From contig JAJGRE010000003.1 of assembly GCA_021083345.1 (NCBI GenBank), forward strand, positions 1-64,000: a stretch of 64,000 nucleotides of DNA. The letters are read 5' to 3'. Each line of letters begins with the position of its first letter. The first letter of the stretch is position 1. The notes under the pieces are model-generated. The model did not search any database. It saw only the letters and a program-made list of their open reading frames with translations, and had not been told where the DNA came from. The stretch comes from Calditrichales bacterium MX18-03 (GTDB lineage: Bacteria; Bacillota; Clostridia; Lutisporales; Lutisporaceae). This document shows positions 1-64,000 of the stretch, piece by piece. The position numbers were made by a program, and so were the translations under genes.

Positions 1-59
1 AATTCTGGAGTTAAAAACAACTCCCTGATGAAGCTTGCTTCATCTTGCGGCGTCTTGTG

Positions 60-99
60 TTGTCGACGCTTAATTATAATATCACATCTGTTTGTCGAC
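60..99. promoter_or_regulatory. Paired TGTCGAC motifs around a TATAAT (possible Spo0A boxes)
   Basis: Positions 1-245 hold no convincing gene. TTGTCGAC ends at 67 and TTTGTCGAC lies at 91-99, close to the Spo0A box TTTGTCGAA, with TATAAT at 75-80 between them. Short hairpins lie just before (GGAGTT/AACTCC at about 8-23 and GATGAAGC/GCTTCATC at about 28-45). What is regulated lies outside the window or is unclear. The assignment rests on motif similarity only. Confidence 0.25.
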
Positions 100-245
100 C
101 TCAATTTTAAATTCGTCCGTATTTTATAGTATATTAAAACTATCTATTCTATTCTGTTTATAGCTTATTTATTCTGTTTCATAATAAGTTTTTCAAATTT
201 GTTTACCGAAAGTCCGAAGGATTCGGCTGAAAGACCGACGCTTCC

Positions 246-929
246 TTAATTATTAATAGGGTCTTTTGTGGGTATAAAGTTGGGGATATCTTGCTCCGGT
301 ACGGTAATATAGCTTTCAGGCACATCACCGACTATGATTGTCTCTGTAACGGGAATGTGTGCCGTAACATCAACCTTGTTGCTAGCCAAAGGAAAAAGGA
401 TCTGGACATCTGTTTTCACGATCAGATATATTTTAAGCCTTGTCTGATTGATACCTGCTTCTTCAAAGTCCGTGTAGAAATCGACATTAACCGTTCCTGC
501 CGGCTGGATATCGACGCGTATATGGGGACCTGAGCCGGCAAAGATTTGACTTCCGAAAACATTCGCGATAGGGATTTTCAGCCCTCTGGCAGATATGTCC
601 TGTATCTCCTCTTGTATGGCAAGAGAGGTATCCGACGCAAGTCTGTTCATCTTTACCGTATTGGCTTGGACCATGGTGACTTTTCCGTTATTGTCTGTTT
701 TCACAAACATGATGTCATCAAAGTCATGACTTGCAATCTTATTATTGACTGCATTGCTTATGGCCTGTGTGGCGATCAGACGTGCTTTTATCTCGGACAT
801 TGCCAGTACTGTCGGTCTAATGTTCTTTTCAACATAATTAAAAAGATATATTAATGAGAGAATCAAAAAAGCAAAGGTTAGCAGGGATTTGTTTTTGTTC
901 TTATATTTTTTTCCGAAACGCCGTTTCAT
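246..929 (-). CDS. yunB: Sporulation protein YunB
   Basis: This 227-residue protein matches the YunB family, a mother-cell sporulation protein of unclear biochemical role, under sigma-E control in Bacillus subtilis. It has a basic N-terminus (MKRRFGKKYKNKNK), then one membrane segment (about residues 15-31), then an extracytoplasmic domain that includes the conserved GSGPHIRVDIQPAG stretch. The ATG at 929 was chosen because TAGGGGGTG lies just upstream; a longer reading frame to 983 lacks such a site. It is divergent from the penicillin-binding protein gene. A CATATATT sequence upstream resembles a sigma-E -10 element, but no good -35 was seen. The family assignment is strong; the function is not known in detail. 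Confidence 0.88.
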   Translation of the reverse strand: MKRRFGKKYKNKNKSLLTFAFLILSLIYLFNYVEKNIRPTVLAMSEIKARLIATQAISNAVNNKIASHDFDDIMFVKTDNNGKVTMVQANTVKMNRLASDTSLAIQEEIQDISARGLKIPIANVFGSQIFAGSGPHIRVDIQPAGTVNVDFYTDFEEAGINQTRLKIYLIVKTDVQILFPLASNKVDVTAHIPVTETIIVGDVPESYITVPEQDIPNFIPTKDPINN

Positions 930-1025
930 ATGCAAACACCCCCTACATATTAATATATGAAACTTTGGTGATTTTGTTACCATTTTTTTGAAGGCAAAGG
1001 CCGATTAGCCGCCGGCGCCATAAAT

Positions 1026-1054
1026 TTGCCATATAAAATCGAGTATGGTATAAT
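1026..1054 (+). promoter_or_regulatory. Sigma-A-type promoter for the class A PBP gene
   Basis: TTGCCA (1026-1031), a 17-bp spacer and TATAAT (1049-1054) point toward the PBP gene at 1167. The transcribed leader contains a 9-bp stem, AGAATCAAG/CTTGATTCT, at about 1072-1112. It has no T-tract, so it is not an obvious terminator. Confidence 0.6.
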
Positions 1055-1166
1055 AGTTGATATTAGGGAAAGAATCAAGTAAGCACACTTCGTTTGTTGG
1101 CTTGATTCTATTCATATGTCAGGACATAATTATTCATATTTGCTGTGATGATATCGGAGGTATACA

Positions 1167-3590
1167 ATGAGCAGTGAAAAGAATACTGAGAATTCCGTTT
1201 CTCGAAATAGAAAAAAAGTCAAAAGGACCTTCTCGTTTTATCGTTTCCTGAAGTATATCGTTCTCCTGCTATTATTCACCGTTTTTGTGGGTTCCAGCGT
1301 CTTGCTGGGCACTGCATACGCTTGGATCAAGGATGCAAAACCCTTGAATGTTGATGAAGTCTTCAACTTGAACCAGACCACCTATGTGGTTGATAAGGAT
1401 GACAAGGTTATTGATAAGCTTCATGCCAATGAAAACAGGACGATGATCACGTTGGACAAGATTCCCCTGAACCTCCAGAATGCCTTTATTGCCATTGAAG
1501 ATAAACGTTTTTTCAAGCACAACGGCATTGATCCCTACCGGATGTTCGGCGCACTGAAGGAAGACCTCCGTACGGGGACTATGGAGCAAGGCGCAAGTAC
1601 AATCACCCAGCAACTGATTAAGAATATCTACCTGACGCCCGATAAGCTTTTAAAAAGAAAAGTGATTGAAATATACTATGCCTTGCAGCTGGAAAGACGA
1701 TTTACAAAAAAACAGATTCTTGAAGCTTACCTCAACACTATCGGAATGGGACACAACAGAGCGGGCGTAAAGGAAGCTTCCTTATATTATTTCGGAAAAG
1801 AGCTGGATCAACTGTCCTTGGCGGAATGCGCCATGCTGGCAGGCATCACTAAAAACCCCTCTGTGTTTTCTCCCTATATCAATTTTGAAAAATCCAACAA
1901 GCGTAAAGAAATCATTCTGAGGGAAATGCTGAGTCAGGAGTTGATTTCCCAATCGGAGCATGATGCAGCAGTCGCTGAAGAAATCAAGCTGTCAACAGTC
2001 AAGAAAGAAGTCGAGACTACTTATTTTGCGGATATGATCATTTCAGATGTCAAGAAGACGCTTGAGGAGAAGCTGGGCTACAGTGAGGATGAGGCGGAAA
2101 GGAAGCTTTGGAACGGCGGCTTGAAGATCGTCGCTACCATTGATACCGAGATGCAGAATATCCTCGAGCAGACCTTCAATAATGCCAAGCTGTTTCCGCC
2201 TAGCGAAGAGGATGTGAACGGCATCCTGCAGCCTGAAGCCGCTGCGGTTATTATTGACCACGCAACCGGAGAAATCAAAGCCATTATGGGCGGCAGAAGC
2301 GCAAAGGTCAGGCGGGAGCTGAACAGGGCAACTCAGTCACTCAGGCAGCCCGGCTCCACCATCAAGCCTTTATCCGTTTATACACCTGCATTGGATAACG
2401 GATATACGATCGGAACGGTACTGGATGACTCTCCGGTCACCTTTGGAACATACTCGCCCAACAATTATGACAGAAAGTTCAGAGGTTTGGTCACTGTCAG
2501 GACAGCCTTACAGCATTCCTTAAATGTCATCGCCGTCAGGATCGTTCAGGATATCGGTGTTGACAGGTCGATGGAATATCTCAAAAAGTTCGGCCTAACC
2601 ACCGTGGTAACACGGGACGACAACAGGCGTACCAACGATGAAAACCTGGCTTCACTTGCCCTCGGCGGCATGACAAGAGGCGTTAAACCGTTGGAAATGG
2701 CTGCAGCCTACAGTGTATTCCCAAATAAGGGCATCTATATAAAGCCTATATCCTTTACCAAGATACTGGATAAGGACGGCAATGTCATCTTTGAAAACAA
2801 ACCTGAAAAAGAAAAGGTCATAAACGAACAGGTGGCATACCTGATGGTGGACATCATGAAAGGTGTCATCAGAGGCGGAACCGGCGGCAACGCAGCTTTA
2901 GCAAAAATGCCTGTTGCCGGAAAAACAGGTACCACCACAAAAAATGTGGATGCCTGGTTCACCGGCTATTCCCCTTACTATACGACAACGGTATGGATCG
3001 GACATGACGAACCCAAGCCGATGAGTTTTACAGGCGGCAGCTACCCAGCAAAGATTTGGAAGGTTATCATGGAGGAAATCCATAAAAACCTTGCAGTGAA
3101 AGATTTCGAGAAGCCCTCCGGGCTTGTGGGAGCTGAAATCTGTGCAGTATCAGGGAAAACACCGTCTCCCCTGTGTGCTTTGGATCCCAGAGGTTCAACC
3201 ATACGGTCGGAGCTGTTTATCAAGGGTACGGAACCCTCTGCCGATAGCCTTTGCGATGTCCATGTCATAAAGGAAATCTGCACTGAGACCGGAAAGCTGG
3301 CAACAGCCAACTGCCCTTCCACACTGATCCAATCAAAGGTATTTGTGCAGCGGACCGAAGTGCCTGTTGAGCAGCCGGATACTGAGCCACCGAAGCCGGA
3401 GGCCCAATTGCCTGCAGATCACGTCTATGAAGCACCAAAGGAAACCTGCGACAAGCATTTGTTCTCAGATTTCTTGAATGAAACCGATATAGACGGCTCA
3501 CCGGTTCCGACGGATGCAAATGGCTACCCTATTGAGCCGGAACCCACTGCACCACAGCAAGAGTCACAAGGAAACACAACAGGACAATAG
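1167..3590 (+). CDS. Class A penicillin-binding protein (PBP1A family)
   Basis: Bifunctional peptidoglycan synthase of 807 residues, membrane-anchored with its enzymatic domains outside. After a basic cytoplasmic tail there is one membrane helix (about residues 29-50). The GT51 glycosyltransferase domain (about 80-250) has the catalytic Glu in IEDKRFFKHNGID (E111) and GASTITQQLIKN. The transpeptidase domain (about 355-640) has the active-site motif STIK (S397, K400), SLN (451-453) and KTGTT (586-590). The C-terminal tail beyond about residue 690 is Pro/Glu rich. The ATG at 1167 follows GGAGG. The gene stands alone, convergent with spoVAEA and sharing a terminator hairpin with it. It belongs to the ponA/pbpF group; the exact orthologue was not resolved. 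Confidence 0.95.
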   Translation: MSSEKNTENSVSRNRKKVKRTFSFYRFLKYIVLLLLFTVFVGSSVLLGTAYAWIKDAKPLNVDEVFNLNQTTYVVDKDDKVIDKLHANENRTMITLDKIPLNLQNAFIAIEDKRFFKHNGIDPYRMFGALKEDLRTGTMEQGASTITQQLIKNIYLTPDKLLKRKVIEIYYALQLERRFTKKQILEAYLNTIGMGHNRAGVKEASLYYFGKELDQLSLAECAMLAGITKNPSVFSPYINFEKSNKRKEIILREMLSQELISQSEHDAAVAEEIKLSTVKKEVETTYFADMIISDVKKTLEEKLGYSEDEAERKLWNGGLKIVATIDTEMQNILEQTFNNAKLFPPSEEDVNGILQPEAAAVIIDHATGEIKAIMGGRSAKVRRELNRATQSLRQPGSTIKPLSVYTPALDNGYTIGTVLDDSPVTFGTYSPNNYDRKFRGLVTVRTALQHSLNVIAVRIVQDIGVDRSMEYLKKFGLTTVVTRDDNRRTNDENLASLALGGMTRGVKPLEMAAAYSVFPNKGIYIKPISFTKILDKDGNVIFENKPEKEKVINEQVAYLMVDIMKGVIRGGTGGNAALAKMPVAGKTGTTTKNVDAWFTGYSPYYTTTVWIGHDEPKPMSFTGGSYPAKIWKVIMEEIHKNLAVKDFEKPSGLVGAEICAVSGKTPSPLCALDPRGSTIRSELFIKGTEPSADSLCDVHVIKEICTETGKLATANCPSTLIQSKVFVQRTEVPVEQPDTEPPKPEAQLPADHVYEAPKETCDKHLFSDFLNETDIDGSPVPTDANGYPIEPEPTAPQQESQGNTTGQ

Positions 3591-3600
3591 CCAAGATTAA

Positions 3601-3630
3601 AGAGAAGCAGTCACGATTGACTGCTTCTCT
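3601..3630. terminator. Bidirectional hairpin between the PBP gene and spoVAEA
   Basis: A 13-bp perfect stem (3601-3613 with 3618-3630, loop CGAT) sits between convergent genes. The stop codon of spoVAEA (3611-3613) lies inside the stem. The flanking T/A tracts are short, so termination strength is uncertain. Confidence 0.6.
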
Positions 3631-4204
3631 TTATGATTTCCTTCATTGCTTTTGTTATGATCGGTGCTCCTTTTTCACTGCAATCCTTACCGTCCATTTT
3701 CCCCGGATCCCCCACGCCTACTACCAGGGGAACCTTCATTCCATCCAGTACATCAACCGTATCTCCTTTTATGATATTCCCATCCTGCTTGTCGCCATGT
3801 TTGTCGACGATGCTGTCTATCAGATTTCCGTTCTTCGTTACGGAACAATCCACCTTTATCCCGTTTACCCCTTCAGTATTTGAGGCAACAGCGATAACAC
3901 CAAGGATCTCTATGTCAGGAGCGTTCGCAATTTCACGAATGGCTTTTTCGCCCTTTCCCTCACCGGTATGTCCCTTGTCATCGACCATGACGACCACCGG
4001 ATCGTGGGGCGCCTGTTTGACAAGCTTGGTAATAGAATGACCTGATATCGGAGTAGGATTGCCTGCAGACCTTGATATGCATCTGCCTCCGATCCTCTTG
4101 GCTGCCGTTTCAACGGCTTTCTTTGCCATCAGGTCTCCGTCTGTGACCACAATTACCTTTCGCTTCTGTATACCATCATTTTTCTTGTCAGTGGTTTGAT
4201 TCAT
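3611..4204 (-). CDS. spoVAEA: Stage V sporulation protein AEA (SpoVAEa)
   Basis: This soluble protein of 197 residues matches SpoVAEa of the B. subtilis spoVA operon, whose products move dipicolinic acid into the forespore and out at germination. It starts with an alternating beta/alpha pattern (KRKVIVVTDGD) and includes DPVVVMVDDKGHTGEGKGE and a glycine-rich GVGDPGKMDG near the C-terminus. It is the last gene of the spoVAC-AD-AEB-AEA operon. The ATG at 4204 is preferred because AGGTGA lies 5 bases upstream; a GTG at 4213, abutting the previous stop, would add three residues. The biochemical role of this subunit is not established. Confidence 0.9.
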   Translation of the reverse strand: MNQTTDKKNDGIQKRKVIVVTDGDLMAKKAVETAAKRIGGRCISRSAGNPTPISGHSITKLVKQAPHDPVVVMVDDKGHTGEGKGEKAIREIANAPDIEILGVIAVASNTEGVNGIKVDCSVTKNGNLIDSIVDKHGDKQDGNIIKGDTVDVLDGMKVPLVVGVGDPGKMDGKDCSEKGAPIITKAMKEIIKRSSQS

Positions 4205-4213
4205 CCTTCTCAC

Positions 4214-4570
4214 CTATTTCTTCGTCTTGGGGTTAAATAGAAGTGCCATGATATAACCGAAAAAGACAGCGCCTGATATCCCGCCAGCAGTGGCTTTTAT
4301 ACCGCCTGTAAATGCCCCCAGCAGTCCTGCCTCTTTGACGTCCTTCATAGCGCCCTTTGCCAAGGCATACCCAAAGCCTGGCAAGGGAACGGTTGCCCCT
4401 GCGCCGCCGAAATCCACGATTTTTTGATAAATTCCCATCCCTTGAAGCACTGCGCCCAAAGTGACGAATAGAACCAGCACTCTAGCGGGTGTGAGCTTGG
4501 TCTGATCCATTAGTATCTGTCCGATGACACAGATAATGCCGCCTGTGATAAAGGCTTTTGCATAGTCCAT
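4214..4570 (-). CDS. spoVAEB: Stage V sporulation protein AEB (SpoVAE, membrane subunit)
   Basis: Small integral membrane protein (118 residues) of the SpoVAC/SpoVAEB family, part of the dipicolinic-acid transport machinery in the inner spore membrane. Hydrophobic segments span most of the length, and the family motif GFGYALAKGAMKD is present. The start codon directly follows the spoVAD stop (TGA-ATG), with GGAGTG upstream inside spoVAD. That arrangement indicates coupled translation. Length and position match B. subtilis SpoVAEb (about 116 residues). Confidence 0.93.
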   Translation of the reverse strand: MDYAKAFITGGIICVIGQILMDQTKLTPARVLVLFVTLGAVLQGMGIYQKIVDFGGAGATVPLPGFGYALAKGAMKDVKEAGLLGAFTGGIKATAGGISGAVFFGYIMALLFNPKTKK

Positions 4571-5599
4571 TCAAGACACTCCTTGTATTGTTCTCTCAAT
4601 AGCAATTGCATGTGCGATTGAAGGAATGGATTCCCCCTGCCAGGCGCTGATGGGTGAAAGCAATGCGCCTGTCGCAATAAACAATATCTTATTAAGGTTA
4701 CCCTTTTGCATTTCCTTATACAAATAGCCGTTCAACACGCTCGCCGAGCATCCGCAGCCGCTGCCGCCCGAATGTGTATCCTGTTTTTTGCCGTCAAAGA
4801 TCATGATCCCGCAGTCGTTATAAACCGGTTCTATATAGTAGCCTTCTTTTTTCAGCAAGTCGATGGTAATCTCCCTGCCCACCGTTGCCAGATCACCGGT
4901 GACAATCAAGTCGTAATACCCGGGACTTCTTCCGGTCTCCTTGAGGTGGGCTGAAATTGTATCTGCTGCTGCAGGTGCCATCGCTGCACCCATATTATTG
5001 CCATCCTTGATGCCGAAGTCAATGACCTTACCGGTTGTTATATAAGTGATATAAGGTCCTTTACCTGCCGCAGACAATACGGATGCACCCGAGCCTGTAA
5101 CCGTCCATTGCGCATATGGCGGTCTCTGTACTCCCTGCTCCAGCGGGAAACGATACTGTCTTTCCGCGCTGCTGAAATGGCTGGAGGTGACACATACGAT
5201 GGTGTCTGCATAGCCGCCATCAATCAGCATGGAGCCGACGCTTAGAGACTCGGCCATGGTGGAGCAGGCCCCGTATAGGCCCAAAAATGGTATTTGCAGC
5301 TCGCGTGCGGCAAAGCTGGATGAGATGATCTGGTTCAGCAGATCGCCCGCCAGCAGATAATCTATATCCGAATCATTCTTTCCTGACAGCTTTATGGCAT
5401 TCTTTACAGCTTCCCGGAGCATCTTGGATTCAGCTTTTTCCCAGCTGTCTTCACCAAAATAATCATCCTTCAGGATGCTGTCGAAATACTCTGCCAGCGG
5501 CCCCTCTCCTTCTTTTGGACCTACAATGGTGTAGGCGGAGATGATAGAAGGCGGTACTGCCAGCTTGATTGTCTGCTTCCCCAGTCTTTTAGATGCCAT
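4571..5599 (-). CDS. spoVAD: Stage V sporulation protein AD
   Basis: SpoVAD, 342 residues, has a thiolase-like fold and binds dipicolinic acid; it works with SpoVAC and SpoVAE in DPA uptake during sporulation and release in germination. Recognisable stretches include the KQTIKLAVPPSI start, the GLYGACSTMAESL segment at the thiolase-type nucleophile position, and HSGGSGCGCSASV near the C-terminus. GGGAG lies 7 bases before the ATG. It is the third gene of the spoVA operon here, 21 bases after spoVAC. Confidence 0.96.
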   Translation of the reverse strand: MASKRLGKQTIKLAVPPSIISAYTIVGPKEGEGPLAEYFDSILKDDYFGEDSWEKAESKMLREAVKNAIKLSGKNDSDIDYLLAGDLLNQIISSSFAARELQIPFLGLYGACSTMAESLSVGSMLIDGGYADTIVCVTSSHFSSAERQYRFPLEQGVQRPPYAQWTVTGSGASVLSAAGKGPYITYITTGKVIDFGIKDGNNMGAAMAPAAADTISAHLKETGRSPGYYDLIVTGDLATVGREITIDLLKKEGYYIEPVYNDCGIMIFDGKKQDTHSGGSGCGCSASVLNGYLYKEMQKGNLNKILFIATGALLSPISAWQGESIPSIAHAIAIERTIQGVS

Positions 5600-5620
5600 T
5601 TTATCACTCCCGAAATCAGA

Positions 5621-6067
5621 TTATCCGGCAAAAATATAATTGAGAATGCCGATGATGATGGATGTGGATATGCCATATACCAGAACAGGTCCTGCAATCA
5701 GGAACATTTTTGCACCGACACCGAATACAAAACCTTCCCGCTTGAACTCCATTGCCGGTGACACGATAGAGTTGGCAAAACCGGTGATGGGTACAATACT
5801 GCCCGCTCCGGCATACTTGCCGATCCTGTCGTAAAGTCCCAGCCCAGTCAGAAATGCACCGATAAAAACCATAGTCGTGGCAGTGATGGCAGACACAGCT
5901 TCTTGGTTATAACCATAACTCTTGCTTACATTTGAAACAAATTGACCTACATCGCAGATCAAACCGCCTGCGATGAATGCCATGATACAGTTCTTCAGTG
6001 TGTTGGGCTTCGGCACCTTGCTCTTGATGTATTGCTCATATTCCTTAGCGCTCATTTTTGTTTTCAT
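5621..6067 (-). CDS. spoVAC: Stage V sporulation protein AC
   Basis: Membrane protein of 148 residues, family SpoVAC, with four or more hydrophobic segments. In B. subtilis SpoVAC behaves as a mechanosensitive channel for DPA release. The sequence has the family features NCIMAFIAGGLICDVGQF and GSIVPITGFANSI. The reading frame stays open upstream to 6190, but the ATG at 6067 is chosen because AGGGGGCAGGA precedes it and the extra residues would overlap the upstream gene. It begins 19 bases after the end of the small membrane protein gene. Confidence 0.94.
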   Translation of the reverse strand: MKTKMSAKEYEQYIKSKVPKPNTLKNCIMAFIAGGLICDVGQFVSNVSKSYGYNQEAVSAITATTMVFIGAFLTGLGLYDRIGKYAGAGSIVPITGFANSIVSPAMEFKREGFVFGVGAKMFLIAGPVLVYGISTSIIIGILNYIFAG

Positions 6068-6086
6068 CGATTCCTGCCCCCTTTTT

Positions 6087-6404
6087 TCATGAAAGCTCCA
6101 ATTCTGTCCTGCTTTCACGTGTTTCCGCCGCCCGCTTGTTGATTTTTTCTGCGATGTCGCAGCGGATTTCAGTCTCTGTGTGCTGTTCAAAAACGACAGG
6201 ATTTTTTAATAGCTTGCGCCTGTTCATTTCTTTCATTTTAATCACCGCAGCCTTTATCTCAATATTAGAATGATGGCGTCTATCCATGACAAGCACGGCA
6301 CGCTTGGGAATTCCATCTGAGGGTTTTTTCTCCATGTAATACCACCAGATGGATCCTGCAGCGATAATTACAACAATGATGAAAAGATACTTTATACCTT
6401 TCAT
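6087..6404 (-). CDS. Small single-pass membrane protein at the head of the spoVA operon
   Basis: Unrecognised protein of 105 residues. It has an N-terminal membrane helix (about residues 5-21, YLFIIVVIIAAGSIWWYY) and a highly charged tail rich in Lys, Arg and Glu. The ATG at 6404 has GGAG 9 bases upstream. It occupies the place where B. subtilis has spoVAA and spoVAB, which have no counterpart here. Being in the same unit as spoVAC-AD-AE suggests forespore expression and a role tied to SpoVA, but this is inference from position only. Confidence 0.7.
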   Translation of the reverse strand: MKGIKYLFIIVVIIAAGSIWWYYMEKKPSDGIPKRAVLVMDRRHHSNIEIKAAVIKMKEMNRRKLLKNPVVFEQHTETEIRCDIAEKINKRAAETRESRTELELS

Positions 6405-6434
6405 GTAAATACACTCCATCCAGCAATATAAGTT

Positions 6435-6463
6435 TATTATCTGCATCTAGCCGAATTTAATAC
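6435..6463 (-). promoter_or_regulatory. Possible sigma-G-type promoter of the spoVA operon
   Basis: On the minus strand GTATT (6459-6463), a 17-bp spacer and GATAATA (6435-6441) resemble the sigma-G consensus (GHATR, 17-18 bp, CATNHTA) with one mismatch in each box. It lies after the spoIIA terminator and 30 bases before the first spoVA-operon gene. In B. subtilis spoVA is transcribed by sigma-G. Confidence 0.35.
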
Positions 6464-6465
6464 CG

Positions 6466-6503
6466 AATGAAAAGAACATATCATGCTTTCGCATAATATG
6501 CTC
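6466..6503 (-). terminator. Terminator of the spoIIA operon
   Basis: On the minus strand, immediately after the sigF stop, a 13-bp stem with two G-U pairs and a GAAA tetraloop (6474-6503) is followed by TTTTCATT. It separates the spoIIA and spoVA transcription units. Confidence 0.7.
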
Positions 6504-6506
6504 TCT

Positions 6507-7247
6507 TTACATCAAGCTTTGTCTCATTTTTGTGATGATTTTTTTCTCGATGCGGGAAACCTGTACCTGTGACATGCCCAGCATTTCTGCCACCTGACAC
6601 TGGGTCATATCCTTAAAATAGCGCAATATTATAATTTGCCTTTCTCTGGCCTCCAGAACGGACAGCATCTCCTTCAATGCAATTTTATTGACGATTTCAC
6701 TGTCCTCATTTTCATTGCTGCTGATCCTATCGATCAGCAGGATGGGAGAACCATCATCCTGATGGATGGTTTCGTACAGGTACTCTGTTGTCTGTACCGA
6801 ATCCAGTGCAATGGCCAGATCCTCCTTTGAAATCTCCATGGCAGCCGCCAGCTCGGAAATAGTGGGTTCACGGCCCAGATCCTTTTCCAATGCCTCCCTG
6901 GTCATATGCGCTCGATTGGCAATCTCTTTCAAACTCCTGCTGACCTTGATGATGCCGTCATCCCGCAGAAACCGCTTGATCTCGCCTATGATCATGGGAA
7001 TTGCATAAGTAGAGAATTTGACATTGAAGGAAGCATCAAATTTTTTTATCGCTTTTAACAGGCCGATACTGCCGATCTGCAGCAGATCATCATACTCACA
7101 GCCTCTATTCAAGAATCTTTTCACTACACTGCGTACCAAGCCTATATTATTCTCTACCAGATAGTTTTCCGCCGATGTATCACCATTCTGTGCACGGGAT
7201 ATCATGTCCAGGAATTCCTCATGCTTCATTTCAACCCGTTCCATCAT
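6507..7247 (-). CDS. sigF: RNA polymerase sporulation sigma factor SigF
   Basis: Forespore-specific sigma-70-family factor of 246 residues. Region 2 includes EYDDLLQIGSIGLLKAIKKFD and FSTYAIPMIIGEIKRFLRDD; region 4 has the helix-turn-helix DMTQCQVAEMLGMSQVQVSR. It is the third gene of spoIIAA-spoIIAB-sigF and should be held inactive by SpoIIAB until septation, then transcribe early forespore genes. GAGGT lies upstream of the ATG. The downstream terminator closes the operon. Confidence 0.97.
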   Translation of the reverse strand: MMERVEMKHEEFLDMISRAQNGDTSAENYLVENNIGLVRSVVKRFLNRGCEYDDLLQIGSIGLLKAIKKFDASFNVKFSTYAIPMIIGEIKRFLRDDGIIKVSRSLKEIANRAHMTREALEKDLGREPTISELAAAMEISKEDLAIALDSVQTTEYLYETIHQDDGSPILLIDRISSNENEDSEIVNKIALKEMLSVLEARERQIIILRYFKDMTQCQVAEMLGMSQVQVSRIEKKIITKMRQSLM

Positions 7248-7256
7248 GTTACCTCA

Positions 7257-7685
7257 TCATTCTGTTTTAAAAGACTTGTACATCCGTATGGTTGTCCCTA
7301 TTCCCGGCTGCGACTCCACCTCTACCTGATCCATAAAGGTCTCCATGACTGTGAAACCCATTCCTGAACGCTCCAGCTCCGGTTTTGAGGTGTATAGAGG
7401 CTGTCTGGCTGCTTCAATGTCATCGATCCCTTTGCCTTGGTCCTGGACTACTATCTCCACCGAGTCGCCTATGATTCTGGCAATGATGACCACATTCCCG
7501 TTTCCGCACTCATAACCATGTATAATGGCATTTGTTACGGCTTCCGATACGGCTGTCTTGACTTCGGAAAGCTCCTCGATGGTGGGATCAAGCTGGGCTA
7601 CGAATGCTGCAACGACAGATCTGGCAAAGCTCTCATTCTGAGATCTGCTTAGAAATTCCAATTTCATTTCGTTGTCGATCTTCAT
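7257..7685 (-). CDS. spoIIAB: Anti-sigma F factor / serine kinase SpoIIAB
   Basis: SpoIIAB, 142 residues, is a GHKL-fold ATPase that binds and inhibits sigma-F and phosphorylates SpoIIAA. The ATP-binding boxes are visible: the N-box in [21 protein letters not shown] (G1) and [11 protein letters not shown] (G2). It lies 4 bases after spoIIAA and 9 bases before sigF, so the operon is compact and partner levels are probably coupled. Confidence 0.96.
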
Positions 7686-7689
7686 TATG

Positions 7690-8034
7690 TTAACACTCCT
7701 TTATATTTTCAATAGCTTGTCTCTTGTCCTGGTAAACGGGTATGATCTTTTGCAGACCGCATATTTCACATATCCGTTTGACCTGAGGCTTCACCTTGAT
7801 CATGGCAATTTTGCCACCCTGACCTGCAATTTGCTTGTAACGTCCCAGCAAGACCCCTATCCCTGAGCTATCCATAAAGCCTACCATATCCATGTCAAAT
7901 ATCAGGTTCCTTGGGTTTTTCTCCAGGATTTCGTTATCCATTCTTTTGCGGATTGCATCGCAGGAGTGGTGGTCAATATCCCCTTCGATTCTTGCAATGA
8001 GCGTTTTATTGACATATTCAAATGCTACATTCAT
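7690..8034 (-). CDS. spoIIAA: Anti-sigma F factor antagonist SpoIIAA
   Basis: STAS-domain protein of 114 residues. Dephosphorylated SpoIIAA binds SpoIIAB and frees sigma-F. The phosphorylation-site motif [16 protein letters not shown] is intact; the first Ser (S56) aligns with Ser58 of B. subtilis. TGGAGGGA precedes the ATG. It is the first gene of the operon, behind a sigma-H-like promoter. Confidence 0.96.
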
Positions 8035-8066
8035 CGTCGTCCCTCCATTTTATTAATGCGCTAATA

Positions 8067-8121
8067 ATATTCTTGATTTGTCCTTTTTTTCCTTCAGTGA
8101 AACTTGTCTTGTTTTGTAGAA
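8067..8121 (-). promoter_or_regulatory. Sigma-H promoter with Spo0A-like box upstream of spoIIAA
   Basis: On the minus strand GAAGGAAAA (8087-8095) fits the sigma-H -35 RNAGGAWWW; after 11 bp CAAGAATAT (8067-8075) fits RNNGAATWW except for its first base. A TTTGTAGAA sequence on the plus strand (8113-8121) differs by one base from the Spo0A box and lies 17 bp upstream of the -35. B. subtilis spoIIA is activated by Spo0A~P with sigma-H, so the same control is likely here. Confidence 0.65.
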
Positions 8122-8307
8122 GCGGCGCAGTTTGTTAATTTATTTTTGCAGACCTGCATTTTTTTACCTGAAATATAGTAAAAGCAGCTGTTTATGCTAT
8201 ACTAATCTATAGATTAATGATTTTTGAATCATCTTTTATTTTTAATCGTATTAAGGTATAAATGTGCAAAATGGCTTAGTACCGATTTGCTTAAAGGAGT
8301 GTTTAAC

Positions 8308-9414
8308 GTGAACGTGCTTATATTTTCAGTCTCCATCGGTAACGGACATGACCAGGTCGCTCAAACCATGAGAAATGAGTTGATCCATACCCATAACCAT
8401 TCCAGAGTCAAGATCATCAATACGATCAACTTTATTAGCCCTATATTGGACAAGGTTATCCTGGACAGCTATCTCAACATCCTGAAGTTCTATCCAAAAG
8501 CTTGGGGGAAGCTTTATGAGAAAACCAACAAGGTCCATCCCATCATTGACATCAATGATATTACCAACCGCTTGATGACCAGCAAGCTGAAGCAGTCCAT
8601 CAATAATTACGACCCGGATGTGATCATCTGCACCCACAGCTTCCCGGCTTCCATCCTTTCTAACCTGAAGCAGAAAAAGCGGATCGATTACCCCTTTATT
8701 TCCGTCATTACCGACTTTAATATTCACTCCTCCTGGATCAATGACGGTACCGACCGATACATCATTCCCCATGAAAACCTCAGCTATATCATGGAAAGCT
8801 ACGGTGTTGAGAAGGAACAGATCCTGCCCTTCGGCATCCCTATCAAGCGGGAGTTCACAACTTTCTGCGACCGTAAGGAAATAGCCGACAGATTGGGACT
8901 AGAAAACAAGCGTACTGTGTTGGTTATGGGTGGCGGCCTGGGTCTGGGGCAAATCAACCATATCGTTAAAACGCTGGATGCCGGAATGAAGGATGTCCAA
9001 ATCATCGCCGTAGCAGGCAGGAACCAGCGGCTGGAAAACAAGCTGAAGAACCTCACCACCAGCAATAAACTTGTGGTATACGGCTTTGTTACCAATATCC
9101 ATGAGCTGATGGAAATATCGGACTGCATCGTTACAAAGCCGGGCGGCGTTACGACAGCTGAGATCCTCAGCAAACAGAAACCACTTGTCATCTTCTCACC
9201 GCTGCCAGGCCAAGAAAACGAAAATGCGGAGTTCCTCCTGAATGCCGGTGCTGCAGTAGCTACCTCCGATGTGAATAAAATACCGATTCTGATCAATCAG
9301 ATTTTTAACTTCGAAATCAGGATGAGATGTCTGCACGACATGGCAGGCATGCTGAAGAAACCGGACTCTGCACAGGCTGCTGTCCGCTATCTCCTGAACC
9401 GGTATGGAAAATAA
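8308..9414 (+). CDS. MGDG synthase / UgtP-family glycosyltransferase
   Basis: GT28-like glycosyltransferase of 368 residues that probably transfers a sugar from a UDP-sugar to diacylglycerol at the membrane. N-terminal domain: VLIFSVSIGNGHDQVA, the SxGxGH-type loop of MGDG synthases and MurG-like enzymes. C-terminal domain: VMGGGLGLGQI and TKPGGVTTAEIL with the donor-binding glycines. The GTG at 8308 is chosen because AAAGGAG is 8 bases upstream; an upstream ATG at 8224 has no such site. It is divergent from spoIIA and its stop lies 73 bases before speE. Specific sugar and acceptor cannot be told. Confidence 0.85.
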   Translation: MNVLIFSVSIGNGHDQVAQTMRNELIHTHNHSRVKIINTINFISPILDKVILDSYLNILKFYPKAWGKLYEKTNKVHPIIDINDITNRLMTSKLKQSINNYDPDVIICTHSFPASILSNLKQKKRIDYPFISVITDFNIHSSWINDGTDRYIIPHENLSYIMESYGVEKEQILPFGIPIKREFTTFCDRKEIADRLGLENKRTVLVMGGGLGLGQINHIVKTLDAGMKDVQIIAVAGRNQRLENKLKNLTTSNKLVVYGFVTNIHELMEISDCIVTKPGGVTTAEILSKQKPLVIFSPLPGQENENAEFLLNAGAAVATSDVNKIPILINQIFNFEIRMRCLHDMAGMLKKPDSAQAAVRYLLNRYGK

Positions 9415-9487
9415 CCATAAAAATATTGCTAAACTAAATATTATATAATAAACTAAATAAGATATAACGACGAAAGGAGCGTTCGCT

Positions 9488-10318
9488 ATGGATTTATGGC
9501 TAAAAGAGCTGCAAATCGAAAATGCGGCAATGACCTATAAAGTTAAAGAAACCCTGCATACGGAAAAGACTGCTTATCAGGACCTGGCTATTGTTGATAC
9601 CTACGAGTTCGGGAGAATGCTGGTGCTGGATGGCATCGTACAGACCACCATCCGCGACGAGTTTGTCTATCATGAGATGATAACCCATATTCCGCTGAAT
9701 ACGCATAAAAACCCCAGGAAGGTACTGGTGGTAGGCGGTGGAGATGGAGGTGCCATCCGTGAGATCCTGAAGCATCCTTCGGTGGAAAAAGCAGTGCTTT
9801 GCGAAATAGATGGACGCGTTGTTGAACTGTGTAAGCAGTACATGCCGGAGATCAGCTGTGCTTTAAGCTCTCCCGGGGCTGAAGTGTTTATCGGAGACGG
9901 TATCAAATACGTGATGGAGCATAAAAATGAGTTCGATGTCATCATCGTAGACTCCACCGATCCTTTCGGAGCTGCCGAGGGACTTTTCAACATCAATTTT
10001 TACAAATCCTTGTATGACTGCTTGACGGAAGACGGCATTTTTGTCGCTCAGACAGAAACCCCTTTCTATCTGCCCCAGGTGGTAAAGAAAGTGTATCATG
10101 ACATCAAGGCTGCATTCCCCATTACAAGGATGTTTATGGCAGCCATTCCGACCTATCCTGGTTCCTACTGGAGCTTTACCATGGGCTCAAAGGTCTATGA
10201 CCCAACAACTGTCGATACCTTTACCATACCGGATATGGATACTCGGTATTACCACAAAGACCTTCACAAGGCATGCTTTGTCCTTCCTAAGTACGTAAAA
10301 GACCTGATTGAAGGATAA
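9488..10318 (+). CDS. speE: Spermidine synthase
   Basis: Cytoplasmic aminopropyltransferase of 276 residues making spermidine and methylthioadenosine from putrescine and decarboxylated SAM. Family features: short N-terminal beta domain, then a Rossmann fold with [14 protein letters not shown], the acidic residue pair in [11 protein letters not shown], and the catalytic-loop motif [16 protein letters not shown]. The length is typical. AAAGGAG lies before the ATG. A decarboxylase follows and mtnP, which removes the by-product, lies 3.6 kb further on. No SAM decarboxylase was seen in the window. Confidence 0.96.
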
Positions 10319-10365
10319 CCGAAAAAAATACATAGAAAATTAACCTTTCAAGCCCAAAAAACATA

Positions 10366-10394
10366 TTGCATTTTAACACGCTACGCCGTATAAT
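10366..10394 (+). promoter_or_regulatory. Possible promoter for a short leader or small RNA
   Basis: TATAAT at 10389-10394 is preceded, after 17 bp, by a weak -35 (TTGCAT, 10366-10371). Transcription would start near 10402-10411 and run only about 70 bases before the terminator at 10438-10477. Confidence 0.4.
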
Positions 10395-10437
10395 TTATTT
10401 GGCATAAAAAAAGAGAGCTTGTTAAATCGATCTGCAA

Positions 10438-10477
10438 AAGCCAGAACCTGATGCATCGAGGTTCCAGGCTTTTTTTA
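10438..10477 (+). terminator. Rho-independent terminator upstream of the decarboxylase gene
   Basis: AAGCC-A-GAACCT pairs with AGGTTC-CA-GGCTT (10438-10449 with 10459-10471) and is followed by seven T residues. It lies 119 bases after the speE stop and 90 bases before the next start codon. It could end speE transcription, act as an attenuator for the decarboxylase gene, or end a small RNA. Confidence 0.75.
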
Positions 10478-10567
10478 TTCAATGCAAACGCAATGAGCGA
10501 AGCATAATATCAGAAAAAGAATGAACCATATTAAATGAATGGTTTAACTTGAAAGGAAGGTGCATAA

Positions 10568-12055
10568 ATGTACAAGCTGGATCAGACACAGACACCCTTA
10601 TTTGACGCATTGATGGAATACGTCGACAACAATACAATCCCTTTTCATGTCCCCGGACATAAGAAGGGTCAAGGTATGAGCAATAAATTCAAGGAATTCA
10701 CAGGCACCAATGTCTTATCCATAGACGTAACCGTATTCAAGCAGGTTGACAGCCTGCACAAGCCTACAGGTCCAATAAAAGCCGCCCAGGAGCTGGCTGC
10801 AGATGCACATAATGCGGACAACACCTTCTTTTCAATCCATGGTACCTCCGGTGCGATACAGGCCATGATCATGAGCGTTGTGGGCCAGGGTGACAAGATC
10901 ATTATTCCCAGGAATGTGCATAAATCCATTACAGCCGGTATTATATTAAGTGGAGCCGACCCGGTTTATATGCATCCTGAAATAGACAGACGGGTAGGTG
11001 TTGCGCTGAACGTTACTCCTGAAACAGTTGAAAAAACACTGGAACAAAACAGGGATGCCAAGGCGGTGCTGATCGTCAACCCCACATACTACGGTGTCTC
11101 TACCGATATAGAAAAAATTGCTGAAATTGTCCACTCCTACGGTATTCCGCTAATTGTAGACGAAGCCCATGGCCCTCACCTGCACTTCAACAATAAGCTG
11201 CCTATCTGTGCGATGGATGCAGGTGCAGATATATGTGCCCAGAGCACCCATAAGATTGTAGGCTCCCTTACGCAGAGCTCACTCCTGCATGTAAGAAAAG
11301 GCCTGGTGGACGTCAACCGGGTTAAGACAGTCATGAGTCTGCTGCAGACCACCAGCCCCTCCTATATCCTGCTGGCATCACTGGATGTTGCCAGGCAGCA
11401 GATGGCTTTAGAGGGAAAAGAGCTGCTGGATACGACCATCGACCTGTCAAAGTATGCCCGTGAGAAGATCAATGCCATACAGGGGCTTTACTGCTTCGGT
11501 GAAGAAGTATTGGAAAAAGAAGGCGCTTATGCTTTCGATCCGACGAAGATCACCATCAACTGCAGGGATTTGGGTCTTTCCGGGTATGACCTGGAGCGTA
11601 CCCTTGCAGAGAAATATTTCATTCAGCCGGAAATGTCCGACCTTTATAATGTCCTCTGTGTATTCTCATTAGGCGACACAAGGGAAAAAGTCGACGCTTT
11701 GCTCCATGCTTTGGAGGAGATCAGTGCGGAAATGTGCTGCAAACTGATTAAGAAAACAGAGATCCTGGATGTTCCCAGCATTCCTGAGAGTGTTCTGACA
11801 CCCAGGGATGCCTTCAACAGCATGACCATCGCCGTACCCATCGAGGACAGCATTGGACTGATCAGCGCCGAATTCCTCATGGCTTATCCGCCTGGCATAC
11901 CGATTCTATGCCCCGGCGAGATTATCACCTCTGAGATCGTAAACTATGTCAAGGCATTGAAGGAAGCCAACCTTTATGTACAAGGAACGGAGGATCCGGA
12001 GGTTGCCAAGATCAAGATTGTCAGTGACCTACAGATCATGAATATAACGGCATAA
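10568..12055 (+). CDS. Orn/Lys/Arg decarboxylase (PLP fold I)
   Basis: Amino-acid decarboxylase of 495 residues, in the YaaO/SpeA-like class of Gram-positive bacteria. N-terminal motif IPFHVPGHKKGQG; cofactor site around FFSIHGTSGA and IVDEAHGPHLHF; the PLP lysine in QSTHKIVGSLTQSS. The C-terminal domain includes FLMAYPPGIPILCPGE. It would feed diamines or agmatine to speE. Lysine, ornithine and arginine cannot be told apart by eye, so no gene symbol is given. GGAAGG precedes the ATG. Confidence 0.93.
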   Translation: MYKLDQTQTPLFDALMEYVDNNTIPFHVPGHKKGQGMSNKFKEFTGTNVLSIDVTVFKQVDSLHKPTGPIKAAQELAADAHNADNTFFSIHGTSGAIQAMIMSVVGQGDKIIIPRNVHKSITAGIILSGADPVYMHPEIDRRVGVALNVTPETVEKTLEQNRDAKAVLIVNPTYYGVSTDIEKIAEIVHSYGIPLIVDEAHGPHLHFNNKLPICAMDAGADICAQSTHKIVGSLTQSSLLHVRKGLVDVNRVKTVMSLLQTTSPSYILLASLDVARQQMALEGKELLDTTIDLSKYAREKINAIQGLYCFGEEVLEKEGAYAFDPTKITINCRDLGLSGYDLERTLAEKYFIQPEMSDLYNVLCVFSLGDTREKVDALLHALEEISAEMCCKLIKKTEILDVPSIPESVLTPRDAFNSMTIAVPIEDSIGLISAEFLMAYPPGIPILCPGEIITSEIVNYVKALKEANLYVQGTEDPEVAKIKIVSDLQIMNITA

Positions 12056-12059
12056 CTCA

Positions 12060-12084
12060 AAAACCAGCTTGCGCTGGTTTTTTT
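12060..12084 (+). terminator. Terminator of the decarboxylase gene
   Basis: AACCAGC (12062-12068), loop TTGC, GCTGGTT (12073-12079), then a run of T. It lies directly after the stop codon. Confidence 0.85.
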
Positions 12085-12100
12085 CGTAGGCATAAAGCCA

Positions 12101-12129
12101 TTGTAACTGCCTGGCTGCTAGTATATAAT
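12101..12129 (+). promoter_or_regulatory. Sigma-A-type promoter of ansA
   Basis: TTGTAA (12101-12106), 17-bp spacer, TATAAT (12124-12129), about 79 bases before the ansA start. Confidence 0.65.
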
Positions 12130-12207
12130 AGTGATGAAATACAAACAATCTGTCCTGTATCATTATAGCAAACATTTTCTAAGTTTCTTCGTTTTAGGGG
12201 GAGTAAA

Positions 12208-13191
12208 ATGAAAAAAATCATCATTATCTTTACAGGCGGCACCATCGCGATGGTTAGGGACGAAAAGACCAAGGCCAATGTGCCGGCCATGACCGGCGAA
12301 GAGATTCTTAAAATGACGCCGGGCATCGGCTGTATTGCCGATATCCACTTCCATAACTTCAGCATGATACCGGGGCCGCATATGACGCCTGAGCTGATGT
12401 TTGAGCTGTCTAAGCTCGTAAAGCATAAATTGGACAACGAGGGCTTCGACGGTGCCGTCATAACCCATGGAACCGATTCATTGGAAGAGACCGCCTATAT
12501 GGTGGATCTGACATCCAACTCTGAGAAGCCCATTATATTCGTAGGGGCTATGAAGAGCAGCTCCGAGCTTGGTTGGGACGGACCTGTGAACCTTATTTCT
12601 GCGGTATATGCAGCGGTTTCCAGCGAAGCCTATAACAGAGGCGTGCTGGTTGTCATGAATAATGAGATACATTCTGCTGCCCAGGTGACAAAGACCAACA
12701 CCCATACACTGGATACCTTCAAGAGCCCTGACTTCGGACCCATCGGCTTCATTGACAACGATAAAGCGTATTTCTATCACAGCTATACGAAATGGCAGTT
12801 CATCACCTCAGAAAAGATCGACAGCAAGGTGGCTTTGATCAAAACCGCCTGCGGTATGGATGACCTGCTGATCCGCTATTGCGTCGACACCGGCGCTCAC
12901 GGTCTTGTCATTGAAGGTATGGGCCGCGGAAACATACCGCCTACGATGGTATCCGGTATCGACTACGCTTTACAAAAAGGCTTGCCGGTGGTGCTGGTAT
13001 CCAGATGCCACAACGGAAAGGTGTTGGATAGCTACGGCTATCCCGGCGCTGGAAAGGAGCTGACCAGCAAGGGCGTCATTCTGGGTGACAACCTGAACGG
13101 TCAAAAAGCTCGGATCAAGCTGATGGCGGCATTAGGCCTTACCAATGACGTAAAAGCCATCAAGGATATTTTTGAAAAGAATTACTATTAA
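12208..13191 (+). CDS. ansA: L-asparaginase (type I, cytoplasmic)
   Basis: Asparaginase of 327 residues converting asparagine to aspartate and ammonia. The first catalytic threonine lies in IIFTGGTIAM, the second with its Asp in ITHGTDSLEETAY, and the lysine in FVGAMKSS. There is no signal peptide, so the cytoplasmic type I class is favoured. GGGGGAG lies before the ATG. The gene has its own promoter and ends in an unusual repeated terminator array shared with convergent tmk. Confidence 0.94.
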   Translation: MKKIIIIFTGGTIAMVRDEKTKANVPAMTGEEILKMTPGIGCIADIHFHNFSMIPGPHMTPELMFELSKLVKHKLDNEGFDGAVITHGTDSLEETAYMVDLTSNSEKPIIFVGAMKSSSELGWDGPVNLISAVYAAVSSEAYNRGVLVVMNNEIHSAAQVTKTNTHTLDTFKSPDFGPIGFIDNDKAYFYHSYTKWQFITSEKIDSKVALIKTACGMDDLLIRYCVDTGAHGLVIEGMGRGNIPPTMVSGIDYALQKGLPVVLVSRCHNGKVLDSYGYPGAGKELTSKGVILGDNLNGQKARIKLMAALGLTNDVKAIKDIFEKNYY

Positions 13192-13192
13192 T

Positions 13193-13306
13193 AAAACCGG
13201 CACTTCGTCTGAAGTGCCGGTTTTATCCACTTCGTCTGAAGTGCCGGTTTTATCCACTTCGTCTAAAGTGCCGGTTTTATCCACTTCGTCTAAAGTGCCG
13301 GTTTTG
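13193..13306. repeat. Fourfold 27-bp tandem repeat of a terminator half
   Basis: The ansA terminator is a 14-bp perfect stem (AAAACCGGCACTTC with GAAGTGCCGGTTTT, loop GTCT, 13193-13224). Its second half is repeated as a 27-bp unit (CACTTCGTCTGAAGTGCCGG plus TTTTATC) at 13201, 13228, 13255 and 13282. Units 1 and 2 have GTCTGAAG; units 3 and 4 have GTCTAAAG. The last unit runs into TTTTGTTTC next to the tmk stop. Because ansA and tmk converge, the array can terminate both strands. Confidence 0.95.
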
Positions 13307-13308
13307 TT

Positions 13309-13920
13309 TCAACAGCTGACATACTTTTTCAATACTCCGGAGAACTGCTCCCATAACTCACGGTGCACTTCCGGAATGGTTTTTGAAGCATCTACCACCA
13401 GCCAATGCTGCTCTTCAGCCAACTGCAGGTATGCTGCTCTCACTGCATCCAGAAAATCATACCTTTTTTCGTATATATCCCGTGTCTCCTCGCTCTTCCT
13501 CTGACGTGAGACAGCACTGCTGATATCCAGCAGCACGACGATTTCCGGCTGGGGCAGCTTGCTTTCAACGATGGAAGCCCACTTCCCATCTATGCCGTTG
13601 ACCAGTCCATAGGCCAAACCGGAGGGAATATATCGGTCAATGATGACGAAGTCCTTCTCTTCCAGCATCGTGTTGATTTCTTCCAGTTTCTCATACCGGT
13701 TCGCTGCATACAGCATTTGCCGTACAATGGACGAGTAGGTCTTTTCTCCATCCAGAAAAGCCCGGAGTTCTTTTCCGATGGCGGTATCATAATCCGGAAA
13801 ATACAGGTGCCCTACCGAATAGCCCAGATCCTTCAGACGACCAGTCAATAGCCTGGACTGTGTTTCTTTCCCGGATTGGTCAATTCCCTCAAATGTTATG
13901 ATCCTTCCTTTTCTTTTCAA
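13309..13920 (-). CDS. tmk: Thymidylate kinase (dTMP kinase)
   Basis: dTMP kinase of 203 residues, needed for dTTP synthesis. P-loop FEGIDQSGKET near the N-terminus, DR(Y/H) motif in VIIDRYIPSGLAYG, and a lid region with RQRKSEETRDIYEKR. The start is TTG at 13920, with GGGGGAACC upstream; no ATG is available nearby. It is convergent with ansA, and its stop lies just past the repeat array. mtnP is upstream on the same strand 40 bases away. Confidence 0.92.
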   Translation of the reverse strand: MKRKGRIITFEGIDQSGKETQSRLLTGRLKDLGYSVGHLYFPDYDTAIGKELRAFLDGEKTYSSIVRQMLYAANRYEKLEEINTMLEEKDFVIIDRYIPSGLAYGLVNGIDGKWASIVESKLPQPEIVVLLDISSAVSRQRKSEETRDIYEKRYDFLDAVRAAYLQLAEEQHWLVVDASKTIPEVHRELWEQFSGVLKKYVSC

Positions 13921-13960
13921 TTAGGTTCCCCCTCTTTTGTCAGTAAGCGCATCGCTCTGT

Positions 13961-14710
13961 TTAAAGCAATTCAATCATCTTGTAGATGACCTTCTTCACC
14001 TTGTCATTATTCTCATTGAAGACTCTATAGACCTCTTCTTCCGTTACCGGCTTAATCTCGTCATGACCTTCCAGACCGGCATCATAATCGGTAATGAGAG
14101 CAATATTGACGTAGGGGATCTCCAATTCTTTGGCCAGCATGCACTCGGGGTACTGCGTCATGTTGATGACCTCCCAGCCCATGCTGCCGAACCATTTGCT
14201 TTCCGCCTTGGTAGAGAATCTAGGTCCCTGGATGACGACCACAGTCCCTTTTTTATGTACATTAACGCCTTGCTCCCGACATACTTTTACCGCCAGTGCC
14301 CTCAGCTTTTCGTCGTAAGGCTCAGCCGGGCTGATATGCTTGGTGACCGGACCTTCAAAATAAGTATCCTTTCTGCCCCAGGTCCTGTCCACAAACTGGT
14401 CGCATACGACGAACTCCCCCGGCTTGATATACGCTTGAAGGCTGCCTGAGGCAGTGGGTGCGATAATAGCTTTGACTCCAAGCATTTTCATGGCATATAC
14501 ATTGGCTCTGTATGGAATCATATGCGGCGGAAACTCATGCTTCTTCCCATGTCTCGGGAGGAAAGCCACCGTCTTGCTGCCGATCTTCGCCAAAGCGATT
14601 TTTTCACTGGTGCTGCCGTAAGGTGTCTCTATCTGAACCTCTTCTACCTGATCCAAAAAGGAATAAAAGCCCGAACCGCCAAACACACCGATATCTGCTT
14701 TATAATCCAT
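13961..14710 (-). CDS. mtnP: S-methyl-5'-thioadenosine phosphorylase
   Basis: MTA phosphorylase of the PNP/MTAP family (249 residues), splitting MTA into adenine and methylthioribose-1-phosphate. Motifs: GVFGGSGFYSFL phosphate-binding loop, LPRHGKKHEFPPHMIPYRAN, IQGPRFSTKAES, and NMTQYPECMLAKEL with the nucleoside-binding Met and Glu region. The ATG at 14710 has AGGAGGT upstream; residues further upstream are not expected. It fits functionally with speE, which makes MTA. Confidence 0.94.
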   Translation of the reverse strand: MDYKADIGVFGGSGFYSFLDQVEEVQIETPYGSTSEKIALAKIGSKTVAFLPRHGKKHEFPPHMIPYRANVYAMKMLGVKAIIAPTASGSLQAYIKPGEFVVCDQFVDRTWGRKDTYFEGPVTKHISPAEPYDEKLRALAVKVCREQGVNVHKKGTVVVIQGPRFSTKAESKWFGSMGWEVINMTQYPECMLAKELEIPYVNIALITDYDAGLEGHDEIKPVTEEEVYRVFNENNDKVKKVIYKMIELL

Positions 14711-14767
14711 ATTTACTACCTCCTTCAAGCTTTTCATGCTAACAATATATTACTATATAATAAGAAA

Positions 14768-14792
14768 GGCTGCAAGCACAATGCTTGCAGCC
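14768..14792 (-). terminator. Terminator of the L25/Ctc gene
   Basis: On the minus strand, GGCTGCAAGCA/TGCTTGCAGCC with a 3-base loop is followed by TTTCTTATT. It starts two bases after the L25 stop codon. Confidence 0.85.
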
Positions 14793-14793
14793 C

Positions 14794-15429
14794 TTAGCTC
14801 TTAATATGCCCTTTTTCCTTCCCGTCATCGCCCACCAGCTCCGGCTCTGTCCTGTCAAAGACAAGATCAACCGGCTCCTCCTTAAAGGCCTTGATGGAAA
14901 AAATGACTTCTGAACCGTCATTAATGATGGAGAGCTCCTTGGATATTTCGATGTCAGCCACCCTCAGAACATCTCCGGCCTTATACTTAGATGCATCAAT
15001 GGTTAAGTTGGCGGGTATCTTCTCCACTTCTCCCTCCACTTCAACCTGCAGCATCTGCTTGTGGATGACCCAACCGTTCTTCTCCACTCTTTCTCCATTA
15101 ACCAATACGATGGGCAGTTCGGCATGGATCACCTCATGCAGCGACACCGGTTGGAAGTCAACATGTACCAGTTTCTTATGCACCGGATCCCGCTGAACCT
15201 CCTTGATGACGGCAGGTATTTCTGAACCATCGATACGCAGCTTCACCACTACGTTTTCCCCGTTTTTCTCAATCATACTGCTGATTTCCTTGGCATCAAT
15301 CTTGAGCAGCCTGCCTTTTTTGTCCTTTTCGTATAGAACAGCGGGTATCATGCTCTCTTTCCTCAGCTTCCGCGCCTGCTTGTTGCCGGATTGAGTCCGT
15401 ATATCTGCAGCCAAATCAACTTTCTTCAT
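14794..15429 (-). CDS. rplY: 50S ribosomal protein L25, Ctc form
   Basis: Two-domain L25 (TL5/Ctc) protein of 211 residues that binds 5S rRNA. The N-terminal L25 domain (about 1-92) has GNKQARKLRKES and IPAVLYE; the C-terminal beta domain (about 95-185) has VHVDFQPVSL and IPANLTID. The acidic tail ends in GDDGKEKGHIKS. The ATG at 15429 follows TGGAGG. In B. subtilis ctc is a sigma-B general-stress gene; a sigma-B/F-like promoter is also present here. It is a single-gene unit with its own terminator. Confidence 0.93.
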   Translation of the reverse strand: MKKVDLAADIRTQSGNKQARKLRKESMIPAVLYEKDKKGRLLKIDAKEISSMIEKNGENVVVKLRIDGSEIPAVIKEVQRDPVHKKLVHVDFQPVSLHEVIHAELPIVLVNGERVEKNGWVIHKQMLQVEVEGEVEKIPANLTIDASKYKAGDVLRVADIEISKELSIINDGSEVIFSIKAFKEEPVDLVFDRTEPELVGDDGKEKGHIKS

Positions 15430-15464
15430 AAAAAACCTCCATAAATGTATTTCATCTATGGAGT

Positions 15465-15490
15465 ATACCCACATTTGCATGGGATTAAAC
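15465..15490 (-). promoter_or_regulatory. Sigma-B/sigma-F-type promoter of the L25/Ctc gene
   Basis: On the minus strand GTTTAA (15485-15490), 14-bp spacer and GGGTAT (15465-15470) match the B. subtilis sigma-B consensus in both boxes. The same bases also fit sigma-F (GYWTA, about 15 bp, GGNNANANT). It lies 36 bases before the start codon. Confidence 0.6.
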
Positions 15491-15534
15491 ATCTATCAAC
15501 CTTTTGATGCAGATATTTCCTTATGTGCTCGGTT

Positions 15535-16074
15535 TTAACGGGGCTTGCAGATGATTTCCTCGATTCTCGTGCTGAAAACATCCTTGGCATGGGCAGGCTT
15601 CAGGATGACTGCCGTATCGGCACCCCTGCCCGATCCGCCGATGGCTATGATTCGGCCTCCATGAGGCACCAAACCTGCATCCACTGCCATGACTGAGACC
15701 TCCACGCAGACTTTCACACCCTGTCCGAAAAAGCGCAAGGTGTTGGACATGATTTCTGCGGGATAGATGCCACCGAATTTGCTGCTGCAGGCTCTTTCTA
15801 CACCGGAAAGGACATGGGTGGCGGTTAGTACCTTCATGCCTTTATCCAGCAGCGCAGTCCTCGTTTCCTCCGGCATTTCGTTTTCACCCGGATTTTTAAA
15901 GCCATAGGCATGGGTCACACAGACAACGTTAAGACCGCAATCCTGAAGTAGAACGGCAGTCTCACCGGTGTTGGACGCAACAACGATATCCTTGATATTC
16001 TGTTCCTTTGCCGCTTTTAATGCCAGCTGGATCGTGTTTGCCGTATGTTCTCTTCCTTCACTCTCCCAATACAT
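15535..16074 (-). CDS. Free-standing pyruvate kinase C-terminal-domain protein
   Basis: Protein of 179 residues that matches only the C-terminal (alpha/beta, allosteric) domain of pyruvate kinase. It shows IVVASNTGETA, VCVTHAYGFKNPGENEMPEE and GGRIIAIGGSGRGADTAVIL. The barrel and active site are absent, so it cannot be a pyruvate kinase. Such single-domain proteins occur in archaea and clostridia without a proven role. GGAGG precedes the ATG. It is the last gene of an apparent four-gene unit starting with the molybdopterin oxidoreductase. Confidence 0.8.
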   Translation of the reverse strand: MYWESEGREHTANTIQLALKAAKEQNIKDIVVASNTGETAVLLQDCGLNVVCVTHAYGFKNPGENEMPEETRTALLDKGMKVLTATHVLSGVERACSSKFGGIYPAEIMSNTLRFFGQGVKVCVEVSVMAVDAGLVPHGGRIIAIGGSGRGADTAVILKPAHAKDVFSTRIEEIICKPR

Positions 16075-16107
16075 AAGACGACTTCCTCCATTTTCTGCAT
16101 TTTGCTC

Positions 16108-16362
16108 TTAAACATACTCAAGGAACCGGGTTCCCAAGTACCGCTTGATCAGCTCGGGGTCGCTTTCCCAATCGATATGGATGGATTCCCGTTCTGAATC
16201 TTCAAAGATGACTTCCACAGTCGCTTCTCCCTTCAGGAACTGCTCTGCTACCGTCTTTTCATCCACTTCCCTGATTTTGATGTTCTTTTTGACCTTCTCT
16301 TTCTTCTGAAACTCCCTGGCAAAAAAACTGCCGGAAATCCTGATTACTTTTACGTACTTCAT
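16108..16362 (-). CDS. Conserved-looking small protein of unknown function
   Basis: Unrecognised protein of 84 residues, strongly charged and soluble, with no motif I can name. GGGAGGT lies before the ATG at 16362. It starts 20 bases after the helicase stop and ends 33 bases before the pyruvate-kinase-like gene, so it is probably cotranscribed with both. Confidence 0.6.
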   Translation of the reverse strand: MKYVKVIRISGSFFAREFQKKEKVKKNIKIREVDEKTVAEQFLKGEATVEVIFEDSERESIHIDWESDPELIKRYLGTRFLEYV

Positions 16363-16382
16363 TCTTACCTCCCGTATATCCT

Positions 16383-18431
16383 TTATAATAGCTTTATCAA
16401 TTCATTTTTCAAGCAAGTCCCCAAATCCATATCCTTTATTGTTCCATCAAATTCCACAGATATGCGGACGCCCGCCGGTGCTTCCGATACCTTGCGGATG
16501 ATTCCGTCATAGAAAATCTTGTGGAAGACCTTTTGACCCTCCTGCACTTGCGTCATCAAATCCATCCCCTTGACCAGCTCCTTGATAAAGCGCGAAGGCG
16601 CAGCAGCCTTCTTGTAGCGGAGCTTCGGCGTGCTGATGTACAACTCGTTTTTTGCCCGGGTCATAGCAACATAAAAAAGCCGTCTTTCCTCCTCCTCGTC
16701 CATGCTCTCTGCATCCTCGGCCTTGAAATAAGGCGTCAATCCGTCCACCGAACCTGAAATAAAAACCACATCAAACTCAAGGCCTTTTGCACGATGCATT
16801 GTCAGCAGCTGTACCCGGTCTTCCTGCCTGCCGCTCTGCCGGAAGTGCGATTGTGCATTTTCCAGGACTTCCTCCACATGCTTCAGGTAAGCCTCATGAT
16901 TAGGATAGCCTGCCGTAGAGCTTTCTATTTCGTCTGCGGCTTCCATCAGTCCTTTAACAGAGATGCCTTTATTATAGGCATATTCCCTTATATACTCGTC
17001 ATACCCGATGACACTTCTGACAAACTTGACAACCTGGGCCGGTTTCATATCCGACATCCTGTGAATATTTTCCCTTAGCTCCATCACAGCATTGGCTTGC
17101 AGTCTGTGCAAACCGCCGTAGGCGATCAGATTGTCGTAGAAGCTGCCCTGCATACTGTCAGCTCTCTCAATAGAATCGCGGCTGATAAACCGCTTAGGCT
17201 TGTTCATGACGCGCTGTATCTCTTTATTGTTATAGGGGTAAAGGGATAGCTGAAGATACCCCAGTATGTCCTTTGCAACCCAATGATGGTATACGGATGC
17301 AGCGCCATCCACGGCAATAAAAGGGATGTTACCGTCCATCAAGGCATCGATCAGGGCACGGGACTGAAGGTTCGTCCGGTATATTACCGCCATCTTTGAA
17401 TAGGTTATGCCTTCCCGGCGCTTTGTCTTTATCCGGTCTGCAATCTTTCTTGCTTCCTCCTCAAAGTCCTCCGCTTCAAGCAGCTGAGGCAGATAGCCCT
17501 TTGAACGGACGGCCTCAAGCCCTTTGGCATATCTTGCCTTGTTATGGCCGATCAATGCCTGGGCACAGTTCAGAATGCTCCTGTGGGTCCTGTAATTCCT
17601 TTTCAGGACGATGCGCTTCCCATTGGGATACAACCGCTCAAAATTCAAGAGAATGTCCGGGGTAGCGCCTCTGAAGCCGTAAATTGATTGGTCATCATCG
17701 CCGACCACGAAAATATTATTCACCGGCTCAGCAATCAGCCGTATGGTCTCAAACTGCAGCCTGTTGATATCCTGGAATTCATCAATCAGGATATACCGGA
17801 ACCGTTCCCTGATTTCTTTTAAAATACGCGTATTGCTCTGCAGCAGCTGGTAACAATCAAAGAGCAGGTCGTCGTAATCATACAAGCCGCTGTTTTCCTT
17901 CAATTCCTCATAAGCTTCGATGATCAGCCTGAGATCTTTTTTTCGGCAGGATTTTGGCTCATAGTCTTCTACCGGCAGCATGGCATTAACGATATATCCC
18001 ATATCATTGATCAGATCCGACAGTTCATCCTCTTCGTTCCCGAAATCCAGCTTATTCTTCTTGATAATGGTTCTGATCAGACTGTATTTCTTCTCTTCGT
18101 CAATCAGGTCTTCCAGCCTGTAATTGCGGTACTGCCTCAGAATCCTGAAGAAAACCGAATGAAAGGTTCCAAAGGTGATCAGCTCAGAATCACGACGCTG
18201 CTCTGGGCCCAGCCTTAGATACCTTTCCTTCATTTCATTGGCCGCGGCTCTGGAGAAGGTTACTACCAGGATGTGTTTCGGCGGAATGCCTGCGCTTATC
18301 ATATTCCGTATCCTGGCTGTAATGACAGTGGTCTTGCCGGTACCCGGCCCGGCCAAAACCATGCAGGCACCGGTAAGGTGGCTTGCTGCCTCCTTCTGTT
18401 CTCTGTTCAGTTCATCTAATCTTTCCTTCAT
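16383..18431 (-). CDS. UvrD/PcrA-like superfamily I DNA helicase
   Basis: ATP-dependent 3'-5' DNA helicase of 682 residues. Motif I AGPGTGKTTVI, Ia VVTFSRAAANEM, II LIDEFQDIN, III VGDDDQSIYGFRGA, IV-V LLTMHRAKGLEFDVVF, VI RRLFYVAMTRAKNELY. It is slightly shorter than PcrA and has a different C-terminal tail, which fits a paralogue rather than the housekeeping PcrA. It begins 7 bases after the oxidoreductase stop. Role in repair or recombination is inferred from family. Confidence 0.92.
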   Translation of the reverse strand: MKERLDELNREQKEAASHLTGACMVLAGPGTGKTTVITARIRNMISAGIPPKHILVVTFSRAAANEMKERYLRLGPEQRRDSELITFGTFHSVFFRILRQYRNYRLEDLIDEEKKYSLIRTIIKKNKLDFGNEEDELSDLINDMGYIVNAMLPVEDYEPKSCRKKDLRLIIEAYEELKENSGLYDYDDLLFDCYQLLQSNTRILKEIRERFRYILIDEFQDINRLQFETIRLIAEPVNNIFVVGDDDQSIYGFRGATPDILLNFERLYPNGKRIVLKRNYRTHRSILNCAQALIGHNKARYAKGLEAVRSKGYLPQLLEAEDFEEEARKIADRIKTKRREGITYSKMAVIYRTNLQSRALIDALMDGNIPFIAVDGAASVYHHWVAKDILGYLQLSLYPYNNKEIQRVMNKPKRFISRDSIERADSMQGSFYDNLIAYGGLHRLQANAVMELRENIHRMSDMKPAQVVKFVRSVIGYDEYIREYAYNKGISVKGLMEAADEIESSTAGYPNHEAYLKHVEEVLENAQSHFRQSGRQEDRVQLLTMHRAKGLEFDVVFISGSVDGLTPYFKAEDAESMDEEEERRLFYVAMTRAKNELYISTPKLRYKKAAAPSRFIKELVKGMDLMTQVQEGQKVFHKIFYDGIIRKVSEAPAGVRISVEFDGTIKDMDLGTCLKNELIKLL

Positions 18432-18438
18432 TTATTAC

Positions 18439-20397
18439 CTAAAGCCTTTCTATGCGGCAGGTGCACTCGTTAAATACGGCCTGCATGCCGATGTCGCTCA
18501 TTCTGTCATCCGTCAGACGGTTCACACTGCCGCCGTTTTTCTTCCACCAGCCTTCATACATGAAAAGGACTTCCCTCTGGCAGCTGCTTGAAATACAAAC
18601 CAGCGCCTCCATTTCTCCAAAAGCATTGCTTAGCTTTACCTTCGATCCGTCTTGCACCGATTCTACCGCTGCATCTGACGGGCTGATATACACAAGCGGC
18701 AGCGGGGAAGCTTCATTCAGAAAATGCTGAGAGTGCAGTGAGTTTTTTTTGTGTATCGTTAAAAGCTTGTATTTTTCTTTTTTTATACGGTCCTCCGAAA
18801 GACATGTTTCCAGCGACGCTGTATCGATCAGCTTCATTCTTCCGTTTTCCGTAGCGAAATGCCCTTCCTGCCAGGGGATGTCCTGATCCTGCGGATTCCT
18901 GACAAACCCATCCCTGAATAGTGCTTCAATATCCATTCCGTTTTCAACAGAGGGATGCAGCAGGGCTTCTATCCAACTGCCGGGCGCCCTCATAGGAAAG
19001 CCGGGCAATTGCAGCAGATCAGCCAGCTTGGTGTAAATCTCTGCCTCCGACCTCGCTTCATGGTATCTGGGGGCACAGGGCACATTATAATGGATGTAGC
19101 CGTTCCAGCTATCTGAGGCGATTATATCCTCTTCTTCCAGAAAGTACGTGATCGGCAGCACCATATCGCATTGCTCTGCCGTATCAGTCATGAAATGCTC
19201 CAAGCAAATCTTGAATTCTACACCATTGACTGCATCAAGCACCTCCCCGGAATTGGGATTCTGAATCAGCGGATTGCTGCGGGAGATAAAAAGCATCTTT
19301 ACAGGCGGGTCCGTTGCTTCCTTCAGGGCTTTGCCCATCTTTGCTCTTGGCAGCACCCGGTTCTGCCTCTCAGGAAAGTTGAGGCCATGCCAGACAAGAT
19401 GCTCATGCACCGCATTGGCATAATTGGAACCACCGCCCGGGATGCCAATATTGCCTGAAAGCGCTGCCAGCATATCGATACTTCTGACTGCCGTTCCTCC
19501 GAACAGGCAGCGCTGCAGTCCAAAACCGATATGGATCGATGCGGGTTTGCTATTGCATAAAGTCTCCGCCAGCTCAACTATTTCATTCCAGCCAACACCA
19601 CAGCGCTGAGATAAGGCAGCAGCGTCGAGTGTCTTCAGATAATGGTATAGCGCTTCAAACCCATCCGTATGTTTTTCTATGAAAGCTTTATCATAAAGCT
19701 GCTTTTCAATTATGTACTTTGCTGCTGCGCAGGCCAGAGCACAGTCTCCCCCCGCAAGAGGCCTTACATGCCTGTCGGCAATTCCGGCTGTCTCTGTGGC
19801 TAAGGGATCTATGACAATGACGGCCGAACCCAGCGCCTTTGCTCTTTTGACGGCAGCAAACAGGTGGAGGCTGGTCTCCGCCGGATTTTTTCCCCATATT
19901 ACAATCGTTTTTGAATTCAAAAGGTCCTCAAAGCTGTGATACCGGGGGCAACCAAAATCAAGGCTCTGGGCGGCAAAGCCGGCGCCGCAGCATAGACTTC
20001 CTTTGAATCGGGTCGTATCACCCAAGAAGTCGAAAAATAGATTCTCAATGTTTTTCAGCTTGCCGTTTGAGCCGCTGTAATTGTATAATGCAATGCTTTT
20101 TGTGCCGTATCTATCCCAGTAACTCTTCAACTTATCTGTTATGACTCCAAAAGCATCCTCCCAGGATATCCGCTTCCAGCGGCCATCGAGCTTACGCATG
20201 GGGTACTTCAAACGCTTTGGGCTGTACATCCGCTCAATATGCTGTCTGCCCTTATCGCAGATAAACCCTTTGGTTATCGGGTGGTCCTTGTTCCCCTCCA
20301 GCTTTGTTATTTTTCCTTCTTCGTCCGTCCAGACCACCAGACTGCAGACATCGAAGCAATCAAGGGGGCAGGCGCATATCTGTTTTCTCAACGGCAA
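18439..20397 (-). CDS. Molybdopterin-dependent oxidoreductase
   Basis: Molybdopterin enzyme of the DMSO-reductase superfamily, 652 residues. The N-terminal 4Fe-4S motif is CACPLDCFDVC with a fourth Cys in GFICDKG. Molybdopterin-binding stretches include WGKNPAETS and FISRSNPLIQNPNSGE, and the C-terminal dinucleotide-binding domain is present. GSLCCGAGF carries Cys near where the metal ligand is expected. There is no Tat signal, so it is probably cytoplasmic. No partner subunit or cofactor gene is nearby; the substrate is unknown. The start is TTG at 20397 with GGGGGTGA upstream. It is first in a unit with the helicase. Confidence 0.88.
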   Translation of the reverse strand: MPLRKQICACPLDCFDVCSLVVWTDEEGKITKLEGNKDHPITKGFICDKGRQHIERMYSPKRLKYPMRKLDGRWKRISWEDAFGVITDKLKSYWDRYGTKSIALYNYSGSNGKLKNIENLFFDFLGDTTRFKGSLCCGAGFAAQSLDFGCPRYHSFEDLLNSKTIVIWGKNPAETSLHLFAAVKRAKALGSAVIVIDPLATETAGIADRHVRPLAGGDCALACAAAKYIIEKQLYDKAFIEKHTDGFEALYHYLKTLDAAALSQRCGVGWNEIVELAETLCNSKPASIHIGFGLQRCLFGGTAVRSIDMLAALSGNIGIPGGGSNYANAVHEHLVWHGLNFPERQNRVLPRAKMGKALKEATDPPVKMLFISRSNPLIQNPNSGEVLDAVNGVEFKICLEHFMTDTAEQCDMVLPITYFLEEEDIIASDSWNGYIHYNVPCAPRYHEARSEAEIYTKLADLLQLPGFPMRAPGSWIEALLHPSVENGMDIEALFRDGFVRNPQDQDIPWQEGHFATENGRMKLIDTASLETCLSEDRIKKEKYKLLTIHKKNSLHSQHFLNEASPLPLVYISPSDAAVESVQDGSKVKLSNAFGEMEALVCISSSCQREVLFMYEGWWKKNGGSVNRLTDDRMSDIGMQAVFNECTCRIERL

Positions 20398-20419
20398 GGG
20401 ATCACCCCCTTCTCTCTAT

Positions 20420-20620
20420 TACTCTGTTAACTCTAAAATATGTATTACTCGGCGAGGAAAATTTTCGTAGGATACCCGCAAACCAAGGCGGAGGAGTGAG
20501 TAATACTCTATGTATTGCGAGTGATCACATAAAATACCAACTCCGTTGGCATTTTATGTGCCAACGCAGTACTACGGAAATTTACCGGCGATAATATATA
20601 GAATTAGGGTTAACAGAGTA
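20420..20620. mobile_element. MITE-like palindromic element, 201 bp
   Basis: The ends are TACTCTGTTAAC (20420) and GTTAACAGAGTA (to 20620), a perfect 12-bp terminal inverted repeat whose similarity continues imperfectly for about 50 bp inward. The centre has a 16-bp stem with one mismatch, CACATAAAATACCAAC/GTTGGCATTTTATGTG (about 20525-20560). There is no coding capacity. Flanks are CTAT and CTAA, so a target-site duplication is not certain. It fills most of the gap between iorB and the oxidoreductase gene. Confidence 0.75.
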
Positions 20621-20657
20621 CTAATGGCTTTCTTTGATTATTATACCATAAAATAAC

Positions 20658-20683
20658 GAAGGAAGGTGATGACACCTTCCTTC
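20658..20683 (-). terminator. Terminator of iorAB
   Basis: Minus-strand hairpin GAAGGAAGGTG/CACCTTCCTTC with loop TCAT, followed by GTTATTTTAT. It lies 13 bases after the iorB stop. Confidence 0.75.
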
Positions 20684-20696
20684 AGCATTTTTTTGA

Positions 20697-21269
20697 TTAC
20701 AATTCCATACCTTTATTGAAAGCAGCAATATTGATATCTACCATCTTGGCAGGAATGATTTCCTTCATGATCTCAATCCAGTCGATATCCGTCAATTCCA
20801 GAGCCTTTACCAAGGCACCCAGCAGGACAATATTCTGAGTCTTGATGTTACCGACCTCAAGCGCTGCTTTGCCTGCATCAACAGTGACTGTTTTGAAGAC
20901 TTTTTCCAGTGCTTCGATGACCCCTTGCGGATAATCTGCTTTGCCGCTGGCAATGACGATGGATGGGATCTCATAATTGTTCACCACCACAGTGCCTTCC
21001 GGTTTCAGGTATTCAACCCATCTTGCTGCTTCCATCTTCTCAAAGGATACAAGGATATCTGCCTGTCCTACACCGATAATAGGCGAAAAAACCTTCTTGC
21101 CGTACCGCACCTGTGTAGTGACGCTGCCGCCTCTCTGCGCCATGCCGTGAACCTCGGACATCTTGACATCATAGCCTGCCTTCAAGAGTCCGGCAGTCAG
21201 TATCTTGCTGACCAGGATGATTCCCTGTCCGCCGACGCCAACCAATAATATATTCTTCGCATCGTTCAT
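20697..21269 (-). CDS. iorB: Indolepyruvate:ferredoxin oxidoreductase, beta subunit
   Basis: Gamma-type pyruvate ferredoxin oxidoreductase domain, 190 residues. With IorA it oxidatively decarboxylates aryl 2-keto acids to acyl-CoA, reducing ferredoxin. Motifs: ILLVGVGGQGIILVSK, SEVHGMAQRGGSVTTQVRYG. The ATG at 21269 is chosen because GGTGA lies upstream; an earlier in-frame start at 21296 would overlap iorA by 26 bases. The iorA stop is one base before it, so translation is probably coupled. Confidence 0.95.
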   Translation of the reverse strand: MNDAKNILLVGVGGQGIILVSKILTAGLLKAGYDVKMSEVHGMAQRGGSVTTQVRYGKKVFSPIIGVGQADILVSFEKMEAARWVEYLKPEGTVVVNNYEIPSIVIASGKADYPQGVIEALEKVFKTVTVDAGKAALEVGNIKTQNIVLLGALVKALELTDIDWIEIMKEIIPAKMVDINIAAFNKGMEL

Positions 21270-21270
21270 C

Positions 21271-23016
21271 TTATTCACCAACCTTCTCAATCGCATTAAA
21301 TTTGCATACCTGCTTGCAAACCTCGCAACCTACGCACATAGAAGCTTCAATGTAGGCGGTGCCGTCCTTGAAGAATACGGCCGGGCAGCCCACCTTCAAG
21401 CACATCTTGCATTTCTTGCAGTTTTCCCTGTTGACGACACATTTGTTCTTGAAAGGCGGAAGTCCCTTGATCAGGACGCAAGGCCTTTTTGTAACAATGG
21501 CAGTCGGCTCTTCGCTCTTTACGGCTTCTTCGGCTGCATCATCCATTGCTTTCAGATCGCAGGGATCAACAACCAATACCTTAAAGCCCACAGCTTTCAT
21601 AATATCTGTAGGATCCATCTGAGTCGTGGACTCGCCCATCAGCGTCTTACCGGTTCCGGGGTTTTCCTGATGACCTGTCATTCCGGTAATGCTGTTGTCC
21701 AGAACCACTGGAACCATTTTCCCTTTATTATATAGAATGTCGATAGCACCGGTTATGCCTGAATGGAAGAACGTCGAATCTCCTAATACGCCGAACACCT
21801 TGTTATCTCTTCCGGACACTTCAAATGCTTTTGCCATGCCCATTCCTGCGCTGAAGCCGGCTCCCATGCAGATGCAGGTATCCATTGCATTGAGAGGCTC
21901 CATGCCGCCTAATGTATAACAGCCGATATCGCTGGTTACAACAGTATTCTTCTTCTTGGACATCGTGTAGAAGAAGCCTCTGTGCGGGCAGCCCGGACAG
22001 AGCACCGGCGGTCTTGGTACAACATTGACGTCCACTTTTTTCGTTTCGGTTTTTTCGTTCAAAAGCGATTGTGCCACGATATCGGGATTCAACTCATAGA
22101 TATTCGGAACCAATGCCTTACCGATACATTGAATGCCAGCCGCCTTTATCTGCTCTTCCATGAAGGGTTCCAGCTCTTCAACGATGTAAAGCGTCTCATG
22201 CTTGGAAGCAAAATACCGGATGAGATCCATCGGCAGCGGATAAGTGAAGCCCAGCTTCAGGATGGAAACCTGGTCGCCGAATACTTCCTTTACATACTGG
22301 TAAGCAATGCCGGCTGTGATAATCCCTATCTTTGAACCATTCTCCTCAATTTTATTAAGAATTGAGGTGTTGGCATACTGCTCCATGTCTTTAAGCTTCT
22401 GCTCTACCTTGACATGGGCGATCTTGGCATGGGCAGGTGTTGCCACAAACTTGGGTATATTTCTGGCGTAAGGCTTGTGTCCTACTTCCTTGCGCTCCCC
22501 CAATTCAACAATACATTTACTGTGACTGATACGCGTCGTTACCCTAAATAACACAGGAACATCGAACCTTTCACTGACCTCATAAGCTTCTGCCAGAAAA
22601 TCCTTGCACTCCTGGCTGTCACTGGGTTCTATGAGCGCCATTTTGGCGAACTTCGCATAGTAGCGGTTGTCCTGCTCATTCTGAGAGCTGTGCATGCTGG
22701 GATCGTCGGCAGAAACCAATACGAAGCCGCCGTTGACACCAAGATACGCATACGTAAAAATAGGATCGGCTGCGACATTGACACCTACATGCTTCATTGC
22801 GCATATGCTTCTCGCACCGGCAATGGACGCACCGATGGCTACCTCGGCTGCAACCTTTTCATTTGGAGACCATTCGCTATAGATATGCTCCTTGTATTCG
22901 ACCATGTTCTCCAGGATTTCGGTGCTGGGTGTTCCGGGATAAGCGGCAGCCATCGTGACGCCTGCTTCATAAGCACCTCTGGCGATTGCTTCATTACCCG
23001 ACATTAATTGTTTCAC
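21271..23016 (-). CDS. iorA: Indolepyruvate:ferredoxin oxidoreductase, alpha subunit
   Basis: Catalytic subunit of 581 residues using thiamine pyrophosphate, CoA and ferredoxin. N-terminal domain with GNEAIARGAYEAGV and AAYPGTPSTEI; TPP domain with LCPGCPHRGFFY and GVLGDSTFFHSGITG; C-terminal 4Fe-4S domain with CKKCKMCLKVGCPA and CVGCEVCKQVC. The start is GTG at 23016 with AAGGGGG 8 bases upstream. It forms an operon with iorB. Role: catabolism of aromatic amino acids after transamination. Confidence 0.96.
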   Translation of the reverse strand: MKQLMSGNEAIARGAYEAGVTMAAAYPGTPSTEILENMVEYKEHIYSEWSPNEKVAAEVAIGASIAGARSICAMKHVGVNVAADPIFTYAYLGVNGGFVLVSADDPSMHSSQNEQDNRYYAKFAKMALIEPSDSQECKDFLAEAYEVSERFDVPVLFRVTTRISHSKCIVELGERKEVGHKPYARNIPKFVATPAHAKIAHVKVEQKLKDMEQYANTSILNKIEENGSKIGIITAGIAYQYVKEVFGDQVSILKLGFTYPLPMDLIRYFASKHETLYIVEELEPFMEEQIKAAGIQCIGKALVPNIYELNPDIVAQSLLNEKTETKKVDVNVVPRPPVLCPGCPHRGFFYTMSKKKNTVVTSDIGCYTLGGMEPLNAMDTCICMGAGFSAGMGMAKAFEVSGRDNKVFGVLGDSTFFHSGITGAIDILYNKGKMVPVVLDNSITGMTGHQENPGTGKTLMGESTTQMDPTDIMKAVGFKVLVVDPCDLKAMDDAAEEAVKSEEPTAIVTKRPCVLIKGLPPFKNKCVVNRENCKKCKMCLKVGCPAVFFKDGTAYIEASMCVGCEVCKQVCKFNAIEKVGE

Positions 23017-23098
23017 GGTGTTTTCCCCCTTAATAAATAGTTATATACATTTCTGCAATCATCCTATTGTGTAATGGCAATGAAAGTAATCTTCTGTA

Positions 23099-24001
23099 TT
23101 AGTGATTGGCTATGACACTGCCTAATGCGATGGACAGCAGCTTGGTTTCGGACGTATCCGCCCTTGAAACCAGAACGATTGGAACTTTGGCACCCATGAT
23201 GATCCCTGCGGATTTGGCATTTGAGAAATACGTCATGGATTTTCCCAATGCGTTTCCTACCTCATAGTAGGGCACTAACAGGATATCCGCATTTCCGCCG
23301 CCTTCTCCCTTATAGCCCTTATGGGCGCAGGCTTCCTTGCTGACAGCCAGATCCAGTGCAACCGGACCATCCACAACCACCTTCATGGCATCCCATTTTT
23401 CCTTCATGTCCGCTATGGCTTTTGCATCAACTGTTGCCGGTATTTTGGGGTTTACGGCCTCTGCACCTGCAAGGCAGGAAACATATACCTTTTCCATATC
23501 CATTGCCTTGCATACCTGAACGGCATTTTCAAGAATCTGGACCTTCTGGCCCAGGTCCGGCGCTACGTTCATTCCACCGTCTGTCAGGAAAATCAGTTTT
23601 TCATAGGCCGGCACTTCATAGACCATAACGTGGCTGATCAGGTTGTTGGTCCTCAGACCGATTTCCTTATCCAGTACGGCACGCATGATGTCTGCCGTCT
23701 GAATGATCCCTTTCATGAGGAAGTCACCTTCTCCATTACTGATCATTTCAACTGATTTTCTGGCTGCCGCAATGACATCCGTCTCGTTTACAATCCTGAA
23801 AGTCTTTGGTTCTACCCGCATCTTTTCCAATATTTCGGCGATTTTGGCTTCGTCTCCTACCAGCACCGGTTCTACCAAGCCCATTTCCTTTGCTTTGCTG
23901 ACCGCCACCAAGACATCTTCATCCTGAGCTGCCGCAACAACCAGCTTCATTGTCTTCTGATTTTTGGCCGCTTCAAGCAGCATGCTGAAATTTTTGATCA
24001 T
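23099..24001 (-). CDS. ptb: Phosphate butyryltransferase (acyl-CoA to acyl phosphate)
   Basis: Phosphotransacylase of 300 residues, PTA/PTB family. It exchanges CoA for phosphate on butyryl-CoA or related acyl-CoAs. Characteristic stretches: GDFLMKGIIQTADIM, VYEVPAYEKLIFLTDGGMN, KGEGGGNADILLVPYYEVGN, AGIIMGAKVPIVLVSRAD. AGAGGTGAAA precedes the ATG. No butyrate kinase is adjacent, which is unusual for clostridial ptb-buk pairs. The neighbour 82 bases downstream is iorA, suggesting aryl- or branched-acyl-CoA as substrate. Confidence 0.92.
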   Translation of the reverse strand: MIKNFSMLLEAAKNQKTMKLVVAAAQDEDVLVAVSKAKEMGLVEPVLVGDEAKIAEILEKMRVEPKTFRIVNETDVIAAARKSVEMISNGEGDFLMKGIIQTADIMRAVLDKEIGLRTNNLISHVMVYEVPAYEKLIFLTDGGMNVAPDLGQKVQILENAVQVCKAMDMEKVYVSCLAGAEAVNPKIPATVDAKAIADMKEKWDAMKVVVDGPVALDLAVSKEACAHKGYKGEGGGNADILLVPYYEVGNALGKSMTYFSNAKSAGIIMGAKVPIVLVSRADTSETKLLSIALGSVIANH

Positions 24002-24085
24002 ACTTTCACCTCTATTGATATTTCCAGTTTTAAAATCGTTGTGTAGCAGTTAAAATTTTTTTGTAATTACATATCTATTCTACAA

Positions 24086-24114
24086 ATTTGCGAATATTCC
24101 TTCTGATTTGCGAA
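24086..24114. repeat. Two direct repeats ATTTGCGAA upstream of ptb
   Basis: ATTTGCGAA occurs at 24086-24094 and 24106-24114, exactly 20 bp apart (two helical turns), in the A/T-rich region 85-113 bases upstream of the ptb start. This geometry suits binding of a regulator to one DNA face. No promoter could be assigned with confidence. Confidence 0.45.
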
Positions 24115-24160
24115 ATTTTTTTTATTATTAAAATTATTGATGACAACTGGAGAATATGAC

Positions 24161-24190
24161 TAAAAAAAATAACCCTTTCGGGTTATTTTC
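24161..24190 (-). terminator. Terminator of glnA
   Basis: Minus-strand hairpin AAAATAACCC/GGGTTATTTT with GAAA loop, followed by a T run; 22 bases after the glnA stop. Confidence 0.85.
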
Positions 24191-24211
24191 TCCAATTGAT
24201 ACGATTTCAAA

Positions 24212-25645
24212 TTATAAGTCGTAATACAGCTCAAACTCTGCAGGATGGGGAAGAATACTGATTTTTTTGAAGTCCTTCTCATACTTTGACTTTATCCAGG
24301 TATGAATCAGATGCTCCGTAAAGACATTGCCCCTCAACAGGAATTCGTGATCTTCCTTCAATGCGTTCAAAGCTTCTTCTAGGTTCTTTGGCAGGCCTTT
24401 GATCTTTTTCTTTTCTTCCTCGCTTAAATCAAATATGTTGAGGTCATAGGGCCCAAACCCTTCTGCCATCGGGTCGATCCGGTTAATGATCCCGTCGAGG
24501 CCTGCCATCAGCATTGCTGAATAAGCCAAATAGGGATTGCAGGTTGCATCAGAAGACCTGAACTCAAAACGTTTGTTCTCCGGCTTGTTTGCGTAGCCGG
24601 GAATCCGGATGACGGAACTTCTGTTTGAGGTGGCAAAGCATATACTGACAGGTGCTTCATACCCCGGTACCAGACGTTTGTAGGAATTGGTGCTGGGATT
24701 GGTAAAAGCCAGCAACGCCGGTGCATGCTTCAGCAAGCCGCCTATATAATATAATGCCGTTTGACTGAGTCCCGAGTAGCCGTCCCTGTCATAGAAGAGC
24801 GGCATACCTTCCTTAAAAAGCATCATATGAACATGCATGCCATTTCCTGCTTCACCGTATAAAGGCTTGGGCATGAAGGTAGCCGTCTTGCCGTTCTGAA
24901 TGGCCATATTCTTGACCACATATTTTAAAAGGTAGGTCTTATCCGCCATTTCCTTCATATTGCCGAATTCAACCTCGATTTCCACCTGCCCGGGGCCACC
25001 TACCTCGTGGTGGTGATATTTTACCATGACACCCAATTCCTCAAGCATCAGGCACATCTTGCTTCTCAGGTCGTTTGTGACATCGTAAGGCAGCGCAGCA
25101 TGGTAGCCGCCCTTATGTCCTACCTTGTAGCCAAGCATGTTGTCGGATTTGTCATTGGTATTCCACTCCGCCTGTACGGCGTTGATAGTAACTTCCTGGT
25201 GTTGGGGCTTATTCTCATAAGCGATCTGGTCAAATATGTAAAACTCAAATTCCGGCCCGATCCGGTTCTCATCCGCAATACCGGATTCCTTCATGAAACT
25301 TTCTGCCTTCTCGGCAATGAACCTCGGATCACCTTGGTAACGCTTGATACCGCCTTCCAAGGTATATATATCCCCTATCATGCTCAGTGTAGGTTCCTTG
25401 CAGAAGGGGTCTATGAAAGCCGTACTGATATCCGGTATGAAAATCATATCGCTTTTTTCGACAGTTAGAAAACCATAGCTGGACCCGTCAAAACCGATGC
25501 CCTCCTCCAGTACCTTTTCTGAAAAGCGAACTGCCGGAATGGACAGATGATGCCACCGTCCTGCCAGGTCGGTGATCTTGAAATCTATGATCCGTATCCC
25601 GTTGCTGCTGCAGTATTCCTTGACCTCGGCTACATTTTTAAACAA
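24212..25645 (-). CDS. glnA: Glutamine synthetase, type I
   Basis: Glutamine synthetase of 477 residues (ATP + glutamate + ammonia). Motifs: GFDGSSYGF, GPEFEFYIFD, HHHEVGGPGQVEIE, TFMPKPLYGEAGNGMHVHM, ITNPSTNSYKRLVPGYEAP-like stretch, and the C-terminal HPAEFELYYD. At the adenylylation site, the NLYDLPPEE of E. coli is here NIFDLSEEE, so the modified Tyr is Phe. Control by adenylylation is therefore unlikely. The start is TTG at 25645 with AGGGGGT 7 bases upstream. It is divergent from a LysR-type gene. Confidence 0.94.
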   Translation of the reverse strand: MFKNVAEVKEYCSSNGIRIIDFKITDLAGRWHHLSIPAVRFSEKVLEEGIGFDGSSYGFLTVEKSDMIFIPDISTAFIDPFCKEPTLSMIGDIYTLEGGIKRYQGDPRFIAEKAESFMKESGIADENRIGPEFEFYIFDQIAYENKPQHQEVTINAVQAEWNTNDKSDNMLGYKVGHKGGYHAALPYDVTNDLRSKMCLMLEELGVMVKYHHHEVGGPGQVEIEVEFGNMKEMADKTYLLKYVVKNMAIQNGKTATFMPKPLYGEAGNGMHVHMMLFKEGMPLFYDRDGYSGLSQTALYYIGGLLKHAPALLAFTNPSTNSYKRLVPGYEAPVSICFATSNRSSVIRIPGYANKPENKRFEFRSSDATCNPYLAYSAMLMAGLDGIINRIDPMAEGFGPYDLNIFDLSEEEKKKIKGLPKNLEEALNALKEDHEFLLRGNVFTEHLIHTWIKSKYEKDFKKISILPHPAEFELYYDL

Positions 25646-25694
25646 AATACTACCCCCTCTTCTAAGCCTTTATAAACCGTTTGGCGGCTGTGTA

Positions 25695-25723
25695 TTGACA
25701 CATTGCCGCATTTCTTTTATACT
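25695..25723 (+). promoter_or_regulatory. Sigma-A promoter toward the LysR gene
   Basis: Consensus TTGACA (25695-25700), 17-bp spacer, TATACT (25718-25723), 97 bases before the LysR start. It lies in the glnA-lysR intergenic region. Confidence 0.75.
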
Positions 25724-25758
25724 AGCATTGATTTGGGGATATGTGTTAATTCCCTATA

Positions 25759-25774
25759 GTTATGGGGGTATAAC
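25759..25774. promoter_or_regulatory. Dyad operator between glnA and the LysR gene
   Basis: GTTAT-6 bp-ATAAC is a short inverted repeat of the size expected for a LysR-type regulator site, 46 bases before the lysR start. A further GTTAT follows at about 25780. Binding by the adjacent regulator is inferred. Confidence 0.4.
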
Positions 25775-25819
25775 CCGTTGTTATATGCAAAATACACTGA
25801 CCGATTGGGGGCAAGTTCC

Positions 25820-26758
25820 ATGAATTTTCAGCATTTGAAATATGTCGTAGAGATTGAGAAGCATGGTTCGATTTCGAAGGCTGCGCAAAAGCTTTTTGTT
25901 TCCCAGCCTCATCTGAGCAAAACACTGCACGAGCTGGAGAAACAGTTGAAGATTACGATTTTTGAGCGCAGTACCGATGGTGTGTGGCTGACGGATGCGG
26001 GGAAAGACTTTATGGAATATGCAAAAAAAATACTGCAGGATGTTGAAAGCCTCAATGAGCTCTACCAGGAAGGCAGACCCAAAATTTGCCGCTTCAAGAT
26101 ATCAGCAGTACCCTTTTCACATGTCATGGATGCTTTTATTCATTTGACCGGTCAGATGAAGGAAGAGGACAAGTTCCAGTTTTATTATAAGGAAACCAAT
26201 AACTACCATGTCATCAAGGACGTCTATTCCAACACTGCCGAAATAGGGGTGGTGATTGTATCCAAGTCCCAGAAGGAAGCACTCGCCAACCTGTTGGAGC
26301 GAAAGAACATCCAGCATGCCTTGATCTGCAGCGTTGATGTCCAGATTATACTTTCAAAGAAGCATCCCCTTCTGCAGAGTAACCGCAAAATCCACCCCGA
26401 GGACCTTCACGATTATGGAATCGTTCTTTATGACACCTCCCGGGATTTTGGCCTGGAAGGCATCAATTACAATGTCTTCAATCAGGCATTGGTTGACCTT
26501 TCCAAGGTCAAAAAGGTCATCTATGTGTACAGCAGGGCTTCCCTTCATAACATTCTCACTCAAACAGATTTTTTTACTTTAGGCATCAAGAGTACCATCA
26601 ATCAGGACAGTGTCTATAATATCGTATCCATCCCAATAGAGGATGAGCTTTTTCAACTTGAAAAAAGTGAAATGTGGCTCATCTATCTCAAAGACAAGCC
26701 ACTTGACAGGGTATCGGAGCAGTTCATCCATATCATCCAAACCATGTATGGCGATTGA
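25820..26758 (+). CDS. LysR-family transcriptional regulator next to glnA
   Basis: LTTR of 312 residues. The N-terminal winged HTH is MNFQHLKYVVEI followed by GSISKAAQKLFVSQPHLSK; the C-terminal two-lobed effector domain fills the rest. The ATG at 25820 has GGGGGCAAG upstream; the frame extends to 25778 but without a site. Divergence from glnA suggests control of nitrogen assimilation, in the manner of other LTTRs on divergent targets, but this is inferred from position. Confidence 0.87.
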   Translation: MNFQHLKYVVEIEKHGSISKAAQKLFVSQPHLSKTLHELEKQLKITIFERSTDGVWLTDAGKDFMEYAKKILQDVESLNELYQEGRPKICRFKISAVPFSHVMDAFIHLTGQMKEEDKFQFYYKETNNYHVIKDVYSNTAEIGVVIVSKSQKEALANLLERKNIQHALICSVDVQIILSKKHPLLQSNRKIHPEDLHDYGIVLYDTSRDFGLEGINYNVFNQALVDLSKVKKVIYVYSRASLHNILTQTDFFTLGIKSTINQDSVYNIVSIPIEDELFQLEKSEMWLIYLKDKPLDRVSEQFIHIIQTMYGD

Positions 26759-26788
26759 CTGTGACATGCTCTGATTCATTATCTGATT

Positions 26789-27676
26789 TTAGTCTTGTTT
26801 TTCCTTCAGGCCCTGAAACAGCGTCTTCATTTTCTCCTTGCTGGGTACATAGAATGATAAGCCGTTAATCATATCGGATTTCCCAGGGATGGTCTGAAGT
26901 GTGATCTTATCCCGGTCAATGCCCTGGCCTTTTGTGATGTAATACATCATCTGCTTGGGGCTCATATTGGTCTTGACATATTGCTTGATGGGCGCCTGAA
27001 GCTTGACGAAGTTAGCCACCAGGTTACCCTTCAGTATCTTCTGGATCCCCAGCTTGACGATTTCCTGCTGCATTTTGATGCGGCCCAGGTCGCCTTCGGC
27101 ATAGCCGCCGCCTTTATTGTTTTTTCTCCACCGGAGCAGCTTGATGATATCCTCACCCTTGCTGACTGTCTGTCCTTTCTCAAAATGGATATGCAGGTCG
27201 TCTGCCGGGTCATCGTAATTCATCTTTACCGGCACCTCCACCTTCACACCACCCATAGCGTCAACAATGGCTTCCACCGCTTTGTAGTCCACCTCTACAT
27301 AATAATGGACCGGCACACCGGTCAATGTCTCAACTGCCTTAACGACGCTGTCGGCACCATCCTTGTGATAGGATGCGTTTATTTTGTTTGAAGCCGTCGT
27401 CTTGCTGCTATTCCGTTTCACATAGGTATCCCTGGGGATGGAGTGAATGCTGACGGATTTTTCCTTGGGGTCAAAGCTGCAAAGCATAATGGTGTCCGCC
27501 ATTTCGCGCGCTACACCGATTGTCAGCACATTGACCTTGTCCACCGGCACCGGATAGCCTTCCGCCCCGCCTGCGACGCTCATACTGTTTAAAAATGCAT
27601 AAACTGCACCATATGCAGCAATAGCCAAAACAAGTACGGTAATGATTGTCCACGTAATGATTTTTCTTCTATTCAA
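26789..27676 (-). CDS. LytR-CpsA-Psr (LCP) family protein
   Basis: Membrane-anchored protein of 295 residues. One N-terminal helix (about 7-30), then an LCP domain outside with the arginine-rich pocket: SIHSIPRDTYVK, AMGGVKVEVPVKM, LLRWRKNNKGGGYAEGDLGR. LCP enzymes attach teichoic acids or other glycopolymers to peptidoglycan. The start is TTG at 27676 with GGGAGGAAC upstream. A TGTCGAA sequence (minus strand, 27698-27704) in the leader resembles a Spo0A core box. It is convergent with the first LysR gene. Confidence 0.9.
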   Translation of the reverse strand: MNRRKIITWTIITVLVLAIAAYGAVYAFLNSMSVAGGAEGYPVPVDKVNVLTIGVAREMADTIMLCSFDPKEKSVSIHSIPRDTYVKRNSSKTTASNKINASYHKDGADSVVKAVETLTGVPVHYYVEVDYKAVEAIVDAMGGVKVEVPVKMNYDDPADDLHIHFEKGQTVSKGEDIIKLLRWRKNNKGGGYAEGDLGRIKMQQEIVKLGIQKILKGNLVANFVKLQAPIKQYVKTNMSPKQMMYYITKGQGIDRDKITLQTIPGKSDMINGLSFYVPSKEKMKTLFQGLKEKQD

Positions 27677-27852
27677 TTGAGTTCCTCCCTCGATTTGTTC
27701 GACAGATTTAGTTTAATTCTAATGCTTTCATATGTAAAGCGGTCAATTCATTTGAAAAAGTGAAATAAAACCAATCAGTAAGGGCTTCCATCGATTCTTG
27801 TCATTTTAATGATTCTACCTTTTGTTTGGCTCAATCGTTTTTTTATTACCAG

Positions 27853-27913
27853 CAGATGTGCTCATCTGATATATTTGTTTTACTTTGACAAGGATACCTG
27901 AAAGCTGTAGTAT
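27853..27913 (+). promoter_or_regulatory. Promoter and upstream dyad of the second LysR gene
   Basis: TTGACA (27885-27890), 17-bp spacer and TAGTAT (27908-27913) precede the start at 27941. An inverted repeat CAGATG-TGCT-CATCTG (27853-27868) sits 16 bp upstream of the -35, a plausible activator or autoregulatory site. The rest of the 264-bp LCP-lysR gap shows nothing else I can name. Confidence 0.6.
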
Positions 27914-27940
27914 TTAAACTGTAAGAAAGGGTGATATTTA

Positions 27941-28840
27941 ATGGATTTCAGGCAGATAGAAGCCTTCATTTATGTTGTACGCTACAAAAGCTTTTCCAAA
28001 GCTGCCGACGCTGTTTTCCTGACACAGCCTACCATCAGCGCCCATATCAGTTCGCTGGAAAATGAGCTGGGCACCAAACTGATCGACCGCTCTGGCAAAG
28101 AGGTCCTTCCAACCAAGGCCGGCAAGCTTTTCTATGATTATGCTGTCAATCTGATCAATGTAAGAGACAATGCTGTTTTTCATCTCAGTGAATTCAGTAA
28201 GAAAATCGAAGGCAAGGTAGAGCTTGCAGCTTCTACCGTCCCTGGGCAGTACCTGATGCCTGAGCTGATGACCGGTTTCATCCGGGATTACCCCAGTATC
28301 AGCTTTTCTGTTCTGCAGCTGGATTCAAAACAGGTAATCGATGAGATACTTGAGAAAAACTTTGAGCTGGGCATCGTCGGCACAAAGGTTGACATCGCCA
28401 AGCTGCAATACCACTTCCTGACGGAGGACCGGCTGGTGCTGGCAGCGCCGAATAATAGAAAATTCGGCAGCATCGAGGCAGACACTATCCCTTTCTGCCT
28501 TGTGGAGGGCGAAAACTTCATCTACAGAGAATCCGGCTCGGGTACCCGGCAGGAGTTTGAAAAGATCCTGACAAAGAACGGCATCCATTCCAAAGCCGTC
28601 AGAATGTCGGTTCAGCTGAACAGCATCGATGCCATCAAACAATCAGTCAGCATCGGCTTGGGTGTCTCCATCATGTCCCTGATCAGTATTGAGGATTATG
28701 TCCGTTTCGGCCTGATAAAGGCCTTCAATATAGAAGGCATCGACCTGAGGCGCTCCATTTATGCGGTTACACATAAGAACCGGCCCCTTTCACCTGTCAA
28801 TTCTGCATTCCTGGAATATATAATGGCTTATTATAAATAA
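27941..28840 (+). CDS. LysR-family transcriptional regulator (CysB/CbbR-like)
   Basis: LTTR of 299 residues with HTH MDFRQIEAFIYVVRY and SFSKAADAVFLTQPTISAHI. The effector domain has the typical AASTVPGQYLMPEL start and GLGVSIMS segment. Related clostridial proteins are annotated as selenium- or sulfur-metabolism regulators; I cannot confirm that from this sequence, and no obvious target is adjacent. AAAGGGTG precedes the ATG. The stop codon lies inside a 22-bp terminator stem. Confidence 0.87.
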   Translation: MDFRQIEAFIYVVRYKSFSKAADAVFLTQPTISAHISSLENELGTKLIDRSGKEVLPTKAGKLFYDYAVNLINVRDNAVFHLSEFSKKIEGKVELAASTVPGQYLMPELMTGFIRDYPSISFSVLQLDSKQVIDEILEKNFELGIVGTKVDIAKLQYHFLTEDRLVLAAPNNRKFGSIEADTIPFCLVEGENFIYRESGSGTRQEFEKILTKNGIHSKAVRMSVQLNSIDAIKQSVSIGLGVSIMSLISIEDYVRFGLIKAFNIEGIDLRRSIYAVTHKNRPLSPVNSAFLEYIMAYYK

Positions 28841-28886
28841 AGAAAACGAATGCCGTTCGAATATGAACGGCATTCGTTTTCTTTAT
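28837..28886. terminator. Bidirectional terminator with a 22-bp perfect stem
   Basis: 28837-28858 pairs perfectly with 28865-28886 around loop GAATAT. The stop codons of both convergent genes (28838-28840 and 28883-28885) are part of the stem, so the hairpin is overlapped by both coding ends. Confidence 0.9.
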
Positions 28887-29347
28887 TTATTTAAGACCGT
28901 TTCAAAATTGTCTTCATTCAGCACGATGATTCCGGCATCAGTCAATAATTCGGCGCAAACACCGCTGCCTTCCTTCACGATATGTGAAAAGCTGCCGTCA
29001 TAGATCTGTCCGCAGCCGCAGGAAGGGCTTTTTGCTTTCAAAATGGCAATGCTGCAATCATAAAGACGGGCCAGCATCAACGTTTCACTGGCACCTTTGA
29101 CAAATGCCTCTGTCACGTTCTCACCCTTTTCATTCATGACCTCCGCCCTGCCATCGAGCACATCCTTACCCGTCCCCTGCTGTATCTCCGCCGGGCCTCT
29201 GGGTGTCGTCAACCCGCCCAACTGCTCGGGACATACCGGTATCAGCTGATGTGTCTTCAAGTACTTCAGAAGGCCTTCACAATTGTTATTGCCGCCATTG
29301 TACTTGCAGTTCACACCCAATAAACAGGCACTTACAAGAATATTCAT
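28883..29347 (-). CDS. DUF523 domain protein
   Basis: Protein of 154 residues of family DUF523: N-terminal ILVSACLLGVNCKYNGGNN, central PVCPEQLGGLTTPRGPAEI, and AKSPSCGCGQIYDG. The conserved Cys residues suggest a metal or redox site; the function is unknown. The ATG at 29347 has AAGGTG upstream; the frame extends to 29431 into mutS2, which is not expected to be translated. It follows mutS2 by 13 bases. Confidence 0.88.
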   Translation of the reverse strand: MNILVSACLLGVNCKYNGGNNNCEGLLKYLKTHQLIPVCPEQLGGLTTPRGPAEIQQGTGKDVLDGRAEVMNEKGENVTEAFVKGASETLMLARLYDCSIAILKAKSPSCGCGQIYDGSFSHIVKEGSGVCAELLTDAGIIVLNEDNFETVLNK

Positions 29348-29360
29348 TTTCTCACACACC

Positions 29361-31733
29361 TTACTTAATTTCGACGATGGTGGCACCAATGCCGCCTTCA
29401 TTAAAGCCGCCGCTCCGGTAGGCTTTGACATGGGAATGGCTCTTCAGGAGCTGAAGAATGCCGGAGCGCAGGACCCCTGTACCTTTTCCGTGAATGATGG
29501 TGGCCTGGTTCAAACCTGCAAGGTAAGCGTCATCCAGGTATTTATCCACGTTCATCATGGCTTCCTCCAGCAGCTGTCCCCTGACGTCTATTTGTGCAGC
29601 AATGCTTCGTACCTTGACTGTACTGACACGGCTGCTTCCGCTCTTGTGTGCTGCAGGCTTTTCATCCTCTTCCAGCTTCAGATTGGCAATGTTGACATTA
29701 ACCTTCATGATGCCGGCCTGAACCGTCAGATTTCCTTCCACATCAGGCAGCGTCAGTACCTGTGCCTTCTGGTTCAGGTTGACGATCCGCACGGTTGCGC
29801 CGATCTTCAGGTCTTTCGGCGGCACATGAGTGGGCTTCCGGAACACTGCCTCGCCTATTTTTTCCTCCAGCTGGCTTTCCTGCTGCCGGATCCGCTGCCG
29901 GGTCTGCTCCAACAAGGCCGCTTTTTCGGCTGTTTCCCTGCTGATGGCTTCCTTCAGCTCCCGGATCAGGTTCTCTGCATCTTCTTTGGACTTTTTTACC
30001 ACTTCCAGCGCTTCCCGCTGAGCGTCCCTCATGATCTTATCCTTTTGAGCCTCCAGCTTTTCCAGACGTCTATCCAGATCCAGCTTGCTTCTTTCCAGCT
30101 CTATCTTAAGCCTTGTTGCAAGATCCCGCTCTTCCTCCGCTTTCTTTTTGTCATCCTCTAGGCTTTTGATCAGATCTTCGAACTTCACGTCGTCTTGTGA
30201 AAGGAACTCTTTTGCGCGCTTGATAATATCATCACGCAAGCCCAGCTTTCTGGAAATCTCAAAGGCGTTGGATTTGCCCGGAACCCCGATCAGCAGCCTG
30301 TAGGTAGGCCTCAGGGTTGCAACATCGAATTCCACACTGGCATTGCATACGCCTTCAGTCGTCAGTGCATAGACTTTCAACTCGCTGTAGTGTGTCGTCC
30401 CAACCGTCCGGATTCCCTGCTTGTGAAGCAGCTCCAGTATGGACATGGCCAATGCGGCCCCTTCTGTGGGGTCGGTTCCTGCTCCCAATTCGTCAAAAAG
30501 AACCAAAGAGTTGGGCGTAATGTCACTCAGTATTGATACAATATTGGTCATATGCGATGAAAACGTGCTGAGGCTTTGTTCGATACTCTGCTCATCACCG
30601 ATATCCGCAAAGACCTCATCAAATACCGCAACCTCGCTGTAATCCCCGGCGGGTATGTGAAGCCCGGACTGCGCCATCAAAGTCAACAGACCGATGGTCT
30701 TCAGGGTTACCGTCTTGCCGCCTGTATTTGGACCTGTGATGACCAGTGTGTTGAAGTTTTGTCCAAGATAAATGTCGATGGGCACGACGGACTCGGGCTT
30801 AAGCAGAGGATGTCTGGCCTTCTTGATATTGAGGATGCGGTCGTGATTGACCCTAGGCTCAGAGGCACGATACTGGAGAGAAAACTTGGCCTTTGCAAAA
30901 ATAAAGTCCAGAGTGGCGAGAATTTCCATATTGGTCTTGACTGCATCATACTTTTCATCCACCATGGCAGTCAGTTCCTGAAGGATCCGCTGTATCTCAT
31001 TCTCCTCGTCCAGTCTGAGCCTCTTTACATCATTGTTCATTTCTACAATTGCCATGGGCTCGATAAAGAGTGTAGCACCGCTGGCTGACTGGTCATGTAC
31101 GATGCCGGGCACATTGGAGCGGAATTCCTGCTTGACCGGAATGACATGGCGGTCTCCCCTGACCGTTATGATAGGATCCTGAAGGTATTTCTGATAGGCG
31201 GAAGATGTTATCATATGGTTTAGTTTTTCGCGCATGGCCGCCGTTTTATCTTTTATTTTGCGCCTTAGGGTATGAAGCAGCGGGCTGGCATGGTCCGATA
31301 CCTCTTCTTCGCTGATGATGGCGTTCTGAATGCTGTCTTCAATATTCTTCAGGGCGGTCAGCGTGTCGATATAGTATTCGATGATGGGAAAGCTTTCTTC
31401 CCGCTTGTCTTCGGCTATAAAGCGCTTCAGCCTGCGGGCGGCCCTTAAGGTGTCCGCGACGCGGAGCAGCTCTCCAGGATCCAGGGCGCTTCCGATCTTG
31501 ACCTTTCTCAACGCGCCTCGGATATCTTGCACCCCGGCTATGGGTACATTCCCTTTCTTCAGGATCAGGTTCACCGCTTCGGTTGTCTCCTGAAGCAGCT
31601 CCTTGACCTCGTTTATATCGCTGGAGGGCTTCAGCTCGGCTGCAATATCACGTCCCATGGAAGAGACGGTATTTTCCTTGAGCATATCAATTATTTTGTA
31701 GTATTCCAATATTCTTAATGCTTTTTCGTTCAT
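29361..31733 (-). CDS. mutS2: Endonuclease MutS2 (ribosome-rescue factor family)
   Basis: MutS2 of 790 residues. MutS core ATPase domain with Walker A ITGPNTGGKT (333-341), VFADIGDEQSIEQSLSTF, LFDELGAGTDPTEGAAL; a long coiled coil (about 515-640); the KOW-like segment; and a C-terminal Smr domain with IDVRGQLLEEA and IIHGKGTGVLR. It lacks the mismatch-binding domain I of MutS1. Known roles are suppression of recombination and splitting of collided ribosomes. GAGGTGA precedes the ATG. Confidence 0.96.
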   Translation of the reverse strand: MNEKALRILEYYKIIDMLKENTVSSMGRDIAAELKPSSDINEVKELLQETTEAVNLILKKGNVPIAGVQDIRGALRKVKIGSALDPGELLRVADTLRAARRLKRFIAEDKREESFPIIEYYIDTLTALKNIEDSIQNAIISEEEVSDHASPLLHTLRRKIKDKTAAMREKLNHMITSSAYQKYLQDPIITVRGDRHVIPVKQEFRSNVPGIVHDQSASGATLFIEPMAIVEMNNDVKRLRLDEENEIQRILQELTAMVDEKYDAVKTNMEILATLDFIFAKAKFSLQYRASEPRVNHDRILNIKKARHPLLKPESVVPIDIYLGQNFNTLVITGPNTGGKTVTLKTIGLLTLMAQSGLHIPAGDYSEVAVFDEVFADIGDEQSIEQSLSTFSSHMTNIVSILSDITPNSLVLFDELGAGTDPTEGAALAMSILELLHKQGIRTVGTTHYSELKVYALTTEGVCNASVEFDVATLRPTYRLLIGVPGKSNAFEISRKLGLRDDIIKRAKEFLSQDDVKFEDLIKSLEDDKKKAEEERDLATRLKIELERSKLDLDRRLEKLEAQKDKIMRDAQREALEVVKKSKEDAENLIRELKEAISRETAEKAALLEQTRQRIRQQESQLEEKIGEAVFRKPTHVPPKDLKIGATVRIVNLNQKAQVLTLPDVEGNLTVQAGIMKVNVNIANLKLEEDEKPAAHKSGSSRVSTVKVRSIAAQIDVRGQLLEEAMMNVDKYLDDAYLAGLNQATIIHGKGTGVLRSGILQLLKSHSHVKAYRSGGFNEGGIGATIVEIK

Positions 31734-31758
31734 GTCGTCACCTCAGATCAATATACAC

Positions 31759-33243
31759 TTATTCAATATAACTTTGCAGATAAAAACAGAATTCTGTTCC
31801 TTCCCCCAATACGCTGCTTGCTGTGATTCCCGTACCGTGGGCGTTGAGGATGTTTTTGACGATGGCCAGGCCCAGGCCGGTACTTTCTACTGTCCGCTGC
31901 TTGTCGACGGTATAAAAGCGGTCCCATATGAAGGGCAGGTCTTCTTCCGGAATCCCTTCTCCAAAATCTCGGACGCAGACATAGACAAACTCGTTTTGCC
32001 TGTAGGTGCTGATCAGGATATTGCCATAATCATAAGAATGCTTGATGGCATTATTCAAAAGATTGATCAGTACCTGTTTGATGCGGTTTTCATCTGCCAG
32101 ACAGGTCATGATTTCATCCGACAGGTTCTGGTATTTGATGGATATATGGCGTTTGGTGGCTATGGGCAGCAGCTTGTCGATGGTTCTTTTTATGACGGAA
32201 TCGATGCTGAAAGGTATATTCTTCAGTTGGACATGTCCGTCCTCCAGTTGTGAAAGCTGCAGAATCTCATCTACCATCAGCTTCAGCCTGACAGTCTCTT
32301 CCATGATGATCGCCAGATATTTTTGCCGCTCTTCTTCTGATTCTGCAAACCCGTCCATCAGCACTTCCGTGTAGCCTTGCAGATAGCTCAAGGGCGTCCG
32401 GATTTCATGGGATACATTGGCTATGAACTCCCTGCGTATCTGCTCGACTCTCGAAAGCTGCTTGGCAAGATTATTCATGGTATCGCCCAGCTCTTTGATT
32501 TCCTTGCTGGACACAAGGTCGATCTTTGTATTATAGTTGCCCTTGGATATCTCCATAGCAGCATTGTTGATGGTCTTCAACGGCTCTGAAAAGCTTTGTG
32601 ACAATAAGAAGGACAGAATGGACGCCAGAATGATCGCCCCTACGAAGATATATAAAAACTGCAGCCGGATTGCGTTGACAGTCGTCTCCAACTGCTCCAG
32701 TGGTGTGATGATGTACACGGCACCGATAATAGCCTCTCTTCTGGCACTGCCGAAATCATCCAATTCTCTGATTTGGTTGTTGTTATCCGGAGATGCTGAC
32801 AGGTTTTTCCGGATGGGTACGCCTACCATCAGTGTTTCTCTGGGGGTTTGGTCCCATATGGCATCCGGATTCCGGATCATCCTGTTTTTTTCCTTGATGG
32901 TCTCGCCCCTCAGAATGTCATCTATATGCCTAAAGCCGAAGCTGAAGCCCTCTTTATAGTCACTGGTACCCTGAACGTAGAAAATCTTCCGGTCCACGTC
33001 CGTTGCAATGGTAATATCATTCACCCTTCTGACGATGCTGGAATAAGGGATGGCGAAGTTGTACTGCCCTCTGGCCAGGTAATTGGCCATACGCTTGCAG
33101 TCCTTCTCCAACTGCTTGACCTCCTGGTCGAAATAAAAATCATATAAGAACTCCGTTTGAAAAACCATGATCAGAAGCAGCAGGAGGATGGTCATGACGA
33201 TAATGCCTGCCCACAGCTTCACAGCAATACCGTAGGTCTTCAT
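31759..33243 (-). CDS. Membrane sensor histidine kinase
   Basis: Histidine kinase of 494 residues. Two membrane helices (about 8-29 and 195-215) flank an extracytoplasmic sensor domain; then HAMP, HisKA with NVSHEIRTPLSYLQGY (phosphorylated His), and HATPase with NLLNNAIKHS, VRDFGEGIPEE and GLGLAIVKNI. The start overlaps the regulator stop as ATGA, with GAGGTG upstream. It partners with the OmpR-type regulator before it. The signal is unknown. Confidence 0.94.
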   Translation of the reverse strand: MKTYGIAVKLWAGIIVMTILLLLLIMVFQTEFLYDFYFDQEVKQLEKDCKRMANYLARGQYNFAIPYSSIVRRVNDITIATDVDRKIFYVQGTSDYKEGFSFGFRHIDDILRGETIKEKNRMIRNPDAIWDQTPRETLMVGVPIRKNLSASPDNNNQIRELDDFGSARREAIIGAVYIITPLEQLETTVNAIRLQFLYIFVGAIILASILSFLLSQSFSEPLKTINNAAMEISKGNYNTKIDLVSSKEIKELGDTMNNLAKQLSRVEQIRREFIANVSHEIRTPLSYLQGYTEVLMDGFAESEEERQKYLAIIMEETVRLKLMVDEILQLSQLEDGHVQLKNIPFSIDSVIKRTIDKLLPIATKRHISIKYQNLSDEIMTCLADENRIKQVLINLLNNAIKHSYDYGNILISTYRQNEFVYVCVRDFGEGIPEEDLPFIWDRFYTVDKQRTVESTGLGLAIVKNILNAHGTGITASSVLGEGTEFCFYLQSYIE

Positions 33244-33926
33244 TTCGGCACCTCGAACTTGTAGCCTACGCCCCACATGGTGTTGATATAGCTGCTGTGC
33301 TCACCCAGCTTTTCTCTCAGCTTCTTGATATGGGTATCTACCGTCCGGGGATCGCCATATTGCTCGTAGCCCCAAACTTTTAAAAGCAGCTGCTCTCGGG
33401 TAAAAACGATTTTGGGATTGGAAGCCAGAAAATAAATCAGCTCATATTCCTTGTTGGTCAGGTTGATCATTTTGTCCTGGATCATCACTTCTCTGGACAA
33501 CCGGTTGATGGCAATGTCGCCAATCTGGAACAGACAGGCGGATTCGTTGTTCTTCAGCTCTGAACGCCTCAGCAGAGCTTTCACTCTCGCGATCAGCTCT
33601 TTGGGACTAAAGGGCTTCACCATATAGTCATCCGCACCCAATTCGAATCCGAAAAGCTTGTCGAATTCTTCACCCCTGGCCGTTAATAGGATGACGGGAA
33701 CATTCGAGGTTCTGCGGATCTCTCTGCACACCGTCCAGCCGTCGATTTCCGGAAGCATGACATCCAGTATGACAATATCCGGCTGAATACTCCTGAAAAG
33801 GTTCAAACCCTGTTTGCCGTCCACTGCCTCGATGGTTTCGAAGCTTTCCTTTTTAAAGGCGATCTTTATGAGCTCCCTCATTTTTTCTTCATCTTCTACC
33901 AATAGCACTTTGATGTAATTCTCCAT
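33240..33926 (-). CDS. OmpR-family response regulator
   Basis: Regulator of 228 residues: receiver domain with LLVEDEEKMRE, the phosphorylation site D55 in VILDVMLPEIDG, LTARGEE and GADDYMVKPFSP; then a winged-helix DNA-binding domain with EYELIYFLASNP and RTVDTHIKKLREKLG. It is the first gene of the two-component pair and lies 24 bases after the U32 gene. AAGGGGGT precedes the ATG. Confidence 0.95.
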   Translation of the reverse strand: MENYIKVLLVEDEEKMRELIKIAFKKESFETIEAVDGKQGLNLFRSIQPDIVILDVMLPEIDGWTVCREIRRTSNVPVILLTARGEEFDKLFGFELGADDYMVKPFSPKELIARVKALLRRSELKNNESACLFQIGDIAINRLSREVMIQDKMINLTNKEYELIYFLASNPKIVFTREQLLLKVWGYEQYGDPRTVDTHIKKLREKLGEHSSYINTMWGVGYKFEVPK

Positions 33927-33950
33927 AGAATGACCCCCTTCAACAAACAG

Positions 33951-36428
33951 TTAATCTACTCCCCTAAAAAAATGACCTTTTGTAAACCCTTTATCTTTCA
34001 ATCTGTTCAAGTTCTCCTGATCCTCCGGGCTGAGGCCGTCATGCTGCCGGTACAGACGCACTACCTCAAAAACCTCTTTCGGATTCTCCATGTAAAAGTC
34101 CATCCTGAGTTTCCGGACCCCGCTCCGGATTATCTTATGCAGGTCTTCAACCAGAACCAGTTTCTGGCTGTTCAGGATCTGCATCCTGCAGCCTTGTGAC
34201 TTGTACAGGGGGAATATCATGCCCTTTTCATCCTTTAGTCCATAGTGACCCTTATGGCACAGACTGCGCTGGGTACATCCTTCATCATTAAGTGAGAGGG
34301 GGCAGTACTCCGTCGTCATAATAGGTACATGTCCGTAAACCAGCGTTTCCATCGGATAAGGGCAGTTCTGATGCAATGCTGCAATCTGGTTGAGGTTCAG
34401 TTCGGGCGAAAGACAGACGCATTCTGCACCGGCTCTGAAAAAGTGTCCTGCAGCAACCGCATTATAAATGTTCAGCGTAAAATTGACGCGATGGTGCTGT
34501 ACTTCATATTTCTGTATAAGATCGTTTTGCCCGAGGTTTGAAAGGACAACGCCTAACTGGCCGTTCCGCAGATAATGCGACAGTTTTTTCAGCCGTTGGT
34601 ATAAGTCTTCGTTCTCCTTATCCCGGGTGATGGACGGCAATAGCAGATACAGCCCTTTACCGCTGCTTTCATGCATCTCCACCAGATGTGAGACAAGGCT
34701 ATCCGCTGTTCCTTCGTCAGTCGGATACCTGAAATAGATGACATCCGCTCCAGCCAGTATTGCTTTTTCGGCAGACAAAGCATCTGCCACCGCAGCTATA
34801 TACTCCTGCTTTTCAGCGTTTTTGTGGCTTTCCTGCATATAATGAAGCTTCAAGGCTGATATAGGCTGGATTTGCAGTACTTGACGGTACCAGCTTTCCG
34901 ACCTCACTTCTGTAAGCTTTTTCAGTGCTTCCCTTCTCATTTCATTGACGACCTTCAGCGGAACAAAGCTTTCGGCATCAAGCGTTACATCTATGGTATC
35001 CATCACAAAGGGCGTATCACCTGTCTTCTTCAATTGCTCAATGATCCGCTCTTTGGATGCTGCTGCCTTTTCTGCTTTTTCGACCCTGATTCCTGCCGTA
35101 TATCGGACGGTTGAACCATCCTGATCCGTTATCTCCAGCACCGGGTGTTCATCTGTATGGATCGTCATTCTGGCGGCGATATATATTTTCCTGCTGTTTT
35201 CACTAAAGTAAGACTCTCTGGCTTTACTTTCAAGCATGCTGTCAAGGGTTTTATTGACTCTAGCACCGGGATCGACCCGATCTTTGAAAAAAACCTCCAC
35301 TGTTTGTCCTTTTTCTGCTTGCTTTACCGTTGCACCCTTGAGCCGGATTCCGCTGATGACAGCGCCGGCGCTTCTCCCATCCTTACTGATGATCTCAATG
35401 CCGTCTCCGTCATTCAGATAGTTTTCATCCAGTCTGATGGTCAGCATGTTGCCTTTCTGCGCCATCACATGTCCGATAGGGACGCCCCTGTTATCCGGCC
35501 TGTCAATGCTGACAATCTCTTTATTCCGCTTCCCGAATAGATAGCCTTCTGTAAATTCACGGTTGAATGCGCAGCTCAGCTCGTACCCGACCGACTTCGG
35601 CACATTCCCCTCCGCCTTACGCTGAAGTCCTTCGACAGCTTCTTTATAATGTTTCACGACAATAGCAACATACTCCGGCTTCTTCATCCGCCCTTCAATT
35701 TTCAAGGACTGGATTCCAGCCGAAGCGATTTCCTCCAGACGGTTATAGGTATTGAGGTCACGTGTGCTCAGTAGATACTTGTCTTTCATAACCCCTGCTG
35801 CTGCTTCACCGTTCGATCCTATCAACGAATACCGCCGCCGGCACGGCTGTGCACATTTGCCCCTGTTTCCGCTTCTGCCGCCGATCAGGCTGCTCATCAA
35901 GCACTGCCCTGAGTAACTGACACATAAGGCGCCATGAACGAAAGCTTCAATTTCAACGCCGCTTTTTTCCACCAGTTCCCTTACTTCTTCCAGACACATC
36001 TCCCGGGAAGCAACAATCCTGTCCGCCCCTAAGGAAGCCAGATATTTTGCGCCGGCAAGGCTATGCACCGTCATCTGTGTGCTGCAGTGCACCGCAAAGC
36101 CTGGAAAAAGGTTTTTAGAAAGCTTCAGAAGTGCCAGATCCTGTACGATTATGGCATCTACGCCGATGTAGTACAGAAAACGGATATAGTCTATGACCTC
36201 CGCCAGCTCAGTATCGCTCAGCAGAATATTGACGGTTATATATACCTTTACCCCTCGTATATGGGCAAAGCTTACGGCTTTTTCCAGCGCTCCATTGTCG
36301 AAGTTTCCGGCGAAAGCCCTGGCATTGAAGCGACTTCCTCCTAAATAAACAGCATCAGCACCACTTTCGACAGCGGCAGCTAATGCTTCTTGATTGCCGG
36401 CAGGTGCCAGAATTTCAATTTTTTTCAT
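33951..36428 (-). CDS. U32 family protein (RlhA-like)
   Basis: U32-family protein of 825 residues with DUF3656. The N-terminal TIM-barrel-like domain starts KKIEILAPAGNQEAL and has the U32 signature EAFVHGALCVSYSGQCLMS and GNRGKCAQPCRRRY; the C-terminal part has more Cys (TEYCPLSLNDEGC, SLCHKGHYG). Family members such as E. coli RlhA hydroxylate 23S rRNA cytidine 2501, with a likely Fe-S centre; the older peptidase label is doubtful. The start is ATG 36428; a GTG at 36437 is possible, and both have weak ribosome sites. Confidence 0.88.
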   Translation of the reverse strand: MKKIEILAPAGNQEALAAAVESGADAVYLGGSRFNARAFAGNFDNGALEKAVSFAHIRGVKVYITVNILLSDTELAEVIDYIRFLYYIGVDAIIVQDLALLKLSKNLFPGFAVHCSTQMTVHSLAGAKYLASLGADRIVASREMCLEEVRELVEKSGVEIEAFVHGALCVSYSGQCLMSSLIGGRSGNRGKCAQPCRRRYSLIGSNGEAAAGVMKDKYLLSTRDLNTYNRLEEIASAGIQSLKIEGRMKKPEYVAIVVKHYKEAVEGLQRKAEGNVPKSVGYELSCAFNREFTEGYLFGKRNKEIVSIDRPDNRGVPIGHVMAQKGNMLTIRLDENYLNDGDGIEIISKDGRSAGAVISGIRLKGATVKQAEKGQTVEVFFKDRVDPGARVNKTLDSMLESKARESYFSENSRKIYIAARMTIHTDEHPVLEITDQDGSTVRYTAGIRVEKAEKAAASKERIIEQLKKTGDTPFVMDTIDVTLDAESFVPLKVVNEMRREALKKLTEVRSESWYRQVLQIQPISALKLHYMQESHKNAEKQEYIAAVADALSAEKAILAGADVIYFRYPTDEGTADSLVSHLVEMHESSGKGLYLLLPSITRDKENEDLYQRLKKLSHYLRNGQLGVVLSNLGQNDLIQKYEVQHHRVNFTLNIYNAVAAGHFFRAGAECVCLSPELNLNQIAALHQNCPYPMETLVYGHVPIMTTEYCPLSLNDEGCTQRSLCHKGHYGLKDEKGMIFPLYKSQGCRMQILNSQKLVLVEDLHKIIRSGVRKLRMDFYMENPKEVFEVVRLYRQHDGLSPEDQENLNRLKDKGFTKGHFFRGVD

Positions 36429-36454
36429 TGTTTCCACATCCCGGATGTATGATT

Positions 36455-37024
36455 CTATATATTGTTTACCCGATTATTGCGGTTTTTATCTATCCGCCTG
36501 ATTTTTATGTCATCCAGTTCTTTTTTTGCCTTCAAAAGCTCTATCTGGCTTTCAAACAGCTTGCCCTGCAAGTCGTTAATGGTTTCTTTTGAGACATCCA
36601 GCTCGCATCTCAAGTCCCGCATCTCTTCCTGAGCCTTCGCCCATTCCCTGCTGATCTTTCCAAGCTCGATCTGCGTTTTGGTATAATCGGTCTGGGTGCG
36701 CGTATAGTGCTCTTTTATCGCCTCAAGCTCCTGCTTAAGCTCGTTCAGTTCCTCAAAGGGCCGCTTCATCTCGGATTGAATAGCGCCGAGCTTATCACTG
36801 GTCTCGTTCAGCTGATCCTGGGATTTGCTCAAGGCATCTGCCAGGTTCAGTGCCGTTAGGACCGCTACCATCGTGGCGTTGTACTTGGAATTGCTTTTGG
36901 CTATCTCTTTCATTATATGATCAACCTTGACTGCAAGGTCTGCAACATGGGTTTCGGAGGAATCGGCAAGCATGATATAATCCGTTCCGAATATGTTCAC
37001 CGTTATCTTCTTCTTATCCGCCAT
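36455..37024 (-). CDS. zapA: Cell division protein ZapA with long coiled coil
   Basis: ZapA-like protein of 189 residues. The N-terminal ZapA domain (about 4-90) has KKKITVNIFGTDYIM and VLTALNLADAL; the rest is an extended coiled coil (about 90-180). Classical ZapA is about 85-110 residues, so this is the long clostridial form. It promotes FtsZ bundling at the division site. The ATG at 37024 has AAAGGAG upstream; the longer frame to 37066 is not favoured. Confidence 0.88.
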   Translation of the reverse strand: MADKKKITVNIFGTDYIMLADSSETHVADLAVKVDHIMKEIAKSNSKYNATMVAVLTALNLADALSKSQDQLNETSDKLGAIQSEMKRPFEELNELKQELEAIKEHYTRTQTDYTKTQIELGKISREWAKAQEEMRDLRCELDVSKETINDLQGKLFESQIELLKAKKELDDIKIRRIDKNRNNRVNNI

Positions 37025-37093
37025 TGGTTCCATCTCCTTTGGTTTGATGACGACAGCATCGGACATACATAATCTATATATTCTTTAAAAATA

Positions 37094-37126
37094 CGGTTTT
37101 TCCTTCATTATATTCAGAAAAAACCG
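37094..37126 (-). terminator. Terminator of the seven-gene ABC transporter operon
   Basis: On the minus strand CGGTTTTTTC pairs with GGAAAAACCG around a 12-13 base loop, followed by ATTTTTAAAG. It lies 22 bases after the stop of the MacB-like permease gene. Confidence 0.6.
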
Positions 37127-37147
37127 AACTATTTATGTACCGGCTGT

Positions 37148-38332
37148 TTAGGCTTCAAAGATAACGTCATATTCGTCAACTGCTCCCGACTGTATAGCAG
37201 GAAAAATTCCGGCAGCAACACCTGCTGCAACTGCAACGAAAAAGCCTGCAGCCAGCATGGGAAAGGTTAAAACCATACTGACCCCCAGAAAAAATCCCGT
37301 CGCTATTCCGCCCGTATAGCCAAGGATCACGCCAGCCATGCCGCACATGATACTGATACGGATGGATTTCAGGATAACCTCCCATCTTATGTCACTTTTG
37401 CTTGCACCATAGAATTTCTGAAGACCGATCCTTTTCCTGTTGTTTTCTTTCCATATCAGCAAGACACTCGAAAGTGTCGTGATCCCTCCCAACAGCGCTA
37501 TCAGAAATATAGCAGCCAGCATGTAGCCGTAATCCTCAAAAAAAGCTTCAACGGTGAAAAGCTGCCTATAGCCTTCAATCCGGTAATTTCCGCCTGGGCT
37601 GTTTTCTTTCTTCAGGTAATAATTGATTTTTGATTCAACTTCGTCGTCTGAAAGCACATCCGGTACAGCAATGATGATCCTGTCGATATGGTCATCCTTT
37701 GCAATCCGGTTGATCAGTGTGTCCGGTATGAAGCAGAAATTCTCAAACTCTTCCTTCAGGTAGGACACAGGCGTCGCAGCAGGATTCCGGCATACGCCGG
37801 CAACTGTCAATGCAATCTCCTCGCCTGCCAGGACGGTTCGTACCTGCTGCCCTACCGCGTTGACTGTGCCAAAAAGGGCAAGGGCAGACTGCGCATCAAT
37901 GACAGTGATCCTGCTCATTTTTTCATGGTCATGTGCCGTTATGAAACGGCCGTACAAAAGCTCAAGATTATAAATAGACCGGTATTCCGCCGAGGTCGCA
38001 AACATCGTATGCAGCTTTTTCGCTTTGTAGGATTCCAGCATGATATCTGCTTTATAAACCGGTACAACCGTTCTTACTTCCTTCATTTTTTCAGTGAGAA
38101 TGCGAAGATCCGCATCTTCCAATGCATCATATCCGCTGTCGTTCTTAATGACAAAAAGCCTGGAACCTTCCATGCCGTATTGCCTTTCCAGTTCCAGCCT
38201 GCCGCCTTCGGCCAAACCGATAAGCAGGGTGGCAAGCCCAATGCTTATAATAATTCCAGAAGCAGCCAGCACTTGCCGTATGACTGCTTTCCCAGGCATT
38301 TGCCATGTCCACTTCCGTTTTATTATGCCCAT
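37148..38332 (-). CDS. FtsX/MacB-type ABC transporter permease
   Basis: Permease of 394 residues. Helix 1 (about 20-42) is followed by a large extracytoplasmic MacB periplasmic-core-like domain (about 45-270), then three helices (about 270-295, 325-350, 355-380), the standard FtsX/MacB topology. Its start overlaps the ATPase stop by 10 bases. Last gene of the operon. MacB-type proteins are mechanotransmission exporters for peptides, lipids or drugs. The partner ATPase is degenerate, so how this permease is powered is open. Confidence 0.85.
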   Translation of the reverse strand: MGIIKRKWTWQMPGKAVIRQVLAASGIIISIGLATLLIGLAEGGRLELERQYGMEGSRLFVIKNDSGYDALEDADLRILTEKMKEVRTVVPVYKADIMLESYKAKKLHTMFATSAEYRSIYNLELLYGRFITAHDHEKMSRITVIDAQSALALFGTVNAVGQQVRTVLAGEEIALTVAGVCRNPAATPVSYLKEEFENFCFIPDTLINRIAKDDHIDRIIIAVPDVLSDDEVESKINYYLKKENSPGGNYRIEGYRQLFTVEAFFEDYGYMLAAIFLIALLGGITTLSSVLLIWKENNRKRIGLQKFYGASKSDIRWEVILKSIRISIMCGMAGVILGYTGGIATGFFLGVSMVLTFPMLAAGFFVAVAAGVAAGIFPAIQSGAVDEYDVIFEA

Positions 38333-39045
38333 TTTGCAGCCTCCTCTTCATCACTTGTATACCGGTTTTCTGCAAGCACACCGTTCTTAAAGCGGAGCAC
38401 GCGGTGGGGTTCAATACAATACGCCTCAGAGAACAGGAGCAGGACCATTCCGTCCTTTTGCAGGCTGCTCAGGAGACCGGCCATTTTCTGCGCTTCCACC
38501 GTATCCAAACCATAAAAAGGTTCGTCTGCAAACAACATTACAGGCTGTTTCACGATTGCCCTGGCCAAGGACACCTGCCTTCTTTCCATGGCATTCAGTT
38601 TACTGACAGCTACATCCCCTCGTTTCTCTATTCCGGTTCTTTCAAGCACTGCTGCAGCTTGTATTTTATTCTGAATATGGCCCAGGCTTAAAGGCAGAAG
38701 AGGCATTTGAACATTCTCGGACACTGTCAACTCATCAATCAGGTGATCACTTTTCAACATGAAGCCGATTTTTTTGTTGCGAAGAACAGGTAAGGAACCT
38801 TTATCCATCAGGCAAACATCTTCGTAATCCAGCACATATTTTCCTCTATGGGGCATTTTCATACATCCCATTACTTCCATAAACGCTTTCTTCTGCCTAT
38901 TTCCAAGGCCTTCAATCCGAATGGCTTCTCCCCGGCACGCCCTCAGGTCCAATGGCTGAATCCAACTTTCCTTTAAAACGGTATTGCATTGGCAGACTTC
39001 CAGCGCTTCCGTCCATATAACGACACGTTCATTAAACCGCATCAT
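38323..39045 (-). CDS. Degenerate MacB/LolD-like ABC ATPase subunit
   Basis: Protein of 240 residues that aligns along its length with LolD/MacB-type ATPases, yet key residues are lost. Walker A reads EGLGNRQKKAF (46-55 region) where GxxGxGKS/T is expected; the Q-loop has KSD at 98-100; the signature is LNAMERRQ (150-157) instead of LSGGQ; and the H-loop His is Ser/Glu in LLLFSEAY. Walker B (VMLFADEP) and the D-loop (YGLD) remain. ATP hydrolysis is doubtful. It is translationally coupled (ATGA) to the adaptor gene before it. The frame is intact, so it is not an obvious pseudogene. Confidence 0.8.
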   Translation of the reverse strand: MMRFNERVVIWTEALEVCQCNTVLKESWIQPLDLRACRGEAIRIEGLGNRQKKAFMEVMGCMKMPHRGKYVLDYEDVCLMDKGSLPVLRNKKIGFMLKSDHLIDELTVSENVQMPLLPLSLGHIQNKIQAAAVLERTGIEKRGDVAVSKLNAMERRQVSLARAIVKQPVMLFADEPFYGLDTVEAQKMAGLLSSLQKDGMVLLLFSEAYCIEPHRVLRFKNGVLAENRYTSDEEEAAKWA

Positions 39046-40337
39046 TTGAACTCATACCTCCACCCCCAGATTCTTACCGAGCTTTTCTCCAGCATATCCT
39101 CCGGCGGGTTCAGAACGTACTGGTCACCGGCAATGATTCCCTCCAGTATCTCCACATAGAAGCCGTTGTCCATGCCTGTTCGGACCGGCCGCTTCACCGC
39201 AAAATTGTCATGTACATAGTAGATATATTTCGAGTCATCCTTGTCCTGAATGATTGACTCATACTCTACGACGACTGCTTCGGACTTCATATTCAGTGCC
39301 AGCTTTACTTCTGCTTCATAACCCACCTTGATGCTTTCATCCGGATTGTCAATGACCACAACCGTTCTGATCTTGGCTGTGCCATCTGCATTGGCATTGT
39401 CTGCAATCTCATCTATTTCTTCTACCGTGCCCTTGTATTTCTTGTCCTCCATACCTGTCAGCGTTATTTCTGCTGTCATTCCTTTTCTCAGATGGACGGC
39501 ATCCCGCTGTTTGACATCCATCACAAGGGTATACTTGGAAAAATCATAGATCAGAATTGTACTATTCTCATCGGTGGGGTACTCCCCATTTGAAATATCC
39601 ATTTTGACAAGCCTTCCATCGATGCCGGCTCTTGTATCGATATCCTTCAGCTTTTTCAGGTTCTTAATGTTTTCACCGATTTTCTCCAATTCACGGTTCA
39701 GTCGGTAGATTTTGTCCTGCCTTTCTTTATCCTGTCTTGCATAGGCGTCATTCAGACGCTCCAGCTCCAGTTCAAGCAGGCTTATCTTGCTTTCCTGCTT
39801 CTTCACGGCGTTAGCGGAAGCATCAAGGCTTTCCTGTGCGATGATACCGCTCTCAAGCATCCTTTTATCCCGCTGATGCTTTTGATGCAGTTCCTCTAAC
39901 GCATGCACTTCGACTTCCAGTTCCTTGCGAAGCTTTCTGATCTCAAATTCCAGGTCTTTCTTTTCGCTGTTCACGCCTTCAGTCAAACCTGCCAGTTCCT
40001 TCTCGGCCAGTTCCATATCGATTTCTTCCAGCCGGAGTTTGTAGGAGAGCGCTTCGTCATCCAATTCCAACACAGCATCTCCGGCTTTCAACGTCTGCCC
40101 TTCAACTGCAAAAACCTCTCTTACTTTTATCTCCGGATCCAGATGAATCGTTTGCTTCCTCAACGGTTCGATGCGCCCTTTATAATATGCCGTGTCCGCA
40201 AAATTCATTTCATGAGCCCTTTTGATGATGACTTTCCGATGTTTTGCCGGCGTCGTTGCCAAAATACTGATAATGCTCCCTGCAGCCATGACGATTGACA
40301 ATACAATCAACAACAAAGCTTTTCGCTTATTTTCCAT
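39042..40337 (-). CDS. HlyD/MacA-like membrane fusion (adaptor) protein
   Basis: Adaptor of 431 residues. One N-terminal membrane helix (about 8-27); a biotinyl-lipoyl-like half motif (KVREVFAVEGQTLKAGDAV); a long coiled-coil hairpin (about 105-240); and beta-barrel and membrane-proximal domains. It resembles the YknX/MacA adaptors of Gram-positive MacB systems. The ATG at 40337 overlaps the end of the upstream oppD-like gene by 11 bases. It would join the MacB-like permease on the outer face. Confidence 0.88.
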   Translation of the reverse strand: MENKRKALLLIVLSIVMAAGSIISILATTPAKHRKVIIKRAHEMNFADTAYYKGRIEPLRKQTIHLDPEIKVREVFAVEGQTLKAGDAVLELDDEALSYKLRLEEIDMELAEKELAGLTEGVNSEKKDLEFEIRKLRKELEVEVHALEELHQKHQRDKRMLESGIIAQESLDASANAVKKQESKISLLELELERLNDAYARQDKERQDKIYRLNRELEKIGENIKNLKKLKDIDTRAGIDGRLVKMDISNGEYPTDENSTILIYDFSKYTLVMDVKQRDAVHLRKGMTAEITLTGMEDKKYKGTVEEIDEIADNANADGTAKIRTVVVIDNPDESIKVGYEAEVKLALNMKSEAVVVEYESIIQDKDDSKYIYYVHDNFAVKRPVRTGMDNGFYVEILEGIIAGDQYVLNPPEDMLEKSSVRIWGWRYEFK

Positions 40338-41325
40338 CCCTTCCACCACTCCTCTCGCTGACGTCATCACAGTACAACCAGCATCTTACTTTATGCCCAT
40401 CTTCTATTTCCATCAACTCCGGCATTTCAGCCTTGCAGCGTTCCATTACCCTGCTGCACCTGCTGCTGAATCTGCAGCCGGCGGGATATTGCGATGGGTG
40501 AGGTACATAGCCCGGAATGGCTTGAAGCCGATCCACACGGGCATCCATTTTTGGTATACATGCCATCAAACCCATTGTATATGGATGAAGGGGAGACCGG
40601 AACAGCGTCTTCACTTTTGCTTCCTCCATTACCTTACCGCAGTACATCACCAGGACACGGTCTGCGTTCTCGGCTACAATACCCAGATCATGGGTTATCA
40701 GCAGCATGGACATATTCAGCTGCCGCTTCATATCCCGCAGCAGTGCCATAATCTCTGCCTGGATGGTAACATCCAGCGCTGTAGTAGGCTCATCAGCAAT
40801 CAAAACATCTGGGTTGCACGCCAGGGCCATAGCAATCACGATCCTCTGCCGCATGCCACCGCTGAATTTTTTAGGCAGATCCTGATACCTCAAACGCGCC
40901 TCCGGTATCTTTACGGCCTGCATCAAGGCAATGGCTTTTTCCTTGGCTGCCAGGCCGGCTGCCGCTTTATGTATGACCAGGACCTCCTTGATCTGTTCGC
41001 CCACAGGAATTGCGGGGTTCAAGGAGCTCATAGGCTCCTGATATACCATGGCGATCCTGCCGCCTCGAACCATTTCCATTTGCTTCTCCGTGAATGCAAG
41101 GAGGTTTTTGCCTTGAAAATAGATATCTCCGCTTTTTATTCGCCCTGGCGGGTTGATTAGCCGCATGACAGATAAAACAGTAACACTTTTTCCGCTTCCT
41201 GACTCACCGACGATGGCCAGGGTTTCATGATGTTCCAGTGAAAAGCTTACGCCATCCACAGCCTTGATTTCATGTCTTCCTGCCGTAAAGGAGGTTTTCA
41301 GGTCGTTAACATCCAGTATTCCCAT
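40327..41325 (-). CDS. Opp/Dpp-type ABC transporter ATPase (OppD-like)
   Basis: Nucleotide-binding subunit of 332 residues for a peptide/nickel-class transporter. Intact Walker [10 protein letters not shown]-loop [10 protein letters not shown], signature [10 protein letters not shown], Walker [13 protein letters not shown] and H-loop LLITHD. The C-terminal oligopeptide extension has the four-Cys motif ([14 protein letters not shown], and VRCW) that can bind a 4Fe-4S cluster in this family. The ATG at 41325 follows GGGGGG. It directly follows the permease-peptidase fusion gene, with one base between stop and start. Confidence 0.93.
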
Positions 41326-41326
41326 A

Positions 41327-43681
41327 TTATACAGCCCCCCCATACAGGATTTCAACCAAAGCGTCCAGTACCGTCTGCCCAGGCTTTTTCAACTTTTTCT
41401 GCTCAATATTGCCCATGTTGTCCTTGGGTGTCTTGATGGTTTCATCGATATCATAAGTATCGATAATCACCGCGTTAATATCTTCTTCCAGCATATCATG
41501 CATCACAGGAGAAGATACCTTGCCGTACACCAGTTCCAGTTCATTCCGCCGGGCATTCTTTTTCAATACTTTAATGTATTCTTGTGCCTTTAATGCCTTG
41601 GGCAAGGTGCGCGTCGTGTCCAGTATGATTTTGCTGCTATCCTTGCTTCCGAAGTTCTTCAGCTCAATATAAAAGATATTCTTGTTTTCGTTATCCTTGA
41701 AATATTGCTCCAGGAAGGCCTTGGAGCCTCTATCGCGCGTGTTGGTTCCATCCCAGAAAGCGAATATGACTGTCCTCTTGGGCTTCACCCCGCTTCTCCC
41801 CAGTATGCCTGCAGTTTCCAATGCCATAGCCGGCCCCCCTGCTTCCATGGATGCCGGAAACCGCTCCGTCCGATCGTCACCAACACAATCAAAAGTGCTG
41901 CCAATAATGATGATCTCATCTTTCAGGGTTTCGTCGCTGCCGGGCAGATAGCCTACCACGCAGTGGTTCTCAGGCTCGGGATAGGTTTCGCTCATGATCG
42001 TCAGTTCTATGTCCATATCATTCATTCTTAGTAATGTATCCCCCATATTGCTGGACACAGCTATATTAATTAGAGCAGCCTGGGATTTTGCCGGGCTGTC
42101 TATGTTTCCTTTCTTGGCTAGTTTTTGACTTTCCCATGCGTCGATATATAATACGCCTGCTGGTTTGACGGTACTGTTGATTAACCCGAGAAAACGGCTC
42201 CGTACAATGCCGTTCAAGCCCCTTACATCTACCAGCAGGAATTTTCCACGGCAGTCATCGAATTCGTTCTCCTGGAAGGGGAACTCGCCCAGATCCTCCA
42301 GGGTGAATTTCTTCAGCTTGTATTTGCCGCTGATGTTTACCGGAGTGGTAACATAATAGTCTTTCCGGTGCTCCAAGCGGGTCTGGCCGGAAATAATGCT
42401 GGAGACCGTCAGCTGTGCTTCCTTAACATTAAATGCATTCTCAAGGGGATAGTTATGGACAAAGCTGCCTTCAAAAGGCTGGATACCGGATGCTGCCAGC
42501 TTTTCTGCCAGGTAGTCCGAGATAATCTCATTCTGGCTGCTTCCGGCCCGTCTCCCCCTATACTCGGGCTTGGAGAGCTCTTCCATGGTCTTGAAAGCAT
42601 TTGTCGTCTCGAAGCGGTAAGCACTGGGAAGCTGCGGAAAAAATAGCAGCAAAAGCAATATGCCGTAAAATAAGAGCTTTTTTGTAACGCTGCTCCGATA
42701 CTCGGACATGTGCTTCAGCTCATAGGCCAATCGCAGAAGGGACAAAAATGACGGAATGCCCCTGATCCATGAAATGACTCTGGAATTCCTTTTTTCGAAC
42801 TCCATTCGAAGGCCTTCCCCCATCAGATTAAAGCCAATGATGCTGATAGCAAAGGCTGCGGCGGGATAAAGTACCAGCCAGAGCCTGCCCGTAGCTACAA
42901 ACCACTGTGATGCCACCAGCAGCGATGCCCAGTCTATCTCATAAGGCAGCTGGTATTCTCCATCGGCATTCATCAAGCCTCCGTTCATGACAATCCCGAA
43001 GACGCCGATTTGGGATAGAACCAGCAATGCAGCAGCAACTTCAAGAAAGAACATGACCACGATGGATGGAATCAGGTGCGGTACAATATTCTGCAAAGCA
43101 ATTTCCAGCCTGTTCTTGCCGATGGCAATCTCACCTTCAATAAAATCTTCATTCAGGATGCCTTCCACTTTCTCTTTTAACAGCCCTGCCATTTTGCTCC
43201 AACCGAAAAGGACCAACAGAGCACCAATGATGGTGTTGGGCTCCTTGAAAAAATCACTTGTCAGCTGGATTTTAACAAACAACATGGTCAGGATGACAAT
43301 GGGGAATGCACCGGTAAATACGCCGAACTGCCTGATCAACCGATTGGCAGCTTTACTGCCATATGCTGCATAAATAGCCAAGGGCAGTGAAACCAAGAGC
43401 CTTCCTATGGCAATGAATATCGCAGTAAAAAGTGTCAGCCGGCAACCATAAAAAATAAGGCTTTTCATATCCCTGCCATACTGATCGGTTCCCCATGGAT
43501 ACTCCGGACAAGGATTTACAGGGGGTGCGAAATAATTGATCTTGCCTTCGATGAATACGAATTTGGCCCGCTCCTCACCGTAGGGATCTGCCGTGGTGAA
43601 AGCTTCCGGGTTGATGCATGCCGCTGTCAGGATGAGTACAATCAGCACACCCAGTATCAATGGATAATTCAGCTTTCTCAT
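41327..43681 (-). CDS. DppC/OppC-like permease fused to an inactive M28-peptidase-like domain
   Basis: Fusion of 784 residues. Residues 1-330 are an OppC/DppC permease (GTDQYGRDMKSLIFYG; an EAA-type loop around 183-205). A further helix at about 335-352 leads to an outside domain (about 360-784) like peptidase M28 with an inserted PA-like segment. At the zinc and catalytic positions the sequence has GSTFD (T596 for His), ASMEAGG (M612 for Asp), FWDGTN (T646/N647 for Glu-Glu), IELKNFG (K675 for Asp) and IKTPKD (K750 for His). It is probably a non-catalytic binding or sensing domain. Start and stop overlap or abut neighbours. Confidence 0.85.
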   Translation of the reverse strand: MRKLNYPLILGVLIVLILTAACINPEAFTTADPYGEERAKFVFIEGKINYFAPPVNPCPEYPWGTDQYGRDMKSLIFYGCRLTLFTAIFIAIGRLLVSLPLAIYAAYGSKAANRLIRQFGVFTGAFPIVILTMLFVKIQLTSDFFKEPNTIIGALLVLFGWSKMAGLLKEKVEGILNEDFIEGEIAIGKNRLEIALQNIVPHLIPSIVVMFFLEVAAALLVLSQIGVFGIVMNGGLMNADGEYQLPYEIDWASLLVASQWFVATGRLWLVLYPAAAFAISIIGFNLMGEGLRMEFEKRNSRVISWIRGIPSFLSLLRLAYELKHMSEYRSSVTKKLLFYGILLLLLFFPQLPSAYRFETTNAFKTMEELSKPEYRGRRAGSSQNEIISDYLAEKLAASGIQPFEGSFVHNYPLENAFNVKEAQLTVSSIISGQTRLEHRKDYYVTTPVNISGKYKLKKFTLEDLGEFPFQENEFDDCRGKFLLVDVRGLNGIVRSRFLGLINSTVKPAGVLYIDAWESQKLAKKGNIDSPAKSQAALINIAVSSNMGDTLLRMNDMDIELTIMSETYPEPENHCVVGYLPGSDETLKDEIIIIGSTFDCVGDDRTERFPASMEAGGPAMALETAGILGRSGVKPKRTVIFAFWDGTNTRDRGSKAFLEQYFKDNENKNIFYIELKNFGSKDSSKIILDTTRTLPKALKAQEYIKVLKKNARRNELELVYGKVSSPVMHDMLEEDINAVIIDTYDIDETIKTPKDNMGNIEQKKLKKPGQTVLDALVEILYGGAV

Positions 43682-44595
43682 ACGGCACTCTCCTTAACCG
43701 GCTTGAAAGCAGCCCATTTTATCAGCTTGAACAACGCCTCCAGCAAGAAGTAGATGATACCCAGCAGAATGATGGATAAAACCAAACCATCCCTTTCATT
43801 GTTCCTGAAAAACTTAAAGAGCGAAAGCGTCAGCCCTGGATAAGAAAACAGATATTCCACCATCATCAGGTTGCTGATCAATATGGTCGTTATGGTAGGC
43901 ATGCTGCCTAACACTTCAGGGAGAACATTCCGCATCACATGGTTCCATAAGATTCGGTAGCTGGAGCAGCCTTTTCCGGCTGCGACATTGATATAATCTT
44001 GGCTGTAGCAGCTTTCAATGGCTATGGATGTCATCCTGGCGATATAACAGGATGGCAGTACAGATAAAGCGAGAATAGGCAGGTACAGGTGATTGATGGT
44101 TCCGAATCCGCCTACCTTGAATACGTCTATCCCATGATTGGTCATATAAATGGCCAACCTCTGCAGCAAGGCAATGATCATGACATCCGGCAGGGATATG
44201 GGAATAATAGTCATAAACACCTTCAGATTGGATGCCTTGCTGTGTCTTCTCTGACTGTCTATGATTCCCTTCAGGATGCCTGTTGCGACAGAAAGCAAGA
44301 ATCCCCAAGCGATGAGAATGACAGAGTTTTTCATCATTTCTCGGATGAGGTACACCAGTGGTCGGTTGTCCCGGCCTGTTTTCCCCATATCCAACTTTAA
44401 AAGGGAGATGAATTTATCATTAGTTGAGTTCAATATCTGAAATCCGGTGTGCGTCGTTGTTACCTGTCCATTGACTGTTTTGACCGTAAAGCTGCGCGGT
44501 ATTGAGCAAATAAGCACTGTCATATAGGTGAAAACAAGGAAAACAAGTAACGCAGAAAGACCTTTCTTCAGAAAAACAGCAAGCAATTTAGGCAT
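43678..44595 (-). CDS. OppB/DppB-like ABC transporter permease
   Basis: Permease of 305 residues with an N-terminal helix (about 9-30), an outside loop and five further helices. The EAA loop is recognisable around SQDYINVAAGKGCSSYRIL. It pairs with the OppC-like half of the fusion protein. The ATG at 44595 has GGGGGGAGGG upstream and overlaps the OppF stop by 8 bases; the frame stays open further upstream inside oppF but is unlikely to be used. The gene ends ATGA with the next start. Confidence 0.9.
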   Translation of the reverse strand: MPKLLAVFLKKGLSALLVFLVFTYMTVLICSIPRSFTVKTVNGQVTTTHTGFQILNSTNDKFISLLKLDMGKTGRDNRPLVYLIREMMKNSVILIAWGFLLSVATGILKGIIDSQRRHSKASNLKVFMTIIPISLPDVMIIALLQRLAIYMTNHGIDVFKVGGFGTINHLYLPILALSVLPSCYIARMTSIAIESCYSQDYINVAAGKGCSSYRILWNHVMRNVLPEVLGSMPTITTILISNLMMVEYLFSYPGLTLSLFKFFRNNERDGLVLSIILLGIIYFLLEALFKLIKWAAFKPVKESAV

Positions 44596-45583
44596 AGCTT
44601 GCCCTCCCCCCTTCGAATGCAATATCTGCCAGGTGGCAGGCAACCTTATGGTTAAGACTGATATGCTGCAGAAAGGGCCGTTTTTCTTTGCAAATCGCCA
44701 GCATGTGCCGGCAGCGCGGATGAAAGGCACAGCCGGAAGGGGGGTTCACCGGACTCGGTATTTCACCCTCCAATACCTCCAGGTGCATGCTTCTGAATGG
44801 GTCTGGCACCGGCGCAGAGGAAAGCAGCGCTTTTGTGTAGGGATGTATCGGTTTTTCAAACACCTCATCCACAATGCCCATTTCTACGATTTTACCCAAA
44901 TACATGACGCCGACTTTATCCGATACATGCCTGATCACATTGAGCCCGTGGGCAATAAAAAGATACGAGACCTTCATTTCCTTTTGCAGATCCCCTAGCA
45001 GATTGAGTATTTGTGACTGTACCGACACATCTAACGCAGAAACCGGCTCATCGCAAATAATAAATTTCGGCCGTGTTGCCATAGCTCGGGCTATCCCGAT
45101 CCTTTGGCGCTGGCCGCCGCTGAATTCATGAGGAAACTTTTTGCCGTCCTGCTCGCTGAGTCCCACCAAGCCGAGCAACCGCTTTACTTCCTTGCCATAT
45201 TCATATTTATGTACGATCTTATGGATACTGAGCGGCTCAGAGAGTATATCCGTCACTGTCATACGCGGATCCAGTGCGGAATAAGGATTCTGAAAGACGA
45301 TCTGAATGTCTTTGCGGATGCTGCGAAGCTCCTTGTCCTTTATACTGTTGATGTCCCTACCCTCCAGGAAAATCTCTCCTGATGTCGGTTTAATCAAGCG
45401 TAGGATCAACCTGCCTGTCGTTGACTTTCCGCAGCCGCTTTCACCTACCAGCCCCAGGGTCTCTCCCTCCGCTACTGAAAAGGAAACGCCGTCTACAGCT
45501 TTTACCTGGTGCTGCACCATTCCCATCCGGGAATTGATATCAAAATATTTCTTCAGATTTCTGACTTCTATGATATGATTCAT
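44588..45583 (-). CDS. Opp/Dpp-type ABC transporter ATPase (OppF-like)
   Basis: ATPase of 331 residues and first gene of the seven-gene operon. Walker A GESGCGKST, Q-loop FQNPYSALDP, signature EFSGGQRQRIGIARAM, Walker B IICDEPVSALD, H-loop FIAHGL. The C-terminal extension has Cys in GCAFHPRCRHMLAIC and VACHL. AAGGAGGGG precedes the ATG. Upstream is an A/T-rich 117-base stretch without a promoter I can call firmly; a terminator hairpin separates it from pheT. Confidence 0.93.
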   Translation of the reverse strand: MNHIIEVRNLKKYFDINSRMGMVQHQVKAVDGVSFSVAEGETLGLVGESGCGKSTTGRLILRLIKPTSGEIFLEGRDINSIKDKELRSIRKDIQIVFQNPYSALDPRMTVTDILSEPLSIHKIVHKYEYGKEVKRLLGLVGLSEQDGKKFPHEFSGGQRQRIGIARAMATRPKFIICDEPVSALDVSVQSQILNLLGDLQKEMKVSYLFIAHGLNVIRHVSDKVGVMYLGKIVEMGIVDEVFEKPIHPYTKALLSSAPVPDPFRSMHLEVLEGEIPSPVNPPSGCAFHPRCRHMLAICKEKRPFLQHISLNHKVACHLADIAFEGGRASYA

Positions 45584-45700
45584 ACGACCCCACCCCTCCT
45601 TACCATATTATCAGAAAATAGAAAATTTTTTTATGGTAATTGTGAATATTTGGTGAACAATTCATGAAATTACAATGAAATATTTCTTTGCTAAACCGTT

Positions 45701-45750
45701 ATATAAAAATCGCCGTATGTAATATTTATTACATACGGCGATTTTTATAT
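45701..45750. terminator. 23-bp perfect hairpin after pheT
   Basis: 45701-45723 pairs perfectly with 45728-45750 (loop ATTT) with A and T runs at the ends of the stem. It begins at the first base of the pheT stop complement and lies between pheST and the ABC operon, both leftward. It should terminate pheST, keeping the ABC operon a separate unit. Confidence 0.9.
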
Positions 45751-48137
45751 TATTGCCTTAATGCTGCACCTACCTGGTTTGCCAGTGAATTCAGTATCTT
45801 GTTGTGAACTTTCGATATATCTTCCTCTGTCAAAGTCTTTTCATCCGATCGATAAGTAATGGCATAGGCCATGCTCTTATAGCCTTCTGTTATCTGGCTT
45901 CCCCGGTAGATATCAAACAGCTTGACTTCTTCCACCAGCTTGCCGCCTTTTCCCCTGATAATGTCTTCGACCTGTCCTGCAGTAATGTCCTCTGCTACGA
46001 CGACGGCAATATCTCTGGACACTGCGGGATACTTGGGCAGCTGCTTGTAGTGAATGGTAAGGCTGCATGCTTCAATCAGCTGCTCGAAATCCAACTCAGC
46101 CACATACACCCTAACAGGTATGTCATAGTGGTCCAATACATCGGGATGCACCTCTCCCAGATAGCCTGCCTTTTTATTCCGAACCAGCAGCTCTGCTGTC
46201 CTTCCCGGATGCATGCTTTCATGTGAAGACGCTTGGATCTTATAACTGTCAATGTGCAACTCAGCCAGAACATTCTCGATGACACCCTTCAGATCAAAGA
46301 AGTCCACTGGACCATACATGCCCACCGTCAGTGTTTCCCGCTCATCTGCAAGATCAGCCAGCGGCAGGCTTTCGGACTTATAGATCCTTGAAAGCTCAAA
46401 GAACTGCCCTTCAGCCACCTTTTTATTGTAATTTCTCGATACCACCTCCAGCATGTTGGGGATCATGGTGGTCCTCATGATGCTCTGATCCTCACCCAGC
46501 GGGTTGATCAGCTTGATGGCATTTCTAAGCGGATTGTCACTATTAAGATTGATGCTGTCGTATACCCCGGGGCTGACAAAGGAGTAAGTCAGCACTTCGT
46601 ATAAGCCTTGTGCCGTCAGCGCGGTCCTGGCCATGGCTTTGAGCTTCTGGGTATAGGTCCTGCTGCCTTGGGTGAAAGTAGTGTCCATCAAAGCAGATGG
46701 GATCTTGTCATAGCCATATAGTCTTGCAATCTCCTCAATCAGGTCTGCCTCACCCTCCACATCTGCCCGGAATGTCGGTACTGCTACACGCATTTCGCCT
46801 TGTCCTTCCACCTTGAACGCCAGTGAAGTCAGGCAGGCTTTTATAAAGTCTTCTGAAATATCGGCTCCAATGAATTCATTGGCATGCTTGGTGCGCAGCT
46901 TCAATACCCGCTGTTCCTTTGGATTCGGGTATATGTCGATTTTTCCTCCAACGACTTCGCCTGCTTCCAGCAGCTCAACCAGGTGACACGCTCTCTCCAG
47001 TGCGACTGCGGTCAGCTCTGCATCGATGCCTTTTTCAAAACGTGAGGATGCTTCCGTTCTGAGTCCGATTTTTTTTGAAGTCAGCCGGATACCCACAGGC
47101 TCAAAATTGGCACTTTCGAAGACGATAGTCCTGGTATAGGGCTCGATTTCACTGTCGTTGCTGCCCATGACGCCTGCTATTGCACTGCCTTTAACTCCAT
47201 CTCCGATGACCAGCATGTTTTCTGCCAGCTTCCGTTCAACGCCATCCAAGGTTTTGATGACCTCATCAGGGTAGGCATTCCTGACAATTATCTTCTTACC
47301 TTCCAGCTTTTCATAGTCAAAGGCGTGCATCGGCTGCCCCAGCTCCAGCATAACGTAGTTTGTGATATCAACGATGTTGTTGATGGGTCTCACACCGGCT
47401 TTTATTAGCCGCTCCTGCATCCAGCCCGGTGAATCCTTTATTTCAACGTTCTTGACCATCCTGGCCACATAACGGGGGCATAACGTCGTATTCCTGATTT
47501 CAATGCTGAGATGATCCTCTATCCGTTCACTGTTTTCATGAATTGACGTTTCCGGATTTTTCAGCGTTTCACCATAGGTTGCGGCGGCTTCCCTGGCAAT
47601 ACCGACGATGCTCAGGCAATCCGGCCTGTTGTTGGTTATCTCGAATTCAACGATACTGTCGTTGAGTCCCAGCACCTCTTTGATGTCTTTTCCCAGCGGC
47701 TGCTCTTCCTGCAGAATATAGATGCCTTCAAGCATTTCCTGCGGCAGATTATCCATCTCCAGACCAAGCTCCTGGGCGGAACACATCATCCCGTTGGACT
47801 CGATACCCCTGAGCTTTCCCTTCTTGATCTTGATGCCGCCAGGTAATGTAGAGCCGTTCAGGGCAGCAGGAATATAATCCCCTTCCTTAATGTTGTCAGC
47901 TCCGGTCACGATCTGGACCACTTCTGTCCCTACGTCCACCTGTGCCACGGTCAGTTTATCCGCATCGGGATGCTTTTCTGTCTTGATGATTTTACCCACG
48001 ACTACCTTATCGATTTCCTTGCCCATTTCCTCAATTCTCTCCACCTTCGAACCCGACATGGTCATGGCATCGGCAAAAGCCTTGGCATCTACCTTTATAT
48101 CCACATAATCCTTTAGCCACTTCATTGGAACCAGCAT
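45750..48137 (-). CDS. pheT: Phenylalanyl-tRNA synthetase, beta subunit
   Basis: PheT of 795 residues. N-terminal B1 domain MLVPMKWLKDYVDI; tRNA-binding EMAP-like domain (GKIIKTEKHPDADKL); B3/B4 domain with VTNNRPDCLS-like FEITNNRPDCLSIVGIARE; B5 domain; core with TYSFVSP; and a C-terminal anticodon-binding domain (YPAVSRDIAVVV). The ATG at 48137 is the first with proper spacing to AAAGGGG; an upstream ATG lies two codons earlier. It is 87 bases downstream of pheS and shares its T-box control. Confidence 0.97.
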   Translation of the reverse strand: MLVPMKWLKDYVDIKVDAKAFADAMTMSGSKVERIEEMGKEIDKVVVGKIIKTEKHPDADKLTVAQVDVGTEVVQIVTGADNIKEGDYIPAALNGSTLPGGIKIKKGKLRGIESNGMMCSAQELGLEMDNLPQEMLEGIYILQEEQPLGKDIKEVLGLNDSIVEFEITNNRPDCLSIVGIAREAAATYGETLKNPETSIHENSERIEDHLSIEIRNTTLCPRYVARMVKNVEIKDSPGWMQERLIKAGVRPINNIVDITNYVMLELGQPMHAFDYEKLEGKKIIVRNAYPDEVIKTLDGVERKLAENMLVIGDGVKGSAIAGVMGSNDSEIEPYTRTIVFESANFEPVGIRLTSKKIGLRTEASSRFEKGIDAELTAVALERACHLVELLEAGEVVGGKIDIYPNPKEQRVLKLRTKHANEFIGADISEDFIKACLTSLAFKVEGQGEMRVAVPTFRADVEGEADLIEEIARLYGYDKIPSALMDTTFTQGSRTYTQKLKAMARTALTAQGLYEVLTYSFVSPGVYDSINLNSDNPLRNAIKLINPLGEDQSIMRTTMIPNMLEVVSRNYNKKVAEGQFFELSRIYKSESLPLADLADERETLTVGMYGPVDFFDLKGVIENVLAELHIDSYKIQASSHESMHPGRTAELLVRNKKAGYLGEVHPDVLDHYDIPVRVYVAELDFEQLIEACSLTIHYKQLPKYPAVSRDIAVVVAEDITAGQVEDIIRGKGGKLVEEVKLFDIYRGSQITEGYKSMAYAITYRSDEKTLTEEDISKVHNKILNSLANQVGAALRQ

Positions 48138-48224
48138 ATTCATTTCCCCTTTCGGTAAATTACTTTTGGAGTTTGTAAGCAAACTCCTGAATTAAATCAT
48201 TTAAGGCCTCCTTAACTGATTTAA

Positions 48225-49244
48225 TTAAAACTGACTCAGGAACCGCTTATCGTTTTCAAATAAAAGCCTGAGATCATCGATTTCATATTTCAGTGTCACG
48301 ATTCTGTCAAGACCCATACCAAAGGCAAACCCGCTGTAGATGTCAGGATCAACGCCGCAGTTTCTCAGCACGTTGGGGTGCACCATTCCTGCTCCCAGTA
48401 TTTCAATCCAGCCCTCATACTTGCATACCCTGCAGCCGGCCCCTTTGCAGGCGGCACAGGTGCAATCCATTTCCGCACTGGGCTCGGTGAAAGGGAAGTG
48501 ATGGGGACGGAACCTTGTTTTGGTGCTTTCACCGTACAGTTTTTTCGCAAAAACATCCAAGGTACCCTTCAGGTTTGCCATGGTTATGCCTTTGTCAACC
48601 ACCAGGCCTTCTATTTGATGGAACATGGGAGAATGCGTTGCATCGATCTCATCCGCTCTGTATACCCTACCCGGTACCAGCACGCGGATCGGAGGCTTCT
48701 GCTTTTCCATGGTCCTGACCTGCATAGGAGAAGTCTGCGTTCTGAGGAGGATATCTTCCGTGATGTAGAAGGTATCCTGCATATCCCTTGCAGGATGGTA
48801 CTTACTGTGGTTCAAGGCATCAAAATTGTAATAAGTCTTCTCTATCTCCGGTCCGTCCAGAATGCTGAAGCCCATGCCGATAAACACCTCGGTCACCTCT
48901 TCCAGCACCTTTGTCAAAGGATGGCTTTTGCCTATTTCCTTCCTCTTCGACGGCATGGTCACGTCAATGTTTTCTTTCTTCAGTCTGCTTTCCAGGTCTC
49001 TTCTCTTCAAAGCGGCCGCAGTCTCATCGATCCTAGTATTGATGTAATCCCGTATCTCGTTTGCAAGCTGTCCCACCACAGGACGTTCCTCTGCCGACAA
49101 AGCACCCATGCCTCTCAGCACCTGGGTCAACTCACCTTTCTTACCCAGATACTTGATACGGATTTCTTCCAGCTGCTGCAGCGTCTCAACGCCTTCCAGC
49201 TCTTTTATGGATTCGCGCTTGATGATTTCCAGTTTATCCTTCAT
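48225..49244 (-). CDS. pheS: Phenylalanyl-tRNA synthetase, alpha subunit
   Basis: Class II synthetase subunit of 339 residues. N-terminal coiled coil; motif 1 [19 protein letters not shown]; motif 2 [27 protein letters not shown]; motif 3 [21 protein letters not shown] CxxC pair ([14 protein letters not shown]) occurs before motif 3. The ATG at 49244 has AAAGGGG upstream; the open frame upstream passes through the T-box leader and is not coding. Confidence 0.97.
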
Positions 49245-49261
49245 ACTAAATCCCCTTTCTG

Positions 49262-49530
49262 GTTTTATAAAATAAAAAAAACCCTCGTCCGAAGGGACGA
49301 AGGTTATCCGCGGTGCCACCCTGTTTGCCTGCCTATGACAAGCCACTTGTATAATAACGGCAAGTGCCGGCAGAACCTACTGTCTTTCAGTCCCGCATCT
49401 CCGGAGTGAACTTCAACCAACCCAATTGCCGGCATGCTTTCAGCCTATGACATGACCTCTCTTTGTGCTTGCGGTCGGTTTACTCTCTCCATCATTGATT
49501 TTCACATCTATATCCTATTTGCCTGAATCT
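49262..49530 (-). promoter_or_regulatory. T-box riboswitch (tRNA-Phe) of pheST
   Basis: Leader of about 270-285 bases. On the minus strand: stem I begins GGAGAGAGTA (49481-49490); the specifier is TTC (49408-49410), followed by A and CTCC closing the stem, which codes Phe; the T-box AGGGTGGCACCGCGG is at 49308-49322; and the terminator AACCTTCGTCC/GGACGAGGGTT plus T-run is at about 49273-49305. Uncharged tRNA-Phe should favour read-through. Confidence 0.95.
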
Positions 49531-49536
49531 TAAATG

Positions 49537-49565
49537 ATTATATCATAAGCTTTTTCAGGAATCAA
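49537..49565 (-). promoter_or_regulatory. Promoter of the pheST T-box leader
   Basis: Minus strand TTGATT (49560-49565), 17-bp spacer, TATAAT (49537-49542), just upstream of the T-box leader. Confidence 0.75.
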
Positions 49566-49669
49566 CAAATTCAAGCATATTTACCTTCTTCATCCTTTTC
49601 ATCCCTATGTATTCTTTACGGATTTTCTACATATATTCATTCTATCGGCCTTTTGATGAAGTGTGACGA

Positions 49670-49698
49670 TTGCAAAAAGGTTTTCTGTGGATTAAAAT
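49670..49698 (+). promoter_or_regulatory. Promoter of the small zinc-ribbon membrane protein
   Basis: TTGCAA (49670-49675), 17-bp spacer, TAAAAT (49693-49698), 56 bases before the start codon. Confidence 0.55.
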
Positions 49699-49753
49699 AG
49701 ATATTGCTTGGATTACAATCAAAGTGAAAATAACAATAAAAGGAGGGTTGCAA

Positions 49754-50065
49754 ATGAAAAAGAACTATCTAACATGGGTTTCTCTTGCTTTTCTACTGGT
49801 ATCCATTGGGCTCATCTTTGCCGGTCCGGCCATGGGCAAATACTATGTCTCGGTTATCGGTATCCTAGGCGCGTTTTTAGGCGTTTTTCTTCTGGCCGGC
49901 TCCATAGGCTACAAGCGGTATTGGAAATGCGAAAGATGCGGCGATAAGGTCTCCATCGGCCTCTGGACATACCTGATCAGCAACAACGGAAGATCCAGAC
50001 AAAAACGGCTGTTCTGCAGCAAGTGCAATAAGAAGACCTGGTGTGTCAGTCTGCCGAATCAATAA
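49754..50065 (+). CDS. Small membrane protein with C-terminal zinc ribbon
   Basis: Protein of 103 residues, family not recognised. Two adjacent hydrophobic helices (about 5-24 and 30-50) are followed by a cytoplasmic tail with two CxxC pairs (CERCGDK and CSKCNKK), a likely zinc ribbon. AAAGGAGGG precedes the ATG. It is the only rightward gene from here to the window end, has its own promoter, and is convergent with the DUF2087 gene. Function cannot be inferred. Confidence 0.75.
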   Translation: MKKNYLTWVSLAFLLVSIGLIFAGPAMGKYYVSVIGILGAFLGVFLLAGSIGYKRYWKCERCGDKVSIGLWTYLISNNGRSRQKRLFCSKCNKKTWCVSLPNQ

Positions 50066-50068
50066 GAT

Positions 50069-50105
50069 AAAACCAATGGACGATCATAAATCCATTGGTT
50101 TTTTT
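50069..50105. terminator. Bidirectional terminator
   Basis: AAAACCAATGGA (50069-50080) pairs with TCCATTGGTTTT (50091-50102), then TTTTT on the plus strand. It lies between convergent genes. Confidence 0.85.
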
Positions 50106-50114
50106 ATCAACACG

Positions 50115-50879
50115 CTATATTTTCAGCCAATATGCGCTGCCGTCCTTATTCCGGTCCATGAATCCGTACTCGATCATATACCTTCTGATTGTAACAAAAT
50201 CGGGATAAAGACTTTTTAATATTTCATTAACTTCTTTTTCCGTATACGTACGGTTCATTTCAAAACGCTTGACGATATGTTTCAGGACGACCAGCTTTTT
50301 CTTTTCTTTAGAAGGAAACTCGCTAAGGATACCGTCTAAACCATCCTTGAAATAGTTTTTCAGTACCGCTTCATTTTCTTCCTGAGTGGTGACATAACGG
50401 TCATCTACCATCGTTGCTGTCCGATGCACGCTTACCAACTTCTGACGTTTGCCGCTCCTGCCTTCCAGCAGGCCCATGATGGCCAGGAACACTTTAGCTT
50501 GCTTTTCCTTTTCTCTCAGGGCAAAACGGTGGTTGCGTATGGTGGAGGTGCTTCCCCCCTCCAGAAGTTTTACAATCTCCTGATCGCTGCAACCCTTCTG
50601 AAAAAGCTCCAGGAGGTTTTTCTGGTGCTCCGTCAGGCCTGTCACCTTTTTGTCCAGGTTCAGCAGATAATCAAACATCGAACCATGCTCCTTGCCGAGA
50701 TGCACTGTAGCATACTTCTCTGCTTCATAGAATACATTGTCTTCCTGATAGACAACACCCCTGACAAAGTTTTTGCCGCATACCAGACAGACATACGCAT
50801 CATCAGAGTCAAGATATACATAACCCTTTTTCAGATCATCTATGGAAGCGTTCCAGAATAACTCCGACAAATCCTGCAT
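50115..50879 (-). CDS. DUF2087 protein with HTH region
   Basis: Protein of 254 residues. An N-terminal part with a CLVCGK motif; a LuxR-like HTH (about 80-112, GLTEHQKNLLELFQKGCSDQ); and a C-terminal DUF2087 domain (about 175-250) with FPSKEKKKLVVLKHI, YTEKEVNEILK and RRYMIEYGFMDR. DUF2087 occurs in transcription regulators and is thought to bind nucleic acid. A perfect inverted repeat overlaps its promoter, so autoregulation is likely. The gene stands alone. Confidence 0.82.
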   Translation of the reverse strand: MQDLSELFWNASIDDLKKGYVYLDSDDAYVCLVCGKNFVRGVVYQEDNVFYEAEKYATVHLGKEHGSMFDYLLNLDKKVTGLTEHQKNLLELFQKGCSDQEIVKLLEGGSTSTIRNHRFALREKEKQAKVFLAIMGLLEGRSGKRQKLVSVHRTATMVDDRYVTTQEENEAVLKNYFKDGLDGILSEFPSKEKKKLVVLKHIVKRFEMNRTYTEKEVNEILKSLYPDFVTIRRYMIEYGFMDRNKDGSAYWLKI

Positions 50880-50902
50880 TTAAATCACTCCATCACATTG
50901 CA

Positions 50903-50941
50903 ATTTATAGACATATTAACACTTTGTCTATAAATAGTCAA
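50903..50941 (-). promoter_or_regulatory. Promoter with overlapping 11-bp inverted-repeat operator
   Basis: Minus strand TTGACT (50936-50941), 17-bp spacer, TAATAT (50913-50918). A perfect inverted repeat, ATTTATAGACA (50903-50913) and TGTCTATAAAT (50925-50935) with an 11-bp spacer, fills the promoter spacer and the -10 downstream edge. Binding there would block polymerase. Confidence 0.75.
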
Positions 50942-50961
50942 GTCTGCTGCTACTTTAGCTG

Positions 50962-51471
50962 CTACTTGCTTGCCAAGGCTTCGATAAACGCTTTCATATA
51001 AACCGGCAAATCCTGCGGTTTTCTGCTGGATATGAGGTTCCCGTCAACAACAACCGGTTCGTCAACCCACATCGCACCGGCATTCTCCATGTCATCCCTA
51101 ATGGCCGTGGTGCTGGTTACCTTTCTCCCCTTCAATACCTTTGCTGAAACCAATACCCATCCGGCATGGCAGATTTGACCTATAGGCTTGCCGCTTTCGT
51201 CCATTTTCCTGACCAACTCCAGCACAGCCGGAAAACGCCGCAGCTTATCGGGCGCCCAGCCTCCTGGAATAAGGAGGCCTGCATAGTCCGCTGCATCAAC
51301 CTCCCCGAAGGCATAGTCCGATACAGCCGGTACCCCATGCTTGCCAGAGTAGGTTTCATTGGCTTTTTCCCCAAGTACATGTACGGTAATACCCTCTTCT
51401 TGCAGACGCAATACAGGGTACCAAAACTCAAGATCCTCAAAGTCCTGATGGACAACAGTCAACACTTTCAT
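50962..51471 (-). CDS. DJ-1/PfpI family protein (YhbO/PfpI-like)
   Basis: Protein of 169 residues, class I glutamine-amidotransferase-like fold. The nucleophile elbow is IGQICHAGWVL (Cys-His), with the acidic residue in VHQDFEDLEFWYP and GLLIPGGWAPDKLR. PfpI-type proteins act on damaged or glycated proteins; the precise reaction is not known here. The ATG at 51471 has AAAGGAG 13 bases earlier, inside the preceding gene. Its start lies 1 base after that gene's stop. It is probably cotranscribed with the second DJ-1 gene. Confidence 0.88.
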   Translation of the reverse strand: MKVLTVVHQDFEDLEFWYPVLRLQEEGITVHVLGEKANETYSGKHGVPAVSDYAFGEVDAADYAGLLIPGGWAPDKLRRFPAVLELVRKMDESGKPIGQICHAGWVLVSAKVLKGRKVTSTTAIRDDMENAGAMWVDEPVVVDGNLISSRKPQDLPVYMKAFIEALASK

Positions 51472-51472
51472 T

Positions 51473-52078
51473 TCACTTATCGCTCCTTTCATAAAGGGGT
51501 ATCCAATCCCCATATTCCATATAAATCCTCGTTTTATCGGATATATTGCTGCCATACTGCTTTTCAACTACGTGTAAGGATAAATCAATACCTGCTGAAA
51601 TGCCTCCAGCCGTCATGATTTTTCCATTATCTACATACCGTTTATCACGACAAATGACCGTCTCCGGCGCTAATTGCCCCAAGTGCTCCATCACTTCATG
51701 ATGAGTCGTACAGGGTAACCCGTTTAGCAGGCCTAGCCTGCCCGCCAGCCTTGCGCCCGAGCAGACTGTCATTGTGACAGCTGAAGCCTGATGGCATTTG
51801 CTCAGCCAAGACAATACTTCTTCCTTCAGCATTTCTTTCTTTGTACCGTCGCCGCCTGGGATCACAAGCAGATCGATATCTGGATGATCTGTGAAACCGT
51901 AGTCCGGCAGCACCTTCAACCCGTTGATTGTTTTTATGGCTTTGCCATCCTGACTTATCGTGAAAACCCTATAAAGTTTAAATTCGTTCAGCTCCGACGT
52001 AACCGAAAAAACCTCCAGTGGACCTGCAAAATCCAGCAGCTCCACATCATTGAACAGGAATATTCCCACATGATACAA
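51473..52078 (-). CDS. DJ-1/PfpI family protein (isonitrile hydratase-like)
   Basis: Protein of 201 residues related to InhA and the N-terminal half of GlxA/AraC regulators, without the AraC domain. Motifs: GIFLFNDVELLDFAGP, LLVIPGGDGTK, TVCSGARLAGRLGLL (nucleophile Cys), TTHHEVMEHL, TAGGISAGIDLSLHV. The start is TTG at 52078 because AGGAGGTGATC lies ideally before it; the frame stays open to 52105. It is paired with a second DJ-1 gene. Confidence 0.86.
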   Translation of the reverse strand: MYHVGIFLFNDVELLDFAGPLEVFSVTSELNEFKLYRVFTISQDGKAIKTINGLKVLPDYGFTDHPDIDLLVIPGGDGTKKEMLKEEVLSWLSKCHQASAVTMTVCSGARLAGRLGLLNGLPCTTHHEVMEHLGQLAPETVICRDKRYVDNGKIMTAGGISAGIDLSLHVVEKQYGSNISDKTRIYMEYGDWIPLYERSDK

Positions 52079-52120
52079 GCGATCACCTCCTCCAACTCTC
52101 AGCAATATAGTATGCCTGTC

Positions 52121-52450
52121 CTAATCCACGATAAAAAGCTTTGCGCCTTTGTCTGTGTGGGAACGGTGGGGGTTAATGTCATCGGCCACCTGATAGCTCA
52201 TCCCCGGTGTCAATACAAATTCCCTGCCATCATCAAGCTCAGTAATCAATTCCCCTTCCAGTACAAGTATCACATGCCCTCTGCTGCACCAATGGTCAGC
52301 TAAATAACCCTTTGTATACTCTACCATCCTGACCCGGATATTCCCCATTTCAAAGGTTCGCCACAGCGCCTTTCCTGTGATGCCCGGGTGCTCCGTAGGC
52401 ACAATGGTATCCCAGTCCACTGTGCAAAATGGTACCTCTTGAATCTTCAT
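52121..52450 (-). CDS. DHCW-motif cupin protein
   Basis: Single-domain cupin of 109 residues. The motif ADHWCSRGHVILVLEGEL contains the family's DHWC and HxxL features, and LTPGMSYQVADD is the second cupin motif. It probably binds a metal; the substrate is unknown. It lies 42 bases upstream of the second DJ-1 gene in the same direction. Confidence 0.85.
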   Translation of the reverse strand: MKIQEVPFCTVDWDTIVPTEHPGITGKALWRTFEMGNIRVRMVEYTKGYLADHWCSRGHVILVLEGELITELDDGREFVLTPGMSYQVADDINPHRSHTDKGAKLFIVD

Positions 52451-52475
52451 CGTATTTGCCCCTTTCAGCTTTTTT

Positions 52476-52940
52476 CTATAGCTTTTTATTATCCGTCAGC
52501 AAAACAATCGCCTGCGTCATCCGGTTTAACCGCGTTTCTTCCTTTTTTGCGTCATTGATCCAATCTACATACTTCTTTTTATGAGAATAAGAGAGTTTTC
52601 CAAAGTTCACCTTGGCTGCTGGATTGGAGAATAACAAATCCTCCAGATCCCCTGGTACTTGGACGCTCCTTTCCTCCAGATCATGCCGGATCATGACATG
52701 GACCACCTCACCGGCTTCTTTCCCTATAACTTTGCGGATGTCCTTCCTTATCCCCAGACAGTGGCAGGGCAGCCCCATCTTGGCTAACGAGCCTCTATAG
52801 GGATGGCCGTCAAAGGTCGCCTGTACTTTTACCTGACCTTTTGTACCGAATTCTTCTTCCACACTATATGGGAACTCAATATAGGCTGCATCCTGCTCTT
52901 CATGCTTCCTAATGAGCGCATCAAACTCATAAGTCTTCAT
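52476..52940 (-). CDS. DUF1905/YdeI-type protein
   Basis: Protein of 154 residues. The N-terminal DUF1905 beta domain (about 5-85) includes YIEFPYSVEEEFGTKG and GHPYRGSLAKMG; the C-terminal segment SYSHKKKYVDWINDAKKEET RL is the YdeI/OmpD-associated motif. Function unknown. AGGGGTG lies upstream of the ATG. It is 25 bases before the cupin gene, so likely cotranscribed. Confidence 0.85.
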   Translation of the reverse strand: MKTYEFDALIRKHEEQDAAYIEFPYSVEEEFGTKGQVKVQATFDGHPYRGSLAKMGLPCHCLGIRKDIRKVIGKEAGEVVHVMIRHDLEERSVQVPGDLEDLLFSNPAAKVNFGKLSYSHKKKYVDWINDAKKEETRLNRMTQAIVLLTDNKKL

Positions 52941-52969
52941 CTCGTTGCACCCCTGTTACTCATTTTCCT

Positions 52970-53524
52970 CTAAACTTTGTCATTCAGCAGGACCATATGG
53001 ATATGGTCCTCCCACTTTCCGTTTATTTTCAAGTACTTTAAAGCCAGTCCTTCTTCGTAAAAGCCAAGCCTCCTGACCACTGCCAGGGAGGACTTGTTTC
53101 TGGGCATGATATTGGCTTCTATCCTATGCAGCAGTAAATAGTTGAATACATAGTCGATCCCGGCGCTTAAAGCTTCGTTCATATACCCTTTTCCTGTTTC
53201 ATCCTTGTCCAGCCTGTAGCCTAGATGGCAGGACAGAAACACACCTCTGACGATATTATTGAAGGCTATCATGCCGATCATTTTTTCTTGGTTTTCCTTC
53301 TTATATATCCAAAGCTTAACCATGTTCCCTTTGTACATTTCTTCGAGGTCTCTGGACAGCAGGTATTCCTGGAATTCTACCGTAAAAAATGCTTCCTCTC
53401 TATATGGCTCCCACTCCTGGAGAAAGGATCTGTTTTTCTGGTAATAATCCAGCAGCCTGCCAGCAGCGCCCGTACCGATGGTTTTTAGGTAGAGCCGATC
53501 CGTCTCGATAATCAGTTGCATCAT
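52970..53524 (-). CDS. GNAT acetyltransferase (RimJ/RimL type)
   Basis: N-acetyltransferase of 184 residues. N-terminal IETDRLYLKTI; acetyl-CoA binding region LGYRLDKDETGKGYMNEAL; then HRIEANIMPRNKSSLAVVRRLGFYEEGLA. The substrate is unknown; relatives modify ribosomal protein N-termini or small amines. AAGGAG is 5 bases before the ATG, which overlaps the preceding gene's stop as ATGA. Confidence 0.9.
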   Translation of the reverse strand: MMQLIIETDRLYLKTIGTGAAGRLLDYYQKNRSFLQEWEPYREEAFFTVEFQEYLLSRDLEEMYKGNMVKLWIYKKENQEKMIGMIAFNNIVRGVFLSCHLGYRLDKDETGKGYMNEALSAGIDYVFNYLLLHRIEANIMPRNKSSLAVVRRLGFYEEGLALKYLKINGKWEDHIHMVLLNDKV

Positions 53525-53970
53525 ATCATCTCCTTATGGAGGCAAATACCTTTCATTTCTCGAAAGCCCAGTCGAATAAGCCAGCCTCTCGTATCCTGAT
53601 GTGAGGAAGCTGCTTCAATTCGTATTCCCACAACCTTCTCATGACTTAAGTGTGCTACATTCAAAAACCTGGCTGCTATGCCTTTATTGCGCCATTGCTC
53701 CTTGATGTAGAGCTCATCGATAGACAGGATATTGCCGCCGTATATGTTGCTCCAATGGGCAATAAGAATGGCATAACCGCATATCTCTTCATCATATTCA
53801 AATATAAGTATGGTTCCTTTAGTAGGATTACCACACAGTTCAATGACGGTGTCTTCAATTTTGTCGTTGTTTATCTGACTTTGTCCGGTATGCGTGTTAT
53901 GATACGAAAAAACCATTTCTCTCAGATAACGGTAATCTCTCTGACAATATGGCCTTATCCTGATGTCCAT
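53521..53970 (-). CDS. GNAT acetyltransferase
   Basis: Acetyltransferase of 149 residues with IRIRPYCQRDYRYLREM, the beta-strand ILSIDELYIKEQWRNKGIAA (acetyl-CoA site) and IEAASSHQDTRGWLIRLGF. The ATG at 53970 is chosen because AAGGATGGTGG precedes it; an ATG at 53988 is in frame but lacks a site. Coupled to the following GNAT gene. Substrate unknown. Confidence 0.87.
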   Translation of the reverse strand: MDIRIRPYCQRDYRYLREMVFSYHNTHTGQSQINNDKIEDTVIELCGNPTKGTILIFEYDEEICGYAILIAHWSNIYGGNILSIDELYIKEQWRNKGIAARFLNVAHLSHEKVVGIRIEAASSHQDTRGWLIRLGFREMKGICLHKEMI

Positions 53971-54016
53971 CCTGCCACCATCCTTCATAATCGCTTGAGC
54001 TGCTGTAGGACTTTAG

Positions 54017-54367
54017 CTATCCTGTTCTGGTGCCGTTTGGTACTGGCTTCTCAGGCTGAGCTAGCACCGGCACGATGCCATCCGCATATCCAATATCAAA
54101 CAGCATGCCTTCTGATAACTCTCCTGCCATTTTTCTTGGCGGCAGATTGACGATGAAAAGTGCCTGCTTTCCTTCTATCTCACAGGGGTTTTCCCGTTCA
54201 CCCTTCATACCCACCAGGATGCTCCTTATAAAGTCTCCGAAATCTACTGTCAGCTTTACCAGTTTGTTGGATTTAGGGACATCTTCCACTTTCATAATGG
54301 TGCCGACACGAATATCGATTTTCTCCAATAAATCTAGTGCGATGTTTTCTTTCACAGGTGCTGACAT
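54017..54367 (-). CDS. csaA: CsaA-like tRNA-binding domain protein
   Basis: Protein of 116 residues with an OB-fold EMAP-II/tRNA-binding domain: IDIRVGTIMKVEDVPKSNKL, VGMKGERENP, FIVNLPPRKMAGELSEGML. CsaA binds tRNA and has chaperone-like activity in B. subtilis secretion. AAAGGAGGT precedes the ATG. The gene lies in the leftward accessory run. The C-terminus is slightly longer than usual (NGTRTG). Confidence 0.88.
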   Translation of the reverse strand: MSAPVKENIALDLLEKIDIRVGTIMKVEDVPKSNKLVKLTVDFGDFIRSILVGMKGERENPCEIEGKQALFIVNLPPRKMAGELSEGMLFDIGYADGIVPVLAQPEKPVPNGTRTG

Positions 54368-54394
54368 CCGGCCTACCTCCTTTTTAATGTTGGC

Positions 54395-54733
54395 TTATTC
54401 CCAAGTCTCCCATACCTCCGGTGTATAACCCACAGTTGCTTTTCTGCCATTTCTCACGATGGGTGTCTTATAAAGCTTGGGATTATTCAGCAGTAGTTCT
54501 TTTTTTATGGTGCTGCTGTTGATTTTCAGGATGTTTAACCGTTCATATTCCTTTGATGCCCTATTCATCAGATTCATGAGTCCGACTGCTGCTTCTACAC
54601 TGTCCAGTTCACCCTTGCTCAAACCCACCCTGTTCAGATCGACAAATTGGAATTTGATACTGCGCTCCTTGAAGTACCGTTGAGCTTTCTTTGTATCAAA
54701 ACACTTATCAATCCCGAATATCTGAATGTTCAT
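54395..54733 (-). CDS. ArsC/Spx-family thioredoxin-fold protein
   Basis: Protein of 112 residues starting IQIFGIDKCFDTKKAQRYF, the ArsC/Spx/YffB pattern with a single N-terminal Cys; then RNGRKATVGYTPE near the C-terminus. The second Cys of Spx is absent. It could be a reductase-like or transcription-binding protein; not resolved. Start overlaps the end of the previous gene (ATGA). Confidence 0.83.
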   Translation of the reverse strand: MNIQIFGIDKCFDTKKAQRYFKERSIKFQFVDLNRVGLSKGELDSVEAAVGLMNLMNRASKEYERLNILKINSSTIKKELLLNNPKLYKTPIVRNGRKATVGYTPEVWETWE

Positions 54734-54993
54734 GGTCCATCTCCTGTTCTAAATGGTAGTTGGCTTTTCTCATTTCCCCGCTTGAAGTTGCCTGTAACTT
54801 TTGCCATGATCAGCTGTGCTTCCAGCTGGTTTGCCCCCTGCATTCTCGCCAGGAATTTTTCGCTTTCCTTTCCTTTCAGGATCATGACTTGCTTACCGTA
54901 CCAGGATATGAAAACCTTATTATCCTTTGATACATGAAAGGTAAAAACCTCTTCCTCAAAACGATTATGCTTATCAACGCTGTCCTTATTCAT
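54730..54993 (-). CDS. Small soluble protein of unknown function
   Basis: Unrecognised 87-residue protein. It is hydrophilic, with FEEEVFTFHVSKDNKVF, WYGKQVMILKGKE and LIMAKVTGNFKRGNE. It overlaps both neighbours by 4 bases (ATGA at each end), so it is clearly translated in series with the ACT gene before it and the ArsC-like gene after it. Confidence 0.72.
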   Translation of the reverse strand: MNKDSVDKHNRFEEEVFTFHVSKDNKVFISWYGKQVMILKGKESEKFLARMQGANQLEAQLIMAKVTGNFKRGNEKSQLPFRTGDGP

Positions 54994-55385
54994 TCGACTG
55001 ACCTCACTTCATATCCTGCATTCATAAGCGCATCAACAGCTTTTTCGATGTCCTTCTCCTTTACCAGAATATAATCCGTATCATAAGTCGATATGGCAAA
55101 AATACTGATGCACTTCTCAGCCAGTACCGTACTGATGGATGAAAGTATCCCGATCAGAGAGAAATCCAGAGGTCCTTCAACCTTCAGGATCCTCCAGCTC
55201 TTTTCGCATTGTATTTCATCGGGAACACTCTTTTCCATACATACCACCGACAGTTCATCTGACGTTCTGGTAACAGAGCAAAACCCGTCAATATCTGCCC
55301 ATACCGGTATATTGTCGTTATGGGTTAGCCTGCATACCGCGTACGTGTCTTTAAACAATCGCATGACCAATTTGCAATTTTTCAT
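54990..55385 (-). CDS. ACT domain protein
   Basis: Protein of 131 residues with two ACT-like halves (about 15-60 and 65-130), including LKVEGPLDFSLIGILSSIS and ISTYDTDYILVKEKDI, typical of the CASTOR-related ACT group that binds amino acids. The ATG at 55385 has GAGGTG upstream; a GTG three codons earlier sits inside that site. It probably senses an amino acid. Confidence 0.82.
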   Translation of the reverse strand: MKNCKLVMRLFKDTYAVCRLTHNDNIPVWADIDGFCSVTRTSDELSVVCMEKSVPDEIQCEKSWRILKVEGPLDFSLIGILSSISTVLAEKCISIFAISTYDTDYILVKEKDIEKAVDALMNAGYEVRSVE

Positions 55386-55425
55386 ATTATACACCTCTTA
55401 TGCTTATCCATTCAAGTTCAATCCG

Positions 55426-56013
55426 TTATCTGTCGCAGCAGATTTGCTGCTCAAGTATCACCGTCGCATTTGATTCCGCACTATGCGTCTCATCTCCAAT
55501 GAACTTGATGATCTTATCAAAACCGATCTTTTGCCAGAACCGCAAAGCCGGCCAGTTTTTCAAGTGAACACCCAACCGGATCCCCCTATATCCTGCTGCT
55601 CTTGCTTCTGCGATCAGATAAGCTGCCGCTTCCTTCGCATAGCCGAGTCCTTGCTTGCTAGGGTGTATAAACAACCAACCAATACACAATAGGTCTTCTA
55701 ATGGATAACCGTGATACAGCTCAATTACTCCGATTTTTTCAATGCTGTCCCTCAGGCATATTGTCTTCATCGCAAAGTTCTCTCGCTTTCCTCCTGGCGG
55801 CAGGTTCCCCTCTTTCAATGCCTTCTCAATATAATCCTTTGGTGTTTTCCACCCTACCCATTTTTCAATATAATCGGATGCTTCATTTAGGGCCTGCAGC
55901 TCAGCGCATTCCTCCAATATAGAATCTCTTATGATCAGCCGCACAGTCTCTCCATAGCCCGGAATAAATGAAGCTATAGGAGCAGAATCATTCATAGGCT
56001 TACTTTTTTCCAT
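55426..56013 (-). CDS. GNAT acetyltransferase
   Basis: Acetyltransferase of 195 residues: VRLIIRDSILEECAELQAL N-terminal, CIGWLFIHPSKQGLGYAKEA (acetyl-CoA site), GIRLGVHLKNWPALRFWQK C-terminal. The ATG at 56013 follows GGAGGTTGA; the open frame to 56157 runs through the upstream membrane-protein gene. It overlaps that gene by 22 bases. Substrate unknown. Confidence 0.87.
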   Translation of the reverse strand: MEKSKPMNDSAPIASFIPGYGETVRLIIRDSILEECAELQALNEASDYIEKWVGWKTPKDYIEKALKEGNLPPGGKRENFAMKTICLRDSIEKIGVIELYHGYPLEDLLCIGWLFIHPSKQGLGYAKEAAAYLIAEARAAGYRGIRLGVHLKNWPALRFWQKIGFDKIIKFIGDETHSAESNATVILEQQICCDR

Positions 56014-56363
56014 ATCTTCAACCTCCGGCAGACTGCGTAACCAATGCCATAGCAAGCTAAATATGCAGGAATATACACCCATGCGGTACTGTTGAAGAAC
56101 CAAAGAAACGAAACATAATACAGCATGCCGATAATAGCTGCATTCAGCCAGAACCATACGCCAGACAGCTTGCTCAGCATGCCAAGCCCAAAGGAAATAA
56201 GTGGATACCCCACAAACAGCAGCATGATCAGGATGCCCATTCCGTTCAGGTCGCGAAATTCAGCCGAGCCAGCATTTACAGCAAGATAACTTGGCAACAC
56301 GATGAGCATGGCACATATCAGCAACCATACAATCTCATTAACTAAATTAGAATGTTTATTCAT
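55992..56363 (-). CDS. Small four-helix membrane protein
   Basis: Unrecognised 123-residue protein with four predicted helices (about 11-30, 43-66, 70-90, 95-112) and a basic C-terminus (RRLKIWKK). AGGAGGT lies before the ATG at 56363. It sits between the hydrolase and GNAT genes in the leftward run, with overlap at its 3' end. No function can be assigned. Confidence 0.75.
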   Translation of the reverse strand: MNKHSNLVNEIVWLLICAMLIVLPSYLAVNAGSAEFRDLNGMGILIMLLFVGYPLISFGLGMLSKLSGVWFWLNAAIIGMLYYVSFLWFFNSTAWVYIPAYLACYGIGYAVCRRLKIWKKVSL

Positions 56364-56380
56364 TTTACCTCCTAGATTAA

Positions 56381-57262
56381 TCACTCAGTAGCCGTTATTT
56401 TATTTAGGAAACGCAGCATTGCCGCATTTGTCTTCTCCGGCTGCGAAAGCGCCGTAATGTGATTGGCGTCCTTGATGATCTCAATCTCGATGTCTGGCAT
56501 CAGTGCTTTTGCACGATCCATAGCCAGGTTTAAGTCATATATGCGCTCGCGGTCTCCCAATAGCAGCAGTGTGGGTACTTCCAGCTTCTTCAGCTGTTCG
56601 TCCGTATATACGGACGGGAATACTTGGCTTACACCCTTGCCGTACTTTAAAGTCTTATGGAATAATTCCTTCCATGCGGGATCAAAAGGTACACGGTTCT
56701 CACACCATTTCACAGCATGCCTGATGAGGAATTCCCAGCCTGTCATACCGGCGGGAAATGTGTTGAGATAGAATGGCATGATCTGCCTGAAGGTTGCAGC
56801 CGGGCCAATCAAGATAAGGCTTTTCACCCGCTCAGGCTGCTGAAGGGCATAATTCGAAGCAAGAAAGCCGCCAATGGAGTTTCCGGCCAAGCTTGCATGC
56901 TTGATAAGCAATCCATCCAGCAGATCATTAAACCAGCCAACAAAATCTTCTAATTGCCTAATATATCTATAAGGCTTACTCTTGTTGGCATCGCCGATAA
57001 TATCGACACAATACACGCGGTATGCCTTGCTTAATCCCTCAACGTTCATATACCAGGAAGCAGCACTTGCACAAAACGCATGAACCAGTATAAGTGGGGG
57101 CGCTTCAATTTGACCGCTTGCAATGACATGGGTACTCCCCAATCGGGTGGGAATGAATAGTTCCTCATAGGGCACCGGCCATTTCGCCATAATTTCATCA
57201 TAAGCTTTGAAAACCTGCTCTTGCCCATCAGCACTTCTAAAAACCGACATATAATCCGACAT
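56381..57262 (-). CDS. Alpha/beta hydrolase
   Basis: Hydrolase of 293 residues. HAFCASAASWY (oxyanion-hole region), nucleophile elbow AGNSIGGFLAS, VPTLLLLGDRERIYDL (acid) and KDANHITALSQPEK (catalytic His). Substrate unknown. The ATG at 57262 overlaps the EamA stop; AAGG lies 8 bases upstream. A GTG at 57271 is possible but less well placed. Confidence 0.9.
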   Translation of the reverse strand: MSDYMSVFRSADGQEQVFKAYDEIMAKWPVPYEELFIPTRLGSTHVIASGQIEAPPLILVHAFCASAASWYMNVEGLSKAYRVYCVDIIGDANKSKPYRYIRQLEDFVGWFNDLLDGLLIKHASLAGNSIGGFLASNYALQQPERVKSLILIGPAATFRQIMPFYLNTFPAGMTGWEFLIRHAVKWCENRVPFDPAWKELFHKTLKYGKGVSQVFPSVYTDEQLKKLEVPTLLLLGDRERIYDLNLAMDRAKALMPDIEIEIIKDANHITALSQPEKTNAAMLRFLNKITATE

Positions 57263-58233
57263 CAATCGCACCTTCCTTCACATCCGATTTCATTTGAATT
57301 TCCCGGTGAACGGCTTATGGTTCGAATAAACAGCAAAATACCGCCAATTGCCAGTATAATACCGATCAGCTCAACCATGGATGGGATCCGACCAGCAATC
57401 AAAAAAGAATAAAAGAGCCCGAAAACGGTTTCTCCCACAATCAATTGACCGGCTAATGAAACAGGCAGGATCTGGGAGGCTTTATTCCAATAACCGTACG
57501 CAAACCATGAAACGATTATCCCCAGCACCGAACATCCTAACCAGAATGTCAGAACACTTTTATTCAAAATAAATATTCTCCATACACTTGCGGGTTCTGA
57601 CATCGTAAAGTTCACAAACAGCAAGAATAACGGCAGCAAGCATAGGGAAGCTATTCCCGTAATTGTTGCCCAGCTCTCTGACGATATGTTCGGGTTTTCC
57701 TTGAGAAAACGGGCATTCGCTACACCATACCAAGTCCACAGCAGTACGGCAACAATGCCGCTGATGATGCCTGCAGCGTTCCACTTTCCAATACCGGATC
57801 CATATGCCGCCAGGTTTATTGTCATAATGCCGCCTAGCATGATTGTAACCGGAAGCAGGATCTTCTTCAACGGATACTCGCGGTTCAGCCAGTTCCCATA
57901 CAAAGAAATACTGACGGGCAAAATGCCATTGATCAGTGTTGCACGCGTAACCCCTATCTGCTGTAACGCTATTACAAGAAAAAAATAATAGCCTATATTG
58001 CCGCAAAGAGCCAATATCAATGCCTTGACACAGATGCCTCCGGTCAATTTATATGTCTTGTTTTTCTCGTTAAGCAACAGAATGATGGAAATGGTTCCAA
58101 AAATAGTATACCTACCGAGTATGATCTCAATGGCGCTGTAAGCCGGCAATAATTTTGGTACAATAAATGCCAGGCCCCACAGCATGTCGGCAATCATGGC
58201 ATAAACGACGCCCCGGATTAATATCTTTGTCAT
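57262..58233 (-). CDS. EamA/DMT-family transporter
   Basis: Membrane exporter of 323 residues with ten predicted helices in two EamA repeats (about 5-140 and 155-305). Typical segments: MLWGLAFIVPKLL, GVTRATLINGILPVSISLYG and LPVSLAGQLIVGETVFGL. It probably exports amino acids or metabolites. AGGGAG is 7 bases before the ATG. It is followed by the hydrolase with one-base overlap. Confidence 0.9.
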   Translation of the reverse strand: MTKILIRGVVYAMIADMLWGLAFIVPKLLPAYSAIEIILGRYTIFGTISIILLLNEKNKTYKLTGGICVKALILALCGNIGYYFFLVIALQQIGVTRATLINGILPVSISLYGNWLNREYPLKKILLPVTIMLGGIMTINLAAYGSGIGKWNAAGIISGIVAVLLWTWYGVANARFLKENPNISSESWATITGIASLCLLPLFLLFVNFTMSEPASVWRIFILNKSVLTFWLGCSVLGIIVSWFAYGYWNKASQILPVSLAGQLIVGETVFGLFYSFLIAGRIPSMVELIGIILAIGGILLFIRTISRSPGNSNEIGCEGRCD

Positions 58234-58248
58234 ACGTTACTCCCTGAT

Positions 58249-59166
58249 CTATGGCAGCTTGTTGCCTGCTGATATATAGATCTCATACCATTCCTTCCTT
58301 GTCAGTTCTACCTGAGATGCCTTGCAAATATCCCTCAAGCGTTTTTCATTTGTTGTTCCCACGATGGGTTGAATTTTCGCAGGATGCCTTAGGATCCAGG
58401 CAATTGCCACTGCTGCATTGGTCACCCCTTTGACCTCTGCAATTTCGCTGAGCTTTTGATTCAGCTCAGGAAATCTGCTATTGTCCAAAAACACACCTTC
58501 AAAAAAACCATACTGAAATGGCGACCAGGCCTGAATGGTTATATCCTTCAAACGGCAGAATTCCAGTACACTGCCATCCCTATCCAGTGAAGCATCTGCT
58601 TTCATGTTAACATTTAATCCGGAATCAATCATACCGGTATTGGTAATGCTGAACTGCAGCTGATTAATGGCAAGCTTGCGTTTCAAATACTTGTTCAACA
58701 GTTCAATTTGCATGGGATTATGATTGCTCACGCCGAAACACCTAACTTTACCGCTGCTATAGAGAATATCAAAAGCTTCTGCTACTTCTTCCGGTTCCAT
58801 TAAGGTATCAGGACGGTGCAGCAGCAATGTATCGATATAGTCTGTTTTTAACCTTCTTAAACTGCCCTCTACAGAATTCAGGATATGTTCTTTTGAAAAA
58901 TCATAGAAACCTTTTCTGATCCCACATTTCGTCTGAATCAGAATTTTTTCTCTGATGCTGTCATGCATGTCGATTGCTTGAGCAAATACTTCTTCTGATT
59001 TGCCCCCTGCATAAATATCCGCATGCTCAAAAAAGTTAATCCCTTCTTCCAAGGCAGTATGTATCAGTTCCGAAAGCGCTTCTTTCTCCAACTCGGCAAT
59101 TCTCATACAGCCAAGCGATATCTCCGATGCAAGGATTCCACTGTTGGCTATGCTTATTTTTTTCAT
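58249..59166 (-). CDS. Aldo/keto reductase
   Basis: NAD(P)H-dependent reductase of 305 residues, TIM barrel. Catalytic tetrad regions: Asp/Tyr in FFEHADIYAGGKSE, Lys in ILIQTKCG, His in TLLLHRPD; cofactor loop VGTTNEKRL. It is similar to the YdhF/YqkF-like group. The ATG at 59166 has GGGGG 6 bases upstream; an ATG two codons earlier is too close to it. It lies 15 bases upstream of the EamA gene. Confidence 0.93.
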   Translation of the reverse strand: MKKISIANSGILASEISLGCMRIAELEKEALSELIHTALEEGINFFEHADIYAGGKSEEVFAQAIDMHDSIREKILIQTKCGIRKGFYDFSKEHILNSVEGSLRRLKTDYIDTLLLHRPDTLMEPEEVAEAFDILYSSGKVRCFGVSNHNPMQIELLNKYLKRKLAINQLQFSITNTGMIDSGLNVNMKADASLDRDGSVLEFCRLKDITIQAWSPFQYGFFEGVFLDNSRFPELNQKLSEIAEVKGVTNAAVAIAWILRHPAKIQPIVGTTNEKRLRDICKASQVELTRKEWYEIYISAGNKLP

Positions 59167-59169
59167 AGT

Positions 59170-59446
59170 CATCCCCCACTCTCAAATGTCTTTAACTTTT
59201 GCTCAATAACCATCCTTGCATTGTTGTTTCAGAAAAGACCGGCTGTTTCTTCTTCAAGCTCTTTTTCCATTTCCATTTGGGATAACCGCCCCAATCATGC
59301 AATTAAGCCGCAACCCAGATGACTTCGTCATTATACTCCATCCCTTCACCGAGCAAGGAGACAATATGCAGCAGCCGTTTCGTATGGCTAAGTCAATAAT
59401 CTCCGCCGTATTCCTGTGTCAAGCTAGTTAGCTTATTCTTATCCAT
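59170..59446 (-). pseudogene. Decayed HD-domain phosphohydrolase pseudogene
   Basis: Reading the minus strand from ATG 59446 (AGGTG upstream) gives a start MDKNKLTSLTQEYGGDY, a stop (59393-59395), then LSHTKRLLHIVSLLGEGMEY NDEVIWVAA, a second stop (59303-59305), then LHDWGGYPKW. This is the N-terminal part of a small HD hydrolase, with the HD pair kept. After about 59290 the frame is scrambled; ARMVIEQKL in another frame near 59190 fits a later part of the family, so there was an internal deletion or frameshift. It fills the otherwise gene-free gap 59167-59471. Confidence 0.72.
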
Positions 59447-59471
59447 ATAGAGCACCTGCCTTGATATTTTA

Positions 59472-59876
59472 TTAATCTGACCTTTTGTCCTTATTGTCAG
59501 CTGCGAAATCCTCATGCCTGACAATCGAGAGGGTCACAAAAATAACTGCCAGAAGCAGCAAAACGGAAAACATGACAACAAAGGGAACTTCTCCCCGTTG
59601 GACATAATAGCCCGGACTTACGATCAGGGTATACAGCAGCATGCCCATAGACAATGGGTATACCTGTGCTCCCCAGACCTTTCTTCTATATAGGGCATAA
59701 CCGCCGATGATAAGCAAAACGGCAGTTGTGATCTCCCCAGTCATATGCAGCCAGATCTCTGCCGGTTTGGTGCTAAGCTCGGGAATCCCTCCGGTGCAAT
59801 AGAACATGAGCCACATACCCATCATGGACAGCCCGACAAACATCGAATATCCTGCTGCGATATTCTTTATTTTCAT
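59472..59876 (-). CDS. Small four-helix membrane protein
   Basis: Unrecognised membrane protein of 134 residues with four helices (about 7-27, 43-61, 70-88, 97-117) and a charged C-terminal tail. The ATG at 59876 has GGGAGGG upstream. Alone between the CPBP protease gene and the HD pseudogene, and leftward like its neighbours. No function can be given. Confidence 0.75.
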   Translation of the reverse strand: MKIKNIAAGYSMFVGLSMMGMWLMFYCTGGIPELSTKPAEIWLHMTGEITTAVLLIIGGYALYRRKVWGAQVYPLSMGMLLYTLIVSPGYYVQRGEVPFVVMFSVLLLLAVIFVTLSIVRHEDFAADNKDKRSD

Positions 59877-59943
59877 ACAAGACCCTCCCAATTATCAGTT
59901 TAGAATTTCTCTATTCTCCCATAAGCTTTTTTACCATTATCAA

Positions 59944-60663
59944 CTAATGCATAAGACCTAATGCAACAAGAACAAAGATGGGTCCGTTATACACGCCATG
60001 GATGAATATCCCTACACAAGTGTTTTGTGTTTTATGGAATGCATATGGGAGAATCAGCACCACCGGCAAAAGCATAATCATCAAGTCCATACCAAAGGGA
60101 AGATGGAAAAGAAGCCACAAGAAAGCGCATAGCACCCATGAAAAGCGGTTTTTTAAACGTGTTTGAATATAGCCTCTCCAAAGCAGCTCTTCTCCCAGAA
60201 TATTGAATGCGAACATCGGCAGCCAAACCAACAGTAAAAGCCTGTCACTTCCCCTAAAGGGACTGATGGTCATGAACCAAGGCGTTGTGCTCAACTCTCT
60301 GACCCCAAAGTTTTTGTTCAGTAAAACAGACACGGCAAAAATCAGACCGGTCAGCACAAATACCGATAATGTGCCTGTTAAGGCATAGCCCCATTCGTTT
60401 TTTGTCATTGGCCTCACGTTGAGTGAACAGAGGACTTCTTTAGCAGTCTTATTTCCATCTTTCCTGGCAAATACAACGGCAGCAATGAAAAGCGGAACAA
60501 ATAAAAAGTATCCTGTTATGAACCAGTACATGGCTGGGTTCAAGTCGAGATTTGCTTTGATAAATGGCAGCAAAGTAAACAAAAGTATATAAAAATACAC
60601 TGTAGAGACTAAGAATATAGCTGTCGCTTTTAATGTATTTATCTGTTTCATTCTTACTTCCAT
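59944..60663 (-). CDS. CPBP family intramembrane protease (Abi/CaaX-like)
   Basis: Membrane protein of 239 residues with six to eight helices. The CPBP motifs are present: ILGEELLWRGYIQ (paired Glu and Arg), FLWLLFHLP (His) and IFIHGVYN (His). Family members process prenylated or bacteriocin-related peptides; the target is unknown. The ATG at 60663 follows AGGAGG by 8 bases. Confidence 0.9.
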   Translation of the reverse strand: MEVRMKQINTLKATAIFLVSTVYFYILLFTLLPFIKANLDLNPAMYWFITGYFLFVPLFIAAVVFARKDGNKTAKEVLCSLNVRPMTKNEWGYALTGTLSVFVLTGLIFAVSVLLNKNFGVRELSTTPWFMTISPFRGSDRLLLLVWLPMFAFNILGEELLWRGYIQTRLKNRFSWVLCAFLWLLFHLPFGMDLMIMLLPVVLILPYAFHKTQNTCVGIFIHGVYNGPIFVLVALGLMH

Positions 60664-60744
60664 AATCAATACCTCCTGGTTTCGTGGTTCTAACTTCTTC
60701 TGTAAACTACCTGATCAACATATACTCACTTACCTAAAATAAAT

Positions 60745-60762
60745 GCTGCCATGGGCGGCAGC
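60745..60762 (-). terminator. Possible terminator of the LysE gene
   Basis: Minus-strand stem GCTGCC/GGCAGC (loop GCCCAT) followed by ATTTATTTTA. The stem is short, 70 bases after the LysE stop. Confidence 0.45.
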
Positions 60763-60831
60763 CTTCAATCCATCAGCCTTACATAATATTCTTCCTTTAA
60801 CTATTTTATCCTATCAAGCAGGATTAGTAAA

Positions 60832-61455
60832 CTATTTCTGCAGTACCACACTTGCTAAGGCAATTAAACCGAAAACCTCGATGATCATGCCTGAGGCCCT
60901 GTTGATCCAAATCATTCCCTTTAACGTAAACCGGCTTCGGATCCTGTTCACAAACGTGCTCAACGCCAGCCACCATAGCCCGGATCCAGCAAATACGCCT
61001 ATAACCAAAATAAATGGAGACAAATAGTCCGATGTATTTGTAACGAGTCCTACTCCTGCAAAAACGGCTGCAAAGGAAAGAATTGTCATCGGGTTTGTAA
61101 CGGTTAAAAAGAAGGTGGAAAAATAATTCCCCATTACACCCTTACTGTCTGGACTGATCGACTCTTCTGCTGGCTTGGTATAAAAGGTTCTAATACCTAA
61201 ATAGCACAGAAATGCACCGCCAAGGAGCCTAAACCAGAATTGATTGCCAACAAGGAAATTGGAGATTGCAGTTAATCCAAAACCCGCAACCATTCCATAA
61301 AAAGCATCGGCCGTTGCTGCGCCAAGCCCAGAGACCAATCCTGACAGCTTTCCTTCCGCCAATGTCCGTTTGATGCATAGTACCCCAATAGGACCCACAG
61401 GCGCAGCGATAGATATTCCAATGATAAGTCCTTTCATAAAGAGTTCACCATCCAC
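60832..61455 (-). CDS. LysE family exporter
   Basis: Amino-acid exporter of the LysE/RhtB family, 207 residues, six helices. Characteristic AAPVGPIGVLCIKRTL at the N-terminus, GLGAATADAFYGMVAG, FLTVTNPMTILSFAAVFAG. It exports lysine, arginine or threonine-like amino acids. The start at 61455 gives the usual family N-terminus; an ATG at 61437 is the alternative. The stop of the Nudix gene is 5 bases upstream. Confidence 0.92.
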   Translation of the reverse strand: MDGELFMKGLIIGISIAAPVGPIGVLCIKRTLAEGKLSGLVSGLGAATADAFYGMVAGFGLTAISNFLVGNQFWFRLLGGAFLCYLGIRTFYTKPAEESISPDSKGVMGNYFSTFFLTVTNPMTILSFAAVFAGVGLVTNTSDYLSPFILVIGVFAGSGLWWLALSTFVNRIRSRFTLKGMIWINRASGMIIEVFGLIALASVVLQK

Positions 61456-61460
61456 AGTTC

Positions 61461-61967
61461 CTATCCCCTCTCGTGATCATTCAGTCTCATATATTTCCTC
61501 AATGTATTAACATGCATCGGATAAAAATTCTGCGGCTGATTTTCCAAAAGGTTCTTTAGTTCTTCCATCGTAACCCATCTGAGAAACCGCGTCTCATTTG
61601 TGCTTTCTGCTAATTCTCCTTTTATACGGCAAATAAATGTTTGAACCATGATTGGATAGGTACCCTCTAAATTCTGAGAGCTGGCAAACGGCTCATAACT
61701 CATAACCTTGTACCCATTGGATTCATGGACGATCGAATCTGTCTCTCCCTCGATCCAAACCACATCGAGCCCCGTTTCTTCCTTGATTTCTCTTCTGAGA
61801 CAATCATAGATATTCTCGAATTCCCTGATCTTTCCTGCAGGTATCTCAATGAGCCCCTCTTCCAAGGGTGCGTCATCTTTGTACCGTTCTTGCAGCAGAA
61901 TATATGTTACACCTTTGATTATCCTTTCAACTATTCCACCGACACCGGGTTTCATGAATTGTTCCAT
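61461..61967 (-). CDS. Nudix hydrolase
   Basis: Pyrophosphohydrolase of 168 residues. The Nudix box GKIREFENIYDCLRREIKEE TGL matches Gx5Ex7REUXEExGU. It resembles ADP-ribose pyrophosphatases, but the substrate is not determined. It is cotranscribed with the LysE exporter. Confidence 0.9.
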   Translation of the reverse strand: MEQFMKPGVGGIVERIIKGVTYILLQERYKDDAPLEEGLIEIPAGKIREFENIYDCLRREIKEETGLDVVWIEGETDSIVHESNGYKVMSYEPFASSQNLEGTYPIMVQTFICRIKGELAESTNETRFLRWVTMEELKNLLENQPQNFYPMHVNTLRKYMRLNDHERG

Positions 61968-62039
61968 ACTGTCCTCCTTGCAGCATCACAACATCCACCA
62001 AATATTCTGAGTGTGAAATGCTTGTACAGCTCCATCATA

Positions 62040-62504
62040 TCATAAGCAAGACTTCACATAATCAACCGGCACGTCCATTCTAATCGCAGTTTCTTCAATT
62101 GATAGACCACTGTTTATGAAACGTCTGACTACCTTAATTATGTTTTCTCCGACTTCGATAATATGCTTATCAGGATCATAAAAGCGAACAACACGCTGTC
62201 CCCAAGAGTGTTCTACCACAGGATGTAAATAGTCAATGTCTTTAATATCATCCAACTTATGAATAAAACCATCAAAATCATCTTCCTCAAAATATAACTC
62301 TGCCGCATTTCCTCCAAAAACAATTTCACTATTCTGTTTGTGAATAAAAGCCGACCACGTAACTTTTGTCTGTAGTGCAATACCGCCTGTTAAAATTATA
62401 TTTGCACCAAAATCAACATCAACTTCTAAACCAAGCACTTCCTTATAAAATCGCTTTGACTCTTCCATATTTGAAACAACGATCAATGGATTTGAGAATT
62501 TCAT
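62040..62504 (-). CDS. VOC/glyoxalase-family protein
   Basis: Protein of 154 residues. The N-terminal VOC fold (about 1-115) starts KFSNPLIVVSNMEESKRFYK and includes VVRFYDPDKHIIEVGE, the metal-site Glu region. The C-terminal extension (about 116-154) with RRFINSGLSIEETAIRMD looks like a helix-turn-helix-like tail. AGGAGCG precedes the ATG. Role in resistance or dioxygenase-like chemistry is unknown. Confidence 0.85.
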   Translation of the reverse strand: MKFSNPLIVVSNMEESKRFYKEVLGLEVDVDFGANIILTGGIALQTKVTWSAFIHKQNSEIVFGGNAAELYFEEDDFDGFIHKLDDIKDIDYLHPVVEHSWGQRVVRFYDPDKHIIEVGENIIKVVRRFINSGLSIEETAIRMDVPVDYVKSCL

Positions 62505-62585
62505 TGCGCTCCTCCTTACGAAGATTATTTAGAATAGCTTTAGTTCGCTTTTCATTTTGCTTCCCCAATATCATTCAACGTGTCC

Positions 62586-62765
62586 TTACTTCTTTTCTCT
62601 TTTAAATACAAATATCATCATGGAACCAAATGCACCCGCGCATTGAAAGTTAACAAGCTCCCACCCTTCTTTTCCATGCTGTTCAAGCACTTTGTTACTT
62701 TTTTTCTTCAAACTTCTTTCCGTGTCTAAAAGACTATTAAAAGTTACCGTTGTGTATTCGCACAT
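62586..62765 (-). CDS. DUF4177-like small protein, 59 residues
   Basis: Short gene read directly: MCEYTTVTFNSLLDTERSL at the start, KVLEQHGKEGWELVNF in the middle and MMIFVFKREKK at the end. The pattern (aromatic start, GKEGWELV, hydrophobic strand ending in FKR) fits DUF4177. AAAGGAG with TTAATT spacing is a strong ribosome site before the ATG at 62765. It lies between two VOC genes on the same strand. Function unknown. Confidence 0.75.
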   Translation of the reverse strand: MCEYTTVTFNSLLDTERSLKKKSNKVLEQHGKEGWELVNFQCAGAFGSMMIFVFKREKK

Positions 62766-62822
62766 AATTAACTCCTTTCAATATACCATTCGATTTTCGC
62801 TTTCATCTGCTACTGCAGCAAT

Positions 62823-63485
62823 TTACCATTTAATTATTAACGGCAGATCAGGTCTGAAATCCTTTGATTGATTTGTTGTACCATCATCAAACTCAATTTC
62901 TATTAAATGCTCTCTAGCCTTTTCAATTAATACATTCTGTAGTCGATTAATTATGCAACCTGATTCTGACAAAGCACCATTTTGATTCACTAGAATTCTT
63001 ACAAATGTCACTTCTCTTAAAGGCACTTTGTGTTCCATTGGCGCTCTCTTCTCAACAGGAACCCTATCCTGCCTTCCAGCGAAGGATAGATAAAAATACA
63101 TTGGTTCACTGAGAGGCGTATTATTTGCCACTTGAATTCTAAGAAAGTCTGGCAAATAAACAGGGTGATAATCCCAAGTCGAAAATGGTAATGTTTCATC
63201 CTTTCCCGATGTAGGTCTGAATGCAATTCCAAATGGGGAAACGGTGTCTGTGTCTAACATGCACCGCTCGTATAACCTCATCGGTTTAGTACGCTCACTT
63301 TGTGCCTCTTCAATATTTTCAATCCATAAAAGCTCTAACATAAGGTTATGAAAGTAGAACCTTCGATTTGCTGTTCCTTGTCCGGGGTGGGTGTTTCGAG
63401 GCCCTTCTTCCAACCCAAACTCTATCAGACGATCTCCTGCTGGCGCTTTTGTTTCGGTGCATATAAAAATATGATCGATTTCCAA
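62823..63485 (-). CDS. VOC-family protein
   Basis: Glyoxalase-like protein of 220 residues: LEIDHIFICTETKAPAGDRL, THPGQGTANRRFYFHNLMLELLW at the metal-site His/Glu region, and FGIAFRP. No clear second domain. The start is most likely TTG at 63485, 6 bases after GGGGGTG; TTG 63500 and GTG 63494 are in frame. Substrate unknown. Confidence 0.82.
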   Translation of the reverse strand: MEIDHIFICTETKAPAGDRLIEFGLEEGPRNTHPGQGTANRRFYFHNLMLELLWIENIEEAQSERTKPMRLYERCMLDTDTVSPFGIAFRPTSGKDETLPFSTWDYHPVYLPDFLRIQVANNTPLSEPMYFYLSFAGRQDRVPVEKRAPMEHKVPLREVTFVRILVNQNGALSESGCIINRLQNVLIEKAREHLIEIEFDDGTTNQSKDFRPDLPLIIKW

Positions 63486-63543
63486 CCGGCCCACCCCCAA
63501 TATTATTTATATAATTTGCTTACTCACACAAAAGGAATGATTC

Positions 63544-63999
63544 CTACAAATGCTTCAGGTTCTTTGGTCTTGCTCTATGCTTTCTTGTTGTAGCATATTG
63601 CTGGTTGTATACTCTCTTCTCATTGTATTGCGTTCTAGGTTCTTTGTTTTCATCAGTATATCCAACATATGCTATACCAAGTGGTATTACATACTCGGGA
63701 ATATTCAATACTTCTCTCACCGGCTTTATTACACTTGGTAATGGATATACTCCAATCCAAATGGAACCTAGTCCAAGACCTGAAGCAGCCAAGAGAATAT
63801 TCTCCATTGCAGCACTGCAGTCCTGAACCCAATAGTTCTCATAACCACCTTTTGCTAGTTCCATGTTACCGCAAACTACAATTGCTAAAGGCGCATTGTA
63901 TTTTCCAAAGGTTAGCTTATTTCTTAGTTTATTGAGTATTTCCTTGTCATTGACGACAATGAATTCCCATGGTTGGTTGTTGCACGCAGTCGGTGCAGC
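63544..63999 (-). CDS. Nitroreductase family protein, 5'-truncated by the window edge
   Basis: C-terminal 151 residues. The frame stays open to the window end, with AAPTACNNQPWEFIVVND (FMN-binding N-terminal segment) at the edge and LGLGSIWIGVYPLP, IPLGIAYVGY later. NAD(P)H:FMN nitroreductases of this type reduce nitro compounds or quinones. The tail (KHRARPKNLKHL) is longer than usual, perhaps after a lost stop. Start lies outside the window. Confidence 0.85.
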   Translation of the reverse strand, partial: AAPTACNNQPWEFIVVNDKEILNKLRNKLTFGKYNAPLAIVVCGNMELAKGGYENYWVQDCSAAMENILLAASGLGLGSIWIGVYPLPSVIKPVREVLNIPEYVIPLGIAYVGYTDENKEPRTQYNEKRVYNQQYATTRKHRARPKNLKHL

Positions 64000-64000
64000 C

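Follow-up and report, generated by a model that had tools for sequence, protein, structure and literature searches.

The element at positions 20,419 to 20,621 of the window—i.e. the whole 64,000-nucleotide stretch of Calditrichales bacterium MX18-03 DNA analyzed here—is a MITE with ordinary ends and an unusual middle. By its ends only, it is filed as an IS630-type MITE, with a putative transposase source and a presumed TA duplication. The more interesting part, which the preliminary description missed, is its interior: a member of a structured core family that is common to elements with other ends. Taken as a whole, the data are probably best explained by an IS630-type MITE with a structured, strand-specific core, in a lineage that has repeatedly changed its arms and transposase. 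The features of the element and of its surroundings in the window are as follows.

18439..20397, minus strand: molybdopterin oxidoreductase open reading frame (Pfam), its opening TTG, a putative start, about 20 bp from the element
20417..20418, no strand: left TA, presumed half of a TA target duplication, from the sequence, the IS630-like ends and 2 of 3 related empty sites
20419..20621, plus strand (the better-folding strand, also that of the core model): whole element, long form, 203 bp between the flanking TAs
20419..20436, plus strand: left terminal inverted repeat, IS630-like, with one changed tip base
20452..20589, plus strand: core, long form, a full-length match to covariance model R2 (28.0 bits, E = 0.00038 in the window)
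20473..20483, plus strand: long-form insert 1 (TACCCGCAAAC), missing from short copies
20484..20495, plus strand: conserved 5' core strand (CAAGGCGGAGGA), holding the AAG side of an asymmetric AAG/A internal loop
20500..20518, plus strand: small hairpin, the tip of the short-form core (GTAATAC...GTATTGC)
20526..20560, plus strand: long-form insert 2, an extra hairpin
20562..20571, plus strand: conserved 3' core strand (CAACGCAGTA)
20604..20621, minus strand: right terminal inverted repeat, IS630-like
20622..20623, no strand: right TA, presumed half of a TA target duplication, from the sequence and related empty sites
20657..20684, no strand: terminator-like hairpin between the upstream gene and the element, with matches on both strands
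20697..21296, minus strand: gene for a POR-domain protein (PF01558), read as the beta subunit of indolepyruvate oxidoreductase; it lies upstream of the element and shares the strand of the oxidoreductase gene

The terminal inverted repeats that the preliminary description reported are present, and its perfect 12-bp stretch (TACTCTGTTAAC / GTTAACAGAGTA) lies inside arms of 20 nt with 90% complementarity (20417-20436 and 20604-20623). The limits it gave, 20420-20620, are near, and are better set at 20419-20621, with TA on both sides. Its strong central hairpin is found as well, with strands at 20526-20541 and 20545-20560, and corresponds to insert 2 of the long form. When folded whole, the 207 nt from 20417 to 20623 make one long hairpin, and the wider imperfect symmetry that had been claimed is a palindrome far beyond chance: the RNA fold of the plus strand reaches -83.7 kcal/mol vs. 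-42.7 (SD 4.4) in shuffles (z = -9.2; 0 of 200 as low), and that of the minus strand -70.2 kcal/mol (z = -6.6; 0 of 200 as low). The left tip of the window copy reads ATTAC, as opposed to AGTAC in the 14 other aligned copies that keep that end.

The element was correctly placed just upstream of the molybdopterin oxidoreductase gene, identified by Pfam at 18439-20397 on the minus strand, opposite to the better-folding strand of the element (plus). By eye, an extended -10-like TGGTATAAT is seen on the minus strand at 20648-20640, between the upstream terminator and the element. As a putative promoter, it could drive the oxidoreductase gene through the element; a promoter scan of the window did not report it. 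The proposed effect of the element on oxidoreductase expression is a guess.

The genome-wide similarity search that the preliminary description had called for reveals a dispersed repeat, F1, and not a single copy. Specifically, window positions 20400-20650 have 31 matches at 18 distinct places in the organism's own genome (4.69 Mb, 15 contigs), including 7 long copies (the window's among them), 8 short copies, and 3 fragments; the other matches arise at these 18 places too, from a second piece or from the opposite arm. The element is thus short, bounded by terminal inverted repeats, free of a transposase gene and repeated at 18 genomic places, as MITEs are, and the near-identity of its dispersed copies, together with the IS630-like repeats, agrees with its earlier reading as a non-autonomous mobile element. 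The six other long copies are 85-96% identical to that of the window. Long copies measure about 206 bp and short ones about 161 bp, with ends that read AGTACTCTGTTAAC...GTTAACAGAGTACT in the copy alignment, and the long form equals the short form plus the 11-nt insert and the extra hairpin. Among 40 related genomes, none of them of the same genus, no genome contains the F1 repeat (0/40).

A query with the short-form core also uncovers a second arm family in the same genome, F2 (AGGAACAACT...), which combines other arms with a core of the same type and occupies 11 places, several of which are fragments. In one F2 copy, L092, extra sequence is found at both positions where the F1 long form has it. 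An insert similar to F1 insert 1 is present at the same place in three F2 elements (L092, L094, and L097), and its likeness across families is seen in TGCCTGCAAAAC (L092) and CACCCGTCAAAC (L094) next to TACCCGCAAAC of F1. A further long F2 copy, L093/L214, has the extra hairpin and lacks the first insert. Reduced forms of both families occur in this genome: at L292 (G000:C7:1226318-1226348), facing F1 ends nearly touch, as a collapsed palindrome with no core; L293 (G000:C8:1067777 onward) is a core-less palindrome of about 45 bp with F2 ends; and L288 and L289 (G000:C11:76744 and C9:331161) are F2 halves truncated within the extra hairpin of long copies or shortly after it.

The core of about 94 nt recurs with still other arms, either singly or in back-to-back pairs. 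In a collection of species genomes, an exact core pattern is found in Petroclostridium sp. X23 and in a MAG of the Syntrophomonadaceae. These two records, which the NCBI lineage places in the Clostridia, each have more than one match, and Petroclostridium carries a third arm family (L053). A covariance model built from 14 cores (R1) has matches in 61 of 391 genomes of the class (40 of 222 genera), and the retrained model (R2) in 28 of 398 genomes of the phylum (23 of 267 genera), the own genome being included in both counts and the two samples overlapping. In the own genome, R2 matches 22 places at E up to 1, where short copies score 87-100 bits. Together, the two model searches yield 82 + 110 = 192 matches, or 184 without identical stretches. 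For the tests of arms, strands, and ends, elements with an arm score below 10 were excluded, which keeps 107 of the 184 and, among these, 51 nonredundant single elements that fall into 31 arm groups by shared words.

Paired cores have a preferred arrangement. Among close pairs, counted over all 192 matches so that places fetched twice (such as L130/L169) count twice, 19 of 21 are oriented "-+" and 2 "--". Eight "-+" pairs were folded, and each has both hairpins inside one outer palindrome. Neighboring cores in the same orientation are seen at L239 (1501-1597 and 1613-1710) and at L150 (597-691 and 758-871), the latter resembling one element beside another.

The core family is absent from Rfam as searched—i.e. 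Rfam 15 gives sub-threshold rows and nothing at the gathering score over window positions 20300-20750 and 23 loci. When the window element and a double-core element were searched for in plasmids and phages (E 1e-5), neither had a relative there, and viral contigs have 0 matches to exact core patterns. We found no description of the core in the literature at the level of titles and abstract openings, with subscription papers and supplements outside this search, so a prior one is possible; one study tabulates 250 palindromic candidate RNAs, among which the core may be (PMC8040213). In the text searched of a 2024 review of prokaryotic MITEs, the terms Clostridi-, IS630, Firmicutes, Bacillota, and "conserved core" do not occur (PMC10969869).

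The core has a recurrent structure. It ends in a small hairpin and has an AAG/A internal loop with a short helix on either side (..AC-AAG-GCG.. / ..CGC-A-GU..); the GCG/CGC pairs make the weakest helix (68.9% of cells paired), and the apical part is the most variable in length. In the model-fitted alignment (A2), 91.1% of cells are paired vs. 68.2% after shuffling, with a covariation score of 0.589 vs. 0.172. Because A2 leans toward the model, the analysis was repeated with a plain MAFFT alignment. From 74 nonredundant cores of 85-100 nt, 72 were aligned, leaving out the truncated L223 and L239:1613-1710; median pairwise identity is about 51% in a parallel alignment of the 74. With these 72 cores, 86.2% of cells are paired vs. 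66.2% shuffled, 292 cells carry double changes vs. 88, and the covariation score is 0.496 vs. 0.161 in shuffles and 0.08-0.18 in slid structures. On all five measures, the real alignment exceeds every one of 500 shuffles. Covariation in palindromes can, however, also be produced by template-switch correction.

The strands of the element are not equivalent. The model strand folds more stably than the opposite one in every nonredundant single element (51 of 51), with a mean difference of -16.3 kcal/mol (Wilcoxon P = 5e-10), and it does so in 82 of 86 cores alone. Because the orientation of the core is set by the RNA model, and the arms lie outside this model, arms were tested separately, and this is the only test of strand preference free of the choice of orientation by the RNA model. 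Arms alone favor the same strand in 44 of 51 elements and in 26 of 31 distinct arm groups (P = 8.5e-5 for groups). Over 1462 arm positions, mismatches comprise 90 G.T vs. 29 A.C, plus 129 of other kinds. This difference speaks for strand-specific selection, since G.T and A.C would otherwise be equally common. DNA parameters also make the same strand more stable in 51 of 51, and therefore RNA and single-stranded DNA (ssDNA) are not distinguished by this comparison. As such, a fold of single-stranded RNA or ssDNA appears to be selected.

Orientation relative to genes was also analyzed, using genes called by a simple ORF rule. Flanks were sufficient for 173 of 184 elements, and removal of 21 located in ORFs and of 16 without a gene on both sides leaves 136. 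Co-directional cases number 117 of 272 (P = 0.025 toward antisense), with no sense bias, and hence there is no support here for host transcription or read-through of the folding strand.

The arms include two large classes, beginning with AGT (that of the window) or AGG, which differ in their target sites. Of 84 elements with AG ends, 33 AGG and 45 AGT remain after removal of duplicates. In the AGG class, the outer bases on the left and right agree in 23 of 33 cases vs. 13.4 expected (permutation P = 0.0002), and in 16 of 33 they read exactly TTA or TAA, the pattern of a TWA duplication of 3 bp. The AGT class has no such correlation between the two sides (6 of 45 vs. 6.9 expected), and its TA duplication is not clean.

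Many arms of the AGT class resemble the ends of an IS630-family transposon. The locus L331, in another genome of the phylum (G572), is a transposon of this family of 1240 bp, with HTH_32 and DDE_3 domains in two reading frames and ends that read AGTACTCTGTAACAGCTAAAAGTT and AGTACCTTGCAACATCTAAAAGTT; among five plasmid records similar to it, four are annotated as IS630 family transposase at the match. The two arms of the window element score 12 and 10 against these ends, and only 0 and 2 of 2000 shuffles, respectively, score as high. More broadly, 84 AGT-class arms have a mean score of 8.6 vs. 0.37 for shuffled arms, and 70 AGG-class arms one of 2.5 vs. 0.21. Scores above 6, the shuffle maximum, are reached by 52 of 84 AGT and 4 of 70 AGG arms, so that not every AGT arm is demonstrably IS630-like. 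The core model has no match, at E up to 10, in L331 or L332, the only two IS630 loci compared with it.

The own genome has 0 matches to PF13358 (DDE_3), and for this reason we infer, rather than observe, mobilization in trans. Across 18 genomes, PF13358 matches occur in 2, with one match broken by stops. Scans of the own genome that allow 2 mismatches to the F1 ends, or 3 to the F2 ends, find no inverted pair at transposon distance, and most of the F1 rows with 2 mismatches are due to chance, because a reversed control pattern matched about equally often. Fifteen regions around lone ends were considered as autonomous partners, and turned out to be decayed halves, core-less palindromes, or chance matches; L290, where a TIR-like match falls by eye in a transposase-like ORF, was set aside as chance. 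Among six viral-contig loci identified from TIR patterns, none of which has a core at E up to 1, only L329 resembles a transposon end: an AGT-type end is followed by an ORF start that reads by eye as IS630-like. This viral contig stops inside the apparent IS630 element with AGT-type ends (13935-14060). For a partner of the AGG class, a pattern scan led to 29 viral-contig loci with no convincing second end and no core, and the plasmid matches to an F2 element do not rise above chance.

Empty sites provide a view of insertion in related elements. The joined flanks of eight insertions, five double-core and three single-core, were searched in five genomes. Clean empty sites are found for 3 of the 8, all of them double-core insertions with empty sites in sister species, in elements that are related, not identical, to that of the window; none of these sites belongs to its F1 family. 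At L160/L299, the filled site ...GGATATTC-TTAG[element]CTAA-GCAGAC... corresponds to the empty site ...GGATATTC-TTAC-GCAGAC..., and at L170/L295, ...ATTTAAG-CTAG[element]CTAA-ACTTAG... corresponds to ...ATTTAAG-ATAA-CCTTAG... At L167/L296, the empty site is GAG-TTG-TCC, without a TA. Two of the three clean empty sites therefore fit a TA duplication with a changed base beside the TA, and the third has no TA. A spanning match at L173/L298 (78% identity) has a blurred junction, and the four other insertions have no spanning match in a sister genome.

The AGT and AGG labels, defined by the first three arm bases only, were placed on a tree of 46 cores that have either type of end. The label changes 7 times on this tree (bootstrap 6-8), vs. 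a mean of 15 when shuffled; strong branches force at least 2 changes, and 0 of 200 bootstrap trees need only one. More than one label change is thus the better supported outcome, with a number that is uncertain because many branches are weak. A change of label may reflect a change of transposase, that of the AGG class (ends AGGAAC...GTTCCT) being putative and, to judge by its TWA duplication, perhaps IS5/IS1031-like.

The ends of the window element imitate the inverted repeats of the IS630 family (Tc1/mariner-like) and have TA on both sides, so that an IS630 transposase acting in trans would be the most likely mover. The interior has no similarity to the IS630 element examined, and is a structured core of about 94 nt that many elements with different ends share across Bacillota. 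Core and arms both look optimized to fold on one strand in single-stranded form, with a conserved asymmetric internal loop. The core may be a structured RNA that promotes the persistence or spread of the element lineage, a hairpin of strand-specific ssDNA being the less likely form, and this lineage would have repeatedly changed its transposase through new terminal arms. A bolder proposal is that the core itself is the mobile unit—i.e. a strand-specific structured RNA or ssDNA lineage, present across Bacillota, that rides on different transposase families by exchanging arms (IS630-type, TWA-duplicating, and others) and forms back-to-back dimers within one palindrome—and this we hold tentatively, at somewhat less than an even chance. 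MITEs are usually viewed as gutted copies of one transposon; here, the middle is conserved and the ends are variable. If true, the core would be a nucleic-acid module, selfish or functional, that persists longer than any single transposase, and small repeats of many Bacillota would carry a common structured RNA or ssDNA module that the covariance model makes findable and testable in many genomes. Caution is warranted in that such hairpins can be wrongly taken for independent regulatory RNAs.

Alternatively, the element could be an ordinary IS630-type MITE with a passive palindrome as its interior, in which covariation arises from template-switch (quasipalindrome) correction and common descent. 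The stable stem-loops that MITE transcripts typically form, according to the text consulted from one review (PMC10969869), are in line with this, as are the core-less collapsed palindromes with F1 and F2 ends (L292 and L293) and the fact that the present analysis found no function for the core. However, asymmetric loops would be expected to disappear under correction, and the AAG/A loop is conserved; nor should correction favor G.T over A.C, which number 90 vs. 29 in the arms. With 51 of 51 elements folding better on one strand and the same core inside elements with other ends, we consider a passive interior unlikely. Somewhat more weight, short of making it probable, goes to selection of the fold as strand-specific ssDNA, e.g. 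as a binding site for a transposase or host protein while the element is single-stranded. The DNA parameters favor the same strand in 51 of 51 elements, the back-to-back pairs (19 of 21 "-+") recall REP doublets, and a sense orientation bias is lacking, but the TWA duplications of one class and the IS630-type ends of the other fit DDE transposases that act on double-stranded DNA. Strand-dependent insertion should also bias orientation, and only a slight antisense excess is seen (117 of 272, P = 0.025), gene orientation being an indirect proxy for replication direction.

We regard it as very improbable that the element is a repeated cis-regulatory RNA or terminator of neighboring genes, even with a stable hairpin directly upstream of the oxidoreductase gene and a -10-like TGGTATAAT (minus strand, 20648-20640, by eye) that would read through the element. 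All four gene arrangements occur among the 136 elements with genes on both sides, 21 of 173 elements lie inside called ORFs, and the window scan gives only small terminator-like hairpins, at the edge of the element and inside it. The "REP-like" alternative of the preliminary description is the weaker of its two proposals, as REPs are much shorter than this element, whose inverted repeats are of the transposase type. Being palindromic, often intergenic and multi-copy, with double-core forms that recall BIMEs and REPINs, these elements do share traits with REP/BIME sequences moved by a RAYT (Y1) transposase; with sizes of about 160 to 275 bp, inverted repeats of the transposase type, and either TWA duplications or IS630-type ends depending on the class, such an origin is barely credible.

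Several known repeats resemble the element in part. The Correia/NEMIS elements of Neisseria are MITEs of two lengths, with TA targets and hairpin transcripts, and are like the present element by description only; we know of no core common to both. Also by description, bcr1 of the Bacillus cereus group is similar in being an imperfect palindromic mobile repeat of about 155 bp from Bacillota, and differs in its TTTAT duplications. REPINs and BIMEs are palindromic with paired inverted units, as here, and differ in their ends, sizes, and target patterns. As for IS630 transposons, L331 (1.24 kb) has ends like those of the window element and like many arms of the AGT class; it differs from the window element in having a transposase gene and no core.

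The nearest precedents found, in the text consulted from PMC3049150, are RUP and the BOX elements of Streptococcus suis. In pneumococcus, RUP is a 107-bp repeat unit with a TIR similar to that of IS630-Spn1, and is hypothesized to be moved in trans (PMC3049150). Like the window element, it is small and non-autonomous with IS630-type inverted repeats; it differs in size (about 107 bp vs. 161-206 bp here, compared by description only), and a shared core with other ends is not part of the account of RUP in that text. The BOX repeats of streptococci are modular and foldable, and those of S. suis keep one type of inner boxB module between end modules that differ (PMC3049150), a precedent for exchangeable ends. 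BOX elements vary in the number of boxB modules, whereas the elements described here have one core, or two back-to-back, with varied arms across the phylum.

A separate structured RNA was observed near one of these cores. In Petroclostridium sp. X23, a c-di-GMP-I riboswitch (78.9 bits) is located at positions 2852-2943 of L053, on the minus strand, about 1.3 kb from the core.
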